Source of the DNA: Streptomyces sp. NBC_01669
Lineage (GTDB): Bacteria > Actinomycetota > Actinomycetes > Streptomycetales > Streptomycetaceae
Assembly (NCBI RefSeq): GCF_026339735.1
Contig: NZ_JAPEQG010000001.1
Coordinates: 8,679,001-8,743,000 of the forward strand
DNA: 64,000 nt
Direction of reading: 5' to 3'
Shown here: positions 1-64,000 of the stretch, one piece after another
How positions within the stretch are numbered: the first letter of the stretch is position 1
How the letters are laid out: each line of letters starts with the position of its first letter
The notes under the pieces: generated by a model
The model's database searches: none
What the model saw: only the letters and a program-made list of their open reading frames with translations
What the model was told of the DNA's origin: nothing
Made by a program: the position numbers and the translations under genes

Positions 1-276
1 GCCTACGAGGTGCCCATGAGCTCCATCAAGTCCATGGTCGGTCACTCACTCGGCGCCATCGGCGCCATCGAGATCGCCGCCTGCGTGCTGTCCCTGGTCA
101 ACCAGACAGTGCCGCCGACGGCGAACTACGAAACCCCGGACCCGGAGTGCGACCTCGACTACGTGCCGCGTGACGCACGGCCCCGGAAGCTGCGCAGCGT
201 CCTGTCGGTCGGCAGCGGATTCGGTGGATTCCAGTCTGCTGTGGCCCTGACCAGAACAGGTGGGAGGACACCATGA
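1..276 (+). CDS. Type II PKS ketosynthase alpha, C-terminal end (partial)
   Basis: This is the last 91 codons of a beta-ketoacyl synthase; the start lies upstream of the window. The motif MVGHSLGA carries a catalytic-triad His of the KS fold, and the end ([11 protein letters not shown]) is the usual KS-alpha C-terminus. In the pathway this subunit would catalyse decarboxylative Claisen condensation of malonyl units on the ACP, as a heterodimer with the chain-length factor. The stop overlaps the next start (ATGA), so the two subunits are translationally coupled. Neighbouring ACP and two cyclase genes follow the order of whiE-type spore-pigment clusters, which makes this the likely product class. 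The active-site Cys lies outside the window. Confidence 0.93.
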
Positions 277-1523
277 GCACCCGAAAGGCCCGGCGCACTG
301 TTGTCACCGGCATCGGTGTCGTCGCCCCCAACGGCACGACCACCGAGTCGTTCTGGAAGAGGACGCACGAAGGGACGAGCGTCCTCGACCGCGTCACCCG
401 CGAGGGGTGCGAGCACCTGCCGCTGCGGGTCGCAGGCGAGATCAGGGGCTTCGACCCGGTGGACCTGATCGAGGAACGCTATCTCGTGCAGACCGACCGG
501 TTCACGCATTTCGCGATGGCCGCAGCGGATCTCGCCCTCGACGACGCCCGGATCGGCCGGGCCGACTACGAGGGCGACCCGTTCGCCGTGGGAGTGGTGA
601 CCGCTGCCGGCTCCGGCGGCGGCGAGTTCGGCCAGCGCGAGCTGCAGCGGCTGTGGGGACAGGGGTCCAATTACGTCGGCCCCTACCAGTCCATCGCCTG
701 GTTCTACGCGGCAAGCACCGGCCAGATCTCCATCCGGGGCGGATTCAAGGGGCCGTGCGCCGTCGTGGCCAGCGACGAAGCGGGCGGTCTGGACGCATTG
801 GCGCATGCCGCACGGTCCATCCGCGGCGGCACCGACGCAGTGGTCGTCGGCGCCGCCGAGGCACCTCTGGCCCCGTACTCGGTCGTCTGCCAGCTCGGGT
901 ACGAGGACCTCAGCGTCTGCGACGACCCCGCCCGGGCCTACCGCCCCTTCACCGCGGACGCGTGCGGCTTCGTACCCGCCGAGGGCGGTGCCATGCTCGT
1001 GGTCGAGGAGGAGGCCGCGGCGAACCGCCGCGGGGCCCGGGTCAGGGCCGAACTGGCGGGCCACTCCGCGACATTCACCGGGGCATCCCGGTGGGAGGAG
1101 TCCCGGGAGGGGCTCGCCCGGGCGATCAGCGGTGCCCTGCGGGAGGCTGGCTGTGCGCCGGAGGAGATCGACGTGGTCTTCGCCGACGCCCTCGGCGTAC
1201 CCTCCGCCGACCGCGCCGAAGCACTGGCCATCGCCGACGCGCTCGGCGGGCACGGCAAGCGGGTACCCGTGACGGCGCCCAAGACCGGTATCGGCCGCGC
1301 CTACTGCGGGGCGCCGGTGCTGGACGCGGCAGCCGCCGTACTGGCCATGGAGAACGGCCTGATACCTCCGACCCCGAACGTCGTCGACGTGTGTCACGAA
1401 ATCGATGTCGTCACCGGCCGGGCACGCCCCGCCGAACTGCGGACGGCGCTCGTGCTGAGCCGCGGCCTCATGGGTTCGAACGCGGCCATCGTGCTGCGGC
1501 GCCCCACCGCTACCCACGCGTGA
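273..1523 (+). CDS. Type II PKS chain-length factor (KS-beta)
   Basis: A 416-residue KS homologue immediately coupled to KS-alpha. The N-terminal [12 protein letters not shown] motif and overall length fit chain-length factors, the catalytically dead partner that shapes the polyketide cavity. Where KS-alpha has its nucleophilic Cys and most CLFs have Gln, this protein reads [10 protein letters not shown], placing Glu (about residue 169) at that position. The start is the ATG of the ATGA overlap. An ACP gene follows 15 bp downstream. The role as KS partner is certain by family and position; that the product is a spore pigment is inferred from the gene order and from the TcmI-like cyclase downstream. 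Confidence 0.92.
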
Positions 1524-1538
1524 GAAGGAGAAGCCCTC

Positions 1539-2277
<739 letters not shown>

Positions 2278-2293
2278 CCCCCTGCCCGCCCAT

Positions 2294-2330
2294 GGCCGGC
2301 CACCCCGCCGCCCCGGCGGGGTGGCCGGCC
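2294..2330 (+). terminator. Perfect 16-bp hairpin inside the PKS operon
   Basis: Arms 2294-2309 and 2315-2330 are exact reverse complements around a 5-base loop. The hairpin lies between the aromatase/cyclase stop and the ribosome site of the TcmI-like cyclase gene. There is no T-run. It may attenuate transcription, act as a processing site or stabilise the upstream mRNA 3' end; which of these is inference. Confidence 0.6.
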
Positions 2331-2354
2331 GGGTATCAGAAAGGCATCCTGCCC

Positions 2355-2687
2355 ATGCATCACGCTCTGATCGTCGCCCGGATGGCGCCGGAGTCGGCGC
2401 CGGACATCGCCGAACTGTTCGCCGCCTCCGACGGCGGCGAACTGCCGCACCTCGTCGGAGTCAACCGGCGCAAGCTGTTCCAGTTCGGCGACGTCTATCT
2501 GCACCTGATCGAATCCGACCGCCCGCCGGGTCCGGAGATCGCCAAGGTGCACCAGCACCCGGAGTTCCAGGACCTCAGCGAGAGGCTCACCGCCTTCATC
2601 AGTCCGTACGACCCCCAGACCTGGCGTGGTCCGAAGGACGCGATGGCCCATGAGTTCTACCGGTGGGAGCGCGACTCCAGCGCCTGA
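2355..2687 (+). CDS. TcmI-family polyketide cyclase
   Basis: A 110-residue protein with the small ferredoxin-like fold signature of TcmI/WhiE ORFVII cyclases (HHALIVARMAP start, conserved LFQFGDVYLHLIE core). These enzymes direct closure of later rings of aromatic polyketides. The ATG at 2355 is chosen because AGAAAGG lies about 10 bases upstream; a longer in-frame extension would run back into the aromatase gene and lacks family sequence. It is the last gene of the plus-strand pigment operon and ends before a strong bidirectional terminator. Confidence 0.88.
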   Translation: MHHALIVARMAPESAPDIAELFAASDGGELPHLVGVNRRKLFQFGDVYLHLIESDRPPGPEIAKVHQHPEFQDLSERLTAFISPYDPQTWRGPKDAMAHEFYRWERDSSA

Positions 2688-2699
2688 GGCACACCAACG

Positions 2700-2739
2700 A
2701 TCGCCCCGGGTCCGGCTTCAGAGCCGGACCCGGGGCGAT
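2700..2739. terminator. Bidirectional terminator between convergent genes
   Basis: Two 18-base arms (2700-2717 and 2722-2739) pair perfectly around a TCAG loop. It sits between the cyclase stop (2687) and the stop of the minus-strand methyltransferase (2758), so it probably ends transcription from both sides. Confidence 0.88.
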
Positions 2740-2757
2740 TCCGTGAGGCGAAACGGT

Positions 2758-3816
2758 TCAGCTGGGCACGATGCACTCGAACGCGTGCAGATATCCGTTG
2801 ACCGGGCTGATGTCGTCGACGATCAGCCCCGCTTCCTCCATCCGCCCGATCAGGCTCTCCTTGGTGTGCTTCGCACCGCCGACGTTGAGGAGCAGCAACA
2901 GGTCCATGGCGGTGGTGAACCGCATCGACGGGGTGTCGTCGACCAGGTTCTCGATGATCACGACCCGGGCACCCGGGCGGGCCGAGGCCATGACATTGCG
3001 CAGGGTCCTGCGCGTGCTCTCGTCGTCCCATTCCAGGATGTTCTTGATGATGTAGAGATCCGCCTCGACCGGGATCGCCTCGCGGCAGTCCCCGGCGACG
3101 ATGCTGGTCCGTCCGGCGAGCGCTCCGCCGTCCCGCAGCCGGGCATCGGCGCGCGCGACCACGCCGGGCAGATCCATCAGCGTGCCGCGGACCTTCGGGT
3201 GCTTCTCCAACAGGCTGGCGAGCACGTGCCCCTGACCGCCGCCGATGTCGGCGACCTCGGACACCCCGGCGAGGTCGAGGAGTTCGGCGACATCCAGCGC
3301 GGACTGCATGCTGGAGGTGGTCATGGCCCGGTTGAAGATCTGCGCCGACTCGTGCGCGTCCTCGTGGAGGTAGTCGAAGAACCCCTTCCCGTACACGTCG
3401 GGGAAGACGCTCGTGCCGGAGCGCACCGCGTCGTCCAGCCGCGGCCAGACCTCCCAGGTCCAGGGCTCGGTGCACCACAGGGAGATGTACCGCAGGCTGT
3501 TCGGGTCGTCCTCGCGCAGCAGCCGGGACATGTCGGTGTGGACGAAACTTCCGTCGGCGGTCTCGGCGAAGATTCCGTAGCAGGACAAGGCGCGCAGCAG
3601 CCGACGCAGCGGCGCCGGCTCCGCGTTCACCTCCGCCGCGAGCTCGGCTGCGGTGGCCGGCGTCTCACCGAGCGCGTCGGCGACGCCCAGCCGGGCCGCC
3701 GCGCGCACGGCCGCGGCGCAGGCCGCGCCGAAGACGATCTCGCGCAGCCGCATTCCCGGCTGCGGGGTGTGCAGGGGAGTGGTGGGGATGGGGGTGGTGG
3801 TGCTCACGGTGGTCAT
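2758..3816 (-). CDS. SAM-dependent O-methyltransferase, pigment-cluster associated
   Basis: A 352-residue protein of the TcmN/TcmO-like O-methyltransferase family: an N-terminal dimerisation/winged-helix region (about 20-110) followed by a Rossmann domain with the SAM motif DIGGGQGH (from residue 190). The start ATG at 3816 has GAGAAGAAG upstream; the open frame extends further but into the next gene. It probably methylates a hydroxyl of the aromatic product. Oddly, the region that normally reads LHDW with the general-base His reads ILEWDDE, so the usual catalytic His is not visible. It lies 34 bp downstream of the beta-helix gene on the same strand. Confidence 0.85.
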   Translation of the reverse strand: MTTVSTTTPIPTTPLHTPQPGMRLREIVFGAACAAAVRAAARLGVADALGETPATAAELAAEVNAEPAPLRRLLRALSCYGIFAETADGSFVHTDMSRLLREDDPNSLRYISLWCTEPWTWEVWPRLDDAVRSGTSVFPDVYGKGFFDYLHEDAHESAQIFNRAMTTSSMQSALDVAELLDLAGVSEVADIGGGQGHVLASLLEKHPKVRGTLMDLPGVVARADARLRDGGALAGRTSIVAGDCREAIPVEADLYIIKNILEWDDESTRRTLRNVMASARPGARVVIIENLVDDTPSMRFTTAMDLLLLLNVGGAKHTKESLIGRMEEAGLIVDDISPVNGYLHAFECIVPS

Positions 3817-3850
3817 ACCGTCTCGCTTCTTCTCGTGCGGGGGGTCGCGG

Positions 3851-4924
3851 TCAGCACATGCCAGTCGGTGCGGACGTCGCGCATGTGTTGCCGACGAAGG
3901 TGTTGTTCCGTCCGGCTTCCTGGTTGGCCAGGTCCGCGGGCCGGTTTCCCAGCACCACATTGCGGCTGATGGTGTTGCCGGTGTTGTGGGCGCCCACGAA
4001 GCTCTTGAACAGCACGAGGCCGCCGGAGAGCGGGGTGGCGCCGACGTTGTTCCGGATCGTGTTGTCGCGCACCTTGGTGTCCACGGTGCCGGTGAGGACG
4101 ATGCCGGAGCCCTGAATGGCGGGAAGCCGGGGGGTCGCCGCACAGAACTTGTTGTTGTCGGTGATCCGGTTGTTGTGGATGGTCATCACCCCGGCCTGCG
4201 GCTTGCCCTCGTCGCCGACGACGAACATGCCGCTGCAATTGCCGGTGGCGGTGTTGTCCCGGACGGTGAGGTTGCGGACCCGGCGGGCGGTGATGCCGAT
4301 CCGGTTGTTCGTCAGCGTGTTGCCGCGGAGCTGCGTCCCGTGGGTGTCGGTGGCTCCACCCTCCTCGGCCACGGTGTTCGCGACGAAGATGCCGGCGTCG
4401 CCGTTGCCATGGGCGGTGTTGCTCCGGAGCTCGGAGCGGGTCGACCTCTCCTGGGCGATGCCCCAGACGCCGTTGGTGTCGGAGGTCACCTGCCGGACCT
4501 TCAGACCGTCGGTCCATGACGCCCAGATGCCGTTCTTCTTGAATCCGGAGACGGTGAGGGAGCGGATGCTCACACCGTCGACGGTGTGACCGGACGTGCC
4601 CAGTACGCAGACGCCGCTGCCGGCTTTCGCACAGGCGTTGCCGGTCTTGGTCCCGGTCGAGGCCGGCTTGATGACGGTCTTGGCCCCGGTGCCGCGCAGG
4701 GTCAGCCCCTGCTTCTTGATCAGGACGCTCTCGTGGTAGGTGCCGGGCTCGACGACGATGGTGTCACCCGTCCGGGCGGCGTCCACGGCGGCCTGGATCG
4801 ACTGGCCCGGATGGACCGTGCGCACAGCCGGGGTGGCGGCGGAGACGGACGGTTCGGCGCAGGCCACCGCGGTGGCCGAGACGACTGCCATGCACACGAG
4901 GTTGGTGATGTGGCTTTTCCTCAT
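3851..4924 (-). CDS. Secreted right-handed parallel beta-helix protein
   Basis: A 357-residue exported protein. It begins with a short basic stretch and hydrophobic segment ending near VACAEPSVSAA, which could be a Sec signal or a lipobox-like site. After a conserved HPGQSIQAAVDAARTGDTIVVEPGTYHE start come repeated Asn-rich rungs (NNRIT, DNTIRNN, RDNTATGN) typical of NosD/pectate-lyase-like beta-helices. Such proteins often bind or cleave polysaccharides; no catalytic set is obvious, so the substrate is unknown. It is 34 bp upstream of the methyltransferase, probably co-transcribed, so it may be sporulation-linked. Confidence 0.8.
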   Translation of the reverse strand: MRKSHITNLVCMAVVSATAVACAEPSVSAATPAVRTVHPGQSIQAAVDAARTGDTIVVEPGTYHESVLIKKQGLTLRGTGAKTVIKPASTGTKTGNACAKAGSGVCVLGTSGHTVDGVSIRSLTVSGFKKNGIWASWTDGLKVRQVTSDTNGVWGIAQERSTRSELRSNTAHGNGDAGIFVANTVAEEGGATDTHGTQLRGNTLTNNRIGITARRVRNLTVRDNTATGNCSGMFVVGDEGKPQAGVMTIHNNRITDNNKFCAATPRLPAIQGSGIVLTGTVDTKVRDNTIRNNVGATPLSGGLVLFKSFVGAHNTGNTISRNVVLGNRPADLANQEAGRNNTFVGNTCATSAPTGMC

Positions 4925-5072
4925 GAGCCGAAGCTATGGGCGATCGCCGCCCACTGCCACGCAGGGTGAGCGGACGAGCGTATCCCGTGCCCGAATGGCT
5001 TACGACCGGACGGCCGCGTCGCACGTCCGGGGGGTGCTCGCGGTGTGGCGCATTCGGGTGGCTCGGCGCGTC

Positions 5073-6701
5073 TCAGCTCTGAGCCCCGCTGCCGGGCGCC
5101 ACGACGGAGCGGGCCCACCGGTAGTCGGCCTTGCCGCTCGGTGAGCGCTGGATCTGCGGGGCGATCACCAGCTGCCGTGGGATCTTGTATCCGGCGAGAC
5201 GGGTCCGGCAGTGCGCCTGGACGTCGTCGAGCGAGGGCTCGGCCGCCCCTTCCCGCAACTGCACGACCGCCGCCACGTGGTTGCCCCACCGGGCGTCGGG
5301 CACACCCGCCACCAGTGCGTCGTACACGTCCGGATGGGACTTGAGCGCCTGTTCGACCTCCTCCGGGTACACCTTCTCGCCCCCGGTGTTGATGCACTGG
5401 GAGCCGCGTCCGAGGACGGTGACGATCCCGTCCACGTCGACGGTCGCCATGTCGCCGAGCAGCACCCACCGCTCCTCGCCCTTGCGGAAGAACGTCTCCG
5501 CGGTCTTCTTCGGGTCGTTGTAGTAGCCGAGCGGCACGTGTCCCCGTTGGGCGATCCGCCCTGCCTCGCCGGGCGCCACCGGTTCGTACGTCGACGGATC
5601 GACCACCGCGGTGCGGGAGTTGACCTGGAGGCGGAAGCCGTTCTCCGGACCGGAGTCGGCCGTCGCCGTGCCGTTGAAGCCGGACTCGGACGAGCCGAAG
5701 TTGTTCAGCAGCATCACGGTGGGCACCAGCGACTGGAACTCTGCGCGCACGGAGTCCGACATGATCGCGCCGGAGCTGGAGACGGAGAACATGGACGAAC
5801 AGTCGGTGCCCTTCAGCGGTCCCTTCAGTGCGTCGATCAGCGGCCGCAGCATCGCGTCGCCGACCAGCGACACGCTGGTGACCTTCTCCTTCTCGATCGT
5901 CCGGAGCACCTCCTCGGGGACGAACTTGCGGTGGATGACGACCCGCTGCCCGAAGTTGAACCCGATGAACGCGGTGAGCGTCGAGGTGCCGTGCATCAGC
6001 GGGGGAGTGGGGAAGAACGTGATGCCGTCTCCGCCCGCGGCCACCCGCTCGGCCAGCTCCTGCGGCGTCTTCACCGGTTCACCGGTCGGGGCGCCGCCGC
6101 CGAGGCCGGAGAAGAAGAGGTCCTCCTGGCGCCACATCACACCCTTGGGCATACCCGTGGTCCCACCGGTATAGATGATGAACTGGTCGTCGGCCGAGCG
6201 CGGGGCGAAGCCGCGCCCGGGATTCCCGGCCGCCTCGGCGTCGGCGAACGCCACGGCATCCGAACCGGGGGCGCCCGCCACCGGCGTGCCCACCCGTACG
6301 AGGTGACGGAGCTTGCGGGCCTTCGGCGCGGCGGCCGCGACCCGCTCGTCGAACTCGGCGTCGAAGACCAGCCCCGCCAGATCCGCATCGCGGTAGAGGT
6401 AGATCAATTCCTCTTCCACGTAACGGTAATTGACATTGACCGGCACCAGGCGCGCCTTGAGGCAGGCCAGTACGGTCTGGAGGTACTCGATGCCGTTGTA
6501 GAGGTGGAGGCCGAGGTGCTCTCCCGGCGTGAGGCCCGCGTCGATCAGGTGGTGGGCGATCCGGTTGGCGGCGGTGTCCAGCTCCGCGTAGGTGAGCCGG
6601 CGTTCCGCACCCGTACCGGGGTGGTCGAGGTAGACGAGCGCCTCGCGATCCGGGACCGCGTCGACGACCGACTCGAACAGGTCGGCAAGGTTGTACTCCA
6701 C
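5073..6701 (-). CDS. Acyl-CoA synthetase, FadD19-like
   Basis: An ANL-superfamily adenylate-forming ligase with the P-loop YTGGTTGMPKG, a NNFGSSESG A5-like motif and the C-terminal RSPSGKADYRW lysine motif. It activates a carboxylic acid to its CoA thioester. Sequence is closest, from memory, to mycobacterial FadD19, which activates C5-branched steroid side chains. The GTG at 6701 (protein starts VEYNLADLFESV) is preferred because AGGAGG lies four bases upstream and family members begin there; an ATG at 6743 adds 14 unconserved residues. It is divergent from an EchA19-like hydratase, the same arrangement as fadD19/echA19 in mycobacteria. Confidence 0.87.
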   Translation of the reverse strand: MEYNLADLFESVVDAVPDREALVYLDHPGTGAERRLTYAELDTAANRIAHHLIDAGLTPGEHLGLHLYNGIEYLQTVLACLKARLVPVNVNYRYVEEELIYLYRDADLAGLVFDAEFDERVAAAAPKARKLRHLVRVGTPVAGAPGSDAVAFADAEAAGNPGRGFAPRSADDQFIIYTGGTTGMPKGVMWRQEDLFFSGLGGGAPTGEPVKTPQELAERVAAGGDGITFFPTPPLMHGTSTLTAFIGFNFGQRVVIHRKFVPEEVLRTIEKEKVTSVSLVGDAMLRPLIDALKGPLKGTDCSSMFSVSSSGAIMSDSVRAEFQSLVPTVMLLNNFGSSESGFNGTATADSGPENGFRLQVNSRTAVVDPSTYEPVAPGEAGRIAQRGHVPLGYYNDPKKTAETFFRKGEERWVLLGDMATVDVDGIVTVLGRGSQCINTGGEKVYPEEVEQALKSHPDVYDALVAGVPDARWGNHVAAVVQLREGAAEPSLDDVQAHCRTRLAGYKIPRQLVIAPQIQRSPSGKADYRWARSVVAPGSGAQS

Positions 6702-6832
6702 CGTTCCTCCTGACCCCGGGGCGCTGAGTGGCTCGGCGGTCATTAGAACGCCGACCGGTGCAACTGGGAAGAGGTGCCGTGGAAGAAAACTGACTGACTG
6801 TCAGGAAACTATTGAACTGAACCCCGACCTAC

Positions 6833-6846
6833 TGCAACCTGTTCTA
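6833..6846. promoter_or_regulatory. KstR-like operator candidate in divergent promoter
   Basis: The 14-mer TGCAACCTGTTCTA fits the published KstR pattern TnnAACnnGTTnnA exactly. It lies between the divergent acyl-CoA synthetase and enoyl-CoA hydratase starts, just upstream of the hydratase ribosome site (GGGAGG). KstR is a TetR-family repressor of steroid catabolism in actinobacteria. A single degenerate match can arise by chance, but position and gene content support it. A second small dyad (CTGACTGTCAG, 6794-6804) lies nearby. Confidence 0.5.
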
Positions 6847-6869
6847 GATCTGGAGACGGGAGGCAGGCA

Positions 6870-7670
6870 ATGGGTGGTACGGAACACCTCACCGTGCAGC
6901 GCGAAGGCGCCACACTGGTGCTCACCCTGAACAGGCCGGAGGCGAAGAACGCGCTCTCGCTGCCGATGCTGGTCGGGCTGTACGACGGCTGGCTGTCCGC
7001 CGACGAGGACGACGGCATCCGCTCCGTCGTCCTCACCGGCGCGGGCGGTACGTTCTGCGCCGGCATGGACCTCAAGGCCCTGGCGGGCAAGGGGATGGAG
7101 GGCGAGCAGTACCGGGACCGGATGACGGCCGACCCCGATCTGCACTGGAAGGCGATGCTGCGCCACCACCGCCCCCGCAAACCGGTCATCGCCGCAGTCG
7201 AGGGTCACTGCGTGGCCGGCGGCACCGAGATCCTGCAGGGCACGGACATCCGCATCGCCGGCGCGAGCGCCACCTTCGGACTCTTCGAGGTCAAGCGCGG
7301 ACTCTTCCCCATCGGCGGCTCGACGGTCCGGCTGCCCCGCCAGATCCCCCGCACCCACGCCCTCGAAATGCTTCTCACCGGACGCCCGTACAGCGCCGAT
7401 GAAGCCGCCCGTATCGGGCTCATCGGCCGAGTCGTCCCCGACGGCACCGCACTGGAGCAGGCCCTCGACGTCGCCGAGCGGATCAATGCCTGCGGCCCGC
7501 TCGCCGTCGAGGCCGTCAAAGCCTCCGTGTACGAGACCGCCGAGATGACCGAGACCGAGGGCCTCGCCGCCGAACTGAAGCGCGGCCGGCCGGTCTTCGC
7601 CACCGCCGACGCCAAGGAAGGCGCCCGCGCCTTCGCCGAGAAGCGCCCGCCCGTGTACCGGCGCGCCTGA
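6870..7670 (+). CDS. Enoyl-CoA hydratase, EchA19-like
   Basis: A 266-residue crotonase. The oxyanion-hole segments are AGGTFCAGMDLK and the VEGHCVAGGTE stretch, with QGTDIRIAG following. The C-terminus ends AFAEKRPP as in the EchA19 group. It hydrates 2-enoyl-CoA in beta-oxidation, here probably of a steroid or branched side chain. A strong GGGAGG site precedes the ATG. The DUF35 gene starts 15 bp after its stop, followed without gaps by two thiolase-like genes, so this is the first gene of a four-gene operon. Confidence 0.9.
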   Translation: MGGTEHLTVQREGATLVLTLNRPEAKNALSLPMLVGLYDGWLSADEDDGIRSVVLTGAGGTFCAGMDLKALAGKGMEGEQYRDRMTADPDLHWKAMLRHHRPRKPVIAAVEGHCVAGGTEILQGTDIRIAGASATFGLFEVKRGLFPIGGSTVRLPRQIPRTHALEMLLTGRPYSADEAARIGLIGRVVPDGTALEQALDVAERINACGPLAVEAVKASVYETAEMTETEGLAAELKRGRPVFATADAKEGARAFAEKRPPVYRRA

Positions 7671-7685
7671 GCCAAGGAGACAACC

Positions 7686-8627
7686 GTGCCCGACGTCCTC
7701 AGCGCACCGCTGGTGGTCGAGTTCCCCTTCACCCGCTCCCTCGGCCCCGTCCAGAGCGCCTTCCTCACCGGGCTGCGCGAGAGGACCGTCCTCGGCGTGC
7801 GGACCGCCGATGGAAGAGTCCTCGTCCCGCCCGTCGAGTACGACCCCGTCACCGCCGAGGAACTCCGCGAACTGACCGAGGTCGCCGCCACCGGCACCGT
7901 CACCACCTGGGCCTGGAACCCCGCCCCACGCCGCGACCAGCCCCTCGCCACCCCGTTCGCCTGGGTACTGGTCAAGCTGGACGGGGCCGGTACCGCACTG
8001 CTCCACGTCCTCGACGCGCCGGGACCTGGAGCAGTGCACACCGGCATGCGCGTCCGCATCCGCTGGTCCCCGGAGCGTACCGGCGCCATCACGGACATTG
8101 CCTGCTTCGAACCGTACGAGGGCGAGGTCGGTCAACCATCCCCGCACAACGGTGAGTTCGCGGATCCTGTCACCGGCGTCGTCACCCCGGCCCGCCTCGA
8201 CTACACCTACACCCCCGGCCGCGCCCAGAGCGCGTACCTCAAAGCCCTCTCCGAGCAACGCACCGTCGGCGAGCGCTGCCCGTCCTGCCGCAAGGTGTAT
8301 GTCCCGCCCCGCGGCGCCTGCCCCACCTGCGGCGTCGCCACCGCCGAACAGGTCGAGGTCGGCCCGCGCGGCACCGTCACCACCTACTGCATCGTCAACA
8401 TCAAGGCGAAGAACCTCGACATCGAAGTGCCGTACGTCTACGCCCACATCGCGCTCGACGGCGCCGACCTCGCCCTGCACGGACGGATCGGCGGCATCCC
8501 GTACGACCAGGTGCGTATGGGACTGCGGGTCGAACCCGTCTGGACCGGCGAGGGCCGCCACCCCGACCACTACCGGCCCACCGGAGAGCCGGACGCCGAC
8601 TACGACGTGTACAAGGAGCTGCTGTAG
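7686..8627 (+). CDS. Tandem OB-fold/DUF35 protein with one zinc ribbon
   Basis: A 313-residue protein with two DUF35-like halves. The C-terminal half (about 175-313) keeps the rubredoxin-like zinc ribbon CPSCRKVYVPPRGACPTCG and an OB fold. The N-terminal half has the same layout (VRTADGRVLVPP) but lost the cysteines. DUF35 proteins pair with Ltp-type thiolases/aldolases and stabilise them or form the acyl-CoA tunnel. The start is GTG behind AAGGAG. Its stop directly abuts the next ATG, consistent with a protein complex with the following gene product. In mycobacteria a DUF35 gene also precedes ltp4-ltp3. Confidence 0.85.
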   Translation: MPDVLSAPLVVEFPFTRSLGPVQSAFLTGLRERTVLGVRTADGRVLVPPVEYDPVTAEELRELTEVAATGTVTTWAWNPAPRRDQPLATPFAWVLVKLDGAGTALLHVLDAPGPGAVHTGMRVRIRWSPERTGAITDIACFEPYEGEVGQPSPHNGEFADPVTGVVTPARLDYTYTPGRAQSAYLKALSEQRTVGERCPSCRKVYVPPRGACPTCGVATAEQVEVGPRGTVTTYCIVNIKAKNLDIEVPYVYAHIALDGADLALHGRIGGIPYDQVRMGLRVEPVWTGEGRHPDHYRPTGEPDADYDVYKELL

Positions 8628-9680
8628 ATGCGAGACGTAGCGATCGTCGCTTTCGCGCAGACGGATCATCTGCGGCGCACCGACGAACTCTCCGAAGTCG
8701 ACCTGCTGATGCCGGTCCTCCACCAGGTCCTCGGCGCCACCAGTCTGAAGGCGAGCGACATCGGGTTCACCTGCTCGGGATCCAGCGACTACCTCGCCGG
8801 CCGAGCCTTCTCCTTCACCATGGCGCTCGACGGCGTCGGCGCCCACCCGCCGATCTCCGAGTCCCATGTGGAGATGGACGGTGCCTGGGCGCTGTACGAG
8901 GCATGGGTGAAACTCCAGACCGGCGAGGCCGACACCGCTCTCGTCTACGCGTACGGGAAGTCCTCTCCCGGCGAAGTGCGCGACGTCCTCACCCGTCAGC
9001 TCGACCCGTATTACGTCGGCCCACTCTGGCCCGACTCCGTCGCCCTCGCCGCACTCCAGGCCCAGGCGCTGATCGACGCGGGCCACACAGACGAGGCCGC
9101 CCTCGCCGCGATCGCCGACCGCAGCCGCGCCGCAGCCGCGGACAACCCGCACGCACAGCTTTCGGGTTCGGTCCCGGCCGGTGACTACCTCGTACAGCCG
9201 CTCCGCACCGGCGACTGCCCGCCGGTCGGCGACGGCGCCGCCGCCGTGATCCTCGCCGCCGGTGACACGGCACGCGCCCTGTGCACCCGCCCCGCCTGGA
9301 TCCGGGGCATCGACCACCGCATCGAGGCCCACAGTCTCGGGGTGCGCGACTTGACCGACTCGCCGTCGACCCGCCTCGCCGCCGAACGCGCGGGGGCCTT
9401 CGAAGGACCGGTGGACACCGTGGAGCTGCATGCCCCGTTCACGTCGCAGGAGGTCGTGCTGCGCAGGGCGCTCGGACTCGACGCCGGCGTCAGCGTCAAC
9501 CCGTCCGGAGGGGCGCTCGCGGCCAACCCCGTCATGGCTGCCGGGCTGATTCGGCTCGGCGAGGCCGCGGCCCGCATCCAGCGCGGCGAGTCGGACCGGG
9601 CGCTCGCTCATGCCACCTCCGGGCCCTGCCTGCAACAGAATCTGGTCGCCGTCCTCGAAGGGGAGGCAGCTCATGCCTAA
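8628..9680 (+). CDS. Lipid-transfer-type thiolase/aldolase (Ltp family)
   Basis: A 350-residue thiolase-fold protein with the Ltp/SCP-x thiolase signatures TCSGSSDYLAG near residue 45 and VNPSGGALAANPVMAAGL near the C-terminus. It starts immediately at the DUF35 stop and ends overlapping the next gene by 8 bp, so the three are co-translated. Family members either cleave beta-ketoacyl-CoA with CoA or act as retro-aldolases on steroid side chains. I cannot say which from sequence. A canonical biosynthetic thiolase CxG loop is not seen, which fits the Ltp group. Confidence 0.86.
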   Translation: MRDVAIVAFAQTDHLRRTDELSEVDLLMPVLHQVLGATSLKASDIGFTCSGSSDYLAGRAFSFTMALDGVGAHPPISESHVEMDGAWALYEAWVKLQTGEADTALVYAYGKSSPGEVRDVLTRQLDPYYVGPLWPDSVALAALQAQALIDAGHTDEAALAAIADRSRAAAADNPHAQLSGSVPAGDYLVQPLRTGDCPPVGDGAAAVILAAGDTARALCTRPAWIRGIDHRIEAHSLGVRDLTDSPSTRLAAERAGAFEGPVDTVELHAPFTSQEVVLRRALGLDAGVSVNPSGGALAANPVMAAGLIRLGEAAARIQRGESDRALAHATSGPCLQQNLVAVLEGEAAHA

Positions 9681-10839
9681 GGAGCCCGTGGCCGTCGTCG
9701 GCATCGGCCAGACCAAGCATGTCGCCGCCCGCCGGGACGTCTCCATTGCCGGTCTGGTCCGCGAGGCCGCCGTCCGAGCCCTGCAGGACGCCGCACTGAC
9801 CTGGGCGGACATCGACGCCGTCGTGATCGGCAAGGCGCCGGACTTCTTCGAGGGCCTGATGATGCCGGAGCTCTATCTGGCCGACGCCCTCGGTGCGGTC
9901 GGCAAACCGATGCTGCGGGTGCACACCGCGGGCTCGGTCGGCGGCTCCACCGCACTCGTCGCGGCGAATCTGGTCTCCGCACGCGTGCATCGCACCGTCC
10001 TCACCCTGGCCTTCGAGAAGCAGTCCGAGTCCAACGCCATGTGGGGCCTGTCGCTGCCCATCCCGTTCCAGCAGCCGTTGCTCGCGGGGGCGGGCGGCTT
10101 CTTCGCCCCGCACGTGCGCGCGTACATGCGTCGCACGGGAGCGCCCGACACCGTCGGCTCGCTCGTCGCGTACAAGGACCGGCGCAACGCGCTGAAGAAC
10201 CCGTACGCGCACATCCACGACCCGGACATCACTCTGGAGAAGGTCCAGGCGGCACCGATGCTCTGGGATCCGATCCGCTACTCCGAGACCTGCCCGTCCT
10301 CGGACGGCGCGTGCGCGATGATTCTCACCGACCGGGCCGGCGCGGACCGTGCACCGCATCCGCCCGCCTGGGTGCACGGCGGGGCGATGCGCAGCGAACC
10401 GACCCTCTTCGCGGGCAAGGACTTCGTGTCACCGCAAGCAGGCAAGGACTGCGCCGCCGATGTGTACCGTCAGGCCGGGATCGCCGACCCGCGCAGGGAG
10501 ATCGACGCCGTCGAGATGTACGTCCCGTTCTCCTGGTACGAGCCGATGTGGCTGGAGAACCTCGGCTTCGCCGACGAGGGGGAGGGCTGGAAGCTCACCG
10601 AGTCCGGCGTCACCGAACTCGACGGCGATCTGCCGGTGAACCCCTCGGGCGGAGTGCTCTCCACCAACCCCATCGGTGCCTCCGGCATGATCCGCTTCGC
10701 CGAGGCCGCCCTTCAGGTACGCGGGCAGGCGGGCGAACACCAGGTGCCGGACGCCCGCAAGGCGCTCGGCCACGCCTACGGCGGCGGGGCGCAGTTCTTC
10801 TCCATGTGGCTGGTCGGAGCGGAACCGCCCACCGGCTGA
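9673..10839 (+). CDS. Second Ltp-type thiolase
   Basis: A 388-residue thiolase-like protein beginning PVAVVGIGQTKH, overlapping the upstream gene by 8 bp. It has the conserved RYSETCPSSDGACAMIL segment, the VNPSGGVLSTNPIGASG loop and the terminal ALGHAYGGGAQFF strand with the active-site region of Ltp/SCP-x thiolases. It is paralogous to the preceding gene, and paired Ltp proteins often work as heteromers with DUF35 partners. The ATG at 9673 is chosen over an upstream in-frame ATG because family sequence begins here and GAAGGGGAGG lies just upstream. It is the last gene of the acyl-CoA operon. Confidence 0.87.
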   Translation: MPKEPVAVVGIGQTKHVAARRDVSIAGLVREAAVRALQDAALTWADIDAVVIGKAPDFFEGLMMPELYLADALGAVGKPMLRVHTAGSVGGSTALVAANLVSARVHRTVLTLAFEKQSESNAMWGLSLPIPFQQPLLAGAGGFFAPHVRAYMRRTGAPDTVGSLVAYKDRRNALKNPYAHIHDPDITLEKVQAAPMLWDPIRYSETCPSSDGACAMILTDRAGADRAPHPPAWVHGGAMRSEPTLFAGKDFVSPQAGKDCAADVYRQAGIADPRREIDAVEMYVPFSWYEPMWLENLGFADEGEGWKLTESGVTELDGDLPVNPSGGVLSTNPIGASGMIRFAEAALQVRGQAGEHQVPDARKALGHAYGGGAQFFSMWLVGAEPPTG

Positions 10840-10944
10840 CCCGGCTGCCGTCCCGGGCCGGCCGAACCACCCTTGGCCGCGGCCTGTCCGGGACCGCCGA
10901 CGGTGGCTAGGCTTTGGCCGGGACGACGAGCGGGAGGAGCCGAC

Positions 10945-11187
10945 GTGGCGGAGAGCACCACCACCCAGCAGCCCTTTGCCGGCTGGGACAAGCCGGACCT
11001 CGATCTCAGCAACGCGAACTGGCAGCCGGGCACTCAGGGGGCCGGGGATGTCCAGATCGCCTTCGTCGAGGGATTCATCGCGATGCGCAACGCCGGCAGA
11101 CCCGGCAGCCCTTCGCTGATCTTCACGCCGGCCGAATGGCGGGCTTTCGTGGTGAACGCCCGCGACGGCGAGTTCGACCTCACCTGA
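10945..11187 (+). CDS. DUF397 protein
   Basis: An 80-residue DUF397 protein with the recognisable core GAGDVQIAFVEGFIAMRNA and terminal TPAEWRAFVVNARDGEFD. DUF397 proteins are small partners of XRE-type regulators (WhiJ/BldB-like systems) in Streptomyces, usually antagonising them. The GTG at 10945 is used because CGGGAGGAG lies 8 bases upstream; an upstream ATG would add unrelated residues. No XRE partner gene lies next to it here, so it is an orphan copy. Confidence 0.82.
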   Translation: MAESTTTQQPFAGWDKPDLDLSNANWQPGTQGAGDVQIAFVEGFIAMRNAGRPGSPSLIFTPAEWRAFVVNARDGEFDLT

Positions 11188-11216
11188 CGTCCGGCCTCAC
11201 GCGAGGGCCGCCCTGC

Positions 11217-11596
11217 TCAGGGCCACAAAAGTTCGCGCACCCAACCCTTTTCCATTGCACGGTAGTTGCGCCGGGTGTGGTTGCGCTGCGGGAAGGTGGG
11301 CGCGGCGAGAGCGCGGTCGGCAAGATCGCGCCCCTTGACGCTGCCCGCGTCCGAGGCGAATTCCCAGCCCCGGGCGGAGACGTTCTTGAGGATCAGGGCG
11401 CGCGCGGTCGGGTTTCCGCCGCGCCCGCCGTCGCGAGAGTCATGGCGTGCGGTTCACGGACACCTGCGTCGAGTGCGTGGAGCAGCCACTCGGTGTAGAG
11501 CTCGGTCGGAGTCTTCGGGGCGGTCCGTGGATCGAATACGGGCAGGTCGCCCCCGAAGACCTCGATGTCGCGCAGCAGCTGACGCACCTCGGTCAT
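11217..11596 (-). pseudogene. pdxH-like pyridoxamine-phosphate oxidase relic
   Basis: The N-terminal part of a PdxH-type flavin oxidase is clear (start MTEVRQ at 11596, then PTELYTEWLLHALDAGV and PHAMTLATA), but the frame ends at 11393. The next conserved piece, RALILKNV...RGWEFASDAGS, continues in a different frame, so there is a frameshift near 11410. After KGRDLAD the FMN-binding middle is missing and the sequence runs to a stop at 11217. The gene is therefore broken by a frameshift and a deletion. It faces away from the CGNR gene that IS605 copy 1 interrupts. Confidence 0.72.
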
Positions 11597-11755
11597 GGCG
11601 AGGCCCTCCCCAAGATCAATGGCCGACGCCGAAGCTGCCATCCCTCTTCTTCGGAGGGAATCCCCGCCTTCGGGCGGGGAGGGAATCCGATCCTGAACCC
11701 TGCGGCGCGGAGCGCCGCAGTTTCGTTCCGGAATGCCTCGCCCGCGGAGCTGCGC

Positions 11756-12184
11756 TCAGTCGGGCCGCTTCTGGTTCTCGATGTAGTCCTTGACCACGTG
11801 GAGGGGTGTGCCGCCGCATGACCCCGCGAAGTAGGAGCCGGACCAGAAGCGGCCGTGCATGATGGCCTGGTTGGCGTGGCCGGTGAACTCCTGCCTCAGC
11901 CGGCGCGAGGACACGCCCTTCAAACTGTTGACCAAGTTCGACAGGGCGACCCTCGGCGGGTAATGCACGAGCAGGTGCACGTGGTCTTCTCCGCCGTTGA
12001 ACTCGATCAGGTCTGCCTCGAAGTCCTCGCAGACTTTTCGCATGATCTCTTCGCAGCGTGTCAGCATCTCGTCGTTGAAGACGGTCCGCCGGTACCTGGT
12101 GACGAACACCAAATGCGCGTGGAGGTGGTGGACGACGTGACGGCCGCGCCGTACATCGGGGTTTGGTTCCCAACGTGGTGACAT
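11756..12184 (-). CDS. tnpA: IS200/IS605 TnpA, Y1 HUH transposase
   Basis: A 142-residue single-strand transposase. The HUH metal-binding motif is within DHVHLLVHY, and the nucleophilic Tyr lies in the C-terminal helix DYIENQKR. Full length for the family (about 135-150 residues) with no frameshift, so it may still be active. It would cut and rejoin the hairpin-bearing ends as single strands during replication. It is divergent from tnpB, with about 50 bp between the starts. The copy at 29.3 kb is its closest relative in the window. Confidence 0.93.
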   Translation of the reverse strand: MSPRWEPNPDVRRGRHVVHHLHAHLVFVTRYRRTVFNDEMLTRCEEIMRKVCEDFEADLIEFNGGEDHVHLLVHYPPRVALSNLVNSLKGVSSRRLRQEFTGHANQAIMHGRFWSGSYFAGSCGGTPLHVVKDYIENQKRPD

Positions 12185-12233
12185 GAACCAATGCTACGGT
12201 TAAGGTCGATTCGAGCCGGAGGGGGTGGGCTGA

Positions 12234-13433
12234 ATGATCCGTGCGTACAAGTTCCTCCTGCGACCCACCGCCCGGCAGGACCAGGCCCTTCGCGAGATGC
12301 TGCGCGATCACTGCTCGCTCTACAACGGCGCGTTGCAAGAACGCCGTGACGCCTACCGGCACAGCTCGAAGACGACGGTCCGGTACGGGCAGCAGTCCGC
12401 CCAGCTCAAGGACATCCGGGCCTTCGACCCGGAACGTCAGGGCCGTTGGTCGTTCTCGTCGCAGCAGGCCACCTTGCGCCGGCTGGACAAAGCGATGCAG
12501 GCGTTCTTCCGTCGGGTCAAGGCCGGCCGGACGCCGGGGTATCCGCGCTTCCGTGGGGTCAACTGGTTCGACACGGTGGAGTTCCCCAGGGACGGAGACG
12601 GCTGCCGTTGGGATGCCACCGCGCACGACCCGGTCACGCGTGTGCGTCTGCAGGGTGTCGGGCACGTCAAGGTGCACCAGCACCGGCCGGTGGCCGGCCA
12701 GGTCAAGACGATCAGCGTCAAGCGCGAAGGGCGGCGCTGGTACGTCATCCTCACCGCCGACCAGGAACAGCCCGAGCCGCTGCCGGCGACCGGCAGCATG
12801 ATCGGCATCGACCTGGGCATAGCGAACTTCCTCGCCGACTCGGGCGGCGAGTTCGTGCCCAACCCGCGTCACGGGCGAAAGGCCGCAGCGAAGCTCGAAG
12901 CAGCTCAGCAGGCACTGAGCAGGTGCAAGCGCGGAAGCAAGCGCCGCCGCAAGGCCGTGGAGACGGTGGCACGTCTGCACCGCAAGGTGCGGTGCCAGCG
13001 CCTCGACCACGCCCACAAGACCGCCCTCGGCCTCGTGCGGGAACACGACCTCATCGCGCACGAAGACCTCAAGATCCGCAACATGAGCAAGGCCCCCGAA
13101 CCGAAGCCCGACCCCGACAAGCCGGGCAGCTTCCTGCCCAACGGGGCCGCCGCGAAGGCCGGGCTGAACCGCTCGATCGCCGATGCCGGATGGGGGGTGT
13201 TCCTCGCGATCCTGAACGCAAAGGCTGAGAGTGCCGGGCGGGAAGTGATGGCCGTGGACCCCCGCAACACCTCCCGGTGATGCCCCCAGTGTGGGCATAC
13301 CACCAAGGAGAACCGGCCCACACAGGAGACGTTCCACTGCGTCGCCTGCGGCCACAACGCGCACGCGGACACCGTCGGGGCTCTCAACGTCCTACGGGCC
13401 GGGCTGGTCCGTCGCGAAGCCCAACCGGCATAG
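12234..13433 (+). pseudogene. tnpB: IS605 TnpB with premature stop
   Basis: The open frame encodes an RNA-guided nuclease of the TnpB family: RuvC-I Asp in GIDLGIANF, RuvC-II Glu in LIAHEDLKIRN. A TGA at 13278-13280 follows NTSR. Beyond it, in the same frame, the zinc finger (CPQCGH...CVACGH) and the RuvC-III Asp (HADTVGAL) continue to a TAG at 13431. The truncated 348-residue product therefore lacks the four-Cys finger and the third catalytic Asp and should be inactive unless the stop is read through. The other copy has CGG ACC TGC where this one has CGG TGA TGC. Confidence 0.88.
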
Positions 13434-13469
13434 CGAGAAGCCACCCCGTTCACGGGGTGGAGGAGTCAC
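13310..13469 (+). ncRNA. Probable omega/reRNA region at IS605 right end
   Basis: In TnpB systems the guide RNA scaffold comes from the 3' end of tnpB plus the transposon right end. Here the tnpB 3' end, the CCACCCCG-TTCA-CGGGGTGG hairpin and the AGGAGTCAC end are present and conserved with copy 2. The guide would be the flanking sequence from 13470. Expression is not shown by sequence; the 5' limit is approximate. Confidence 0.4.
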
Positions 13470-14090
13470 GAGCTCGTGTCCGAATCCGGCTCGCACTCGG
13501 CCTCGCCCTCACCATCCGTCACGACGGACGACGCGGCGTCGCCGACGACCTCGACACCACCGCGGGGCTGACCGCCTGGGTGCGCGAGCGGCCCGACCTG
13601 CTCGGGCTCGGCCGGGCAGGTGAGGGCTGGACAGCCGACGAGGAGATCCTGGCCGTACGGTCCCTGCGCGCCGTCGTCCCGGCGCTCTTCGCGCGTGCCT
13701 CCGCCCCGACGGGCCGAGCCCCGCCGACCCGCGCAGCCCGATGCCCGTGCCGCAGGCCCTCGACCGGCTCAACGCCGCGGCCGATGCCGTCCCGATCGTC
13801 CCGCACCTGGAGTGGCCGGACGGCGGCCGCCCCTCGCCTCCGGGCCACCCGACCGGGGGTACGCCGCGGGGGACGCCTTGCCCGCTACCCTGGCCCGCGC
13901 CGCGATCGGCTTCCTCGCCGGACCGGACCGTGCCGCTCTGCGCGTCTGCCGGGCCCCCACGGTGCGTCCGCTGCTTCGTCAAGGAGCACCCGGGCAGGAG
14001 TGGTGCACACCGTCCTGCGGCAATCGCGCCCGCGTGGCCCGCCGGCCCGAGCGGGGGCACCGCACCCCGCACTCCCAGATGGCGCAGTAG
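13470..14090 (+). pseudogene. CGNR zinc-finger/ABATE regulator relic, split by IS605
   Basis: Sequence after the IS encodes pieces of a CGNR-type putative regulator in three frames: ALGLALTIRHDG...GLTAWVRE, then PVPQALDRLNAA...VPHLEWPDGG, then LPATLARAAIGFLAGPDRAAL and the signature WCTPSCGNRARVAR, ending at TAG 14088-14090. The first codons probably lie left of the IS (ATG at 11619, MADAEAA). The gene is thus interrupted by IS605 copy 1 and carries several frameshifts, including one inside the zinc-finger Cys region. Confidence 0.72.
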
Positions 14091-14100
14091 CGTGGTGATC

Positions 14101-14532
14101 ATGACTGGCGAGCGTGATCTTCGAACCCTGCTGAGCGGCCTGCGGCCGGAGCTCAATCCCGGCCGGTACGTCTTCACCACGGTGGCCGGCGGCGCAGTCC
14201 CCGCCGGAGTCACTCCCGTGGTGACGGTCGCCGAGCCCGAGGGGCTGACCCTCGTGATCGCGGAATCGGAAGCCCTCGCCGCAGGGCTTGCGTACGACTA
14301 TGTGGCGGCCTGGATCACCCTGCGCGTCCACTCCGCCCTGGACGCAGTCGGACTCACCGCAGCCGTGGCGCTCGCCCTCACGGACGCGGAGGTCAGCTGC
14401 AATGTGGTGGCGGGCTACCACCACGACCACCTGTTCGTCCCCCACGCGCGTGGCACCGAGGCGGTGAGTGTGCTGCAGGCCCTCGCCGCGGAGTCCGACG
14501 GGAGGGTCTCCGGTCCCGGCTCCGCAAGGTGA
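14101..14532 (+). CDS. ACT-domain protein
   Basis: A 143-residue stand-alone ACT protein (tandem ACT halves). It starts TGERDLRTLLSGLRPELNPG and contains the ligand-binding strand VTLVIAESEA-type segment and the second ACT half LTDAEVSCNVVAGYHHDHLFVP. Such proteins are predicted amino-acid sensors without catalysis. It begins 10 bp after the CGNR relic; alternative GTG starts at 14092 and 14095 exist with no better ribosome site. A small conserved gene follows 23 bp downstream on the same strand and is probably co-transcribed. Confidence 0.8.
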   Translation: MTGERDLRTLLSGLRPELNPGRYVFTTVAGGAVPAGVTPVVTVAEPEGLTLVIAESEALAAGLAYDYVAAWITLRVHSALDAVGLTAAVALALTDAEVSCNVVAGYHHDHLFVPHARGTEAVSVLQALAAESDGRVSGPGSAR

Positions 14533-14555
14533 GCCGGGACACGTAACATGTCTGC

Positions 14556-15056
14556 ATGTCCTTCCTCCGCCGCCGTAGCGCCGCCACACCCGCGGGCCCG
14601 GATTTCGACGTCCTGGCCATGGACCCGGGCGACTGGCCCGGAAATCTCGGCGCCGGTCTGCTGCCCGCCCCCGACGGGAGCTGTCAGGGCGTCTTCCTGC
14701 GGTACGACCTGTTCGGCGGCCGCGGACCCGCGATGATCATCGGCAATCTCCCGGAGGGCTCGCCCGCCCGCGAGACCGAGGAGGGTCAGGTCCCCTTCGA
14801 GGTCGCGCAGCTGCTGCTGGCCCTGGAGAACGACGAGCCGGTCGAGGTGACCGGCACCGATGACATGCCCGTGATGCAGGGCGACAATCTGCTGATCGTC
14901 AGGCGCGTCAAGCTCTCCGAGACCCGGATCTCCTGCGTCCAGTTCGACCGCAGCGACGGGGTGCTCGTCACCATCGCCAGCTGGGACCGGCCGATCACCG
15001 ATGATCTGTACACCCTGCTGAAGCCGCTCCCGGCCGAGCTGTTCCAACAGGGCTGA
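14556..15056 (+). CDS. Conserved hypothetical protein (166 aa)
   Basis: A soluble 166-residue protein with no recognised catalytic motif. It starts with a basic SFLRRRS stretch, followed by an acidic, beta-rich body (GVFLRYDLFGG, VPFEVAQLLLALEND, DNLLIVRRVKLSE). No signal peptide or membrane segment. Codon use is typical for the region, and it lies 23 bp after the ACT-domain gene, suggesting a shared operon. I do not recognise the family and assign no function. Confidence 0.75.
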   Translation: MSFLRRRSAATPAGPDFDVLAMDPGDWPGNLGAGLLPAPDGSCQGVFLRYDLFGGRGPAMIIGNLPEGSPARETEEGQVPFEVAQLLLALENDEPVEVTGTDDMPVMQGDNLLIVRRVKLSETRISCVQFDRSDGVLVTIASWDRPITDDLYTLLKPLPAELFQQG

Positions 15057-15202
15057 AACGTCCCTGCTTCTCCGACCCCGGCATCCCGCAAGGGCCGTCC
15101 GTGCAGATCGGGCGGCCACGGGGTCACTTCTGTCCACGTATTCGCAGCCTCTGCCCGAGAGGCTGCTTTGTCATGTGCCTTGTCCGAGTAGTCATCGGAC
15201 CT

Positions 15203-18423
<3,221 letters not shown>

Positions 18424-19758
18424 ATGACGTCCAAGCAGAGGACCAGACTCACGCTCGCCCTGACCACCGTCGGCGCCCTGAGTCTCGCGCTGCTCACCCC
18501 CGCGGCGCAGGCAGGCGCGGACGGGGTGCGGCCCGAGTGTCCGCGCGGCCTCGACTGCGACTGGGTCCCGGCGGCCTACCAGCAGACCGGCGATCCGGCC
18601 GACAAGGAGACGTACGGCAACTACGACACCGCGGACCGGCCGCACAGCAACAAGATCAAATTCATTGTTCTGCATGACACCGAGGAAGACTTCGATACCA
18701 CCCTGAAGATCTTCCAGAACCCGCTGAAGCAGACGTCCGCCCACTACGTGGTGCGCTCGGGCGACGGTCATGTCACCCAGATGGTCAAGGACAAGGACGT
18801 CGCCTGGCAGGCGGGCAACTGGTACGTCAACACCCACTCGATCGGCATCGAGCAGGAGGGGGTCGCCGTCGAGGGTGCGAAGTGGTACACCCCCGAGATG
18901 TACAACTCGACGGCGAAGCTGGTGCGTTACCTCGCCGACAAGTACGACATCCCGCTCGACCGGCAGCACATCATCGGCCACGACGGCGTGCCGCCCACCA
19001 GTGCGGCCGGTACCAGGAACATGCACTGGGACCCGGGTCCCTACTGGGACTGGAACCGCTTCATGGCACTGCTCGGCAAGCCGACGACCGTGCCGAGCGC
19101 CCCGAAGAGCAGCCCGCTCGTCACCGTCAGTCCTCGGTTCGAGGACAACCAGCAGGCCTTCCGCGACTGCGAGAAGGGCGTCGACCTGCCGGTCCAGGGC
19201 AGCAGTGCCGTCCCGCTCCACACCGAACCCTCCACCGACGCACCGCTCTTCTCCGACCCCGGACTGCACACCGACGGCTCGCCCGGCACGAACTGCGCTG
19301 CCGACTGGGGCAGCAAGATCAGCGCGACCCACCAGGCGGTCGTCGCGGACCATGCGCCCGGATGGACGGCGATCTGGTGGTACGGCAAGAAGGCCTGGTT
19401 CCAGACCCCGGCGCACACCCGGACCACCGTCCCGACCGCCGGCTACGTCGTACGCCCGAAGGAGGGCCGGACCGAGGTGCCGGTGTACGGGGTGGCCTAC
19501 CCGGAGAAGTCCGAGTACCCCGCGGACTTCGCGGACAAGCGGGCCGGGACGCCGCTGCCGTACACGATCAAGGCCGGGCAGTCGTATCCCGGCGGGGGCG
19601 AGGCGCCGACCGGGTTCTTCTACGCCCCGACGATCGATGCGTCGTACCCGCTGGACCACTCCTACTTCCAGGGCCAGGAGAAGTATGTGACGGTGCAGAT
19701 CGGGCACCGGGTGGCCTTCGTGAAGGCGTCCGACGTGGATGTGGTACCGGTGCGGTGA
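18424..19758 (+). CDS. Secreted N-acetylmuramoyl-L-alanine amidase (Amidase_2)
   Basis: A 444-residue exported protein. Signal peptide: basic start SKQRTR, hydrophobic core, cleavage near AAQAGA. The amidase_2/PGRP domain (about 45-215) has the zinc ligands in FIVLHDTE and HIIGHDGVP...HWDPG, with the NTHSIGIEQEG strand. It would cut the bond between muramic acid and L-Ala in peptidoglycan. The C-terminal part (220-444) holds SH3-like repeats that may bind the wall. The ATG at 18424 is used because AAGAAGGG lies 5 bases upstream. Confidence 0.9.
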   Translation: MTSKQRTRLTLALTTVGALSLALLTPAAQAGADGVRPECPRGLDCDWVPAAYQQTGDPADKETYGNYDTADRPHSNKIKFIVLHDTEEDFDTTLKIFQNPLKQTSAHYVVRSGDGHVTQMVKDKDVAWQAGNWYVNTHSIGIEQEGVAVEGAKWYTPEMYNSTAKLVRYLADKYDIPLDRQHIIGHDGVPPTSAAGTRNMHWDPGPYWDWNRFMALLGKPTTVPSAPKSSPLVTVSPRFEDNQQAFRDCEKGVDLPVQGSSAVPLHTEPSTDAPLFSDPGLHTDGSPGTNCAADWGSKISATHQAVVADHAPGWTAIWWYGKKAWFQTPAHTRTTVPTAGYVVRPKEGRTEVPVYGVAYPEKSEYPADFADKRAGTPLPYTIKAGQSYPGGGEAPTGFFYAPTIDASYPLDHSYFQGQEKYVTVQIGHRVAFVKASDVDVVPVR

Positions 19759-19763
19759 GGGCC

Positions 19764-19796
19764 GGGGGCGGGGCGTCCTACGGGCCCCCCGCCCCC
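19764..19796 (+). terminator. GC-rich hairpin after the amidase gene
   Basis: Ten-base arms GGGGGCGGGG (19764-19773) and CCCCGCCCCC (19787-19796) flank a 13-base loop, starting 6 bp after the amidase stop. Probable factor-independent terminator without T-run, the common Streptomyces form. Confidence 0.7.
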
Positions 19797-19985
19797 TACC
19801 CCCGTCCCCCCGCTACCTCCCGATCCACCTGCCGCGGCGACAACGCGTGCTCGATCGCCAGGATCCCCGCCCCCACCGCCGCCGCATTCTCCCCCGTACG
19901 GCTCGGCTCGATCCGCAACAGCTGCGTGGCCAGGCGATGCGAGCGCCGGTACACCGCTTCCCGTACACCTGCGAGCAGTTGATCG
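19796..19985 (-). pseudogene. ROK-family regulator C-terminal relic
   Basis: On the minus strand the peptide LLAGVREAVYRRSHRLATQLLRI followed by AAAVGAGILAIEHALSP matches the C-terminal helix region of ROK-family transcription regulators/sugar kinases. No start, HTH or ATP-binding part remains; sequence upstream switches abruptly to an unrelated plus-strand relic. Function is lost. The ROK identity rests on this short C-terminal segment only. Confidence 0.55.
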
Positions 19986-20426
19986 TGCCCGGCGGCATCG
20001 AGTGGGCCGCGGGCCACAAGCCCGGCGACTCCACCGGCAAGTCCGGCTACGCCAACATCCCTGTCACCGCCGGGAACACCGCCCCCAAGGTGACCATCGA
20101 CTTCCCGGTCAGCGGCAAACTCATCGAGTTCGGCGACAAGATCCCGTACAAGGTCACCGTCACGGATCCCGAAGACGGCCCGGTCGACTGTTCCAAGGTC
20201 ACCGTCAACCCGGCCCTGGGACACGATGACCACGAGCGCGGACGCTCCCGACGGCACTCTGCTCGCCACCACTCCGGTTCCCCATACCGGCGGCTGGGAC
20301 ACCTATCGGTCCACCCCGGCCGTACTCGTCAAGGAACTGAAGGGCACCCACAAGCTGTACCTCGTCTTCACCTTGCCGCAGAACAACTCCTTCGACGTGG
20401 ACGCGGTCGACTTCAGGAGCTCCTGA
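19975..20426 (+). pseudogene. ThuA/PKD/CBM6-type secreted enzyme C-terminal relic
   Basis: Plus-strand frames encode GNTAPKVTIDFPVSGK...IPYKVTVTDPEDGPVDCSKVTV, a PKD-like linker, and after a frameshift near 20225 the end of a carbohydrate-binding module (DGTLLATTPVPHTGGWDTY...THKLYLVFTLPQNNSFDVDAVDF) with a normal stop at 20426. Such modules terminate large secreted ThuA/sugar-dehydrogenase proteins of Streptomyces. The catalytic part is absent, and the join to the ROK relic marks a deletion point. Confidence 0.65.
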
Positions 20427-20469
20427 CCCTCCGCCCCGTCCGACAGAGCACAGCACGCACAACAGCCTC

Positions 20470-20503
20470 CCGCGGGCCCGTTGTGTCGGCATCGGACCCG
20501 CGG
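20470..20503 (-). terminator. Hairpin downstream of the phosphotransferase gene
   Basis: Arms CCGCGGGCCC (20470-20479) and GGACCCGCGG (20494-20503) pair with one mismatch around a 14-base loop. It lies 26 bp beyond the stop of the minus-strand phosphotransferase and probably terminates it. Confidence 0.55.
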
Positions 20504-20528
20504 CAGGCATTTCCCGGACAGCGCAGCG

Positions 20529-21665
20529 TCAACGAGTGCCGACCGCGGCACGCACCGCCCGCCGGGCCATCGCGCAGTCGTCATGCAGCCGACGCAGCAG
20601 CAGCCGCTGCTCCTCGCCCGACGGCAGCGCACCCGGCCGGTCCTGAATCCCGACCGTGGCCACGCCCTCCCTCATGGCCCGCTGCACCGCCGTCTCGTAC
20701 GTACGGATCTCCCGTGTCAGGACGAGCATCAGGTTCACCAGGAACGCATCCCGCGCCGCAGGCCCTGCCGCCTGCGCCAGCTGGCTGATCTGCCGCCGCG
20801 CCACCGGCGCGTCACCCAGCACCGTCCACAGCGTTGCCAGGTCGTACCCCGGCAGGTACCAGCCCGCGTGCTCCCAGTCCACCAGCACCGGACCCGTGGG
20901 CGACAGCAGGATGTTGGAGAGCAGGGCGTCACCGTGGCAGAACTGCCCCGTGCCCTGGCGGCCGCCCGCATGCGCCAGACCGTGCAGCAGCTTCTGCAGG
21001 TCACCCAGATCACGGTCGGTGAAGAGCCCCAGCTCGTGGTAGCGCGCGATGCGGGATGCGTAGTCCAGCGGGGCCTCGAAGAGCCCCGCGGCCGGTCGCC
21101 ACGCGTTGACCCGGCTGATCGCGCCGAGCGCGGCCCGCACATCGGCGCGGGGCGGAGCCTCCGTCGGGTGCCTCGTCAGCGACGCCACCCGTCCCGGCAT
21201 TCGCTCGATGACCAGGGTGCAGTTCTCGGGATCCGCCGCGATGAGCCGCGGTACCCGGACCGGCGGGCGGTGCCGGACGAACGCCCGGTATGCCGCTATC
21301 TCGTGGCGGAACCGCTCGGACCATGCGGGAGAGTGGTCCAGTAAACACTTGGCGACCGCCGTCGTGCGCCCGGTTGTGCCGACGATGAGTACCGAACGCC
21401 CGCTGCGCCGCAGCACCTGGACCGGATTGAACTCCGGGCAGATCCGGTGCACCGAGGCGATCGCCATTCTCAGCTGTGCACCCTGCGGGCCGGACAGGTC
21501 CAGCCGCCCGCTGAGGGGGCCGGCACCCGGTCCCGCCGGCCTCCGGGGCCGGACCGTGCCGGGAGCCGGCGGTGCGGCGCGGCGGTCGAGGTATGGTCCG
21601 CCGCCCGCCCCCAGCGGACGCAGCGGCCGGGGCGGGGCGGACACGGAGGACGATGCTGTGTACAT
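20529..21665 (-). CDS. APH-family phosphotransferase
   Basis: A 378-residue protein with an aminoglycoside-phosphotransferase/choline-kinase fold. The catalytic loop [12 protein letters not shown] (Brenner HGDxxxxN) and the metal-binding Asp in LVDWEHAGW are intact. The N-lobe has [11 protein letters not shown] as the probable ATP-lysine strand. The substrate is not predictable; such genes are common in Streptomyces and need not confer resistance. The ATG at 21665 is preferred over an upstream start because the first 40 residues of the longer form are low-complexity. The first 60 residues of this version are also Pro/Ala-rich. It is divergent from nsdA. Confidence 0.82.
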
Positions 21666-21863
21666 GGGCGAGACAGATCCCTTCGTGCGCCGACAAGTTG
21701 CCTGCACCGCCCCGGCCGGCGGCCGTTCGGCACCCTGGGGAGTACCTAGGGCTGCCGGACGGGGTGGCGCTTTCCTACCTGACACCGGATCGCGGGTTGC
21801 GGACCATCTGGCGGACCCTGGCGAACCCTGGCGAATAGTCGCAACGCATCTGACAGGGGGTTA

Positions 21864-23393
21864 GTGTCAACACAGCCGAGAACCTGGGGGCTTGACGTGA
21901 CCGGAGAACCCAACACCCGCCTGTCTGACCTGTTCGGCCTTGCCGGCTGGTCCAAGGGCGAACTCGCGAGAATGGTGAACCGGCAGGCGGCGGCCATGGG
22001 CCATCCGCAGCTGGCCACCGACACCTCGCGGGTGAGGCGTTGGATCGACATGGGGGAATCCCCACGCGATCCCGTGCCCGAAGTGCTGGCTGCCCTGTTC
22101 ACCGAGCGGCTCGGTCGTGTCGTGACCATCGAGGACCTCGGGTTCGGCCGGCGCGGGCGTGTGGGGAAGCGGCGAGAGGTCGGGACGCAGGACAATCCCG
22201 ACGAACTGCCGTGGGCGCCCGAACGGACGGCAGCGGTCCTCACCGAATTCACGGGAATGGACCTCATGCTCAACCGACGCGGCTTGGTGAGCGCGGGCGC
22301 CGCGCTCGCCGCAGGATCGACCATCACCGGCCCCATGCACGACTGGCTGCACAGCGACCCTGTTCTGGCGGCCGACGCTCCACGGATCGACGATCCCCTC
22401 TACGCGGACCAGGCCGGTTTCGACCGGTACGAGGCCGCCCCCGTCGGATCGGAGGAGATCGATGCGCTGGAGCGGTCCGTCGAGGTGTTCCGCGCCTGGG
22501 ACGCGTCCCGGGGCGGCGGACTCCAGCGCAAGGCCGTCGTGGGCCAGCTCAACGAGGTGGGCGGCATGCTCGCCTACCGCCACCCCGACCATCTGCAGCG
22601 CCGCCTCTGGGGCGTCGCCGCCAACCTCGCTGTTCTCGCGGGGTGGATGTCCCACGACATCGGTCTGGAACCCACCGCCCAGAAGTACTTCGTCATCGCC
22701 GCCCATGCGGCGCGCGAGGGAGGCGACCGTCCGCGCGCGGGCGAGGCGCTCTCCCGGGCGGCCCGTCAGATGGTCCACCTGGGCCGTCCCGAGGACGCCC
22801 TGGACCTGATGAAGCTGGCCAAGTCCGGTTCAGGGGACATGGTGCTGCCACGCACCCAGGCGATGCTTCACACCATCGAGGCGTGGGCACAGGCATCCAT
22901 GGGCCGCGGGCAGGCCATGCGCCGCACGCTCGGCCAGGCCGAGGAGCTCTTCGTATCGGACAAGGGAGATGTCCCGCCGCCCAGTTGGATGCAGATGTTC
23001 GACGAGGCGGATCTGCACGGCATGCAGGCGCTGGCGTTCCGTACGCTCGCCGAGCACGAACCGGCGGCGGCGATCATCGCCCAGCGCCATGCCAAGCAGG
23101 CACTGGAGCTGCGCGTCAACGGGCGCCAGCGCTCCAAGATCTTCGACTACATCTCGCTCGCCTCGGCGTGCTTCATCGCCGACGACCCGGAGCAGGCCGA
23201 CCGTTACGCACGGCTTGCCCTGGTGACGATGGGGGAGACCTCCTCGCACCGCACCTGGGACCGACTGCGCGAAATGTACCGGCTCACCGGCCAGTTCGCG
23301 GGATACGCGAAGATCCAGAACCTGCGCGAGGAGATCGAGCTCGCCATGCCGCAGAGTTCGGTCATCAAGCGACCCAGGCGTTCGGAGATCTGA
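21864..23393 (+). CDS. nsdA: NsdA-type negative regulator of differentiation
   Basis: A 509-residue cytoplasmic protein matching Streptomyces NsdA in its N-terminal block (GEPNTRLSDLFGLAGWSKGELARMVNRQA, TDTSRVRRWIDMGE) and a helical TPR-like body (residues 170-480). In S. coelicolor NsdA represses sporulation and antibiotic production by an unknown mechanism; the N-terminal HTH-like segment suggests DNA or partner binding. The GTG at 21864 is used; a GTG at 21897 (TGEPN) is equally plausible and matches the shorter family start. It is monocistronic and convergent with the SpoIIE-type phosphatase gene downstream. Confidence 0.82.
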   Translation: MSTQPRTWGLDVTGEPNTRLSDLFGLAGWSKGELARMVNRQAAAMGHPQLATDTSRVRRWIDMGESPRDPVPEVLAALFTERLGRVVTIEDLGFGRRGRVGKRREVGTQDNPDELPWAPERTAAVLTEFTGMDLMLNRRGLVSAGAALAAGSTITGPMHDWLHSDPVLAADAPRIDDPLYADQAGFDRYEAAPVGSEEIDALERSVEVFRAWDASRGGGLQRKAVVGQLNEVGGMLAYRHPDHLQRRLWGVAANLAVLAGWMSHDIGLEPTAQKYFVIAAHAAREGGDRPRAGEALSRAARQMVHLGRPEDALDLMKLAKSGSGDMVLPRTQAMLHTIEAWAQASMGRGQAMRRTLGQAEELFVSDKGDVPPPSWMQMFDEADLHGMQALAFRTLAEHEPAAAIIAQRHAKQALELRVNGRQRSKIFDYISLASACFIADDPEQADRYARLALVTMGETSSHRTWDRLREMYRLTGQFAGYAKIQNLREEIELAMPQSSVIKRPRRSEI

Positions 23394-23529
23394 TCGGCCG
23401 ACGCCGCGAAGAGGAGGAGCGCCGACAACCCACCGCCGAGCACGGCATGCGTAAGGGTCTCGTTCGTCTGCGTTCCTGTGCCGTGCCGTGTTTCGCTCTG
23501 CTCTCGTGCTCCGGCGGCCTACCGGGCGT

Positions 23530-24972
23530 TCACGCCCCGATGCGGGCGACCAGCACGCATGCGTCGTCCAGGCGCTCGGTCCCGCCGAACTCCTCGACGA
23601 CGGTACGTACGCACTCCTGTGCCGTACGGGCCTCGGCGAAGCGCGGTGCGAGACCGAGCAGTGCCTCCGGGCCCGCGCCCCGGTCACTTCGGCGGGTCAG
23701 TCCGTCGGTGTGCAGAACCAGCACATCACCGGGCAGCAGGTGCACTTCGTCCTGCTCGTACGCGACCCCGGACGCGGCACCGAGCAGGACCCCGTCCGGC
23801 GGGGGCAGCGGGCGTCCCGCTCCGTTGCGGAAGAGCAGTGGCGCGGGGTGGCCGGCCTGCGACCAGGCGAGGGTGCCGGTCGCCGGGTCGAAACGGCAGC
23901 ACACCGCGCTGCCGAGAGCGGGCTGGGCCGACGATTGGAGTAACTGGTTGAGATGGCCCATCAGAGCGCCCGGCTCGATGCCGGCGACGGCCATGCCGCG
24001 CAGTGCGCCCAGCAGCATCGCCATGGCTGTGGTGGCGGGGATGCCATGACCGGTCAGATCGCCGACCGTGAGGAGCGTCCTGCCGTCGGGCAGCTCCAGT
24101 GCGTCGTACCAGTCGCCGCCGATCAGGGCGCTGGAATCCGAAGGCAGATAGTGCGACGCGACATCCAGTGCGCCAGGTCCCTGTTGCGGGAGGCGAAGCG
24201 AGCCGCGCCACGGGGGCAGCACGGTCTCCTGCAGCTCGACCGCCATCCGTCGTTCGGTCTGCGCCATGTGCTGATGGCGCCGGATCGATTCACGGGTCCG
24301 GCCCACCATGCGCTGGCTGCGGCGCAGTTCGCTCACATCGCGCAGAACTGCCCACATGGAGGCGGTGCAGCCGTCCGCGTCGAGGACGGGCTCGCCCATC
24401 ATGTGCAGGGTGCGCATCCGGCCGTCGGCCCGCAGAATGCGGAACTCGCCGTCTATCGGCTTCCCGTCGACCAGGCAGGCCGTCACCAGAGAGGTGAGCA
24501 ACGGCTGATCCTCGGGAAACAGCACGGACGGAAGTTCGTCCAGCGACAGTGGTCCCGCCTGTGGGGACCGGCCGAAGATCTGGAAGAGCTCGTCCGACCA
24601 GCTGACCTCGTCGGTCAGCAGATTCCACTCGGCGCTGCCCACACGGCTGAGCAATGAACCGGGTTGCGGCTCGTCGAAGGGCTTCTCCTGGGCGGCCTCC
24701 GGCTCCTCGGCGAGCTGCTCCGCATCCCCCGGCGGCAGACCTTCCTTCAGTTGTCCCAGATGCGCGCCGAGATCGTCGAGATGATGGACCGCCAGTTCGC
24801 AGAGCGCACGCTGCCAGAGCAGCTGCGGATCGTCCTCGTCTATCAGGACGGTGTCGCGCCGTACCGCGTCCACGTCGCCGCGCAGCCGAAGGGTCTGGTC
24901 GATCAGCACATCGACGGCATCGCGTTCGGGCGGCTGCGGGGCGGGGCGGTCCGCGGACAGATGGGGCGGCAT
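23530..24972 (-). CDS. PAS-domain SpoIIE-type protein phosphatase
   Basis: A 480-residue signalling phosphatase. Order: helical N-terminus (1-110), PAS domain (about 115-225, SRVGSAEWNLLTDEVSWSDELFQIF), coiled linker, PP2C/SpoIIE domain (260-478). Metal-binding Asp residues are visible in GGDWYDAL, VGDLTGHG, HTDGL and LDDACVLV. Such enzymes dephosphorylate anti-sigma-factor antagonists (SpoIIAA-like) and control SigF/SigB-type factors. The start ATG at 24972 has CGGAG upstream; a GTG 6 codons earlier is possible. It is the first of three SpoIIE-type phosphatases in the window. Confidence 0.87.
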   Translation of the reverse strand: MPPHLSADRPAPQPPERDAVDVLIDQTLRLRGDVDAVRRDTVLIDEDDPQLLWQRALCELAVHHLDDLGAHLGQLKEGLPPGDAEQLAEEPEAAQEKPFDEPQPGSLLSRVGSAEWNLLTDEVSWSDELFQIFGRSPQAGPLSLDELPSVLFPEDQPLLTSLVTACLVDGKPIDGEFRILRADGRMRTLHMMGEPVLDADGCTASMWAVLRDVSELRRSQRMVGRTRESIRRHQHMAQTERRMAVELQETVLPPWRGSLRLPQQGPGALDVASHYLPSDSSALIGGDWYDALELPDGRTLLTVGDLTGHGIPATTAMAMLLGALRGMAVAGIEPGALMGHLNQLLQSSAQPALGSAVCCRFDPATGTLAWSQAGHPAPLLFRNGAGRPLPPPDGVLLGAASGVAYEQDEVHLLPGDVLVLHTDGLTRRSDRGAGPEALLGLAPRFAEARTAQECVRTVVEEFGGTERLDDACVLVARIGA

Positions 24973-25063
24973 CTCGTACTCCGATACAGGCACGGCACAA
25001 CCAGGTCTGAAAGGTGACCGATGACGACTGTGGCACAGGCTGAGGAAGCCCGTAAGCGATTTG

Positions 25064-25100
25064 GCAACACTCGACACGTTGTTGCATCTGGCATATGCCA
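25064..25100. promoter_or_regulatory. Two adjacent inverted repeats upstream of the phosphatase gene
   Basis: GCAACA (25064-25069) and TGTTGC (25080-25085) form a 6-bp dyad with a 10-base spacer, and a perfect 12-bp palindrome TGGCATATGCCA follows at 25089-25100. They lie about 90-130 bp upstream of the phosphatase start on the minus strand, in a 330-bp non-coding stretch (24973-25302). Operator function is inferred. Confidence 0.35.
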
Positions 25101-25302
25101 TAGGCTGCCTGGGTGGCGGATTCTTCGAACGGCCTTGCTGTCGCAGGGAGTTGATGCAAGTCATCCGGCGTGTGCGGCGCCGCGCGCGCCGTAGTGCGCC
25201 GGGTCCCGCAGGTCGCGCCGCACCCGGTCCAGGCATATGCGAGGAGCCCCTGTGGACGTGCAGGGGCTCCGGGGGCAGTCGTTGCTGTGCTGGGCGCAGC
25301 GA

Positions 25303-26193
25303 TCAACGAGCGTCGTCGCTCTTCGTGCCGTCCGCGAAGAGCGACGGATGGGCGCCCGCCACCTCCTGCAGCACCTGAACCTGCGCTTCCGGCGCGAGGT
25401 TCGCGAGATTGAGATCCCAGTGGATCTCGTCGGCACCGAGCGACGAGGCCTGCTCGATCTCGGCGGGCAGGCCGGCGAGGAACGTGCCGACGGGATCGGG
25501 GGTGTCTCCTCCCGTACGTTCATCACCCGAAGCACCAGCGGACCCGCCCCGCCCGCGTCCCGGTACCAGCCGACAGCGGCGCGGGCCACGCCCCGGTCCA
25601 GGACCCCGCAGACGAGCCCGGCGTCCAGGCGCGCGGCCCGTTCCACGGCGGCGCGGGCCACTTCGTCGATCAGCAGCGGCAGTGTGCCGCGGTACGGGTT
25701 CGGCCCGATCGTCGCGACCGGCACGGGTGTACCGCTTGCCCGTATGGGGGACGGGGGCCGGCGCCCAGCAGGCCTGTATGACGGCAATGTGCTCCTCGAA
25801 CCCGTCACCCCCGGTACGCCGTCGGTGTACCCGTCGCGGTGAAGGCCGGTCTCCGGGCCGGCACGACCGGCGGCTGGAACAACGCGTTGACGATGCCGGT
25901 CGTCAGTCGGATGCGCCGGGTGTGCGCCGCGGCCCACGTCAGCATTTCGATCGGCTTCCATACATACGACTCCGGCGGCCGCGCCTCATTGCGCCAGTCG
26001 GGACCGGCGGGCAGCAGTAGCCGCTCGTTGACGGACACGCTGTGGAAGCCGAGCCGCTCGGCGGCGCTGGCGATGGTGGCCACGGCTTCCGGGCCCGCGT
26101 ACGGGCCGAAGCATCGCTGCGCGCCGGTGTCCGGGGCGGGAATGTCACCGGACCCACCCGCGTTACAGCACCAGAACGAAAACGACACCCATT
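25303..26193 (-). pseudogene. F420/FMN luciferase-like monooxygenase relic
   Basis: Pieces of an LLM-family oxidoreductase run along the minus strand in different frames: [18 protein letters not shown] and [18 protein letters not shown]...TWAAAHTRRIRLTTGIVN, then GYTDGVPGVTG, GPNPYRGTLPLLIDEVARAAVERAARL, GWYRDAGGAGPLVLRV, and finally LGADEIHWDLNLANLAPEAQ with a stop at 25303. At least three frameshifts and an internal deletion separate them. It is non-functional, and it is divergent from the L33 gene. Confidence 0.72.
26173..26193. promoter_or_regulatory. Possible Zur-type site before L33/L31B
   Basis: The stretch containing GAAAACGACACCCATTC is a partial match to actinobacterial Zur boxes (TGaaAacgaTTTTCA-like) and lies 46 bp upstream of the L33 start. 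Zinc-free L33/L31 paralogues are commonly Zur-repressed. The right half-site is poor (about 10 of 15 positions), so confidence is low. Confidence 0.25.
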
Positions 26194-26238
26194 CCCACAA
26201 GTTGCGAATGGGGTCGGTGGAAGCGACCGGAGGTGCCC

Positions 26239-26403
26239 ATGGCACGCAGTGAAACCCGCCCCGTCGTCACTCTGAGGTCGACGGCCGGTACCGGACAGAC
26301 CTATGTGACCCGCAAGAGCCGCCGCAACAACCCCGACCGGCTGGTGCTGCGCAAGTACGACCCCGCCGCGGGGCAGCACGTCCTCTTCCGCGAGGAACGC
26401 TGA
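26239..26403 (+). CDS. rpmG: 50S ribosomal protein L33, zinc-free paralogue
   Basis: A 54-residue basic protein: [36 protein letters not shown] is classic L33. It has no cysteine, so it is the C-minus form that replaces the zinc-binding L33 when zinc is scarce. A strong ACCGGAGGTG site precedes the ATG. The L31B gene follows 59 bp downstream on the same strand, forming a two-gene operon of alternative ribosomal proteins. Confidence 0.93.
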
Positions 26404-26462
26404 CCCGTCGAGCCCGACCGGCAGTAGCAAGCCCCCTCCGCAGCAGCAAGGAAGGAACGCGC

Positions 26463-26723
26463 ATGAAGCCCCGCATCCACCCCGTCTCCCGTCCGGTCGT
26501 CTTCCGCGACCGCGCCGCGGGGGTCGCCTTCCTGACCCGCTCGACCGCCGACTCCGACCGGCGCATGGAGTGGGAGGACGGCACCAGCTACCCGGTCATC
26601 GATGTGGAGACCTCGTCGGCGAGCCACCCCTTCTACACCGGCACCCATCGGGTGCTGGACACGGCGGGCCGGATCGAGCAGTTCCGGCGCCGCTACGGGA
26701 CCACGGCGCCCGTCGGACGCTGA
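26463..26723 (+). CDS. rpmE2: 50S ribosomal protein L31 type B
   Basis: An 86-residue L31B: starts [15 protein letters not shown], contains the [36 protein letters not shown] block typical of the type B form. It lacks the CxxC zinc motif of type A, so it is the zinc-independent paralogue. GGAAGGAAC precedes the ATG. It is the second gene after zinc-free L33, a pairing expected under Zur control. A hairpin follows before the convergent DUF1275 gene. Confidence 0.94.
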
Positions 26724-26831
26724 GGCTCGTGTGTCGCGTCACAGTGGGCGCTACGGATTCGAGGGAAGGGAATCCAGTGGTTTATCGTTCACCTAAGTGT
26801 GGATGACGCGCACAGCGCCCACCCCCGAGCC

Positions 26832-26864
26832 GCCCCGGCTGGATTCCCCCGATCCGGCCGGGGC
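26832..26864. terminator. Hairpin between rpmE2 and the DUF1275 gene
   Basis: GCCCCGGC (26832-26839) and GCCGGGGC (26857-26864) are perfect 8-bp arms with a 17-base loop, followed by TTCTCTCT. It lies between convergent genes and may terminate both. Confidence 0.5.
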
Positions 26865-26885
26865 TTCTCTCTGCCTGTCCGCCCC

Positions 26886-27563
26886 TCACCTCCGTGACGC
26901 GCGCCCCGGTACCACCTCGACCAGCAACGCACCTGCCGCCGGCACCGCCGCAACCGCGGCTGCGGCGCCCGGCCAGAGCCGTACCGTCAATGCCGTGACC
27001 GCCGCACCCGCCACGACGGCGAGAAGCCGGCCGATCACCCAGCCGTCCCCCTTGCGCAACGCACCCAGCGCCACGCGGCCGACGAGGGAGGTCAGCGTGC
27101 CGGTGAAGTAATTGGTCGGCGTCGGGCGGATACGGCCCTGAATCCCCATCGCCAGGGCAATGATCGCCAGCAGCCCCAACCGGTCCCTGTCGGACGTGAT
27201 CAGGTCGAGCCCCCACACCACGGCTCCGGCCGCGAGTAGCGCCACCTCGACCACCAATATCACCGACAGCCGGTACCGCAGCCGCTCACTCATCCACGCA
27301 CCGCACGCGACCCCGCAGCCGTACGCGACGAGCGCGGTCACGACATGCAGCGCCACCCCGTCCTCCCCGGCACCGGCGGCGGAAACACCCAGCAGTACCA
27401 GATTGCCCGTCATCACCCCGGCGAAGACCTGGCCGACGCAGATGAAGACGAACGCATCCGCCGCCCCGGACGCGGCGGAGAGCAGTATCAGGACCCATTC
27501 GCTTCGCGGATCGCGCACGGAGCCCGTGCTGGGCCGGCCGATGGGCACGGTGGGAGTGGACAC
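26886..27563 (-). CDS. DUF1275 (YoaK-like) membrane protein
   Basis: A 225-residue protein with about six hydrophobic segments. The family motif is visible at FVFICVGQVFAGVMTGNLVLLGV, and AMGIQGRIRPTPTNYFTGTLTSLVGRVA is the second conserved loop. DUF1275 proteins are inner-membrane proteins of unknown transport role. The GTG at 27563 (STPTVPIGRPS) is selected because longer forms add Cys/Arg-rich sequence without ribosome site. Monocistronic, convergent with rpmE2. Confidence 0.8.
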   Translation of the reverse strand: MSTPTVPIGRPSTGSVRDPRSEWVLILLSAASGAADAFVFICVGQVFAGVMTGNLVLLGVSAAGAGEDGVALHVVTALVAYGCGVACGAWMSERLRYRLSVILVVEVALLAAGAVVWGLDLITSDRDRLGLLAIIALAMGIQGRIRPTPTNYFTGTLTSLVGRVALGALRKGDGWVIGRLLAVVAGAAVTALTVRLWPGAAAAVAAVPAAGALLVEVVPGRASRR

Positions 27564-28059
27564 GCCTGACACCCTAGGGTTCCGTGGTGTGCACAGACAC
27601 ACACACGTCGCGCGATTCCACAACTCCCGCCACGTCGGCGGATAGCAGGGCGCCGCCGGCGACATGCGCTTCTTCCTGGCGGATCCCGCCGCAGCTCACG
27701 CTCCGTACGCGGCTACGCGGCCGACCGGCTCGGCGTGGACGACGCATGGGTGGCAGCGCTGCGCCGTAACCTCCTCGAACCGGCCGGGACCCGTCAGCCG
27801 GCGGAGCGCGGTACGGGACATGCGTCGCCGCCCAGGACGCGAAAGCGGAGGACCAGTGCGCCCAAGACCGTTCGGGGCGTGCCGGCGAGACAGGACTCAC
27901 TCCTGCCCACTGCCCAGGAACGCTACGGAATCCGGCCGTTCGGGGTCCGACAGGGACAGCGGATCGTCAAGCGGGCCTGCCCCGTCCTTTCCTGGCCCGC
28001 TGGGGCATGGAAGGCCGTTCCCCAGGTGTGGCCGTGGTCGATGAGGGCATCCGGGTGCC
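27564..28059. other. Intergenic stretch with possible gene relic
   Basis: No credible intact gene in about 500 bp. Plus-strand peptides RFFLADPAAAHAPYA and, one frame over, YAADRLGVDDAWVAALRRNLLEP look protein-like and continuous across a frameshift near 27710, so this may be another decayed gene whose family I do not recognise. The promoter of the VanZ gene should be at the right edge. Confidence 0.4.
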
Positions 28060-28839
28060 ATGACTGCAGAGGTGAACCGTACAGAGCGGCGACGGAGGGT
28101 GTGGGGAGCCACGCTGCTGCGTGCGCTCGTGCTGGTGGCTGCCCTCGTGGCCCTGACCGCCTTCTCCTTCGCTCTGGCGAAGGTGACGCTGACCCCGTCA
28201 TCGGCGTCGGAGGACCTCGTCCGGTCCAACCTTCGGCCGGGAAGATCGCTGCGGCAGTACGCCGAGGACTACACCTTCCTCGCGGCCTGCAAGCAGGCCG
28301 GCGGAAACCTGCTGCTGGGCGTCCCGTTCGGCATCCTGCTGCCGATTCTTGTGCCGCGCCGGCTCCGGATGCTGCGCATGGTCCTGCTGACAGTGACGGT
28401 GATGGTGGTGATCGAACTCGTCCAGGGCGCCCTGGTCACAGGGCGCGCCTTCGATATCGATGACGTGATCCTCAATACGAGCGGTGCGCTGCTCGGATAT
28501 CTGCTGGTGGGGCGGCGGATCAGCCATCGCTATCACGTGCTGGCGAACGGAACGACCAAGGCGGAGGCGGCTGCGCAGCCGAAGGTCGAGCCTGGTCCCG
28601 AGCCGAGGTCCAGGCGGAAGCCTGCGTCGAGGTCCGAGCCGAAGTCCACGTCCAAGTCCAAGCCGACGCCCAAAGCCAAGTCGAAGCTGACCTCCACGTC
28701 CAAGCCCAAGTCCAAGCCGAAGTCCAAGCCGAAGTCCAAGCCCAAGGCCCGGAGCGGGGCCGCGACCGGCCGAAGCGCGTCCGGGCTGGTTGCCTCCGGT
28801 CGCGCCCTGTTCGGCCGGCTGCTGACCCGTGACCGGTGA
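28060..28839 (+). CDS. VanZ-family membrane protein with repetitive Lys-Ser-Pro tail
   Basis: A 259-residue protein. The N-terminal 165 residues hold a VanZ-like domain with hydrophobic segments at about 18-42, 88-103, 108-125 and 135-152 and the family motif GGNLLLGVPFGILLP. VanZ homologues are linked to teicoplanin tolerance and often of unknown role. The C-terminal 90 residues are highly basic and low-complexity (KSKPKSKPKSK-type repeats), predicted cytoplasmic and disordered, possibly nucleic-acid- or polyanion-binding. The ATG at 28060 lies shortly after GCATCCGGGTGCC; the ribosome site is weak. Confidence 0.8.
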   Translation: MTAEVNRTERRRRVWGATLLRALVLVAALVALTAFSFALAKVTLTPSSASEDLVRSNLRPGRSLRQYAEDYTFLAACKQAGGNLLLGVPFGILLPILVPRRLRMLRMVLLTVTVMVVIELVQGALVTGRAFDIDDVILNTSGALLGYLLVGRRISHRYHVLANGTTKAEAAAQPKVEPGPEPRSRRKPASRSEPKSTSKSKPTPKAKSKLTSTSKPKSKPKSKPKSKPKARSGAATGRSASGLVASGRALFGRLLTRDR

Positions 28840-28891
28840 TGGGTGAGCCGGGCCCGGGCGGGGGAGCGTCCGGACCCGGCCGTCATGGTTC

Positions 28892-29188
28892 CTAGAGCGC
28901 TGGGTAGGCGTTCTTCATGAGCTCCTGGAACTGGGCGGAGAACCACTGCCCGGAGAGCGGGGCGTCGGGGAGCGCGCCGGACATGCTGTTTCCGTTACGG
29001 GCGTTACCCGTGTACGTCGGGTCGCACATCCGGTCGAATCCCTTGCCCTCATCGTTCGGGATCGCCTTGCTGGAGCCGTCCGACTCGCCCGGCGGCTTCA
29101 TCCAGACGTAGGCGTCGATCCCTGTCTCGGGGGCGGCCTGCGGTCGTTCGCCGAGCCCGGCCCCGGACTGGTTGCACCAGTTGCCCAT
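28892..29188 (-). pseudogene. GH6 cellulase relic, C-terminal part
   Basis: The minus-strand peptide GNWCNQSGAGLGERPQAAPETG followed by DAYVWMKPPGESDG and ending ELMKNAYPAL is the C-terminal quarter of a family 6 glycoside hydrolase (endoglucanase/cellobiohydrolase). Its upstream part lies beyond the IS605 element at 31006. The reading frames match across the element: RRIH from the far side joins GNWCNQ here, as in intact GH6 proteins. Confidence 0.85.
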
Positions 29189-29291
29189 CCCTGTTCTTGC
29201 GTGGGTATCCCCGGCTTCAGCCGGGGAGGGAAACGCGTCCTAAGCCCGGAGGCGCGAAGCGCCGGAGTTCGCTCCGCCTCTGTCGTTGCGG

Positions 29292-29720
29292 TCAGATAGG
29301 CCGCTTCTGGCCTTCGATGTACTGGCGGATCACGGTGAGCGGTGCACCGCCGCATGATCCTGCGAAGTAGGAGCGGGACCAGAACACTGACCCCATGCCG
29401 ATCCGGTTGATGCGGCCGGTGTACTCGGCCCGCAGGTACCGGGAGCTTACGCCCTTGAGGGAGTTGATCAGTTTAGACAGGGCGACTTTCGGCGGGTAGT
29501 GCACCAACAGGTGCACGTGATCCGCCTCGCCGTTGAACTCGCGTAGCTCTGTCTCGAAGCTGGCGCAGACCTCTCGCATGATCTCCTCGCACCGTTTGAG
29601 CATGGCGTCATCGAAGATGTCACGCCGGTACTTGGTGACGAACACCAAGTGTGCGTGGAGGGTGTAGGTGACGTGCCGTCCGGTGCGGATATCGGGGTTT
29701 GGTTTCCAGCGTGGTGACAT
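29292..29720 (-). CDS. tnpA: IS200/IS605 TnpA, Y1 HUH transposase (copy 2)
   Basis: A 142-residue single-strand transposase, same length as copy 1. HUH motif in DHVHLLVHY and catalytic Tyr in QYIEGQKR are intact, and the frame is unbroken. It differs from copy 1 at many positions across the protein (for example TKYRRDIFDD against TRYRRTVFND), so the two elements come from separate arrivals or an old duplication. It may still be able to move this element, and possibly act in trans on others with similar ends. Confidence 0.92.
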   Translation of the reverse strand: MSPRWKPNPDIRTGRHVTYTLHAHLVFVTKYRRDIFDDAMLKRCEEIMREVCASFETELREFNGEADHVHLLVHYPPKVALSKLINSLKGVSSRYLRAEYTGRINRIGMGSVFWSRSYFAGSCGGAPLTVIRQYIEGQKRPI

Positions 29721-29771
29721 ACGCCAAGCGTAGTATGATCAAGCGAGCCAACGTGGAAGGGGGTGGGTCGG

Positions 29772-30969
29772 ATGATTCGTGCGTACAAGTTCCTTATACG
29801 GCCCACCGTGGGCCAGACGATCGCACTGGGCGAGATGCTGCGCGATCACTGCTCCCTCTACAACGGTGCCTTGCAGGAACGCCGTGACGCGTACCGGCAC
29901 GTATCGAAGACGAGCATCAAGTACGGGATGCAGTCCGCGCAGCTCAAGGAGATCCGGGTGCACGACCCGGAGCGTCAGGGCCGGTGGTCCTTCTCCTCCC
30001 AGCAGGCGACGCTTCGCCGTCTCGGCAAGGCATTCGCCGCGTTCTTCCGCCGCGTCAAGGCGGGGAAACGCCGGGCTACCCGCGCTTCCGTGGCGTGAAC
30101 TGGTTCGACACGGTCGACTTCCCCAAGGACGGGGACGGCTGCCGCTGGGACTCCACTCCGCACGACCCGGTCACCCGCGTCCGCTTCCAAGGTGTCGGGC
30201 ACGTCAAGGTCAACCAGCACCGGCCGGTGGTCGGCAAGGTCAAGACCGTGTCCCTCAAGCGTGAGGGCAAGCGCTGGTACGTGATCCTGACCGCCGAGCA
30301 GACCGCGCCTAAGCCGCTTCCCGCGACCGGCTCTGTGGTCGGCATCGACATGGGCATAGCCAACTTCCTTGCCGACTCGGGCGGCGAGTTCATCGAGAAC
30401 CCCGGCACGGGCGGAAGGCCGCCGCGAAGCTCGAAGCGGCACAGCAGGCTGTCGCTCGGTGCAAGCGCCGCAGCAACCGGCGTAAGAAGGCCGTCCAGAA
30501 GGTTGCGGACCTGCACCGAAAGGTCCGCCGTCAGCGCCTCGATCATGCACACAAGACCGCGTTGGGCCTGGTCCGCGAACACGACTTCATCGCGCACGAA
30601 GACCTTAAGATCCGCAACATGGTCAAGGCCCCCGCACCGAGGCCCGACCCTGACCAGCCGGGCAGCTTCCTGCCCAACAGGGCCGCCGCAAAGGCCGGAC
30701 TCAACCACTCGATCTCGGATGCCGGATGGGGGGTGTTCCTGACGATCCTGCACGCCAAGGCTGAAAGTGCCGGACGAGACGTGATCGCTGTGGACCCCCG
30801 CAACACCTCCCGGACCTGCCCCGAATGCGGGCACGTCGCAGCGGAGAACCGGCCCACACAGGAGAAGTTCCACTGCGTCTCGTGCGACCACAGCGCGCAC
30901 GCGGACACGGTGGGCGCCCTGAACGTTCTACGGGCCGGGCTGGTCCGTCGCGAAGCCGCACCGGCATAG
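29772..30969 (+). pseudogene. tnpB: IS605 TnpB with two frameshifts (copy 2)
   Basis: Start IRAYKFLIRPTVGQT at 29772. The frame breaks near 30065, where AAG GCG GGG AAA runs into CGCCGG; copy 1 comparison indicates one missing base. It breaks again near 30402 in the C-run after GAAAAC-like ENP codons, again one base short. Between and after the breaks the RuvC-I Asp (GIDMGIANF), RuvC-II Glu (IAHEDLKIRN), zinc finger (CPECGH...CVSCDH) and RuvC-III Asp (HADTVGAL) are all preserved, ending at TAG 30967. Both lesions are single-base deletions in short homopolymers, so sequencing error should be excluded. Confidence 0.85.
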
Positions 30970-31005
30970 CGAGAAGCCCCCTCGTTCACGAGGGGGAGGA
31001 GTCAC
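30860..31005 (+). ncRNA. Probable omega/reRNA region at IS605 copy 2 right end
   Basis: The tnpB 3' end plus the CCCCCTCG-TTCA-CGAGGGGG hairpin and AGGAGTCAC end match copy 1 in layout, as expected for a TnpB guide-RNA scaffold. The guide would start at the GH6 flank (31006). Length and expression are inferred. Confidence 0.35.
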
Positions 31006-31718
31006 GTGGATACGCCGGTCGTAGCGGCCGCCGTTCACGTAGGTGTCGACGCTGGTGGTCGCCCCCGGACCGGTGGGCCGGGCGGTGCCGCCCCAGCCGT
31101 TGCGCGAGGTGTCGATCAACATGCCGATGCCGGAGTCGAAACCGACCGAGACGAGCTTGTTCCGGAAGCCCTGGGCGAAGGACAGTTCGTCCGTGTAGCG
31201 GTTCCAGTCGACCCACGTCGACTGACGCACGGAGACGCCGTTGACCGAGTCGTCGATCGTGAAATTGTTCTCCTTCAGCGCGCTGTAGTTGGCCGTGTTG
31301 GTGATGAAGCCGGCGACGTCGTCGACTGTGGCGCCCTCGGCGGTCGCCGCCTGCTTGAAGGTGTCGGCGGATGCGCCGAAGTTGTCGTCCCAGCCGATCC
31401 AGCCGTGGTGACCGGCGTCGATGTAGTTGTAGACGTTCGGGACGTCGCCCAGCTTGTTCAGGGCGTAGCCGACGCCCTTCACGTAGTTGCCGTTGGACTT
31501 CATCGTGTCGCACGCGGGGGTGGCCGTGGCCCGGCTGCCGGTGTTGGTGACGAGGTTCGGCAGCGAGTCGATCTCGATCGTCGTGACGATGCGCAGGCCC
31601 GCGTACTTCGCGTTGCCGAGGATCGCGGCGATCGGGTCGATGTAGTCCGACTTGTACCTGTCGATCTCGTCGGGCCCGAGTTCGCCGTTGGACGCGAGCG
31701 CCGCGCAGGCGGAACAGG
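31006..31718 (-). pseudogene. GH6 cellulase relic, central part
   Basis: The minus-strand frame reads ALASNGELGPDEIDRYKSDYIDPI, then NLVTNTGSRA, DAGHHGWIGWDDN, TSRNGWGG and ends VDTYVNGGRYDRRIH at the IS605 border. These are GH6 catalytic-domain blocks. Upstream of about 31718 the similarity stops: signal peptide, cellulose-binding module and the first catalytic Asp region are missing. The gene is therefore truncated at its 5' side as well as split by the IS, so inactivation preceded or followed the insertion independently. Confidence 0.85.
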
Positions 31719-32301
31719 TTGCGCAGGTGCGGTAAGTGTGGGGGGTGTCGCATGAGCGACTCCTTGCAGCAGTCGCCAACAGCACCGCGGCGCAGGCCGC
31801 CACCCTCGATTGCAGCACGGATACGGGCACACGCCGGGCAAGCGTGAGGCCGGACCGGCCGAGACCGCGCCTTCGTACGTCGACACCTTCCGGCGCGGGC
31901 CGCGGGAATCGGTCCGGGCGACGGTCACTCACCCGACCTGCGGCACTTTCACGTACTACGGTAGGGACCGGGTTCACGTATGACGGCAGGGACCGGGCCG
32001 GGGGTCCAGACGTATCCGGGCGGAGGCCCGGCATCGGCTCTTCACCCGCCATCGGTTCTGGGAACAGGCGGAATTCGGGCTCGCGATGGGGCGTACGCCG
32101 ACCTCCTGGAGTGACGTGACCACATGACGACGGACCCGGTCATCGGGGGACGACCGATGGCCGGGTCCCGCCCGGTCCGGCGCGGCCCGTTCGGACACCC
32201 GATCGGCCCGTGGCCGATTGCGGGCCCCCACCGGCGGGCCGAGCGTGGGGTGACGTCGTAGGTGCCGATGGCGTACGCATCGTCCGCCGAGGAGGAGCGA
32301 C
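31719..32301. other. Non-coding stretch upstream of the DUF4389 gene
   Basis: I see no credible gene. It contains the decayed 5' side of the GH6 locus, a GC-rich dyad-rich segment around 32130-32250 and the promoter of the DUF4389 gene. AGGAGGAGCGAC just before 32302 is its ribosome site. Confidence 0.4.
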
Positions 32302-33075
32302 ATGACTGACGCCCGATGGACGGGCCCCAGGGGAGCGGACGTGGGGGAGTGGCTCCCTGTGCTCGACCTCGTCGAGCCGGCGAGGCAGCGCCGGCTCACG
32401 GTGCTGGTGCGGCTGTTCCTGCTGATCCCGCACTTCATCGTGTTGTTCTTCCTCTACATCGCGGCCTTCTTCACCACCATCGCGGGCTGGTTCGCCGCCC
32501 TGGTCCTGGGGCGGCTGCCCGAACCGGTCTTTCGCTTTCTCGCCGGATATCTCGGCTACCAGACGCGGGTCGGCGCGAGCGCGATGCTGCTGATCGACCG
32601 TTATCCGCCGTTCGCCTTGACGCCGCCGCCGGACTATCCGGTCCAGATCGAGCTCCGGCCGACGGAACTCAACCGGCTGGCCGTCTTCTTCCGCCTGATC
32701 CTGATGATTCCGGCAGCGGTGGTGTCCGGACTCGCCACCTCCGGCTGGTGGGCGCTGTCCTTCATCTGGTGGCTGATCACACTGATCCTGGGACGCATGC
32801 CCCAGCCCCTCTTCGAGGCCTCGGCCGCGACACGCCGGTACGAATTCCGCTTCGACGCCTACTTCATGATGCTCACCCCGGCCTACCCCAAGGGGTTCTT
32901 CGGCGAAGAAGCTCTTTCCGTACCCGAGCAGCAGCCTCGCTCCGCCACCCGGCCGCTGATCATGAGCGGAGCGGGGAAGGCCCTGCTGATCCTCTTCCTG
33001 GTGGTGGGCGTGGCCACGAACATCACCACCTCCGCCACGACCGACTGGTCCTCGGACAGTACTGACGGCTGGTGA
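32302..33075 (+). CDS. DUF4389 membrane protein
   Basis: A 257-residue protein with tandem DUF4389-like halves. Hydrophobic segments occur at about 33-65, 125-165 and 225-245. Conserved features: RLFLLIPHFIVLFFLYIA and FRLILMIPAAVVSGLAT, each followed by a LGRxPxP motif (LGRLPEPVF, LGRMPQPLF). The family has no known function. AGGAGGAG precedes the ATG. A DUF664/DinB gene follows with an overlap or a short gap, so the two may be co-transcribed. Confidence 0.85.
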   Translation: MTDARWTGPRGADVGEWLPVLDLVEPARQRRLTVLVRLFLLIPHFIVLFFLYIAAFFTTIAGWFAALVLGRLPEPVFRFLAGYLGYQTRVGASAMLLIDRYPPFALTPPPDYPVQIELRPTELNRLAVFFRLILMIPAAVVSGLATSGWWALSFIWWLITLILGRMPQPLFEASAATRRYEFRFDAYFMMLTPAYPKGFFGEEALSVPEQQPRSATRPLIMSGAGKALLILFLVVGVATNITTSATTDWSSDSTDGW

Positions 33076-33116
33076 AAGGCTGGCAGGATCCGGTGGCCGA
33101 CGGGCATGATCTGGCG

Positions 33117-33632
33117 ATGACATGGACAGCGCCAGACGCAACGCGCAAGCCCGGATCCCTCGTCGCCGGTGAGCGGGAGATGCTCACGGGATATCTCGCA
33201 TGGTTCCGCAGCACCCTCCTGCAGAAGTGCGCCGGCCTGAACGGTGAGCAGCTTGCCGAACAGACCGTACCGCCGTCCAACCTCACCCTTCTCGGGCTGC
33301 TTCGCCATATGGCGAAGGTCGAACGCACCTGGTTCCGCGAGCGTTTCGCCGGCCAGTCGCTTGACCCGATGTACGACCCCGCCAGGGGCAAGGACGCGGA
33401 CTTCGAGAACCTGGACCCGGCGTGCGCCGCCGACGACTATGCGCGCCTGGTCGAGGAGTGTCGACTGGCGGACGCCGTCATTGCCGACGCCTCGCTCGAC
33501 GACACCTTTGTCCACGGCGGTGAGGTCTTCTCGCTGCGCCTCGTGCACGTCCACATGATCGGGGAGTACGCGCGCCATATCGGCCACGCCGATCTGGTGC
33601 GGGAGCGGCTGGACGGGGTGACGGGGGCCTGA
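33117..33632 (+). CDS. DinB/DUF664 metal-binding protein
   Basis: A 171-residue four-helix-bundle protein of the DinB/DUF664 superfamily. Candidate metal-ligand His residues lie in LLRHMAKVERTW and VHVHMIGEYARHIGHAD. Relatives include mycothiol-dependent S-transferases and maleylpyruvate isomerase, so a thiol-related role is possible but not shown. The ATG at 33117 is preferred; a GTG at 33072 would overlap the previous stop and add 15 residues. No ribosome site is strong for either. Confidence 0.78.
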   Translation: MTWTAPDATRKPGSLVAGEREMLTGYLAWFRSTLLQKCAGLNGEQLAEQTVPPSNLTLLGLLRHMAKVERTWFRERFAGQSLDPMYDPARGKDADFENLDPACAADDYARLVEECRLADAVIADASLDDTFVHGGEVFSLRLVHVHMIGEYARHIGHADLVRERLDGVTGA

Positions 33633-33763
33633 GGCGGCGCCGAACGACGACTGTCCAGTTGGCTCGGGGCGGTTCGGACCGGCTGTGCGGGGGACTGTCC
33701 GGCCTCCGAGAGCGTTTCGCCGGCCGTTCGCGTGCCCCCTGGTGACCTGCGTGGCCCAGGTCC

Positions 33764-34306
33764 TCAGACGACGCCGCTGATCCCCGTGTCCTGGTGTTTC
33801 GTGTGCGGCCGCGCCGTGCACGGCCCGGGAGCCGGATCGAGCAGGGCGATGTCGCCGGCCATGGCGGCGAAGCGGCCCTCGCTGATCCCGGCCGCCGCCA
33901 TCCGGCGCCGCAGGGCCGCCGCCAGGGCTGTGGAGGCCTCGGCGGCCGCTGCCAGGCCCGCAGGCGTGAGGGCGGCGTACGTCACCCGGCGGTCGGCCCG
34001 GGAGGGCCTTCGCTCCACCAGGCCCGCCTCGCTCAGCCGGTCGACCACCTTGGTGGTACCGGCGGTGGAGAACCCCATCAGCTGGGACAGCTGATTCATC
34101 GGCGCGGCATGGTCAGGCACCGTCAGCAGGTACCAGAGCACCTGGACCGACGAGGAGGCGGAGTGTGAGGCCCGTTCCACGTCCTCCAGCAGCTGATCGC
34201 CCAGCCGTCGCAGCCCGCTGTGCAGGGTGTTCCACTGCAGCAGTAGTGCTGCGTCTTCGGCCCTGGGGCAGCCGTCCGTCTTTTCAGCCGGTGTGGTGTC
34301 TGCCAT
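33764..34306 (-). CDS. MarR-family transcription regulator
   Basis: A 180-residue winged-helix protein: helices LLQWNTLHSGLRRLGDQLL, recognition region MNQLSQLMGFSTAGTTKVVDRLSEAGLVERRPSRADRRVTYAALTPAG, the typical MarR wing with DRR. The C-terminal helix bundle would dimerise. It is divergent from a YceI-family gene with 148 bp between the starts; an inverted repeat there is its likely operator. The ATG at 34306 is used because the longer form adds an unconserved Cys-rich start. Ligand unknown. Confidence 0.87.
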   Translation of the reverse strand: MADTTPAEKTDGCPRAEDAALLLQWNTLHSGLRRLGDQLLEDVERASHSASSSVQVLWYLLTVPDHAAPMNQLSQLMGFSTAGTTKVVDRLSEAGLVERRPSRADRRVTYAALTPAGLAAAAEASTALAAALRRRMAAAGISEGRFAAMAGDIALLDPAPGPCTARPHTKHQDTGISGVV

Positions 34307-34375
34307 GGGTCCGGTCCCCCACCCTTCCGACGTGCAGTGATCTCTGCAAGAGTACGTCAACGCGCTAATATCTCA

Positions 34376-34402
34376 CTGGCTACCTAATTGCCAGCGTTAG
34401 GT
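34376..34402. promoter_or_regulatory. Candidate MarR operator between marR and yceI
   Basis: ACCTAA (34382-34387) and TTAGGT (34397-34402) are perfect arms with 9-base spacer; overlapping it CTGGC (34376-34380) pairs with GCCAG (34390-34394). Placed 53-79 bp before the YceI start in the divergent promoter, it is the only clear dyad there. Regulation by the adjacent MarR is inferred from arrangement. Confidence 0.5.
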
Positions 34403-34454
34403 TTACTCTTCAATCAAGCGCAACGCCGCCACCTATCTGGAGAGCTCTGATCTC

Positions 34455-34997
34455 ATGACCAATCCCGCCGAGACCACCCCCTCGACCGAATCGGCCGCCA
34501 CCAGCAGCTGGACCCTGGACCAGGACGCGACCACCGTCGCGCTGCGACACAAGACGATGTGGGGTCTCGTCAACGTCAAGGGCGCTTTCACCGGCGTCAC
34601 CGGCGAGGGCGAGGTCGGCGCCGACGGCTCCGCGCATGGCTCCGTCACCCTCGACGCGACCTCCCTCGACACCGGCCACGCGAAGCGTGATGCCCATCTG
34701 CGCTCGGCCGACTTCTTCGACACGGACCGATACCCGACGCTCGTCTTCACCGCCGAAAGCGCCACCCCCGATGCCCGCGGCAACGTGGAGGTGGCCGGAC
34801 AGCTCACCGTCCACGGCACGACCCGGCCGCTCGCCTTCTCGGCCCGCACCACCGAGTCCACCGCGACGGCGGTCACCCTGACCGCCGAGATCGACGTCGA
34901 CCGTGCCGATTTCGGGCTCACCTGGAACAAGGGCGGAATGATCAAGGGGTCGGCGACCCTCTCGCTCACCGTCCGATTCGTACACCTTCCGGCCTGA
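34455..34997 (+). CDS. YceI-family lipid-binding protein
   Basis: A 180-residue YceI protein: ATSSWTLDQDATTVALRHKTMWGLVNVKGAF, SLDTGHAKRDAHLRSADFFD and YPTLVFTAES are the family hallmarks of the lipocalin-like barrel that binds polyprenoids or fatty amides. No signal peptide is visible, so it is probably cytoplasmic as in many Streptomyces paralogues. It is divergent from marR; MarR-YceI pairs are common in this genus. Its stop lies 14 bp from the stop of the convergent downstream gene. Confidence 0.92.
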   Translation: MTNPAETTPSTESAATSSWTLDQDATTVALRHKTMWGLVNVKGAFTGVTGEGEVGADGSAHGSVTLDATSLDTGHAKRDAHLRSADFFDTDRYPTLVFTAESATPDARGNVEVAGQLTVHGTTRPLAFSARTTESTATAVTLTAEIDVDRADFGLTWNKGGMIKGSATLSLTVRFVHLPA

Positions 34998-35011
34998 GCA
35001 GGTGCGTTTCG

Positions 35012-35731
35012 TCAGTGCTCCCGCTCGCCGCACACGGCGGGAAACACCACCGCGCCCGCCGGCAGCGCCCCGGGCGGGACACCGACGACACGCAGACACG
35101 CCTCGCAGCTCGCGTCCATGGGCGGATATTCGACCCGGACCGCATCGAGACAGGTGACACCGTCGGCGGTGTGCAGTTCGGCGGGGTGGGAGCCGTCCGG
35201 AACGGTGCCCGCCAACACCCCGAAGGCCGACGTGCCGCTGCCCGCCCCGACACAGTCGTCGATGACGAAGCGCCAGTGCCCGGCCGCGTCGGCGAGCAAC
35301 GACGTGCCGGCCCTGCCGTGACCGGCGAGCAGCTCGCGCCGCGCACGGATGTGGTCGGCGAGTGCACAGCAGACCGGGACCGCCGCGCCGTACGGTGTGC
35401 CGATCCGGGTGTCCCCGGCGAACGGGTACGACGACAGGGCCTCGTCGAGCAGACCCAGCGCCGCCCGTCCGGCCGACGGGTGCCCGGCCTCCACGATGTC
35501 CAGGAGGATCGGCGCCGCGATCACGGCCGCAGGGAACACGGCCCCGCTGTGGCCGTGCACCAGGCCGCCGCCCGCGAGCCGCGATGCCGCTTCCGCCACG
35601 GCCACCAGCCCTGCGGCGGACGCGAGATCGCGCAGCCCGGACGCGGCGTCGCCCGGCCGGTACCACCCTGCGCGGCCCGGCACGGCAGCCCAGTCCACGG
35701 CGTCGATCGCTTCCAGTACCCCCGTCAGCAC
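35012..35731 (-). CDS. Conserved hypothetical protein (239 aa)
   Basis: A mostly helical soluble protein, Ala/Gly-rich, without signal peptide. Visible features: a GGLVHGHSGAVFPAAVIAAPILLDIVE segment resembling HEAT-type repeats used in Streptomyces hypothetical proteins, a CEACLRVVG Cys pair and a LDAVRVEYPPMD strand. I do not recognise a characterised family. Codon bias is normal and length plausible. Convergent with yceI. The ATG at 35731 is the first with consistent sequence; the longer frame is Arg-rich shadow. Confidence 0.65.
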   Translation of the reverse strand: MLTGVLEAIDAVDWAAVPGRAGWYRPGDAASGLRDLASAAGLVAVAEAASRLAGGGLVHGHSGAVFPAAVIAAPILLDIVEAGHPSAGRAALGLLDEALSSYPFAGDTRIGTPYGAAVPVCCALADHIRARRELLAGHGRAGTSLLADAAGHWRFVIDDCVGAGSGTSAFGVLAGTVPDGSHPAELHTADGVTCLDAVRVEYPPMDASCEACLRVVGVPPGALPAGAVVFPAVCGEREH

Positions 35732-35879
35732 ACCGGCATCGTCCCACGGTTCAGTGCTCGGCGGCTTTCCGGCAGGCCGGTGGGGACTGACACCGGTCTG
35801 CTGTTGACCGCCGGCGGTCTGTCCCTGTCCCCAGTGCTGATGGCCCTGTCCACGGGACTTCGCTCAGCCCGTGCGGTCC

Positions 35880-36032
35880 GTCAGTCCCGGGAGACGAACC
35901 GGGCGACACCGTCCCCGGCAGCGATGTGAAGGTGCAGGTGCCGGTTGTGCTGCTCATCGCCGTCTCCACGACCACGTCGATCTCGATCCTCCGGGGGATG
36001 ACTTCGGCGCAGTACCAGTCGGGTTCATCCAT
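35880..36032 (-). pseudogene. HIT-family hydrolase relic with internal deletion
   Basis: The start DEPDWYCAEVIPRRIEIDVVVET (ATG at 36032) is a HIT-protein N-terminus. Directly afterwards, in a shifted frame, comes DEQHNRHLHLHIAAGDGVARF with stop at 35880; HLHLH is the HxHxH catalytic signature. The middle of the domain (about 60 residues) is missing. The gene was destroyed by an internal deletion. Confidence 0.72.
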
Positions 36033-36376
36033 GTGAGGGCTCCTGGGGCAGGTGCGATAGGCGGGCTGTGGGCCTTGGCACGATCCGCAAGGGGCCGGGC
36101 CACCGCTCCTCACCTGCGTACCGCTTCGAGCGTCTCCAACGGCCGGTCGTGCGGCGCCGTCCGGCGTGATGGACGACGCCCCACCTGCCGCCAGCAGGGC
36201 CGCACACGGTCGTACCGTCCGCGGTCCACGTCGTGCATCGCGTCATGTCGCATCCGACCGTCCCAGCACCATGCCCGAAACTACGCCCGGTGCGGCAGGG
36301 TTTTGGTGGCAGGGCGGCGCTGAGGTACGACTTGCTACGGCGTCACCATCGCATCAGAAGCCACGGGAGGCAGCGC

Positions 36377-37117
36377 ATGTCACGTCCGGTCACCATCGTC
36401 ACGGGGGGAAGCCGGGGTATCGGCGCCGCTACGTGCCTCCGCTTGGCAGCTGACGGGCACGATCTGGTGTTGGGATACGTCAAGAACGCGACGGCCGCCA
36501 AGGAGACCGCGGACGCGGTGCGCGCGGCGGGAGGACGCTGTGTGACCGTTCAGGTCGACACGTCCGAAGAGTCCGACGTCGAGCGGTTGTTCGACACGGC
36601 GACGGCCGAACTCGGCGCGGTGACCGGGCTGGTCAACAACGCCGGTGTGACGGGCCCGCTGGGACGGCTCTCGGACGCCCGCACCGCAGATCTGCGACGC
36701 GTGGTCGAGGTCAACCTCCTCGGTTACCTGCTCTGTTGCCGCAGGGCTGCACGCGACATGGCGGCGCTGGGCTCCGGCGCCATCGTGAACGTCTCCTCCG
36801 CGGCCGCGACCCTCGGCAGCCCCGGCGACTATGTGCACTACGCGGCGACAAAGGCGGCCACCGATGCACTGACCATCGGCCTGTCCAAGGAACTCGGCCC
36901 GATGGGTGTCAGGGTGAACGCCGTCGCCCCCGGCATCACGAACACCGAGATGCATGCCGAGATGGGGGACCCCGACCGGCCCGCGAAGTCCGCCTCGCAG
37001 ATCCCGCTCGGCAGGCCCGGCGAACCGGACGAGATCGCCGCCGCCATCGCGTGGCTGCTGTCGGCCGATGCCTCCTACACCACCGGTACGGTGCTGAGGG
37101 TCTCCGGCGGCCGCTGA
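36377..37117 (+). CDS. SDR-family oxidoreductase
   Basis: A 246-residue classical short-chain dehydrogenase: cofactor motif TGGSRGIG (residues 9-16), NNAGV, catalytic Ser in NVSSAAA, Tyr-x-x-x-Lys in YAATK. The acidic VDTS segment and the Rossmann strand cannot settle NAD versus NADP preference; absence of an acidic residue after beta-2 (LVLGYVKN) suggests NADPH. Substrate unknown; the sequence resembles FabG-like reductases. GGGAGG precedes the ATG. Monocistronic with a strong terminator before the next (convergent) gene. Confidence 0.92.
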   Translation: MSRPVTIVTGGSRGIGAATCLRLAADGHDLVLGYVKNATAAKETADAVRAAGGRCVTVQVDTSEESDVERLFDTATAELGAVTGLVNNAGVTGPLGRLSDARTADLRRVVEVNLLGYLLCCRRAARDMAALGSGAIVNVSSAAATLGSPGDYVHYAATKAATDALTIGLSKELGPMGVRVNAVAPGITNTEMHAEMGDPDRPAKSASQIPLGRPGEPDEIAAAIAWLLSADASYTTGTVLRVSGGR

Positions 37118-37303
37118 ACCGATGCGGTGCCCGCGCACGGGGCCGTGGGCACCGGCATGGTCCAGGATTCACCGCGCGGTCCACGAGCGGCCGCGTGGAG
37201 TCGCTTTGCCTCCCTGGAAGACCGCGCTGGGGACAGCCGGAAGAGGTGGGGCGCCGGCCGCGCCGTGGGTAGGGTGCCGCCGCGCCCTGCACCCGGTCGT
37301 TCG

Positions 37304-37334
37304 GGGTCCCGCCCCTCCCCGAGGGGCGGGACCC
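37304..37334. terminator. Bidirectional terminator
   Basis: Thirteen-base perfect arms GGGTCCCGCCCCT (37304-37316) and AGGGGCGGGACCC (37322-37334) around CCCCG. It sits 13 bp from the stop of the small secreted-peptide gene (37347, minus) and downstream of the SDR gene, so it can serve both. Confidence 0.85.
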
Positions 37335-37346
37335 GTTCACGCCGGC

Positions 37347-37589
37347 TCAGGCGATGTACTGCACGTAAAGCGAATACCCCACCGCGTAGTTGCCGGTGCA
37401 GCTGTACGAGCTCGCACCGTCGTAGTGCACGTACATCGCGCCGGTGTTCTGGCAGTCGGACAGGAACCGGTACGTGGCGATGTACGTCCCGCTCGCCGCC
37501 TCTGCCGGGCTCGCCACCGCGGTCGCCAGACCCATCGATGCCGTTGCCGCGAGCGCCAGTCCCGCAATCCGTCGTGTCATCCTCGACAT
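37347..37589 (-). CDS. Small secreted peptide (80 aa)
   Basis: An 80-residue precursor: MTRRIAGLALAATASMGLATAVASPAEAA is a typical signal peptide with cleavage after AEA. The mature part (about 48 residues) is Tyr/Ser-rich with two Cys (DCQNTG and YSCTGNY) that can form a disulfide. Similar short secreted peptides of unknown role are widespread in Streptomyces. GGGGTGGGG precedes the ATG at 37589. It is convergent with the SDR gene across a strong terminator. Confidence 0.78.
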   Translation of the reverse strand: MSRMTRRIAGLALAATASMGLATAVASPAEAASGTYIATYRFLSDCQNTGAMYVHYDGASSYSCTGNYAVGYSLYVQYIA

Positions 37590-38020
37590 GCCCCACCCCG
37601 TTCGTCTACTGATCGCGTGCGAGCCCTCATGCTCCCCACCGAACGGAAGAAGCGTCAAGATCTCTTGCACAGTGCACAATTGAGTCACACTCGCATTCCG
37701 CGTCAGCGCCCGACGAGGAAGTTCCCGGGACTGACCGGATCTGGGCGCGCGCACCCGAAAGCGGTCCCTCTCAAGTCGACCTGCGTACATGCCGACGACC
37801 CGACGGATCCGCGCAGTGTGGATTGGTGGCGATCGGGCGGAGGCCACCGACGTCTCGAACGGACGATGCTGATGCACCGTCGTCGACCTCGGTGTCCCGG
37901 CCGTGTGACCTGTGGTCAGGTCAAGGACCCGGACGGCGTCCTGTACCAGGTGAGCAAAACGGTGAGGCGTGTGCCACACGTGGACGGTCGGACAGGCGGG
38001 CAGCACCATGGAAGGGAACG
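37590..38020. other. Non-coding stretch, divergent promoters
   Basis: No convincing gene in 431 bp. It separates the small secreted peptide (minus) and the lipoprotein (plus) and must contain both promoters. A locally AT-richer segment (37640-37700, TTGCACAGTGCACAATTG) is the most promoter-like part. GAAGGGA before 38021 is the lipoprotein ribosome site. Confidence 0.4.
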
Positions 38021-38563
38021 ATGTTTACGGGTAGGCGAGTAGCCGGGCGGGCTGTTGCGGCGGTTGCCGCTATGGCCGTCTGCGGCCTGTTGACCAGCTG
38101 CGGCGGTGAGCTTCAGCAGGCAGAATCCGCAGGCACCGGCGCTCCACGCGTCGATGCCGCCCGGAAGTCCGACCAAGGCATTCGGCGGGACAAGAAGCTT
38201 GTCCGGGAGTACTTCCCCGAACTGGGTGACTTCGAGGCGGTGGTGTGGAAGGGAGAGATTCTCGGAGACGCCCGGTCGGTGGTGCCCGGCCCCTCGGACT
38301 TCCAGGTCTCCGGGGTGGTCCATCTCGGCGACGGTGACGCCGCGAGACTGCGGCGGGACTACGCATGGAAGTCCGAACCCGGTACGCCAGTGGTGCTGTC
38401 GGATATCCGGCCCGAGGTGCCGAAGGGCGCCGACTGGCAGACGAGTGAGGACTTTACGCTCAACATCACCGATGACCACTATGCGGCCACGTTCTACGCG
38501 GACTTCGACCGGAAGATCGTAGTCTTCGACGCCCGGAACCCGGAGCGTCACAAGACTCCGTAG
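38021..38563 (+). CDS. Putative lipoprotein (180 aa)
   Basis: Starts FTGRRVAGRAVAAVAAMAVCGLLTSCGG: a lipoprotein signal with lipobox LTSC, so it should be anchored on the outer face of the membrane. The mature domain is a small alpha/beta region (DFEAVVWKGEILGDAR, DFQVSGVVHLGDGDAARLRRDYAW, DDHYAATFYADFDRKIVVFDARNP). I do not recognise a family with known function. GAAGGGA lies 5 bases before the ATG. Monocistronic. Confidence 0.75.
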   Translation: MFTGRRVAGRAVAAVAAMAVCGLLTSCGGELQQAESAGTGAPRVDAARKSDQGIRRDKKLVREYFPELGDFEAVVWKGEILGDARSVVPGPSDFQVSGVVHLGDGDAARLRRDYAWKSEPGTPVVLSDIRPEVPKGADWQTSEDFTLNITDDHYAATFYADFDRKIVVFDARNPERHKTP

Positions 38564-38758
38564 ATCGTTGCCTTGGTCCTGCCGGTCCGCTGCTGTCACA
38601 GCCGCGGACCGGCAGGGCTCTTGCGGTGATTCGGACAACCGTGGACCTGGGCAGCGGACAGCGGCTCGGGTTTCCCGGGAAGGGCCATGCCACACCTTCG
38701 CAGAAGGCGGGTTGAGCGATAGGGGCGGCCCATCCGACTCACCACGCAGGTCATCGTC

Positions 38759-39562
38759 TCAGGTCCTCGTCGACGCTTCACTCGACATGGTGCCGTCCGC
38801 CCACGTCCTTCGGCGCGCCGGAGGGCCACCGCCATTCCGACGGCCGAGCGGACGAGCACCCTCATCGGTCCCCCGCGCCCCGGGCCACCGTCTCTGCGCG
38901 GACCAGCATCCGTCGATCATCCCCGTGCGTGAGAGGCGCACGCAGTGCAGGAAGAGGTGCGGCTCGGGTACCGCCTCAGGGTGGGACGGGGTGAACACAC
39001 TGTTCTGCTCCCACTCGACGGCCAGGCCTGCCCCGGTCACCACCGAGGTGAACTCATCCGCGCCGAAGCTGGTCACGTGCACCTTCTGGCCCATGAATAC
39101 AGCGCCGACATCCTCCACATCCAGCGGCACCGTCGCCACGACCAGGTGCCCTCCGTGCCTCAGCGACCGCCCGAGCCGGTGCAGCAGCCGCGACTGTTCG
39201 GCCCGTGACATCTGCAGGAGCGAGAAGTACACACAGACAGCGTCGAAACTCTCGTCCTCCAGCACCAGTTCACGGATGTCGGCGCACTGGAAGGTCGCCC
39301 CGGGCACCTGATGGGCCGCGAGGTCCACCATTACCGGCGAGACATCGACCCCCAACACGTCATGACCGGCGTCGGCCAGGCTCTGTGCGGTCGGCCGGCC
39401 CGTTCCGCTGCCTACGTCCAGGATCCGGCTGTGCGGGGCGAGTCGGGTCAGTAGGCGTTGCAGCGAGGCCCGGTGCGCCGCCGAGCCGGCGAAGGCTCGC
39501 TCGTAGTCGGCACCGAGAGCGTCGAACACCGTCGCGGCCGTGGGGCGGAGCTGGTCATCCAT
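38759..39562 (-). CDS. Class I SAM-dependent methyltransferase with extended tail
   Basis: A 267-residue protein. Residues 1-205 form a standard methyltransferase: SAM motif ILDVGSGTGRPT, acidic loop VDVSPVMVDLA, then CADIRELVLEDESFDAV. After HLFLHCVRLSR the sequence turns into a low-complexity Arg/Gly tail of about 55 residues, which looks like lost stop or recent read-through rather than a domain. Start ATG at 39562; the frame runs further upstream without family sequence and without ribosome site. Substrate unknown. It is downstream of the ferredoxin-reductase gene on the same strand. Confidence 0.75.
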   Translation of the reverse strand: MDDQLRPTAATVFDALGADYERAFAGSAAHRASLQRLLTRLAPHSRILDVGSGTGRPTAQSLADAGHDVLGVDVSPVMVDLAAHQVPGATFQCADIRELVLEDESFDAVCVYFSLLQMSRAEQSRLLHRLGRSLRHGGHLVVATVPLDVEDVGAVFMGQKVHVTSFGADEFTSVVTGAGLAVEWEQNSVFTPSHPEAVPEPHLFLHCVRLSRTGMIDGCWSAQRRWPGARGTDEGARPLGRRNGGGPPARRRTWADGTMSSEASTRT

Positions 39563-39725
39563 CGAGGCGTTCCCTCCGAGGGCGGGCGAACGGTTCCCCG
39601 GAATCGTTGCACCGTTCACGACAACCTTCAACGCGCCCAGGCCGGCCCGCCCGCACAGCACTCTGCGCAACGCGCTGCGCCGCCGGTGGTCCCGCCGAGA
39701 GGCCACCGACGGCGCAGCCGTACGG

Positions 39726-41087
39726 TCAGGCGCCGGATGCCTCCAGCATGGCGCCGCGCTCCACGACCTTGATGCGTTCACGGCCCTGTTCCGCACCGAG
39801 AGCCTGCTCGTGAGCGTCCAGGCGGTGCCAGCCTTCACGCGTGGTGTAGCGGACACCGCGCGCCTTGAGGAAGGCGACGACCGCGTCCGGATCAGGCTGC
39901 GTCGGGGCCGGCAGCAGGCCCGCGGCCCGGTCCTCCAGCAGACAGGCGACCGTTTCGTTGGCGTCGCCCTTGGTGTGGCCGATCAGGCCGATCGGTCCCC
40001 GCTTGATCCACCCGGTGACGTACACCGAGGGCATCGGCTCCGCACCCTCGACAACCCGTCCGGCGACATGAGGGACCGTGCCGGAGGTGGGGTCGAACGG
40101 AAGCTTCGGCAGTTCATCCGAGTAGTACCCGACCGCTCGGTAGACGCTCTGGACATCCCAGTCGGTGAATCGTCCCGTGCCGCGGACGTTGCCGGTGCCG
40201 TCCAGCTCCGTCCGCTCCGTCCGCAGGCCGACCACGCTGCCGTCGTCCCCGAGAACCTCGACCGGGGACTCGAAGAAGTGCAGGAACAGCTTGTGGGGCC
40301 GGTCGCCCACGTCCCGGATGGCCCAGTTCTCCAGGGTGGAGGCGACCATGTTCGCCTGCTTGTTTCCCCGCCGGGTCTCGACCGATCCCGCGTCGTACTC
40401 GATGTCCTCGGGGTTGACGATGACCTCGATGTTGGGGGAGTGGTCCAGCTCCCGCAGCTCCATCGGGGAGAACTTGGCCTGCGCCGGACCGCGCCGCCCG
40501 AAGACGTGCACCTCCAGCGCCTTGTTCGCCTTGAGGCCTTCGTACACGTTCGCCGGGATCTCCGTGGACAGCAGCTCGTCCGCGGTCTTGGCGAGCATGC
40601 GCGCCACGTCCAGGGCCACATTGCCCACCCCGAGAACGGCGACCTTCTCGGCCGTCAGCGGCCAGGTGCGCGGCACCTCGGGGTGCCCGTCGTACCAGGA
40701 GACGAAGTCGGCCGCACCGTAGGAGCCGTCGAGGTCGATCCCCGGTATGTCGAGGGGGCGGTCCGCTTCGGCGCCGGTGGAGAAGATCACCGCGTCGTAG
40801 AAGGAGCGCAATTCGTCGAGGCCGATGTCATGGGGGTAGTCGACGTTGCCGAACAGCCGCAGCTGCGGCTTGTCCAGTACCTGGTGCAGCGCGGTGACGA
40901 TGCCCTTGATCCGGGGGTGGTCAGGGGCCACTCCGTAGCGGATCAGGCCGAAGGGGGCGGGCATGCGCTCGAACAGGTCGATCGATACACCCGGGTCCAG
41001 TGCGCACTCGGATTTCAGCAGCGCGTCGGCTGCGTAGATACCGGCGGGGCCGGCTCCGACAATGGCGACGCGGACAGGGCGTGTCAT
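39726..41087 (-). CDS. Ferredoxin-NADP reductase, FprA-like
   Basis: A 453-residue two-dinucleotide-domain flavoprotein of the adrenodoxin-reductase type. FAD site VAIVGAGPAGIYAADALL at the start; NADP site VLGVGNVALDVARML near 150; conserved RYGVAPDHPRIK and the ATG-like C-terminal YVTGWIKRGPIGLIGHTKGDA. It would pass electrons from NADPH to a ferredoxin, feeding P450s or iron metabolism. Start ATG at 41087 with GAAGGAAC upstream; a start 8 codons earlier is possible. An iron-box-like sequence lies 54 bp upstream. Confidence 0.9.
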   Translation of the reverse strand: MTRPVRVAIVGAGPAGIYAADALLKSECALDPGVSIDLFERMPAPFGLIRYGVAPDHPRIKGIVTALHQVLDKPQLRLFGNVDYPHDIGLDELRSFYDAVIFSTGAEADRPLDIPGIDLDGSYGAADFVSWYDGHPEVPRTWPLTAEKVAVLGVGNVALDVARMLAKTADELLSTEIPANVYEGLKANKALEVHVFGRRGPAQAKFSPMELRELDHSPNIEVIVNPEDIEYDAGSVETRRGNKQANMVASTLENWAIRDVGDRPHKLFLHFFESPVEVLGDDGSVVGLRTERTELDGTGNVRGTGRFTDWDVQSVYRAVGYYSDELPKLPFDPTSGTVPHVAGRVVEGAEPMPSVYVTGWIKRGPIGLIGHTKGDANETVACLLEDRAAGLLPAPTQPDPDAVVAFLKARGVRYTTREGWHRLDAHEQALGAEQGRERIKVVERGAMLEASGA

Positions 41088-41140
41088 GGGGTTGTTGTTC
41101 CTTCGTTCCATGGGGCGGTTGAACGCGGGCAGAGAGCAAT

Positions 41141-41159
41141 GGAAGTAAGGCTTGGCTTA
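41141..41159. promoter_or_regulatory. Iron-box (DmdR/IdeR-like) candidate
   Basis: The 19-mer GGAAGTAAGGCTTGGCTTA matches TTAGGTAAGGCTTACCTAA-type iron boxes at 13 of 19 positions, including the central GTAAGGCTT. It is upstream of the FprA-like gene (start 41087). Regulation by iron is plausible for a ferredoxin reductase but needs proof. Confidence 0.4.
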
Positions 41160-41578
41160 GTACTCTCCACCGCACACGCTATGTCCTGCCCCCACCGGCC
41201 CTCCGACCGGGGGGTCATCCGGGAGGTGACAACCCCGCTTGCCCGCCTCCGCGCCGACCGCTCGGCAGAGCCCGACATGCAGCCCGGTGTTCCCGAGCGA
41301 CCACGGACGCACCTGCGGAAGTCACTTGTTCCATGGGGTCTTCCGTCGCGACGGTCGACCGCCCGGCCGGTGGCGACGCCGCGTACCGATGCAGGCCGGA
41401 CGTTGAACAGCCACATTCGGGTTCTGTCCCTGAACCGCCCACGCACACCGGGTGGTCGCTTCCGTGAGGGGTCTGCCGCCAGGCCGAGCAGCTGATCCAC
41501 GGGACCCGGCGTTGCCCTCCACCCGGTCGCTCCAGCAGGATGAGTGGGAATGGATCATGCCGGAGCGAAGGGGAACGC
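41160..41578. other. Intergenic region, no gene seen
   Basis: About 420 bp between the ferredoxin reductase (minus) and the acetyltransferase (plus). I find no ORF with credible protein character. GGAGCGAAGGGG before 41579 is the ribosome site of the next gene. Confidence 0.4.
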
Positions 41579-42100
41579 ATGGCTGACCAGTGGGTGAGGC
41601 TCGAACTCGATCTGACGACATGCCCTGTGCAACGCTTCGAACCGTATCTGGAGGCGTGTCGCGTAGCCGGTATCCGATTGACCACGCTGGCAGCGTTGGG
41701 CGACACCCCGGACCATCGCCGCATGCTCTATGAGCTGAACAAGGAGTGTTCCGCCGACATCCCGGACAGGGGTGAGTTCTACACATTCGACGAATACGTC
41801 CAGCAGCGGATCGAGGTCCCGTCCTATGACCCACGCGGCATTGTGATCGCTCTGGACGGCGACACATGGATGGGGATGTCCGCGTCGTCGAAACACAGCG
41901 GTTTCGTCTTCAACGAGATGACGGGTGTGAGAGCCGGCTATCGCGGCCGTGGCATCTCCGTCGCGATGAAGGCGTTCGGTCTGAGCTTCGCGGAGCTGTG
42001 TGGCGTAACTACGGTCCGCACTTTCCATCACCCCGCGAACGCGAATGCCATCGCCATGAACCGGACGATGGGCTACGTCGACGCGGAGTGGGAGCTATGA
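41579..42100 (+). CDS. GNAT-family N-acetyltransferase
   Basis: A 173-residue acetyltransferase: the acetyl-CoA loop reads VRAGYRGRGISVAMK (Q/RxxGxG/A type), and the C-terminal beta-alpha unit FHHPANANAIAMNRTMGYV is typical of the fold. The N-terminal part (FEPYLEACRVAGIRLTTL...LYELNKECSADIPD) resembles GNATs acting on small molecules. Substrate unknown. The ATG at 41579 has a strong GGAGCGAAGGGG site. Monocistronic and convergent with grpE. Confidence 0.88.
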   Translation: MADQWVRLELDLTTCPVQRFEPYLEACRVAGIRLTTLAALGDTPDHRRMLYELNKECSADIPDRGEFYTFDEYVQQRIEVPSYDPRGIVIALDGDTWMGMSASSKHSGFVFNEMTGVRAGYRGRGISVAMKAFGLSFAELCGVTTVRTFHHPANANAIAMNRTMGYVDAEWEL

Positions 42101-42220
42101 CCGGGGTCGGACAGTTCGGCAGCCGGTGAGTGTTCCTTGCCGCCGACAGCGGCAGCCGTCGGCTCACCACCGGTACGCCGGTCACGTGCTGCGGTGCGGC
42201 CGCTTGTGACCCGCCGTCGG

Positions 42221-42874
42221 TCAGCGGGGCGGGGGTGGGCTCAGGGCCGGCCGTTCGGCTACGGCCACCTGTGCCGCGCGCATCAGGTGTGCGCCGACCC
42301 GGTAGCCGGGGCGCAGCACCTCGATGCGGGTCGCGCCGGTGGTGCCGGAGGCGGTGGTGGAGGTGAGGGCTTCGTGGATGTGGGGGTCGAATGGTTCGCC
42401 TGCCTCGCCCACGCTGTGCAGGCCCAGCGCAGCGAGGTGGGACTCCAGAATCCCGGCGACCTGGTGGAAGCCACCGGTGACGTCGCCCTGGGCGCGGGCC
42501 CGGTCGATGGCGTCCAGGACGGGCAGCAGCCCGGCGAGGACATTGGCGACGGCCGCCTCCCGGATCGCGAGGCGGTCCCTCTGCACACGTTTGCGGTAGT
42601 TGTCGTACTCCGCCTTGACCCGCTGCAGGTCCGCGGTGCGCTCGGCCAGGTCCGCCTCCAGCTGCCGGATGCGTTCCTCGGGGCCGGACGGACTGTGGGC
42701 GGCGCGGCTGCCGGCAATCGGCGGGCCGGCCGTCGCCGCCGTGTGCGCCGACGGTGTGGCCTCCTGACCTTCAGGTCGGCGGGGCCGGAGAGCGACGGGA
42801 TCGATGCTCCTGCGGTCGCGGATGACCACGGGGGGTGGGAGATCCGGACGCGGGGGCTGGGCCGGCTGCTTCAT
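42221..42874 (-). CDS. grpE: GrpE nucleotide exchange factor (second copy type)
   Basis: A 217-residue GrpE. The long coiled-coil EERIRQLEADLAERTADLQRVKAEYDNYRKRVQRDR (residues about 68-103) and the C-terminal beta-wing GEPFDPHIHEAL...EVLRPGYRVGAHLMRAAQVAVAE are family hallmarks. It speeds ADP release from DnaK. Its ATG overlaps the dnaK stop by one base (TGATG), so translation is coupled. The Pro-rich N-terminal 65 residues are likely disordered. DnaJ and HspR genes are not next to it, unlike the main Streptomyces dnaK operon. Confidence 0.92.
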   Translation of the reverse strand: MKQPAQPPRPDLPPPVVIRDRRSIDPVALRPRRPEGQEATPSAHTAATAGPPIAGSRAAHSPSGPEERIRQLEADLAERTADLQRVKAEYDNYRKRVQRDRLAIREAAVANVLAGLLPVLDAIDRARAQGDVTGGFHQVAGILESHLAALGLHSVGEAGEPFDPHIHEALTSTTASGTTGATRIEVLRPGYRVGAHLMRAAQVAVAERPALSPPPPR

Positions 42875-44727
42875 CACGTGCCTCCCTTCGCGGTGTCGTC
42901 GTCCACGATCTCCGCGTCCACGACGTCCTCCTCGCCGCCCTGTCCGGCGCCGGCAGCAGGACCGGGGGGCTGATCCGTCCGGGCCTGCGAGTAGAGGGCG
43001 GTGCCGATCTTCTGAGTAGCGGTGGCTGCTCGTTCCACGGCGGAGCGAAGGGCGGCGGTGTCGTCGCCCTTGAGTTTCTCCTTGACGTCGGCCAGCGCGT
43101 TCTCGACGTCCGTCTTGACGTCCGCGGGGATCTTGTCGGCGTTCTCGGCCAGGAGCTTCTCGGTGGTGTACACGAGGTGTTCGGCGCTGTTACGGGTGTC
43201 GGCGGCCTCCTTCTGGCGGCGGTCCTCCTCCGCGTGGGCCTCGGCATCGCGCATCATCCGCTCGATGTCGTCCTTGGGCAGCGCGGAACCACCGGTGATG
43301 GTCATCTTCTGTTCCCTGCCGGTGCCGAGGTCCTTCGCGCCGACGTGCATGATGCCGTTGGCATCGATGTCGAAGGTGACCTCGATCTGCGGGAGGCCGC
43401 GTGGGGCCGGGGGCAGGCCGGTCAGGTCGAACACGCCGAGCTTCTTGTTGTAGGCCGCGATCTCGCGTTCGCCCTGGTAGGCCTGGATCTGGACGGACGG
43501 CTGGTTGTCCTCGGCCGTGGTGAAGATCTCCGAGCGTTTGGTCGGGATCGTGGTGTTGCGTTCGATCAGTTTGGTCATGATGCCGCCCTTGGTCTCGATA
43601 CCCAGGGACAGCGGGGTGACGTCCAGCAGCAGGACGTCCTTGACCTCGCCCTTCAGGACACCGGCTTGCAGGGCTGCGCCGATCGCGACGACCTCGTCCG
43701 GGTTCACACCCTTGTGCGGGTCCTTGCCCGTCAGCTCCTCCACCAGTCCCGTGACGGCGGGCATCCGGGTGGAGCCGCCGACCAGAATGACGTGGTCGAT
43801 GCCGGAGACCTTGATCCCCGCGTCCTTCACGGCCTGATGGAACGGGTTCTTGCAGCGCTCCAGGAGGTCCGCGGTGAGCTGCTGGAACTGGGCACGCGTG
43901 AGCTTCTCGTCGAGGTGCAGCGGGCCCTCGGCGGAGGCGCTGATGTAGGGAAGATTAAGGGTCGTCTCGGTTGCCGCGGACAGTTCGATCTTCGCCTTCT
44001 CCGAGGCCTCGCGCAGCCTCTGAACGGCCATTTTGTCCTTGCCGAGGTCGACCCCGTAGTTGTTCTTGAACTGTTTCACCAGGTGGTCGACGATCCTCTG
44101 GTCCCAGTCGTCGCCGCCCAGGTGGGTGTCGCCGTTGGTGGACTTCACCTCTACGACGCCCTCGCCGATGTCCAGGAGGGACACGTCGAACGTGCCACCG
44201 CCGAGGTCGAAGACGAGGATCGTCTGTTCGCTCTCCTTGTCCAGGCCGTACGCCAGGGCCGCAGCGGTCGGTTCGTTCACGATCCGCAGTACCGTCAGAC
44301 CGGCGATCTCCCCGGCCTCCTTCGTGGCGGTGCGCTGCGAGTCGTTGAAGTACGCGGGCACCGTGACCACGGCGTCGCTCACGTCCTCACCCAGATAGGC
44401 CTCCGCATCGCGCTTGAGCTTCTGCAGGACCCGCGCGGAGATCTCCTGCGCGGTGTAGCGCTTCCCGTCCACGCTGCCGGAGTCCGGGAACCGCCAGGCC
44501 GCCTCACCCATGTGCCGCTTCACCGACCGGGCGGTGCGCTCCACGTTGGTCACCGCCTGCCTCTTGGCGACCTCGCCGACCAGCACGTTGCCGCCCTTGG
44601 CGAATGCCACAACGGACGGGGTTGTCCGGGCGCCCTCGGCGTTCGGGATCACAGCGGGTTCGCCGCCCTCCAGAACGCTGACGACAGAGTTCGTCGTACC
44701 GAGGTCGATACCGATCGAGCGTGCCAT
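42874..44727 (-). CDS. dnaK: DnaK (Hsp70) chaperone, probable paralogue
   Basis: A 617-residue Hsp70. ATPase motifs [10 protein letters not shown] at the start, [16 protein letters not shown] and [13 protein letters not shown]; the linker [19 protein letters not shown] leads to the peptide-binding domain, and the end [11 protein letters not shown] is the normal C-terminal signature. Full length. The operon is dnaK-grpE only, with no dnaJ or hspR, so this is likely the second DnaK copy found in many streptomycetes. Start ATG at 44727 is fixed by ARSIGIDLG; the frame extends 45 codons upstream without homology. Confidence 0.95.
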
Positions 44728-44873
44728 GATCCCGCTCCTTCTCATGCTTCCCGCCGGGCAGGTGCCAGGGCTGCTCCGCGGCACCTGGGGCGCGGCGTCC
44801 GGGCCCGGCGAATCGCGGTCGGCAACCGCACCGGCCGGTTCGGCCTCGAACGTGCCTTTCACCCTCAGATTCC

Positions 44874-44902
44874 GGGATACGTCGACTGCCCGCCGCTGTC
44901 AA
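44874..44902 (-). promoter_or_regulatory. Candidate vegetative promoter of dnaK-grpE
   Basis: On the minus strand TTGACA (44902-44897) and TATCCC (44879-44874) are separated by 17 bases, a good HrdB-type promoter, about 140 nt upstream of the dnaK start. I see no HAIR element (CTTGAGT-N7-ACTCAAG) or CIRCE in the region, so classical HspR/HrcA control is not evident. Confidence 0.5.
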
Positions 44903-45156
44903 CGCGGCCCTGCGCAGAAGCTTCAAAACAACGCCATCTGACCGTGAGCGCGGAGACCGAGTGGGGCCTCAGACCGCACTCGCCGCGTCCGAAGGGGAGC
45001 CCCTCATGACCTCCATGTTGCGTTGATGACCCGACCGACCGAGACCGACCCTGCCCCCCGACGGCGGCCTGATGACCCTCGACATCGGAGGCGGGCACGG
45101 CGCCCGCGTCGGCCACCTGTCGCCGTACGGTTCCGTCAGGACGCCGCGCCGTGGCT
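44903..45156. other. Intergenic region between dnaK and the phosphatase gene
   Basis: No credible gene. The 3' end of the minus-strand SpoIIE phosphatase lies at 45157, and the dnaK promoter region is at the left edge. Nothing else is recognised. Confidence 0.35.
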
Positions 45157-47250
45157 TCATGGCTCGTGTCCGGACTGCATATGCCGGGTCCGGGCGATGA
45201 GCAGGGCTACGTCGTCGTGGTCGTCCCGGTGGCGCAGCGCGCCCAGCAGGAGGTCGCAGGTCTCTTCCAGAGGACGGCGGGGGTTGCTGAGCAGGTCGGT
45301 GAGTGCCTGGAGGCGGGCATCGATGTCCTGGTCGCGGGTCTCGACCAGCCCGTCGGTGTAGAGGACCAGTTCGTCGCTGATACCCAGATGGAACTCGATC
45401 GTCTCGAAGGGAACGCCGCCGACACCCAGAGGGGCTCCGGTGGGCAGGTCGAGCAATTCCGGCACCTGACCCGGCCGGGTCAGCACGGGAGGCAGATGGC
45501 CGGCAGTGGCCATGCGGCAACGCAGGAGGTGCGGGTCGTAGACGGCGAAGACGCAGGTGGCCATGGCGCCGTCCAGACCCACGGCGATGTCGTCGAGCTG
45601 AGTGAGGACAGCATCGGGTTCCAGCCCGAGTGCGGCGAGGGTGCGAGCGGCGATGCGCAGCTGGCCCATGGTCGCGGCCGCGTTGATGCCGCTGCCCATC
45701 ACATCGCCGACCACCAGCGCGGTCTGCTCACCGGGCAGCGGGATGACGTCGAACCAGTCCCCGCCGGCCTCGTCGGCCGCCGCAGCGGGCTGGTACCGGT
45801 AGGCGATCTCCAGCCCGGGCCTGGAGGCGGGCTCGGAGGGCAGCAGGTGGCGCTGCAGGGTGAGCACGGCGCGGCGTTGACGCTGGTACCAGCGGGCGTT
45901 GTCGATGGATACCGCCGCGCGGGCGGCGAGTTCGACAGCGAGGACTTGGTCGTCGTGGTCGAAGGGCTGCTGATTGCGGGCGCGTTTGAGGTCCAGCACG
46001 CCGAGGACCTCACCGCGGGCGATCAGCGGCACCGCGAGGTAGGAGTGCAGGCCCGCCTCCTTCAGCAGGGTGGCGGCCTCCGCGTCGCGGGCGATGCGGA
46101 CAAGGTCGCTCTCCCGCACGCGGGACACCAGGACGGGGCGGGCGGATCTCGCGCTCTGGGTGACCAGCCGGGTGGCGTCGTAACTCGCCAGCTCGCCGAC
46201 CGGGTCGGCGGCCCGGATTGCCGGCGTGGGGTAGGCGGTCTTCACCGCGAGCGCACGGAACGACGCCGTGTCGCCGTCGTCGTGGGGTTGCGTGCCCCCC
46301 AGTACGGAGTCGAGGACGTCGACGGCGACTATGTCGGCGAACTCCGGAACGACGATGTCGGCCAGCTCCCGGGCGGTGACCTCGAGGTCGAAGGAGGTGC
46401 CGATCCGCGCGGACGCGTCGGCGATCAAGGCCAGGCGCCGCCGGGTCCGGACGGCGGCGGCAGCTGCCTGCAGCTGCTCGGTGACGTCCACGACCGAGGT
46501 GGCCAGTCCGATCACCTGCCCGGACGCGTCCTCCAGCCGGTAGAACGACACACGCCAGGCGTGCTCCGTGTCGGGGTCGGCCGCGGTGCGGCCGGTGGTG
46601 AACTGGTTCAGCCGAGGTACGCCGTCCGCAAGCACGCGCCGCATCGCCGATTCGGTGGCGTCGGCGTCCAGGAACGACAGCACCTCGCCGACGCGTCGGC
46701 CCAGGTGCTGCTCGGCGGGCAGGCCGTTGATGCGCTCCAGCGCCGGGTTGACCAGCACGTACCGCAGGTCGGTGTCCATGACCGCAAGGCCCATCGGGGA
46801 TTGCGACACCAATCGCATGGACAAGGCCAGATCACGCTCCACCCGTTGCAGCGTGGAGTGGTCGGAAGCAATGCCCAGTGCGTAGAGGTGGCCGTGCTCG
46901 TCCTCGAGACGCATGTTGCGGAATTCGGCCAGTCGGGTGCTGCCGTCCTTGTGGCGCACCGGGAATACCCCGGCCCAGGCCCCGCAGCCCGCCATCACCT
47001 GCGCGAACAGGGACATCACCTGCTCCCGATGCTGTTCCTCGATGAGCAGGTAGATCGCGCTGCGGCCCAGTGCCTCCCCGGCGGTGTAGCCGAACAGTTC
47101 CTCGGCCTGCGGGCTCCACAGAGCGATCCGGCCCTCGGCGTTCAGGACCACCGCGGCCACACCCAGCACATCGAGCAGCCCGCCCGGAGCGGCCGAAGGA
47201 TCAGCCGCCCCCGGCGCAGCGTCGCCCAGCAGGCCGTCGGCCTCAGTCAC
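45157..47250 (-). CDS. Multi-sensor (PAS-PAS-GAF) SpoIIE-type phosphatase
   Basis: A 697-residue cytoplasmic signalling protein. Domains: PAS (about 22-140, starts VLNAEGRIALWSPQAEELFGY), PAS (145-265, GLAVMDTDLRYVLVNPALERINGLP), GAF (285-430, LHSYLAVPLIARGEVLGVLDL), PP2C/SpoIIE (445-690). Metal-binding residues in GGDWFDVI, VGDVMGSGI, YTDGLVE and DDVALLI are present. It probably senses small ligands or redox via PAS/GAF and dephosphorylates an anti-anti-sigma factor. No adjacent anti-sigma gene. The start is GTG behind GAAGGAGGG. Confidence 0.92.
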   Translation of the reverse strand: MTEADGLLGDAAPGAADPSAAPGGLLDVLGVAAVVLNAEGRIALWSPQAEELFGYTAGEALGRSAIYLLIEEQHREQVMSLFAQVMAGCGAWAGVFPVRHKDGSTRLAEFRNMRLEDEHGHLYALGIASDHSTLQRVERDLALSMRLVSQSPMGLAVMDTDLRYVLVNPALERINGLPAEQHLGRRVGEVLSFLDADATESAMRRVLADGVPRLNQFTTGRTAADPDTEHAWRVSFYRLEDASGQVIGLATSVVDVTEQLQAAAAAVRTRRRLALIADASARIGTSFDLEVTARELADIVVPEFADIVAVDVLDSVLGGTQPHDDGDTASFRALAVKTAYPTPAIRAADPVGELASYDATRLVTQSARSARPVLVSRVRESDLVRIARDAEAATLLKEAGLHSYLAVPLIARGEVLGVLDLKRARNQQPFDHDDQVLAVELAARAAVSIDNARWYQRQRRAVLTLQRHLLPSEPASRPGLEIAYRYQPAAAADEAGGDWFDVIPLPGEQTALVVGDVMGSGINAAATMGQLRIAARTLAALGLEPDAVLTQLDDIAVGLDGAMATCVFAVYDPHLLRCRMATAGHLPPVLTRPGQVPELLDLPTGAPLGVGGVPFETIEFHLGISDELVLYTDGLVETRDQDIDARLQALTDLLSNPRRPLEETCDLLLGALRHRDDHDDVALLIARTRHMQSGHEP

Positions 47251-47662
47251 GGCCGGACCCTCCTTCCCCTCAGAGGTCCATCACGCCGCCCGCGCGAACC
47301 GCCTCGCCGCCCTGGCTCCCGTGCATAGCTTTCAGTGTGTCCATCGTCCACCTACCGGCTGGCACCGGCAGATCCGAGCCCGGATTCGGGGCCGTCGCCC
47401 GTAGGGGGTGTTGCCGGGGCGTCGGACCGCGATGGACGGCCTCCTGACGCCATCGATCCACCGGCATCGACGGCTGTACGGAACCGCCCGTACTGCGATC
47501 AGCCGGTGACGCTCGTCGCTCTCCTTGCGACACAGGAAGCCGCCCACCCCACGATCACCAACCGCGTCACCGACATCACCGCGCTGAGGCGACTCCCATG
47601 GGCATCGCCTGACCTCACCGATCACCGGGTTCGCCGATGTGACGGCCGGAGGGCCCACATCT
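47251..47662. other. Intergenic stretch, no gene recognised
   Basis: About 410 bp without a convincing coding region. A minus-strand peptide (VPYSRRCRWIDGVRR) looks like it could belong to a decayed transposase, but it is too short to support a call. Confidence 0.35.
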
Positions 47663-48004
47663 TCAGGCCATCGAGCGCAACTCGTCCAGTTCGCTGCCGA
47701 TCGCATCCCGCAACACATCGTGCTGCGGACCGAGCCTGAACTGCTCGTCGTGCCACCGGTCACGCGGATAGAGCCACACCGGCGCACCCACCAGATCGGC
47801 CGGTTCCCACTCGAACCGTGGCCAGACATGCGCATGCAAGAAGGGGTCCGTGTTTTCCAGGATCTCCAGATTGACCCGCCGGAAGGCAGGGCCAAACTGA
47901 ACGTCGCCGATCACTCCGAAACCCGACTCCAGCCGCCGCAGTACCGTCGGGTTCTCGCCACGAAGAGCGGCCCCGATCCGATCCGTACGCCATTCACCAG
48001 TCAT
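47663..48004 (-). CDS. HIT-like protein with shortened middle
   Basis: A 113-residue protein. Both ends match a Streptomyces HIT-superfamily diadenosine-phosphate hydrolase-like family: TDRIGAALRGENPTVLRRLESGFGVIGDVQF at the N-terminus and PAFRRVNLEILENTDPFLHAHVWPRFEWEP...YPRDRWHDEQ after it. Comparing with the family from memory, the central 40-50 residues between DVQF and the PAFRR part are missing in frame. The LHAHVWPR region with catalytic His pair remains. It may be a non-functional internal-deletion derivative kept open by chance, or a shortened active form. Confidence 0.6.
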   Translation of the reverse strand: MTGEWRTDRIGAALRGENPTVLRRLESGFGVIGDVQFGPAFRRVNLEILENTDPFLHAHVWPRFEWEPADLVGAPVWLYPRDRWHDEQFRLGPQHDVLRDAIGSELDELRSMA

Positions 48005-48553
48005 GGCCGAAACCTACCCAGAGGTGATCAAGGATCGCTCTCCGTTCCCCACCCTCCTCACACACTTCAAGGACCAAGCAAGTGAGGCGAGCAGCGACCC
48101 CGGCCGTATTCAAGGCTCTGACCGGGAGGTGCGTGCCATCGCCGGGCTGTTCCTGCGATGGCTTCACCCGTGGCCGAGGTCGATCTGTACGCGGCGATGT
48201 GTCGTGACGCCCGGTCCCGCCGGTCGAACCGGGCTCTCCAGCGGAAGTGCGGTGTCGGGTTTCTGGCGATGCAGTAAGCGTTGTCGTCGGCGGCAACGCA
48301 AGCTGTCCAGGTGACCAAGCCGGAAGCTGAGGAGGACAGCTGACGGCCGCCAGGTATCGGACAGGCGGGCAAGAGCTGCAGCGATGACTGTCCATCGCCG
48401 CCAACAGCTCCTGAGCCGCCGTCATCCCGGGGACACCGTCCTCAGCCGGCAGCTCCGTCGTTCACCGCCCACTTCCGACGACTTCGTGAGCTTCCTTCTG
48501 CACCTCCATGCGCGGGAGCTGCGTGTGACCCAGGGGAGGGATTGGGGCAGAAT
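48005..48553. other. Intergenic stretch, no gene recognised
   Basis: About 550 bp. Frames are open by GC bias but lack protein character. An 8-bp inverted repeat AGCTGTCC/GGACAGCT (48301-48308 and 48334-48341) is the only structure noted. Confidence 0.35.
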
Positions 48554-49765
48554 CTATGCTCTTACCCGGCTGGCCCGGGATTCCAGGTAGCGTTGCTCGG
48601 CGATGCTGGCGGTGGACTTCGCGGCGCGCCGGTAGTGCTCGTACGCCCCGGCCGTGTCGCCGGTCTTTTCCAGCAGATGCGCCCGTACGGACAGCAGCCG
48701 GTGGTGCCCGGCCATCCGCTCGTCCCTGTCCAATGTGGACAGCAGGGCCAGCCCGGCCGGCGGGCCCTCGGTCTCGGCGAGCGCGATTGCCCGGTTGAGG
48801 GTGACCATCGGGTTGGGCGCGATCCGTTCCAGGATCAGGTAAAGGGTGTGCACCTGCGGCCAGTTGGTCTCCTCGGTCGTGGCCGCGTCGGCGTGCGTGG
48901 CGGCGATGGCGGCCTGCAGCTGGTAAGGCCCCAGCGCCGGGCCGGCCAGCGACGCCTTGACCAGCTCGGTGCCCTCGTCGATCAGCGTGCGATCCCACTT
49001 GGTACGGTCCTGCTCGTCCAGCGGCACCAGGTCGCCCGCCGCGGTCGTACGTGCCGGCCGGCGGGCGTGGGTCAGCAGCATCAGCGCGAGCAGCCCGGTC
49101 ACCTCGCCGTCCTCGGGCAGCTGCGTGTGCACCATCCTGGCCAGCCGGATCGCCTCGTGCGCGAGGTCGGCGCGGTGCAGCTCACTGCCCGAGGAGGCGG
49201 TGTAGCCCTCGTTGAAGATCAGATAGAGCACGTGCAGGACGACCCGTAGCCGCTCCTCGCGCTCCGCGCCGTCCGGCAGACTGAACGAGCTGCCGGCGGC
49301 CTTGATGCGCTGCTTGGCCCGGCTGATCCTGGCCGCCATCGTGGCCTCCGGCACCAGGAATGCGCGGGCGATCTCGGCAGTGGTCAGGCCGCCGACCGCC
49401 CGCAGCGTCAGGGCGGTCTGGGAGGCCGCGGTCAGCGTCGGATGGCAGCACAGGAGCAGCAGGACGAGCGTGTCGTCGGTGTCCGGTACGTCCTCGGGCA
49501 CCACCTCGGTGGCCGTCGCCGACTCCCGCTCACGGCGCGCGTGGTCACTGCGCATCTGGTCGATGAGCCGCCGGGACGCGACAGTCACCAGCCAGCCGCG
49601 CGGGTTGTTCGGCACTCCCTCGGCCGGCCACTGCACGGTGGCGGCGAGGACGGCCTCCTGTACGGCGTCCTCGCACCCTTCGAACTGGCCGTGTCGACGT
49701 ACCAATGCGCCAAGGACCTGCGGCGTGAGCTCACGCAGCAGGTCCTCGATGGGTCGTGCTGTCAT
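48554..49765 (-). CDS. ECF42-type RNA polymerase sigma factor
   Basis: A 403-residue sigma factor much longer than ordinary ECFs. Region 2 (ALVRRHGQFEGCEDAVQEAVLAA...PRGWLVTVASRRLIDQMRS) and region 4 (GGLTTAEIARAFLVPEATMAARISRAKQRIK) occupy the first 165 residues. The remaining 240 residues form the helical DUF6596/TPR-like extension characteristic of ECF42, containing LYLIFNEGY and GPYQLQAAIAATHADA. No anti-sigma gene is nearby; ECF42 factors are instead linked to DGPF/YCII proteins, as here. Its ATG overlaps the DGPF stop (ATGA), so both form one operon read from a mirrored promoter. Confidence 0.93.
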   Translation of the reverse strand: MTARPIEDLLRELTPQVLGALVRRHGQFEGCEDAVQEAVLAATVQWPAEGVPNNPRGWLVTVASRRLIDQMRSDHARRERESATATEVVPEDVPDTDDTLVLLLLCCHPTLTAASQTALTLRAVGGLTTAEIARAFLVPEATMAARISRAKQRIKAAGSSFSLPDGAEREERLRVVLHVLYLIFNEGYTASSGSELHRADLAHEAIRLARMVHTQLPEDGEVTGLLALMLLTHARRPARTTAAGDLVPLDEQDRTKWDRTLIDEGTELVKASLAGPALGPYQLQAAIAATHADAATTEETNWPQVHTLYLILERIAPNPMVTLNRAIALAETEGPPAGLALLSTLDRDERMAGHHRLLSVRAHLLEKTGDTAGAYEHYRRAAKSTASIAEQRYLESRASRVRA

Positions 49766-50133
49766 GCCTCCAATTGTCCGTCAGCGAACATCACCTGCCG
49801 CACCTCGACCCCGAGACCCTCGATCGTCGTGTCCGGGATCTGCGATGCCAGTTCGATCGCCCGCTCCTTGTTCTCGCAGTCGATCAGGTAGAAGCCGCCC
49901 AGATACTCCTTGGACTCCAGGAAAGGTCCGTCGGTCACCACCGGCTGGCCGTTGCGTACGGACACCACAGCGGCCTGTGACGGATCGACCAGCGCCTGCG
50001 TGGTGATCAGCTCGCCGGACTTCTTCAGCGCCTCGATGAACCTGCCGTGGCCGTTGCCGATCGCCGCCTTCTCCTCGTCGGTCAGGGCGTCCAGCACGGC
50101 CGGGTTGATATGCAGGCTGATCAGGAACTTCAT
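49762..50133 (-). CDS. DGPF/YCII-domain protein, ECF42 partner
   Basis: A 123-residue ferredoxin-like-fold protein: KFLISLHINPAVL start, then VTDGPFLESKEYLGGFYLIDCENKERAIELA with the DGPF signature, and a final VEVRQVMFADG strand. DGPF proteins are the conserved partners and targets of ECF42 sigma factors; function in signalling is unknown. GAGGAG lies 7 bases before the ATG. First gene of the operon with the sigma factor; stop and start overlap. Its promoter mirrors that of the divergent MFS gene. Confidence 0.92.
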   Translation of the reverse strand: MKFLISLHINPAVLDALTDEEKAAIGNGHGRFIEALKKSGELITTQALVDPSQAAVVSVRNGQPVVTDGPFLESKEYLGGFYLIDCENKERAIELASQIPDTTIEGLGVEVRQVMFADGQLEA

Positions 50134-50176
50134 CTTGTACTCCTCGTGGTTTGCGGGCCCCGGCTGGGCCCTTCGA

Positions 50177-50212
50177 CCGGTTGGTCGGAGCCGTCGCCGT
50201 CGTCTTGACATC
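50177..50212 (-). promoter_or_regulatory. ECF42-type promoter of the DGPF-sigma operon
   Basis: Minus-strand sequence GATGTCAAGA...CGAC.GCTCCGACCAACCGG: -35 TGTCAA (50210-50205) and -10 CGAC (50187-50184), spacer 17. It is 30/36 identical to the plus-strand promoter of the MFS gene, with the same spacing. ECF42 promoters reported for Streptomyces have a TGTCGA-like -35 and a CGA/TC -10, which fits. Confidence 0.7.
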
Positions 50213-50323
50213 CCCCGCCCGAACGTTCGCATGAGTTTTTCGCCGTCGCATCGCCCGGACCGCGAGGTCGTCATTTCTGGTGACGCCCCACCGTGGCAGA
50301 CGCGAGAGATTTCCTTCCGTACC

Positions 50324-50359
50324 GATGTCAAGAAGCTCTCGACCGCTCCGACCAACCGG
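50324..50359 (+). promoter_or_regulatory. ECF42-type promoter of the MFS transporter gene
   Basis: Plus-strand mirror copy of the sigma-operon promoter: -35 TGTCAA (50326-50331), -10 CGAC (50349-50352), spacer 17, then the shared CAACCGG. The expected start of transcription is about 30 nt before the MFS ATG. Overlapping it, CTCTCGAC (50336-50343) and GTCGAGAG (50366-50373) form an 8-bp dyad. Confidence 0.68.
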
Positions 50360-50390
50360 CGAAACGTCGAGAGAACAGGGAGTTTCGGAT

Positions 50391-51884
50391 ATGCGAGTCA
50401 ACCGGGCGTGGCTGGGACTGGTCGTCCTCATGCTGCCGACATTGCTCGTCGCGATGGACATGACGGCGTTGCTCCTCGCGCTCCCACGGCTGAGCGCCGA
50501 CCTGGGTGCCACCAACGTCGAGCAGCTGTGGATCAGTGACAGCTACGGATTCATGGTGGCCGGCATGGTCATCACGATGGGTACGCTCGGCGACCGGATC
50601 GGCCGTCGACGGCTGCTGATGATCGGCGGAGCGGCGTTCGCGGTGCTGTCGGTCGTGGCAGCCTTCGCGGCCGACCCGCTGACACTGATCGTCGCGCGTG
50701 CGCTGCTGGGCGTCGCCGGCGCGACCCTGGCGCCGTCCACACTTGCCTTGATCACCAACATGTTCCGCGACGAACGGCAGCGCGGGCAGGCCATCGCGAT
50801 CTGGGCGACCTGCCAGTTCACCGGCGGCGCGCTCGGACCCGTACTCGCCGGATTCCTGCTCCAGCACTTCTGGTGGGGATCGGTGTTCCTGGTTGCTGTA
50901 CCGGCGATGGCGTTGTTGCTGCTCACCGGGCCGGTCCTACTGCCGGAGTACCGCAGCGACCGGGCCAGCCGGCTGGACCTGGCCAGCGTCGGTCTTTCGC
51001 TCGTGGCAGTACTTTTGATGGTCTACGGCATCAAGCAGTTGACCGTCGAGAGCGAGCCGGCCGGTTCGGCGGTGGCCCTCGTCGTCGGCGCAGCCATCGG
51101 ATTCCTGTTCGTACGCCGACAACTGCGGCTGGAGACGCCGCTGCTTGACCTGCGACTGCTCCGCAACCGCCCGTTCACGGCCGTACTCGTCGCGCTGGTC
51201 TTCGCCGGCATCGCCATGGCCGGTACGGGCCTGCTGGTGACCCAGTACCTGCAGAGCGTGCTGGGCTACTCGCCGTTCGCGTCGGCGGTGCTGTTCGCTC
51301 CCATGGGCCTGGGCGTGGCGGTCGGCACCATGGCCGCGCCGGCGCTGGGCCGGCGGATGAAGCAGACGACCGCGATCGCCGGCGGGCTGGTGGGGTCGGC
51401 GCTGGGCAGCCTGCTGCTGGTCGGCGTCGACGGTGCGAGCGCCCTGCCGCTGGTGATGATCGGCATCGCCGTACTGGCGCTGGGCACCGGCCCGCTGTTC
51501 GCGCTGGGCACCGGGCTGGTCGTCGGGTCCGTACCGCCGGAGCGCGCCGGCTCGGCGGCGTCGATGTCGGAGACCGGCAACTACTTCGGCGGTTCTCTCG
51601 GCTTCGCGCTGCTCGGTGTGGTGGCCGCAGTGGTCTACCGCAGCCGGATGGACGGCACATCCGACTCGCTGGCCGGCGCGGTCGCCGCCACCGAGCGCCT
51701 GCCCGCCGGCCAGGGCGCGGAACTGCTGCACACCGCGCGGGAGGCGTTCACCACCAGCCTGCACGTGACGGGCGTCGTCGCCGCGGTCATCTTTGCCGGG
51801 CTGGCCGTACTGATCCTGACCATGCGCCCGGCAACCCGGACCACCCCGGCCGCACTCCCCGCCTACGAGGCGACTCGCTCATAG
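50391..51884 (+). CDS. MFS multidrug transporter, DHA2 (14-TM) type
   Basis: A 497-residue membrane protein with about 14 hydrophobic segments. Motif A GTLGDRIGRRRLL after TM2, and the DHA2 motif C-like ARALLGVAGATLAPSTLALI in TM5. It resembles SmvA/LfrA-type exporters of cationic or amphiphilic drugs. The ATG at 50391 has a GGGAG site; it lies 32 nt after the predicted ECF42-type promoter. Being divergent from the DGPF-sigma operon with a mirrored promoter, it is probably a direct target of that sigma factor. Confidence 0.92.
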   Translation: MRVNRAWLGLVVLMLPTLLVAMDMTALLLALPRLSADLGATNVEQLWISDSYGFMVAGMVITMGTLGDRIGRRRLLMIGGAAFAVLSVVAAFAADPLTLIVARALLGVAGATLAPSTLALITNMFRDERQRGQAIAIWATCQFTGGALGPVLAGFLLQHFWWGSVFLVAVPAMALLLLTGPVLLPEYRSDRASRLDLASVGLSLVAVLLMVYGIKQLTVESEPAGSAVALVVGAAIGFLFVRRQLRLETPLLDLRLLRNRPFTAVLVALVFAGIAMAGTGLLVTQYLQSVLGYSPFASAVLFAPMGLGVAVGTMAAPALGRRMKQTTAIAGGLVGSALGSLLLVGVDGASALPLVMIGIAVLALGTGPLFALGTGLVVGSVPPERAGSAASMSETGNYFGGSLGFALLGVVAAVVYRSRMDGTSDSLAGAVAATERLPAGQGAELLHTAREAFTTSLHVTGVVAAVIFAGLAVLILTMRPATRTTPAALPAYEATRS

Positions 51885-51952
51885 AATCCTGCCGACAGAT
51901 CTCGCCCTCCCGGCGCAGCCGCGCGTCGCCCAGGAGTCTTTCGGGCGGCTGG

Positions 51953-52096
51953 ACCACGACCTTCACTGACCCCCGTCCCCGTGCCGCCATCGTCGACCGC
52001 CTCACCTCCAACGGCACCATCGTCGATTCCGGCGCCGACGCCCACCGCCTCTCCGGTACCCGGGCACGAGCAGAAGAGCCCTCTGCGGACGGCTGA
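51953..52096 (+). pseudogene. IS21-family IstB C-terminal relic
   Basis: The peptide TFTDPRPRAAIVDRLTSNGTIV followed by DSGADAHRLSGTRARAEE and a stop at 52096 is the C-terminus of the IS21 helper ATPase IstB. No AAA+ motif or istA remains. The following 450 bp to the phosphatase contain no recognisable gene. Confidence 0.75.
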
Positions 52097-52610
52097 GAGG
52101 GTCCTGGGGGCCTGCGTGCTCGGGATACGACCGTCCGTGATGTGCCGACATCGAATGCCCCTACGACATGGCGAGCGTATTGTCCATATATGTGCGACGT
52201 TCGGTTCGGCTGGTGCGACATGCCATCGCCGGCACCGGCAGGTCGTGGCCGACGTTCTTGCCATCCGGTACATCGGCAGGTGGCCTGGCGGGCCCGGCGC
52301 CGTCGGAGGGAGGGCGCAGAGGCTCGGCAGGCGATGCTGCTCGTCGGTGCGGAGCAGCTGGAACGGGTACAGGCCCCTGCGCAGCAGGTGAGTGGCCTTC
52401 CCCCAGCGGGAGACTGCCACTGCGCTGCTGTGCCGGGGATACCTGGACCGACCGGGCTCCTGGTACGCGGGGCAGTCCAGGCCGACGGGCGGGCCGGGGT
52501 CGGCCGGTCAAGGACCGCCGCCGGCCTCGGCATCAGAGCTGAAGCCGCCCGGAATCACTACGGGCGCGTGAGGGGACCCCGGCCCGGTGTCGCCGAGGGA
52601 GGGTGAGAGC
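52097..52610. other. Intergenic region upstream of the third phosphatase
   Basis: No gene seen. The first 60 bp (about 52067-52152 including the IstB end) are similar to 57194-57276 in a degenerate duplicate. AGGGAGGGTGAG just before 52611 is the ribosome site of the phosphatase gene. Confidence 0.45.
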
Positions 52611-54743
52611 GTGCGGGAGGCGGCGTTCACCCCCGCAGCGGGTTCAGGCCTGGAGTTGCTGGACCCCGCTCTGATCCGGGTCGTGCATGAGACCGGTGCG
52701 TCTGTGGGCGTGATGTACCTGCTGCCGTCGGGCGAGACGGTACTGCGGATGGCATTGCTGACGGGGGTTCCGCCGCAGATCGTCGCACCATGGGCACAGG
52801 TGGCGCTGACAGCCCCGATTCCGGTGGCCGAGGCCGTACGCGAGCGACGCGTGGTGTGGGTCGGTAGCCGTGAAGAGATGGCACGCCGCTACCCGAGGCC
52901 CGCGCTCGTGGTGCCCTACCACTTTGCGGCAGCCGCAGCCCCGATCACCACAGGCGACACCGATCGGGGCGGGCTGGTGCTGCTCTGGCCCGGTTCGCAT
53001 CCGCCGCAGCTGTCCGAGCACGAGCGTCATGCGATCGACGTCTTCTGCCGCCACACCGGGCTGCTCCTGCAGCGGGCCGCCGACAGCGACCACCCGGTGC
53101 TGCCCGGATCCGAGCCGCGGGTGCTGTCGGCGTACCGCTCCTACACTCCGTGTCCGGGCGAGGCAATGGCCGCGGTCGACTTTGCCGAGCGCTTGCCCGG
53201 GGGCTGCTGCGCGCTGGACCTGGAAGGCCGGATCTCCTTCATCACCACTGCCGCTGCAGAACTGGTCGGAGCGGACATCCCCGACCTGCTGGGCGCGCTC
53301 CTCTCGGAAGCGCTGCCCTGGCTGGATGACCCAGTCTTCGAAGACTGTTACCGATCTGCGGTGGTCAGCCGCCAAATCACGTCCTTCACCGCCCGGCGCC
53401 CGCCGGATCGCTGGTTGTCCTTCCAGCTCCATCCGGATGCCTCCGGTATCAGTGTCCGTATCACTCCCGCCCCCACGGGCCATGCCGAGGACACTCCAGA
53501 GGCGCAGTGCATCACGTCGCCAGCTACGCCAAGCCGGGCAGGGGAGGCCTACCACCTGCTGCACCTGGCCGCCACGCTCACCGAAGCCGTCGGCGTGCAG
53601 GACGTGGTCGACCGGGTCCCCCGCCAGATCATGCCCGCCTTCGGTATCCAGGCCCTCGCCCTGATGACCGCGGAGGAAGGCCGCTTGCGGATCGTCGGCC
53701 ACCGCGGCTACACCACCGAACTCATGGACCGCTTCGACGCCGCCCCCCTGACCTCACACACCCCCGCCGCGCGCGTCCTGGCCACCGGCGTTCCTGCCTT
53801 CTTCGCCACCTTCGCGGACCTGAAACGCGCCTACCCCCCCGCCGTCCTCCAGGACGACATGGCTGCCTGGGCGTTCCTGCCCCTCACTGCCTCCGGCCGC
53901 ACCATCGGCTCGATGGTGCTCGCCTACGACCGGCCCCACCCCTTCGCCACAGAAGAACGCGCCATCCTCACCTCGATCGCCGGGCTGATCGCCCAAGCCC
54001 TGGAACGCGCCCGCCTCTACGACGCCCAATACCAACTCGCCCACAGCCTGCAGGCCGCGCTGCTGCCCCACGCCCTGCCCCAGATCCCCGGCCTGGAGCT
54101 GGCCGCCCGCTATCTCCCGACCACCCACGGCGTGGACATCGGCGGCGACTTCTACGACCTCATCCGCCTCGACGAAACGAACGCCGCCGCCGCCATCGGC
54201 GACGTCCAAGGCCACAACGTCAATGCCGCCGCCCTCATGGGCCAGGTCCGAACCGCAGTCCACGCCACTGCCGGCGTATCCCCCGGCGAAGTCCTCGCCC
54301 ACACCAACCACCTGCTCATCGACCTCGACCCGGGCCTCTTCACCAGCTGCCTCTACATCCACCTCGACCTGGCACACCACCGTGCCCGCCTGTCCACCGC
54401 CGGCCACCCTCCACCGCTCCTGCGTCACCCCGACGGATACACCGAAGTCCTCGACCTGCCGCCCGGTCTCGTGCTCGGCATCGATCCGACCGCCGACTAC
54501 ACGACCACCGAGATCGCCTTGCCTCCCGGCACCGTGCTTGCTCTCTATACCGACGGACTCGTCGAAGCCCCCGGCATGGACATCGAGGACGCCATCGCCG
54601 GCCTCGCCGAGCATCTCGCACGAGCCCCGGGCGAGACGGCGGAGACCCTCGCCGACAACCTCGTCCACTACGCCACGCAGGGCGCACCCCGCAACGACGA
54701 CATCGCCCTGCTCGTCATCAACGTGCAACGGACCGGCGGATAA
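52611..54743 (+). CDS. GAF/PAS SpoIIE-type phosphatase
   Basis: A 710-residue sensor phosphatase. A GAF-like region (about 10-165, ELLDPALIRVVHETGASVGVMYLL), a PAS (185-290, CCALDLEGRISFITTAAAELVGADIPDLLG), a second GAF (310-465, IQALALMTAEEGRLRIVGHRGYT), then PP2C/SpoIIE (475-705) with GGDFYDLI, IGDVQGHNV, YTDGLVE and DDIALLVI. It is the third SpoIIE-type phosphatase in the window and probably acts on anti-anti-sigma factors. GTG at 52611 has a perfect AGGGAGGGTGAG site; an upstream GTG at 52587 is weaker. A degenerate duplicate of its 5' region occurs at 57.3 kb. Confidence 0.92.
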   Translation: MREAAFTPAAGSGLELLDPALIRVVHETGASVGVMYLLPSGETVLRMALLTGVPPQIVAPWAQVALTAPIPVAEAVRERRVVWVGSREEMARRYPRPALVVPYHFAAAAAPITTGDTDRGGLVLLWPGSHPPQLSEHERHAIDVFCRHTGLLLQRAADSDHPVLPGSEPRVLSAYRSYTPCPGEAMAAVDFAERLPGGCCALDLEGRISFITTAAAELVGADIPDLLGALLSEALPWLDDPVFEDCYRSAVVSRQITSFTARRPPDRWLSFQLHPDASGISVRITPAPTGHAEDTPEAQCITSPATPSRAGEAYHLLHLAATLTEAVGVQDVVDRVPRQIMPAFGIQALALMTAEEGRLRIVGHRGYTTELMDRFDAAPLTSHTPAARVLATGVPAFFATFADLKRAYPPAVLQDDMAAWAFLPLTASGRTIGSMVLAYDRPHPFATEERAILTSIAGLIAQALERARLYDAQYQLAHSLQAALLPHALPQIPGLELAARYLPTTHGVDIGGDFYDLIRLDETNAAAAIGDVQGHNVNAAALMGQVRTAVHATAGVSPGEVLAHTNHLLIDLDPGLFTSCLYIHLDLAHHRARLSTAGHPPPLLRHPDGYTEVLDLPPGLVLGIDPTADYTTTEIALPPGTVLALYTDGLVEAPGMDIEDAIAGLAEHLARAPGETAETLADNLVHYATQGAPRNDDIALLVINVQRTGG

Positions 54744-54759
54744 CACGAAACAGCGCACA

Positions 54760-55100
54760 GCGCCCCGCGCGAGGGGCCGCCCTCGAATGCTTCACCTTGT
54801 TCATCGCGCGCTCGACGGTGTTGCGCTTCTTGTACCGCGCTTTGTCGGAGCCCCGTGGGCGTCCGCCACCCGACCCCTTACGCAGACGGGCGGCCCGGCT
54901 GTCGGTCTTCTCGGGGATGGTGTGCCGGATGCCACGGCGTCGCAGGTACTCGCGGCAGGGTCCGTTGCTTCAGGTCTTGTCCGTCGCGAGGCTGTCCGGC
55001 TTCGACCGGCTTCCGTGGCGAAGTACATCCGTTCCGTTCAAGCAGCGCCGTCATCCAGTTCGACCACGCCACCTTGTCGGCGGACCTCACCGAACGTCGA
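54760..55100 (-). pseudogene. IS5-family transposase C-terminal relic
   Basis: Read on the minus strand, the sequence gives CREYLRRRGIRHTIPEK then LRKGSGGGRPRGSDKARYKKRNTVERAMNKVKHSR, the C-terminal part of IS5-type DDE transposases with the conserved Glu in RNTVERA. No start, first Asp block or terminal repeats are visible. It is a fragment only. Confidence 0.7.
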
Positions 55101-55479
55101 CGGCCCTGACACCATCGGCGTGGTATCAGGGCCGTCCCGCGGGTCCGGCGTGGGGCACCGGATTACTGCAGTTATCTAGCACATTGCAGCAGAGGGGATG
55201 TAAGGGACACGCGGGCTCGAAGCGACGTGACCCCTTACGAGCGATGGATTCACCAGGCGCTTGGCCGATGGCCCGGCTGAGCTGCCTCTTCGTTCCGGGC
55301 CAGTGACTGTTTCGATCGACGGCCTGGGCCATGGTGGCGATCGCAGGACGTCCATGGCATGCCGACGCCGCCCTGGTCCGCGAGAGGGGTGTGGTCGGTC
55401 GTTGTGGCGGTCGGGGTGGTGGGGTGGGTGCCGGTGACTGGTGTTCAGGGCGGTGGGGTGAGGTTTTTCGGTGTGCGGG

Positions 55480-55730
55480 GCCGGGCGACATGCTGCCGAC
55501 AGGGTGATCGGGCGTCATCAAGTCGCCCAGAAGGCCTAATCGTGTGCCAAATAAGCTTACTTTCACATGTATTGACGGAGTGTCATGTGCCGATCGATGG
55601 GCGGTGCGGGGCGCGCGTACACCCGGTCGGCCCCCTGGTGATACGTCCGAGATGCCAGCTAAAGGCGCCATAAGTACGTTCGTCACAGGCCGGTTGCCCG
55701 GCCGACCCTCAGAGACAAGGGAGAAGTGAC
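55480..55730 (+). promoter_or_regulatory. Conserved leader of NG-repeat gene, copy 1
   Basis: About 250 bp upstream of the gene resemble the leader of copy 2 at 61.6 kb: shared blocks include CGCCC-GAAGG-CTAATC-TGTGCCA, GCGTACACCCGGTCGGCCC and ATAAGTACGTTCGTC. Between the last block and the ribosome site is a small stem (55691-55695 with 55700-55704, loop GCCC) whose base changes between copies keep pairing. Probably promoter plus structured 5' UTR; mechanism unknown. Confidence 0.5.
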
Positions 55731-56405
<675 letters not shown>

Positions 56406-56446
56406 AGGGCCACTGCGGCCAGTGGTAAATATCCTCCGCAGCACAC

Positions 56447-56483
56447 GGAAACTCCGGCCCGTCGGAATCGGGCCGGGGTTTCC
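56447..56483 (+). terminator. Terminator of NG-repeat gene, copy 1
   Basis: 15-base arms (56447-56461 and 56469-56483) with one mismatch pair around TCGGAAT, 42 bp after the stop. The same hairpin, perfect, ends copy 2, so the terminator belongs to the duplicated cassette. Confidence 0.85.
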
Positions 56484-56695
56484 GGCATGCGGGGGTACCC
56501 CTCGGCACACACCCGGAACCGCACAGCCACACCTACGCCCACAACACGCATGGTGCCGGCAGGCGGCAGCGTCGCGTCGTAGTCATCGTGACGTGGCATC
56601 GGACACCAGGCGCTGGACTGTGACGGTTCCGGCCGGCCGCTCTGTGCCAGGCGCACCTGTCACGGGAGGAAGCGGAGACCGTCTGCGGCTGGACG

Positions 56696-57019
56696 GTGCT
56701 CGCGCCCCTGTCTCTCGACGAGGAGATCTGGTTGCCCATCAACTCCGGCTACACGGATTCGACCATGGTCGTCGGCGCTCCGCAGGCGCTGGCAATAGCG
56801 GAGAAGCTGGCGGCAGCTGTCGACCTGCCAGCCGAGACCCCGGCGATGTGCGACAACCTCGACCTGACCGCGTGGTTCATGGACGGAGCGGCGAAGGAAC
56901 TGGCCGCCGTTCGACCGGGACCGTGGGGCGATGACCTGGACACAGCCTTCTACGTCGCACTGTTCCTGCGCGCTGCCCAGCATCCGATCCGGCGTGGCTG
57001 CCCCATCGTCTACACCTGA
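56696..57019 (+). CDS. Hypothetical protein (107 aa)
   Basis: Open frame from GTG 56696: LAPLSLDEEIWLPINSGYTDSTMVVGAPQALAIAEKLAAAVDLP and a C-terminal DLTAWFMDGAAKELAAVRPGPWGDDLDTAFYVALFLRAAQHPIRRGC. It has good protein character and codon bias, and in-frame upstream residues LSREEAETVCGWT look coding too, so the true start may be further left or missing. I do not recognise the family. Stop TGA 57017-57019. Confidence 0.55.
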   Translation: MLAPLSLDEEIWLPINSGYTDSTMVVGAPQALAIAEKLAAAVDLPAETPAMCDNLDLTAWFMDGAAKELAAVRPGPWGDDLDTAFYVALFLRAAQHPIRRGCPIVYT

Positions 57020-57193
57020 TATTTGTCCTCGGTCCCGCTGGTCTCCTGACGCATATCTCTCACAGCAACGTGATGACGGAAGTTGAGTCAGGACGATGAA
57101 GGGCTACCAGGGCCGCTACGCGCTTTCCACGAAGCTCCGGAGCGGGCTGATCGAGGCGTCGGCAGCGATTCCTGCCGCTTACGACCTGGTGCA

Positions 57194-57405
57194 CGAGCAA
57201 AAGGGGACTCTGCGGTCGACTGAACAGGTCCTGGGGACTCTGCGGGCTCGGGCTGTGACCGCCTGTGACGTGCCCACATCGGGGCGGAGGTGCCTGGGCA
57301 GGCCGGACGAACAGCCGCAGCCCCGAGCACCACAGGCGATACCGATCGGGGCGGGCTGGTGCTGCTCCGGCCCGGCTCGCATCCGCCGTAGCTGTCCCAG
57401 CGCGA
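57194..57405 (+). repeat. Degenerate duplicate of the 52.1-53.0 kb phosphatase region
   Basis: Two blocks are similar in order to the third phosphatase locus: 57194-57276 to 52067-52152 (upstream region) and 57309-57405 to 52929-53030 (start of the GAF-like domain, CGATCGGGGCGGGCTGGTGC shared exactly). The intervening ~780 bp are deleted and a TAG interrupts the coding piece. It is a relic of a second copy of the locus. Confidence 0.7.
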
Positions 57406-57517
57406 TGGCCCGCCTGGCCGCTGCCACCTACGCCGCCGCTGTCTGTAGGCGGTCGCCACTGCCGCTTCACTACCGGTAGAGGAGACAAGCGAAGCCTCAA
57501 AAGGGTACAAATGTCGT

Positions 57518-57694
57518 ATGAGTGAGAAATCGGAAAATCTGCATGGCGTAGACGAGTGGGCCGACCGCATCCGGGACGCCTCGTCCGGGGCCGATGCCCA
57601 GGCTGTCCGCAAGGTCGTCAGCGACATTTACCGCGCGGCCCAGGATGAACTCGACAAGAAGCGGGCGCAGGCTGAGTACGAACGCGAGGAGTAG
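57518..57694 (+). CDS. Small charged protein (58 aa)
   Basis: Starts SEKSENLHGVDEWADRIRDASS and continues AQAVRKVVSDIYRAAQDELDKKRAQAEYEREE: mostly helical and highly charged, without signal peptide. Codon third positions are GC-rich as in real genes of this region. AGGGTAC lies 15 bases before the ATG. I do not recognise it; size and charge would fit an antitoxin-like or regulatory peptide, but no partner gene is visible. An antisense frame is open over the same DNA and is judged a shadow. Confidence 0.5.
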   Translation: MSEKSENLHGVDEWADRIRDASSGADAQAVRKVVSDIYRAAQDELDKKRAQAEYEREE

Positions 57695-58361
57695 CCGTTC
57701 GAGCTCACTCCGTGTCCGGAGTTGAGTCGAGGGGACGTGCGACGTCCGGAACGGCAGGACCGGAGGTTGTCCGCCGTCGCCCGCCGGATCGATGCTGATC
57801 GTGAAGGTGCTGGTCATGGCGAAGACGGCGGTCTGCGCGGTGGCCAGGAAGGAGCCCTTCCTCTCGTCCGGCCCGGCCCACGCGCCGGTGTCGTGGTGCC
57901 GGTGAGATGGCGTTCAGTGCAGCGGTGCGCGTTCCACTGCCGGTGACCGGGCGACCGCGTTCACCGAGTTGTCGGTTGCTGCCGCTGCGAGGAGACCGAG
58001 ATCCGGCTGCAGGGCGGTTACCCCGGGGCGCACGACAAACGACCCTGTCTTCGGCATCGTCGGCGCGAAGTGCTTGGCCGGCATGATCGGACCAGCAACC
58101 TTCGTGTGGACGGGCAGCAAGATTACCTCCGGGCTCGTCCCGGATCTGTGAATGAATCCGGAGGGGAGGGCCTCACTCTTCGGATGCTGTCACGATCTAC
58201 GGGGGGCTTGTCGCTTCCCGGGCCTCGGTCGACTCCGTGAACCGGTCCCGCAGTCTTCGTATCCGCTGGGTGGCCAGTGCCGACATCCGATCAGGCCTTC
58301 CTCGCCCCAGGCTGTGCGACCATCTGCCGGCAACGCCTGCGTCCCGCATTGCGTCAGGAGT
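57695..58361. other. Intergenic stretch, no gene recognised
   Basis: About 670 bp. Several short frames exist on both strands (for example a plus-strand peptide GIVGAKCLAGMIGPATFVWTGSK), none with start, ribosome site and family resemblance together. Probably decayed sequence. Confidence 0.35.
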
Positions 58362-58922
58362 TCAAGACGCCTGCTTGCCGGCCTGCCATTCCGGCGCAAG
58401 GACCGACCAGATCTCCTCGTCGTGCCGCTTCCCCCGGTGAAGGTAGCTCTCCCGCAGTACACCGTCTTTGGTCATCCCGAGCCGCCTGGCCACAGCGATG
58501 CTGGCCTCATTCGCTGCCGAGACCCACCAGTCCACGCGGTGGATGCCCCGTTCCTCGATCGCCCAATCGATGATCACGCGCGCGGCCCGGGTCACCAGGC
58601 CCTTGCCTACCGCCGACGGCTCCAGCCAGCAGCCTGCCTCGGCCGTGCCCTGCTTGACGTCCATGGTCCGGAAGAGGACCGCGCCGACCAGTTTGTCGTC
58701 CGTCCAGATGCCGTAGAGCCGACCGGCGTCGGCCGCGGTCTTGTCTGCGTACGCCTGGAGGAACACCCGGCTCGACTCCAGGTCAGTGACGACGTCGGGT
58801 AGCGCGTTGTGCTGCCCGATGAACTCCCGTCCTCGGTCGATGTGGGCCAGGAACTCCTCGGCCCGCCACGGCTCGAGCGGGCGCACCTCGGCGCCGTCGT
58901 CGCCCAGGGATATCGCGTACAT
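58362..58922 (-). CDS. GNAT acetyltransferase, RimJ/RimL-like
   Basis: A 186-residue acetyltransferase: VRPLEPWRAEEFLAHIDRG start, GIWTDDKLVGAVLFR strand, acetyl-CoA loop LEPSAVGKGLVTRAAR, and WWVSAANEASIAVARRLGMTKDGVLRESYLHRGKRHDEEIWSVL at the end, characteristic of RimJ/RimL-type enzymes that acetylate protein N-termini or small amines. Start ATG at 58922 with GGAAGG 5 bases upstream; a GTG two codons earlier is possible. Monocistronic. Confidence 0.9.
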   Translation of the reverse strand: MYAISLGDDGAEVRPLEPWRAEEFLAHIDRGREFIGQHNALPDVVTDLESSRVFLQAYADKTAADAGRLYGIWTDDKLVGAVLFRTMDVKQGTAEAGCWLEPSAVGKGLVTRAARVIIDWAIEERGIHRVDWWVSAANEASIAVARRLGMTKDGVLRESYLHRGKRHDEEIWSVLAPEWQAGKQAS

Positions 58923-59394
58923 CGTCACCTTCCGCGGTCGGTATCAGCGCACACTGTGAAGGGATCTTCTCACGGGCCTCTGCGGTGGCGCGGCCTCGGC
59001 GGCCCGGTGTCCCAGGCCGGTCCGGGTGGCGAAACCTGTGCTCCTCTTCAGGAGCAGCGGCTCGGCCCACTCCCGCGGCTCGTCCGGCACGATCCGCGGC
59101 GACATGCCCACGGCCCATCAACGGACAACTCGCCTCCCAGTGGCAGTCGGCAAGGCCGCAGCCGCTTGATTGCGTGAGCGCCGCTTATGCATGGGTGGCC
59201 AGAGGTCCTGAAACTTCGTTGACCGCTGCGTGGGAGAGGACGGCCCAAGTGGCGCATGGCGGGAATGGGGAGGCGACGGCGATTTCCCCTCGGGAGCTGT
59301 TGGCGGACGCCGCTATGGCGGATATGGCCGTGTGGCTGGACACCGAGGGGGTGGGGGCGTACGCCGCCGTGGTGTCGGTGGGTGCGGGTGCGGG

Positions 59395-59953
59395 CTTTCC
59401 GAGTGGGCGGCACACAACGGCGTGCATTACCAGACCGCGTGGACCTGGGCGAAAGAGGGCCGTATGCCGGTCCCGGTCGTCCAGACGCCGTCGGGTGCAT
59501 GGCTGGTGACCGAGCCCGCCCCGCAGGCCGCCGGGCGGGTCGTGGGGTACTGCCGTGTCTCGTCCGGTGACCGGAAAGCGGACCTGGAGCGTCAGGTCGC
59601 CCGAACCGTGCAGGGCGCAACGGCTCACGGTCGCTGACGTGGTGACGGAGGTCGGCTCCGGCTTGAACGGGTGCCGTCGCAAGCTGCATCGCCTGCTCGC
59701 CGACCCAGGCGTGGGGACGATCGTGATCGAGCATCGGGACCGCCTCGCCCGGTTCGGCGTCGAGCATCTCGAAGGAGCCCTCTCGGCCGCGGGACGACGC
59801 CTGGTCGTCCTCGACTCAGCCGAGACCGCCGACGACCTCGTACGAGACATCACCGGGGTCCTAACCTCGATGTGTGCCCGCCTGTACAGCCGCCGCTCCG
59901 CGAGGAATCGCGCCGCCCGGGCCGTCGCCGCCGGCGAAGAGGCGGCCGGGTGA
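59395..59953 (+). pseudogene. tnpA: IS607 TnpA serine recombinase, frameshifted
   Basis: First frame: LSEWAAHNGVHYQTAWTWAKEGRMPVP (MerR-type DNA-binding domain) and VVGYCRVSSGDRKADLERQV with the catalytic Ser of serine recombinases. It ends at a TGA (59635-59637). The rest, LTVADVVTEVGSGLNG...VIEHRDRLARFGVEHLE...CARLYSRRSARNRA, continues in another frame to 59953. A small deletion at the junction shifted the frame. No in-frame start codon precedes LSEW closely, so the 5' end is also damaged. Stop overlaps the tnpB GTG. Confidence 0.82.
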
Positions 59954-61407
59954 AAAAGTTCAAGCCGCAACCGGGCTTCGTCGTGAAGGCACACAAGCTG
60001 GCGCTGGACCCGAATGCCACGGCCAACCGCCATCTGCACTCGCACGCAGGCGCCGCGCGGGCCGCGTACAACTGGGCAGTCGCGTACGTCACTGCCGTGT
60101 GGTGGCAGCGCAAGTCCGAGCAGTCATATGGCATCCCCGAGGATGAGCTGATCGAGTGGCGGTCGTGGTCGTTGCCTTCGCTGCGGAGGGCGTTCAACGA
60201 GGACAAGCGCACCAACCCGCGTTTCGTCGGCTGGTGGGAGGAGAACTCCAAGGAGGCGTACAACACCGGTCTTGCAGGTGCGTCGGCTGCGTTCGAAAAC
60301 TACGCGAAGTCGAAGAGCGGTAAGCGCAAGGGTCCAAGGATGGGCATCCCCCGCTTCAAGTCGAAGCGGAAAGCGCGCCTTACCTGCCGGTTCACTACCG
60401 GAACGATCCGTATCGAGCCTGACGGACGACACGTCACCCTGCCTAGGATCGGCACCGTCCGCCTGCACGAGAACCGAGCTGACCTGCGGGCCGTGATCGA
60501 CGCGGGGAACATGCGCATCCTGTCCGCGACCGCACGTCTCGACCGGGGCCGCTGGTTCGTGTCGCTCCAGGTCCAGGAGAAGCACGAGCTGGTCAAGGTT
60601 GCCCGCCCGGATGCAGCGGTCGGTATCGACCTCGGCATCAAGACCCTCGCGGTCCTCGCGGACAGCGAGGGTGTCCTTGGCGCAGAGCCCAACCCACGCC
60701 ACCTCGACCGCGCGCAGAAGCAGCTGCGCCGCGCCAGCCGGGTTGTCTCACGTCGCCGCGGCCCAGACCGGCGCACCGGGCAGCAGGCCTCCCGCCGCTG
60801 GGAGAAGGCCAACCAGGCGCGGAATAAGATCCATCACCGGGTCGCGAACCTTCGCGAGGACACCCTCCACCAGATGACGACCCGCCTGGCCTGCGAGTAC
60901 GGCACGATCGTCGTCGAATACGTGGGCGTCGCCGGAATGGGCCGCAACCGGCGCCTGTCCCGCCGTGTCGCGGACGCCGCGTTCGGCGAGATCCGACGCC
61001 AGCTCACCTACAAGACCCGCCGGCGTGGCACGCGACTCGTTGTCGCCGACCGCTGGTACCCCTTCTCGAAGACCTGCTCCCGCTGCGGTGCGGTGAAAAT
61101 CAAACTGCCCCTCAGCATGCGCGTCTTCGAGTGCGACAACTGCGGCCTCGTCCTGGACCGGGACGCCAACGCCGGACACAACCTGGTCGCCCTCGCGGCC
61201 CGCACCACAGGTACCGGAGCGGCCGGAGACCTGGACCTCGCCAAGGCGAAGTCGAAGCCCCGTGGAGCCGACCGGAAGACCCGCGTCACCCGCCCGCGCC
61301 GCAAGGCCGGGACGGGGCGGGCGGATGGCGCGATCCCCGGCCCCCGGGCCGGGAAGGAAACGGGAGACCGTCAACAGGACACCAGGGCGCAACCCGCGCT
61401 CCGGTGA
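59950..61407 (+). CDS. tnpB: IS607 TnpB RNA-guided nuclease, apparently intact
   Basis: A 485-residue TnpB starting at GTG in the GTGA overlap with tnpA. The RuvC triad is complete: Asp in GIDLGIKTLAVLAD, Glu in TIVVEYVGVAGM, Asp in LDRDANAGHNL. The zinc finger CSRCGAVK...CDNCGL is intact between the last two. The C-terminal 60 residues are Lys/Arg-rich. TnpB uses a transposon-end RNA to cut DNA at the donor or target. With its recombinase broken, this is an orphan nuclease; whether it retains a guide depends on the right-end RNA. Confidence 0.93.
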   Translation: MKKFKPQPGFVVKAHKLALDPNATANRHLHSHAGAARAAYNWAVAYVTAVWWQRKSEQSYGIPEDELIEWRSWSLPSLRRAFNEDKRTNPRFVGWWEENSKEAYNTGLAGASAAFENYAKSKSGKRKGPRMGIPRFKSKRKARLTCRFTTGTIRIEPDGRHVTLPRIGTVRLHENRADLRAVIDAGNMRILSATARLDRGRWFVSLQVQEKHELVKVARPDAAVGIDLGIKTLAVLADSEGVLGAEPNPRHLDRAQKQLRRASRVVSRRRGPDRRTGQQASRRWEKANQARNKIHHRVANLREDTLHQMTTRLACEYGTIVVEYVGVAGMGRNRRLSRRVADAAFGEIRRQLTYKTRRRGTRLVVADRWYPFSKTCSRCGAVKIKLPLSMRVFECDNCGLVLDRDANAGHNLVALAARTTGTGAAGDLDLAKAKSKPRGADRKTRVTRPRRKAGTGRADGAIPGPRAGKETGDRQQDTRAQPALR

Positions 61408-61424
61408 GACCGTTACGGACCATT

Positions 61425-61440
61425 CCGGCGGAAACGCCGG
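61425..61440 (+). ncRNA. GAAA-tetraloop hairpin at the IS607 right end
   Basis: CCGGCG-GAAA-CGCCGG, a 6-bp stem closed by a GNRA tetraloop, lies 18 bp after the tnpB stop. TnpB guide RNAs come from this position, so it is a candidate terminal stem of the scaffold. Only the hairpin itself is seen directly. Confidence 0.45.
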
Positions 61441-61599
61441 GATTGCTGAGATCACTTGATGATCAAAGCAACGGTGTGTTGGCTGTGGCGGGATGGTGAT
61501 GGGCGGGGCGATGGGGCGCTGGGTGATGGTTGTTCAGGGTGGTGGTGGGGTGTGGTCTTTGGGTGTTGTGGGGGGTGGTGGGTTGGGGTGGGGTGCTGC

Positions 61600-61846
61600 C
61601 GAGAGGGTGAGGGGGTGGGTGCATGTCGCCCGGAAGGGCTAATCCTGTGCCAGGAGGGCTTACTTGCTTATTATTTGATGGTCCGTCAGGTAGTCGTGGA
61701 GTGGGTGGTGGGTGGGGTGCGTACACCCGGTCGGCCCTGTGGTGTCACGCCGTGGATCTGTCCCGATATGACAGGTAATGAGGCGATAAGTACGTTCGTC
61801 TCAGGTCGGCTGCCCAGCCGGCGTCTCTGAGACAGGAAGAAGTGAC
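61600..61846 (+). promoter_or_regulatory. Conserved leader of NG-repeat gene, copy 2
   Basis: Counterpart of the 55.5-55.73 kb leader. Shared blocks: CGCCC-GAAGG-CTAATC-TGTGCCA, GCGTACACCCGGTCGGCCC, GATAAGTACGTTCGTC. The small stem is CGGCT (61807-61811) with AGCCG (61816-61820), loop GCCC; relative to copy 1, T-G wobble pairs became C-G and T-A. G/T-rich tracts precede it at 61500-61620. Confidence 0.5.
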
Positions 61847-62605
<759 letters not shown>

Positions 62606-62647
62606 GGGGCCACCTCCAAAGGTGGTAGAGCAGGGTCTGCATGACAT

Positions 62648-62684
62648 GGAAACCCCGGCCCGTCGGAATCGGGCCGGGGTTTCC
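62648..62684 (+). terminator. Terminator of NG-repeat gene, copy 2
   Basis: Perfect 15-base arms (62648-62662 and 62670-62684) around TCGGAAT, the same hairpin as after copy 1 with its one mismatch corrected. Confidence 0.88.
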
Positions 62685-63282
62685 GGCATGGGGGCGCCTG
62701 TGGGCGGGGGGCCCGTTCGGGGCGGTGGTACGCGCGGCGGGTACCCGGTGCCCTGTACATCGGCTTCCGCCATACTAACTTGGTCTTTAACCTCGGAGGT
62801 CGAACGATTCCTCGTACTTGAACACCCGGTCTGGCAGCCGCCGTACGCGAGGGCGGCCTTCGGCTGAGCAGTTCATTGCGTGACCGCTGACAATCCGCGA
62901 GGAGCCCCTGGAGGGCCAGGTGTCCGCCCGCGAGCGCGGCCGTCACGGCGGGCCCGCTCAACGATCTTTCCCCGAAGCTCCCCACCGGGACAGCCGGCTG
63001 TGGTAGCCCGGTGATCAATCTCGGCGCTACTTTCTGTTCCTCAACCACTCACATCCGAAGCAGGCCCACGCCGCGACCGACAGCGGCCGCACCGCGATCG
63101 GTCGCAGCTCGACCTCGCCAACCGCCTTGACTTGGGCATCCCGATCCTGGACGCAGCCAAGTTTCTCGTCCACCCGCCCCGACTCGCGACCGCCAAGCCG
63201 TGGCCGACCTCGTCCGTACCACGCCAGGCCCCCTCCTCTGGTGGTGACACCCTGAACGCGACGTGGAGCCCAGACCTCAGGG
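62685..63282. other. Intergenic stretch, no gene recognised
   Basis: About 600 bp. A locally AT-richer segment (62770-62815, ACTAACTTGGTCTTTAACC) is promoter-like. A plus-strand peptide (LANRLDLGIPILDAAKFLVHPPRL) near 63110 looks protein-like but has no context. Nothing else supportable. Confidence 0.35.
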
Positions 63283-63792
63283 TCAGGGGACGAGGACGGT
63301 CAGGGAAGTGCTGGTGAGCTCGAATCCGAGCTTCTCGTAAAGATGACGGGCGCGATTGCCGTCACTCACCACCAGCGCCATCTCTGTGAGACCGCAGGAC
63401 GCGGCGTCTGCCAGCATCCGGCGCAGAAGCACGGAGCCAAGACCGGCATAGCGGGGATCTGGCCGGCGGAAGACGGTCGCGATCCACGGAAGGCCGTCAC
63501 GGTCCGTAATGATGACTCCGGCGATCACGCGGTCTGCTTCATCTATCGCCAGAGTGCTGCAGGGCATGACCGGGCCCAGCACTTCGCCGGTCAGCAGCGG
63601 GGCCAGCTGTGTGTCCAGCGCTTGTTCGTCGCTTCCGTGCGAGTGATCCGGATGTTCGGGAGAGAAGGCAGCCCGCCACGCCGGGAACAGGTCACGGGCC
63701 GGACGGTCGCAGGGAGCGATGTGGAGTCCGTCGGGCAGGTTGATGGTTGACCACTCAGACGGGGAAGGGTCGGAGACCAAGTCAAAGTGCAT
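63283..63792 (-). CDS. GNAT-family N-acetyltransferase
   Basis: A 169-residue acetyltransferase. The C-terminal core is clear: VIITDRDGLPWIATVFRRPDPRYAGLGSVLLRRMLADAASCG with the acetyl-CoA loop RYAGLGS, then EMALVVSDGNRARHLYEKLGFEL. The N-terminal half (PDGLHIAPCDRPARDLFPAWRAAFSPEHPDH) is a typical variable substrate region. Start ATG at 63792; the longer frame adds 28 unconserved residues. Substrate unknown. Confidence 0.87.
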   Translation of the reverse strand: MHFDLVSDPSPSEWSTINLPDGLHIAPCDRPARDLFPAWRAAFSPEHPDHSHGSDEQALDTQLAPLLTGEVLGPVMPCSTLAIDEADRVIAGVIITDRDGLPWIATVFRRPDPRYAGLGSVLLRRMLADAASCGLTEMALVVSDGNRARHLYEKLGFELTSTSLTVLVP

Positions 63793-64000
63793 GCTGTGGG
63801 CGTGTCGGCTGCATCGGCTCAGCAGCTTGATGGGGGGCTTCTTCGCCCATCCGGCAGTTGGCCAGGTCCGGGTCAAACGCGGGGCGTGACCACCTTCCGG
63901 ACCACGTTGACCCGCAACTCGCCGGCCGCGCTCAGCGGTCTGCCGGCCGGCTTCGCCGCTCCCACGGTCCGCCGGGCTCCTGTCTGCTGCCGTCCGACCG
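63793..64000. other. Window end, no feature seen
   Basis: The last 208 bp hold the upstream region of the acetyltransferase and no credible coding piece. A gene could begin or end just outside. Confidence 0.3.

Follow-up and report, generated by a model that had tools for sequence, protein, structure and literature searches.

Does the sigma factor encoded beside a divergent transporter gene drive that gene as well as its own operon? The question is raised by a locus of Streptomyces sp. NBC_01669, studied here in a window of 64,000 nucleotides (the whole stretch of DNA that was analysed), where an operon for a DGPF protein and an ECF42-type sigma factor lies back to back with an MFS gene. Two promoter-like arms face outwards from the region between them. 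We consider it likely, with a probability of roughly 0.86, that both arms are promoters of the adjacent ECF42 sigma factor, which would thereby co-activate the DGPF-sigma operon and the exporter. The features at issue are:

48554–49765, minus strand: ECF42-type sigma factor, 403 aa, with A145 in the recognition helix (Pfam Sigma70_r2, Sigma70_r4_2 and DUF6596)
49762–50133, minus strand: YCII-related DGPF protein, 123 aa (Pfam YCII, PF03795, 63.6 bits; DGPF motif in the translation)
50155–50171, minus strand: G+C hairpin GGGCCC-AGCCG-GGGCCC, located in the DGPF 5′ leader some 5 nt downstream of the presumed start
50177–50212, minus strand: putative promoter arm of the DGPF-sigma operon (−35 TGTCAA at 50205–50210, −10 CGAC at 50184–50187)
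50324–50359, plus strand: putative promoter arm of the exporter gene (−35 TGTCAA at 50326–50331, −10 CGAC at 50349–50352)
50391–51884, plus strand: predicted MFS exporter, 497 aa (Pfam MFS_1, PF07690, 168.7 bits, cut-off 33.4)

Genes and paired arms of the locus

The stop codon of the DGPF gene overlaps the start of the sigma gene (ATGA). In the sigma factor both sigma2 (PF04542) and sigma4 (PF08281) score above their Pfam cut-offs, with nothing between them at an E-value of 0.001. About 240 residues follow sigma4 as a C-terminal extension that matches DUF6596 with 131 bits and is helical in an AlphaFold model (mean pLDDT 84, from a 27-sequence alignment), in which the recognition helix spans residues 140–156. 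The 50 structure matches listed for the model are mostly TPR chains at Z 12.3–14.2, a level that helical models reach by common arrangement, and no TPR model of Pfam matches the sigma factor at an E-value of 0.001. ECF42 factors are described in the consulted parts of PMC8999054 and PMC9023288 as sigma2 and sigma4 followed by a TPR-type C-terminal extension, with a YCII/DGPF neighbour; according to them, activity requires the extension, to which a partner may give the signal. The window sigma factor fits the architecture given there. The TGTC-type −35 and CG(A/T)C −10 elements of the group are also present upstream of the DGPF gene, with a deviation at base 5 (A for G). No ECF42 model is among the 25 NCBIfam matches. 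The host genome (10.8 Mb, 5 contigs) encodes five ECF42-type sigma factors at E < 1e-80, and the next match has an E-value of 8e-9. PA1349 (1s7i) is the nearest solved structure of the DGPF protein.

Translation of the MFS gene likely starts at ATG 50391, with AGGGAG upstream, rather than at GTG 50280, the start given in the mechanical ORF list. The best curated models for the protein are QepA, LfrA, SmvA and QacA, yet it stays well below the naming cut-off of each (in NCBIfam 386 bits for qepA against 1075, 350 for LfrA against 825 and 213 for qac_MFS_AB against 900). It likewise reaches 177 bits with the DHA2 model TIGR00711, under the cut-off of 230.2. The best PDB match is the antiseptic resistance protein 7y58 (QacA-type, 216 bits), and EfpA and EmrB structures are also among the nearest relatives. 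We take these three kinds of structure to belong to the DHA2 family, and by such nearest relatives only the exporter appears DHA2-like. PADLOC returned no anti-phage system match for the sigma factor or the MFS protein. By eye, CGAAAC and GTTTCG in the MFS leader (50360–50388) form an inverted repeat that encloses the AGGGAG ribosome-binding site. The locus is bordered on each side by a SpoIIE-type phosphatase that carries PAS and GAF domains, at 45157–47250 on the minus strand and 52587–54743 on the plus strand.

The sequence-only reading had reported a 36-bp sequence repeated in inverted orientation upstream of the operon and of the MFS gene, and this repeat is present. The minus-strand arm (50177–50212) reads GATGTCAAGACGACGGCGACGGCTCCGACCAACCGG and the plus-strand arm (50324–50359) GATGTCAAGAAGCTCTCGACCGCTCCGACCAACCGG; 30 of the 36 positions are identical, the spacing TGTCAA-17-CGAC is equal, and the stretch GCTCCGACCAACCGG is shared without differences. 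The 257-nt intergenic region was shuffled 1000 times with its dinucleotide composition preserved; with the arms kept non-overlapping, the best 36-nt inverted match had a mean of 20.1 and a maximum of 24. None of the shuffles reached 30, which rules out a chance origin of the repeat. A variant that permitted overlap had a maximum of 31; self-overlapping palindromes score every match double in that variant, and it was hence replaced. By their sequence, the arms are two head-to-head ECF42-type promoters (TGTCAA-N17-CGAC).

Arms, exporter and downstream block in relatives

Genome contigs were scanned for relatives of the sigma factor, and the best 80 of at least 592 relatives were kept as loci. 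Among these best 80, we found 17 close orthologues (identity of at least 81%), which represent eight named genera plus one MAG. One of them, L071, was left out; it lacks a DGPF match, and its sigma match directly adjoins a C-terminal fragment of an MFS gene. Within the genus of the window, 15 of 392 genomes carry a sigma factor of this clade, the window's genome included. G103 and L063 have identical coordinates and sites and were counted once, for a clade total of 30 loci including the window. The clade forms one group in the sigma tree (SH-aLRT 100).

Across these 30 loci the exporter-side arm goes with the exporter: all 17 loci that have the MFS gene carry the arm, and none of the 11 that lack the gene does. 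The MFS gene of the 17 loci is divergent and forms a single long match without stops, with 75–96% identity to the window protein in the 16 relatives. Their exporter-side −35 reads TGTCAAG in 16 loci and TGTAAAG in one (L197). The MFS gene is broken in two clade loci; in L063 the arm is intact, and in L227, which retains an MFS remnant, the −10 of the arm is no longer CGAC. On the sigma tree, MFS presence switches at least six times within the clade (L063 scored as MFS-positive; L227 and L235 are absent from the tree). The DGPF-side arm is conserved in the 28 aligned clade loci, window included; among all clade loci, −35 position 1 varies in five DGPF arms (CGTCAAG in L067, L070, L227 and L235; GGTCAAG in L065). 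Since the gap between the −35 ends ranges from 27 to 157 nt across clade loci, the arms are kept and the intervening sequence is not.

These comparisons bear on the possibility that the exporter arm is a non-functional inverted duplicate of the DGPF promoter, kept similar by gene conversion. Such a duplicate would account for the slight likeness of arms within one locus, which agree at 9.9 of 16 variable positions compared with 9.2 between loci (permutation p 0.007) and leave room for mild gene conversion or co-selection. It sits poorly with the spacers, which diverge between the arms while −35 and −10 persist; with the absence of the arm wherever the MFS gene is missing (0/11) and the lost CGAC of L227 beside its MFS remnant; and with L197, where a −35 change common to both arms is accompanied by differing spacers. 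We regard a mere duplicate as very unlikely.

It had also been proposed that the conserved block downstream of −10 is longer than a promoter needs and may bind another regulator. The relatives lend this no support. In 40 non-clade ECF42 promoters the stretch GGCTCCGAC is, together with TGTC, the best conserved, in sites that were picked by TGTC and GCTCCG(A/T)C and are thereby biased toward conservation of GGCTCCGAC. This conservation outside the clade indicates that most of the 15-nt block is the −10 region of the group. The CAACCGG extension is a loose, clade-level feature, with positions 28–33 kept at 54–94% and its last G at the expected start position. A separate operator within the block is not supported, as GCTCCGAC recurs group-wide across ECF42 promoters and CAACCGG is only loosely conserved in relatives.

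Alternatively, a different DNA-binding protein, such as a repressor of the divergent pair, might use the arms as a whole as its operators, which would make their promoter likeness secondary. The two window arms agree fully in CAACCGG, and relatives retain it in part (54–94%), as an operator would predict, but GCTCCGAC with the 17-nt spacing also stands upstream of DGPF genes in ECF42 loci that lack CAACCGG. Moreover, neither arm is dyad-like by eye, and base 5 of the −35 tracks a residue of the sigma factor (see below). An operator pair thus seems very unlikely to us, and we retain the reading of the arms as ECF42 promoters.

In the DGPF leader, perfect stems of at least 5 bp occur at the place of the hairpin in 28 of 68 loci compared with about 3.7 in shuffles, and the letters differ between loci. 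This positioned stem is enriched over shuffles in the clade and in other ECF42 loci. The mean folding energy of DGPF leaders did not differ significantly from that of shuffles (mean z 0.02 in the clade and −0.27 elsewhere).

Residue 145 of the sigma factor and base 5 of the −35 element

Outside its own clade, most ECF42 factors examined carry Q where the window sigma factor has A145. We compared this residue with the promoters, starting from 95 loci (28 clade, 63 other and 4 host paralogues) in which 160 nt upstream of the DGPF start were scanned with base 5 left unused. Seven loci had no DGPF match, and of the other 88, 20 were dropped for lack of a clear site or for other spacing. The residue 145/base 5 pairs of the 68 loci are A-A (27), V-A (2), Q-G (29), R-C (8), K-C (1) and Q-C (1). 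The pairing rule A/V-A, Q-G and R/K-C is therefore obeyed in 67 of 68 loci, the exception being L088 with a doubtful site. For base 5, residue 145 has the highest raw mutual information of the 403 sigma columns, and it also leads by normalised mutual information among 390 low-gap columns. The rule also holds in 41 of 42 loci once the 26 other A145 clade members are taken out. Relatedness is ignored in these pairing statistics. The tree requires at least five changes of base 5 and at least nine of residue 145, and it places the R-C pairing of L117 apart from that of the L093 group.

The rule was derived from this first set and was then applied to a hold-out of 28 loci that an R-type query had retrieved across the phylum (246 genomes). 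Two of these loci were too short and 13 fell below the threshold, leaving 13 usable promoters, none of which has letters identical to those of the first set. Twelve of the 13 obey the rule (Q-G 10, R-C 2), and the remaining one goes with an unreadable residue. For A-A pairing, the hold-out consists solely of two clade members outside the first set, L227 and L235, which combine A145 with A at base 5.

The position of the residue agrees with a role in −35 recognition. T142, R146 and R149 share the spacing of sigmaE T169, R173 and R176 (numbers from PMC6713349), which places residue 145 at sigmaE S172 or SigW T171. According to the same source, as far as consulted, these two residues contact −35 base −34, in a numbering that belongs to GGAAC. 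Alignment to M. tuberculosis SigL gave the same register.

L197 (genome G115) changes on both sides at once. Both of its arms read TGTAAAG, with differing spacers, and its recognition helix is GTMAVRISRAKA, with PEGTMAVRISRAKA in place of PEATMAARISRAKQ. V145 alone does not account for the change at base 4, since L135, also with V145, retains TGTCAAG. The residue 145 rule, the co-occurrence of arm and MFS gene and the double change in L197 together suggest that this sigma factor very probably reads both arms. They support the earlier claim that the sigma factor drives both its own operon and the exporter.

The exporter arm could instead be an ECF promoter read by another sigma factor of the host, either an ECF42 paralogue or a further ECF. 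The genome does offer candidates, with five ECF42-type sigma factors and more distant sigma matches, and the arms share the group-wide GCTCCGAC. All four ECF42 paralogues of the window sigma factor, however, carry Q145. Their promoters are clear TGTCGA sites at L002, L003 and L005; the best site at L004 is weak and likewise reads TGTCGA. Liu is said to have given the ECF42 promoter consensus in 2018 as TGTCGA / CGA-TC. The four Q145 paralogues probably do not read the arms.

The distribution of the motif also argues against another sigma factor. The loose pattern TGTCAA-N15-19-CGAC gave 39 matches in the host genome compared with 52 for a reversed control; by itself this bare pattern is common and uninformative. 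Exact TGTCAAG-N13-CTCCGAC occurs in the host genome at the two arms and nowhere else. Across the genus (392 genomes) it has 26 matches, compared with 4 for the reversed pattern; 19 belong to arms of clade loci, where the motif thus clusters, and seven have no DGPF, sigma or MFS relative nearby. In 18 clade genomes 24 of 26 matches are arms, and the other two (G015 and G003) precede RibD_C-family genes. These counts understate the arms, because some clade arms are inexact (e.g. L059, L060, L067 and L197). Transcription of the exporter by another host sigma factor is, in our judgement, highly improbable.

The adjacent sigma factor as reader of both arms would imply the following circuit. Active sigma factor would recruit RNA polymerase to the minus-strand arm, switching on the DGPF-sigma operon in positive feedback, and to the plus-strand arm, switching on the exporter, and amplification and efflux would begin jointly. 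With A145 in place of Q, the −35 that is read would change from TGTCGA to TGTCAA, G giving way to A at base 5, and the circuit should be insulated from the four Q145 paralogues of the host. We infer sigma binding, transcription from the arms and this insulation from comparison of sequences. Several observations weigh against the circuit: the ECF42 loci without a clear promoter in the scan (20 of 88, and 13 of 28 in the hold-out), the intact arm of L063 beside a truncated MFS gene, the variable −35 position 1 of five clade DGPF arms, and the exporter of G291 described below. That the trigger is relieved by export is a guess.

A third host target was considered and rejected. The ECF42-like stretch TGTCAACGG..GCTCCGAC at G000:C3:6118679 (L030/L168; also in G001, L169) precedes what looks by eye like lepA. 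With up to three mismatches it was found in 10 of 295 genomes of the genus; six of the ten read TGTCCAC, and seven of the ten are without the clade sigma factor. As the stretch mostly has an altered −35 and occurs in genomes that lack the sigma factor, this site is probably not a target. In clade genomes without a linked MFS gene, no exact-motif site pointed to an unlinked one (motif sites only were considered).

Exporters at other loci and known ECF42 systems

Divergent arms are also found outside the clade. A scan at a score of at least 9 returned six loci, against a chance expectation of about 0.7 sites across the 88 loci. In five of them (L077, L096, L105, L117 and L127) the divergent arm agrees with the DGPF promoter at base 5; in L113 it differs, and this arm looks spurious. 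L117 (R145) has TGTCCG on both sides and a divergent MFS gene. Beyond the spacing covered by the scan, L115 (Q145) has TGTCGAA with an 18-nt spacer on both sides, again with a divergent MFS gene. The MFS proteins of L115 and L117 are 45% alike mutually and 28–31% alike to that of the window, and their best matches include LmrA, TcmA and the DHA2 model, all below cut-off. Other divergent genes are glyoxalase-like by eye in L077, where the sigma gene accompanies it, a weak DUF998 match in L105 and DUF6069 in L127. One exporter does not follow the rule. G291 (L198, site 3063 minus) encodes an MFS protein 58% identical to that of the window, with no sigma gene adjoining and TGTCGG-N17-CGAC 87 nt upstream of its likely ATG; the nearest ECF42 sigma factor, about 7.5 kb away, has R145, which predicts C.

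We think there is a good chance that a subgroup split off via a change of Q145 to A and runs a private head-to-head regulon, and that at least two MFS subfamilies were recruited to ECF42 loci with the −35 following residue 145; export may then recur as an output. At the window itself, a co-evolved two-promoter ECF42 circuit with the exporter as output is probably real.

Three ECF42 factors of Streptomyces venezuelae (Sven_0747, Sven_4377 and Sven_7131) share, as far as their available description goes, the architecture, the YCII/DGPF neighbour and a TGTC...CG(A/T)C promoter. The window differs from them in its −35 TGTCAA, with A145 for Q, and in the extra divergent promoter that would serve the MFS exporter. 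RpoE10 of S. meliloti is likewise an ECF42 factor with a YCII neighbour and TGTCGG...CGTC promoters; it activates glyoxalase-like and hypothetical genes and showed no self-activation, and the consulted part of the source (PMC6180224) mentions no transporter as a target. The earlier statement that ECF42 factors mainly target DGPF genes is therefore incomplete, as the targets of RpoE10 extend beyond DGPF (PMC6180224). ECF-10 of P. putida, also of ECF42, is described in PMC8999054 as affecting sensitivity to antibiotics and oxidative stress, with no direct exporter promoters mentioned in the part consulted. Its phenotype would fit an efflux output, of which it is no proof.

According to PMC8103513, Todor et al. 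2020 drew a relation between sigma residues and −10/−35 bases from autoregulated ECFs. The general idea is thus known for ECFs; here a single residue, 145, in ECF42 would tie one sigma factor to two arms. Among the matches listed in the freely licensed PMC literature there was no paper on an ECF42-driven MFS exporter, and we treat the novelty as provisional. ECF42 factors are widespread and their output is poorly known, and a hard-wired exporter in an actinobacterial subgroup would give a testable efflux and tolerance phenotype in a two-promoter regulon small enough for dissection. The residue 145/base 5 rule would predict cross-talk among ECF42 paralogues in multi-copy genomes and suggests ready-made orthogonal sigma-promoter pairs. 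If exporters were indeed recruited in this way, a one-residue specificity code may read out export as a recurrent output of the functionally obscure ECF42 group.

Two minor observations concern the motif. In the Micromonospora loci L089, L091, L097 and L102 the helix MSQRIRRAK goes with G at base 6 of the −35 (GTAGG or GTCGG), with only L091 and L097 above the promoter threshold; a second sigma residue may set this base. TGTCAAG-type sites, two exact and two with one mismatch, lie upstream of RibD_C/dihydrofolate-reductase-like genes in one Actinoplanes and three Nonomuraea genomes in which the clade sigma factor is present (L164, 3196 minus; L165, 3073 minus; L166, 3067 minus; L167, 2986 plus). 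These genes are possible further regulon members. The host genome has 13 RibD_C genes, and at L173 a gene of the same family lies behind a TGTCGA site.
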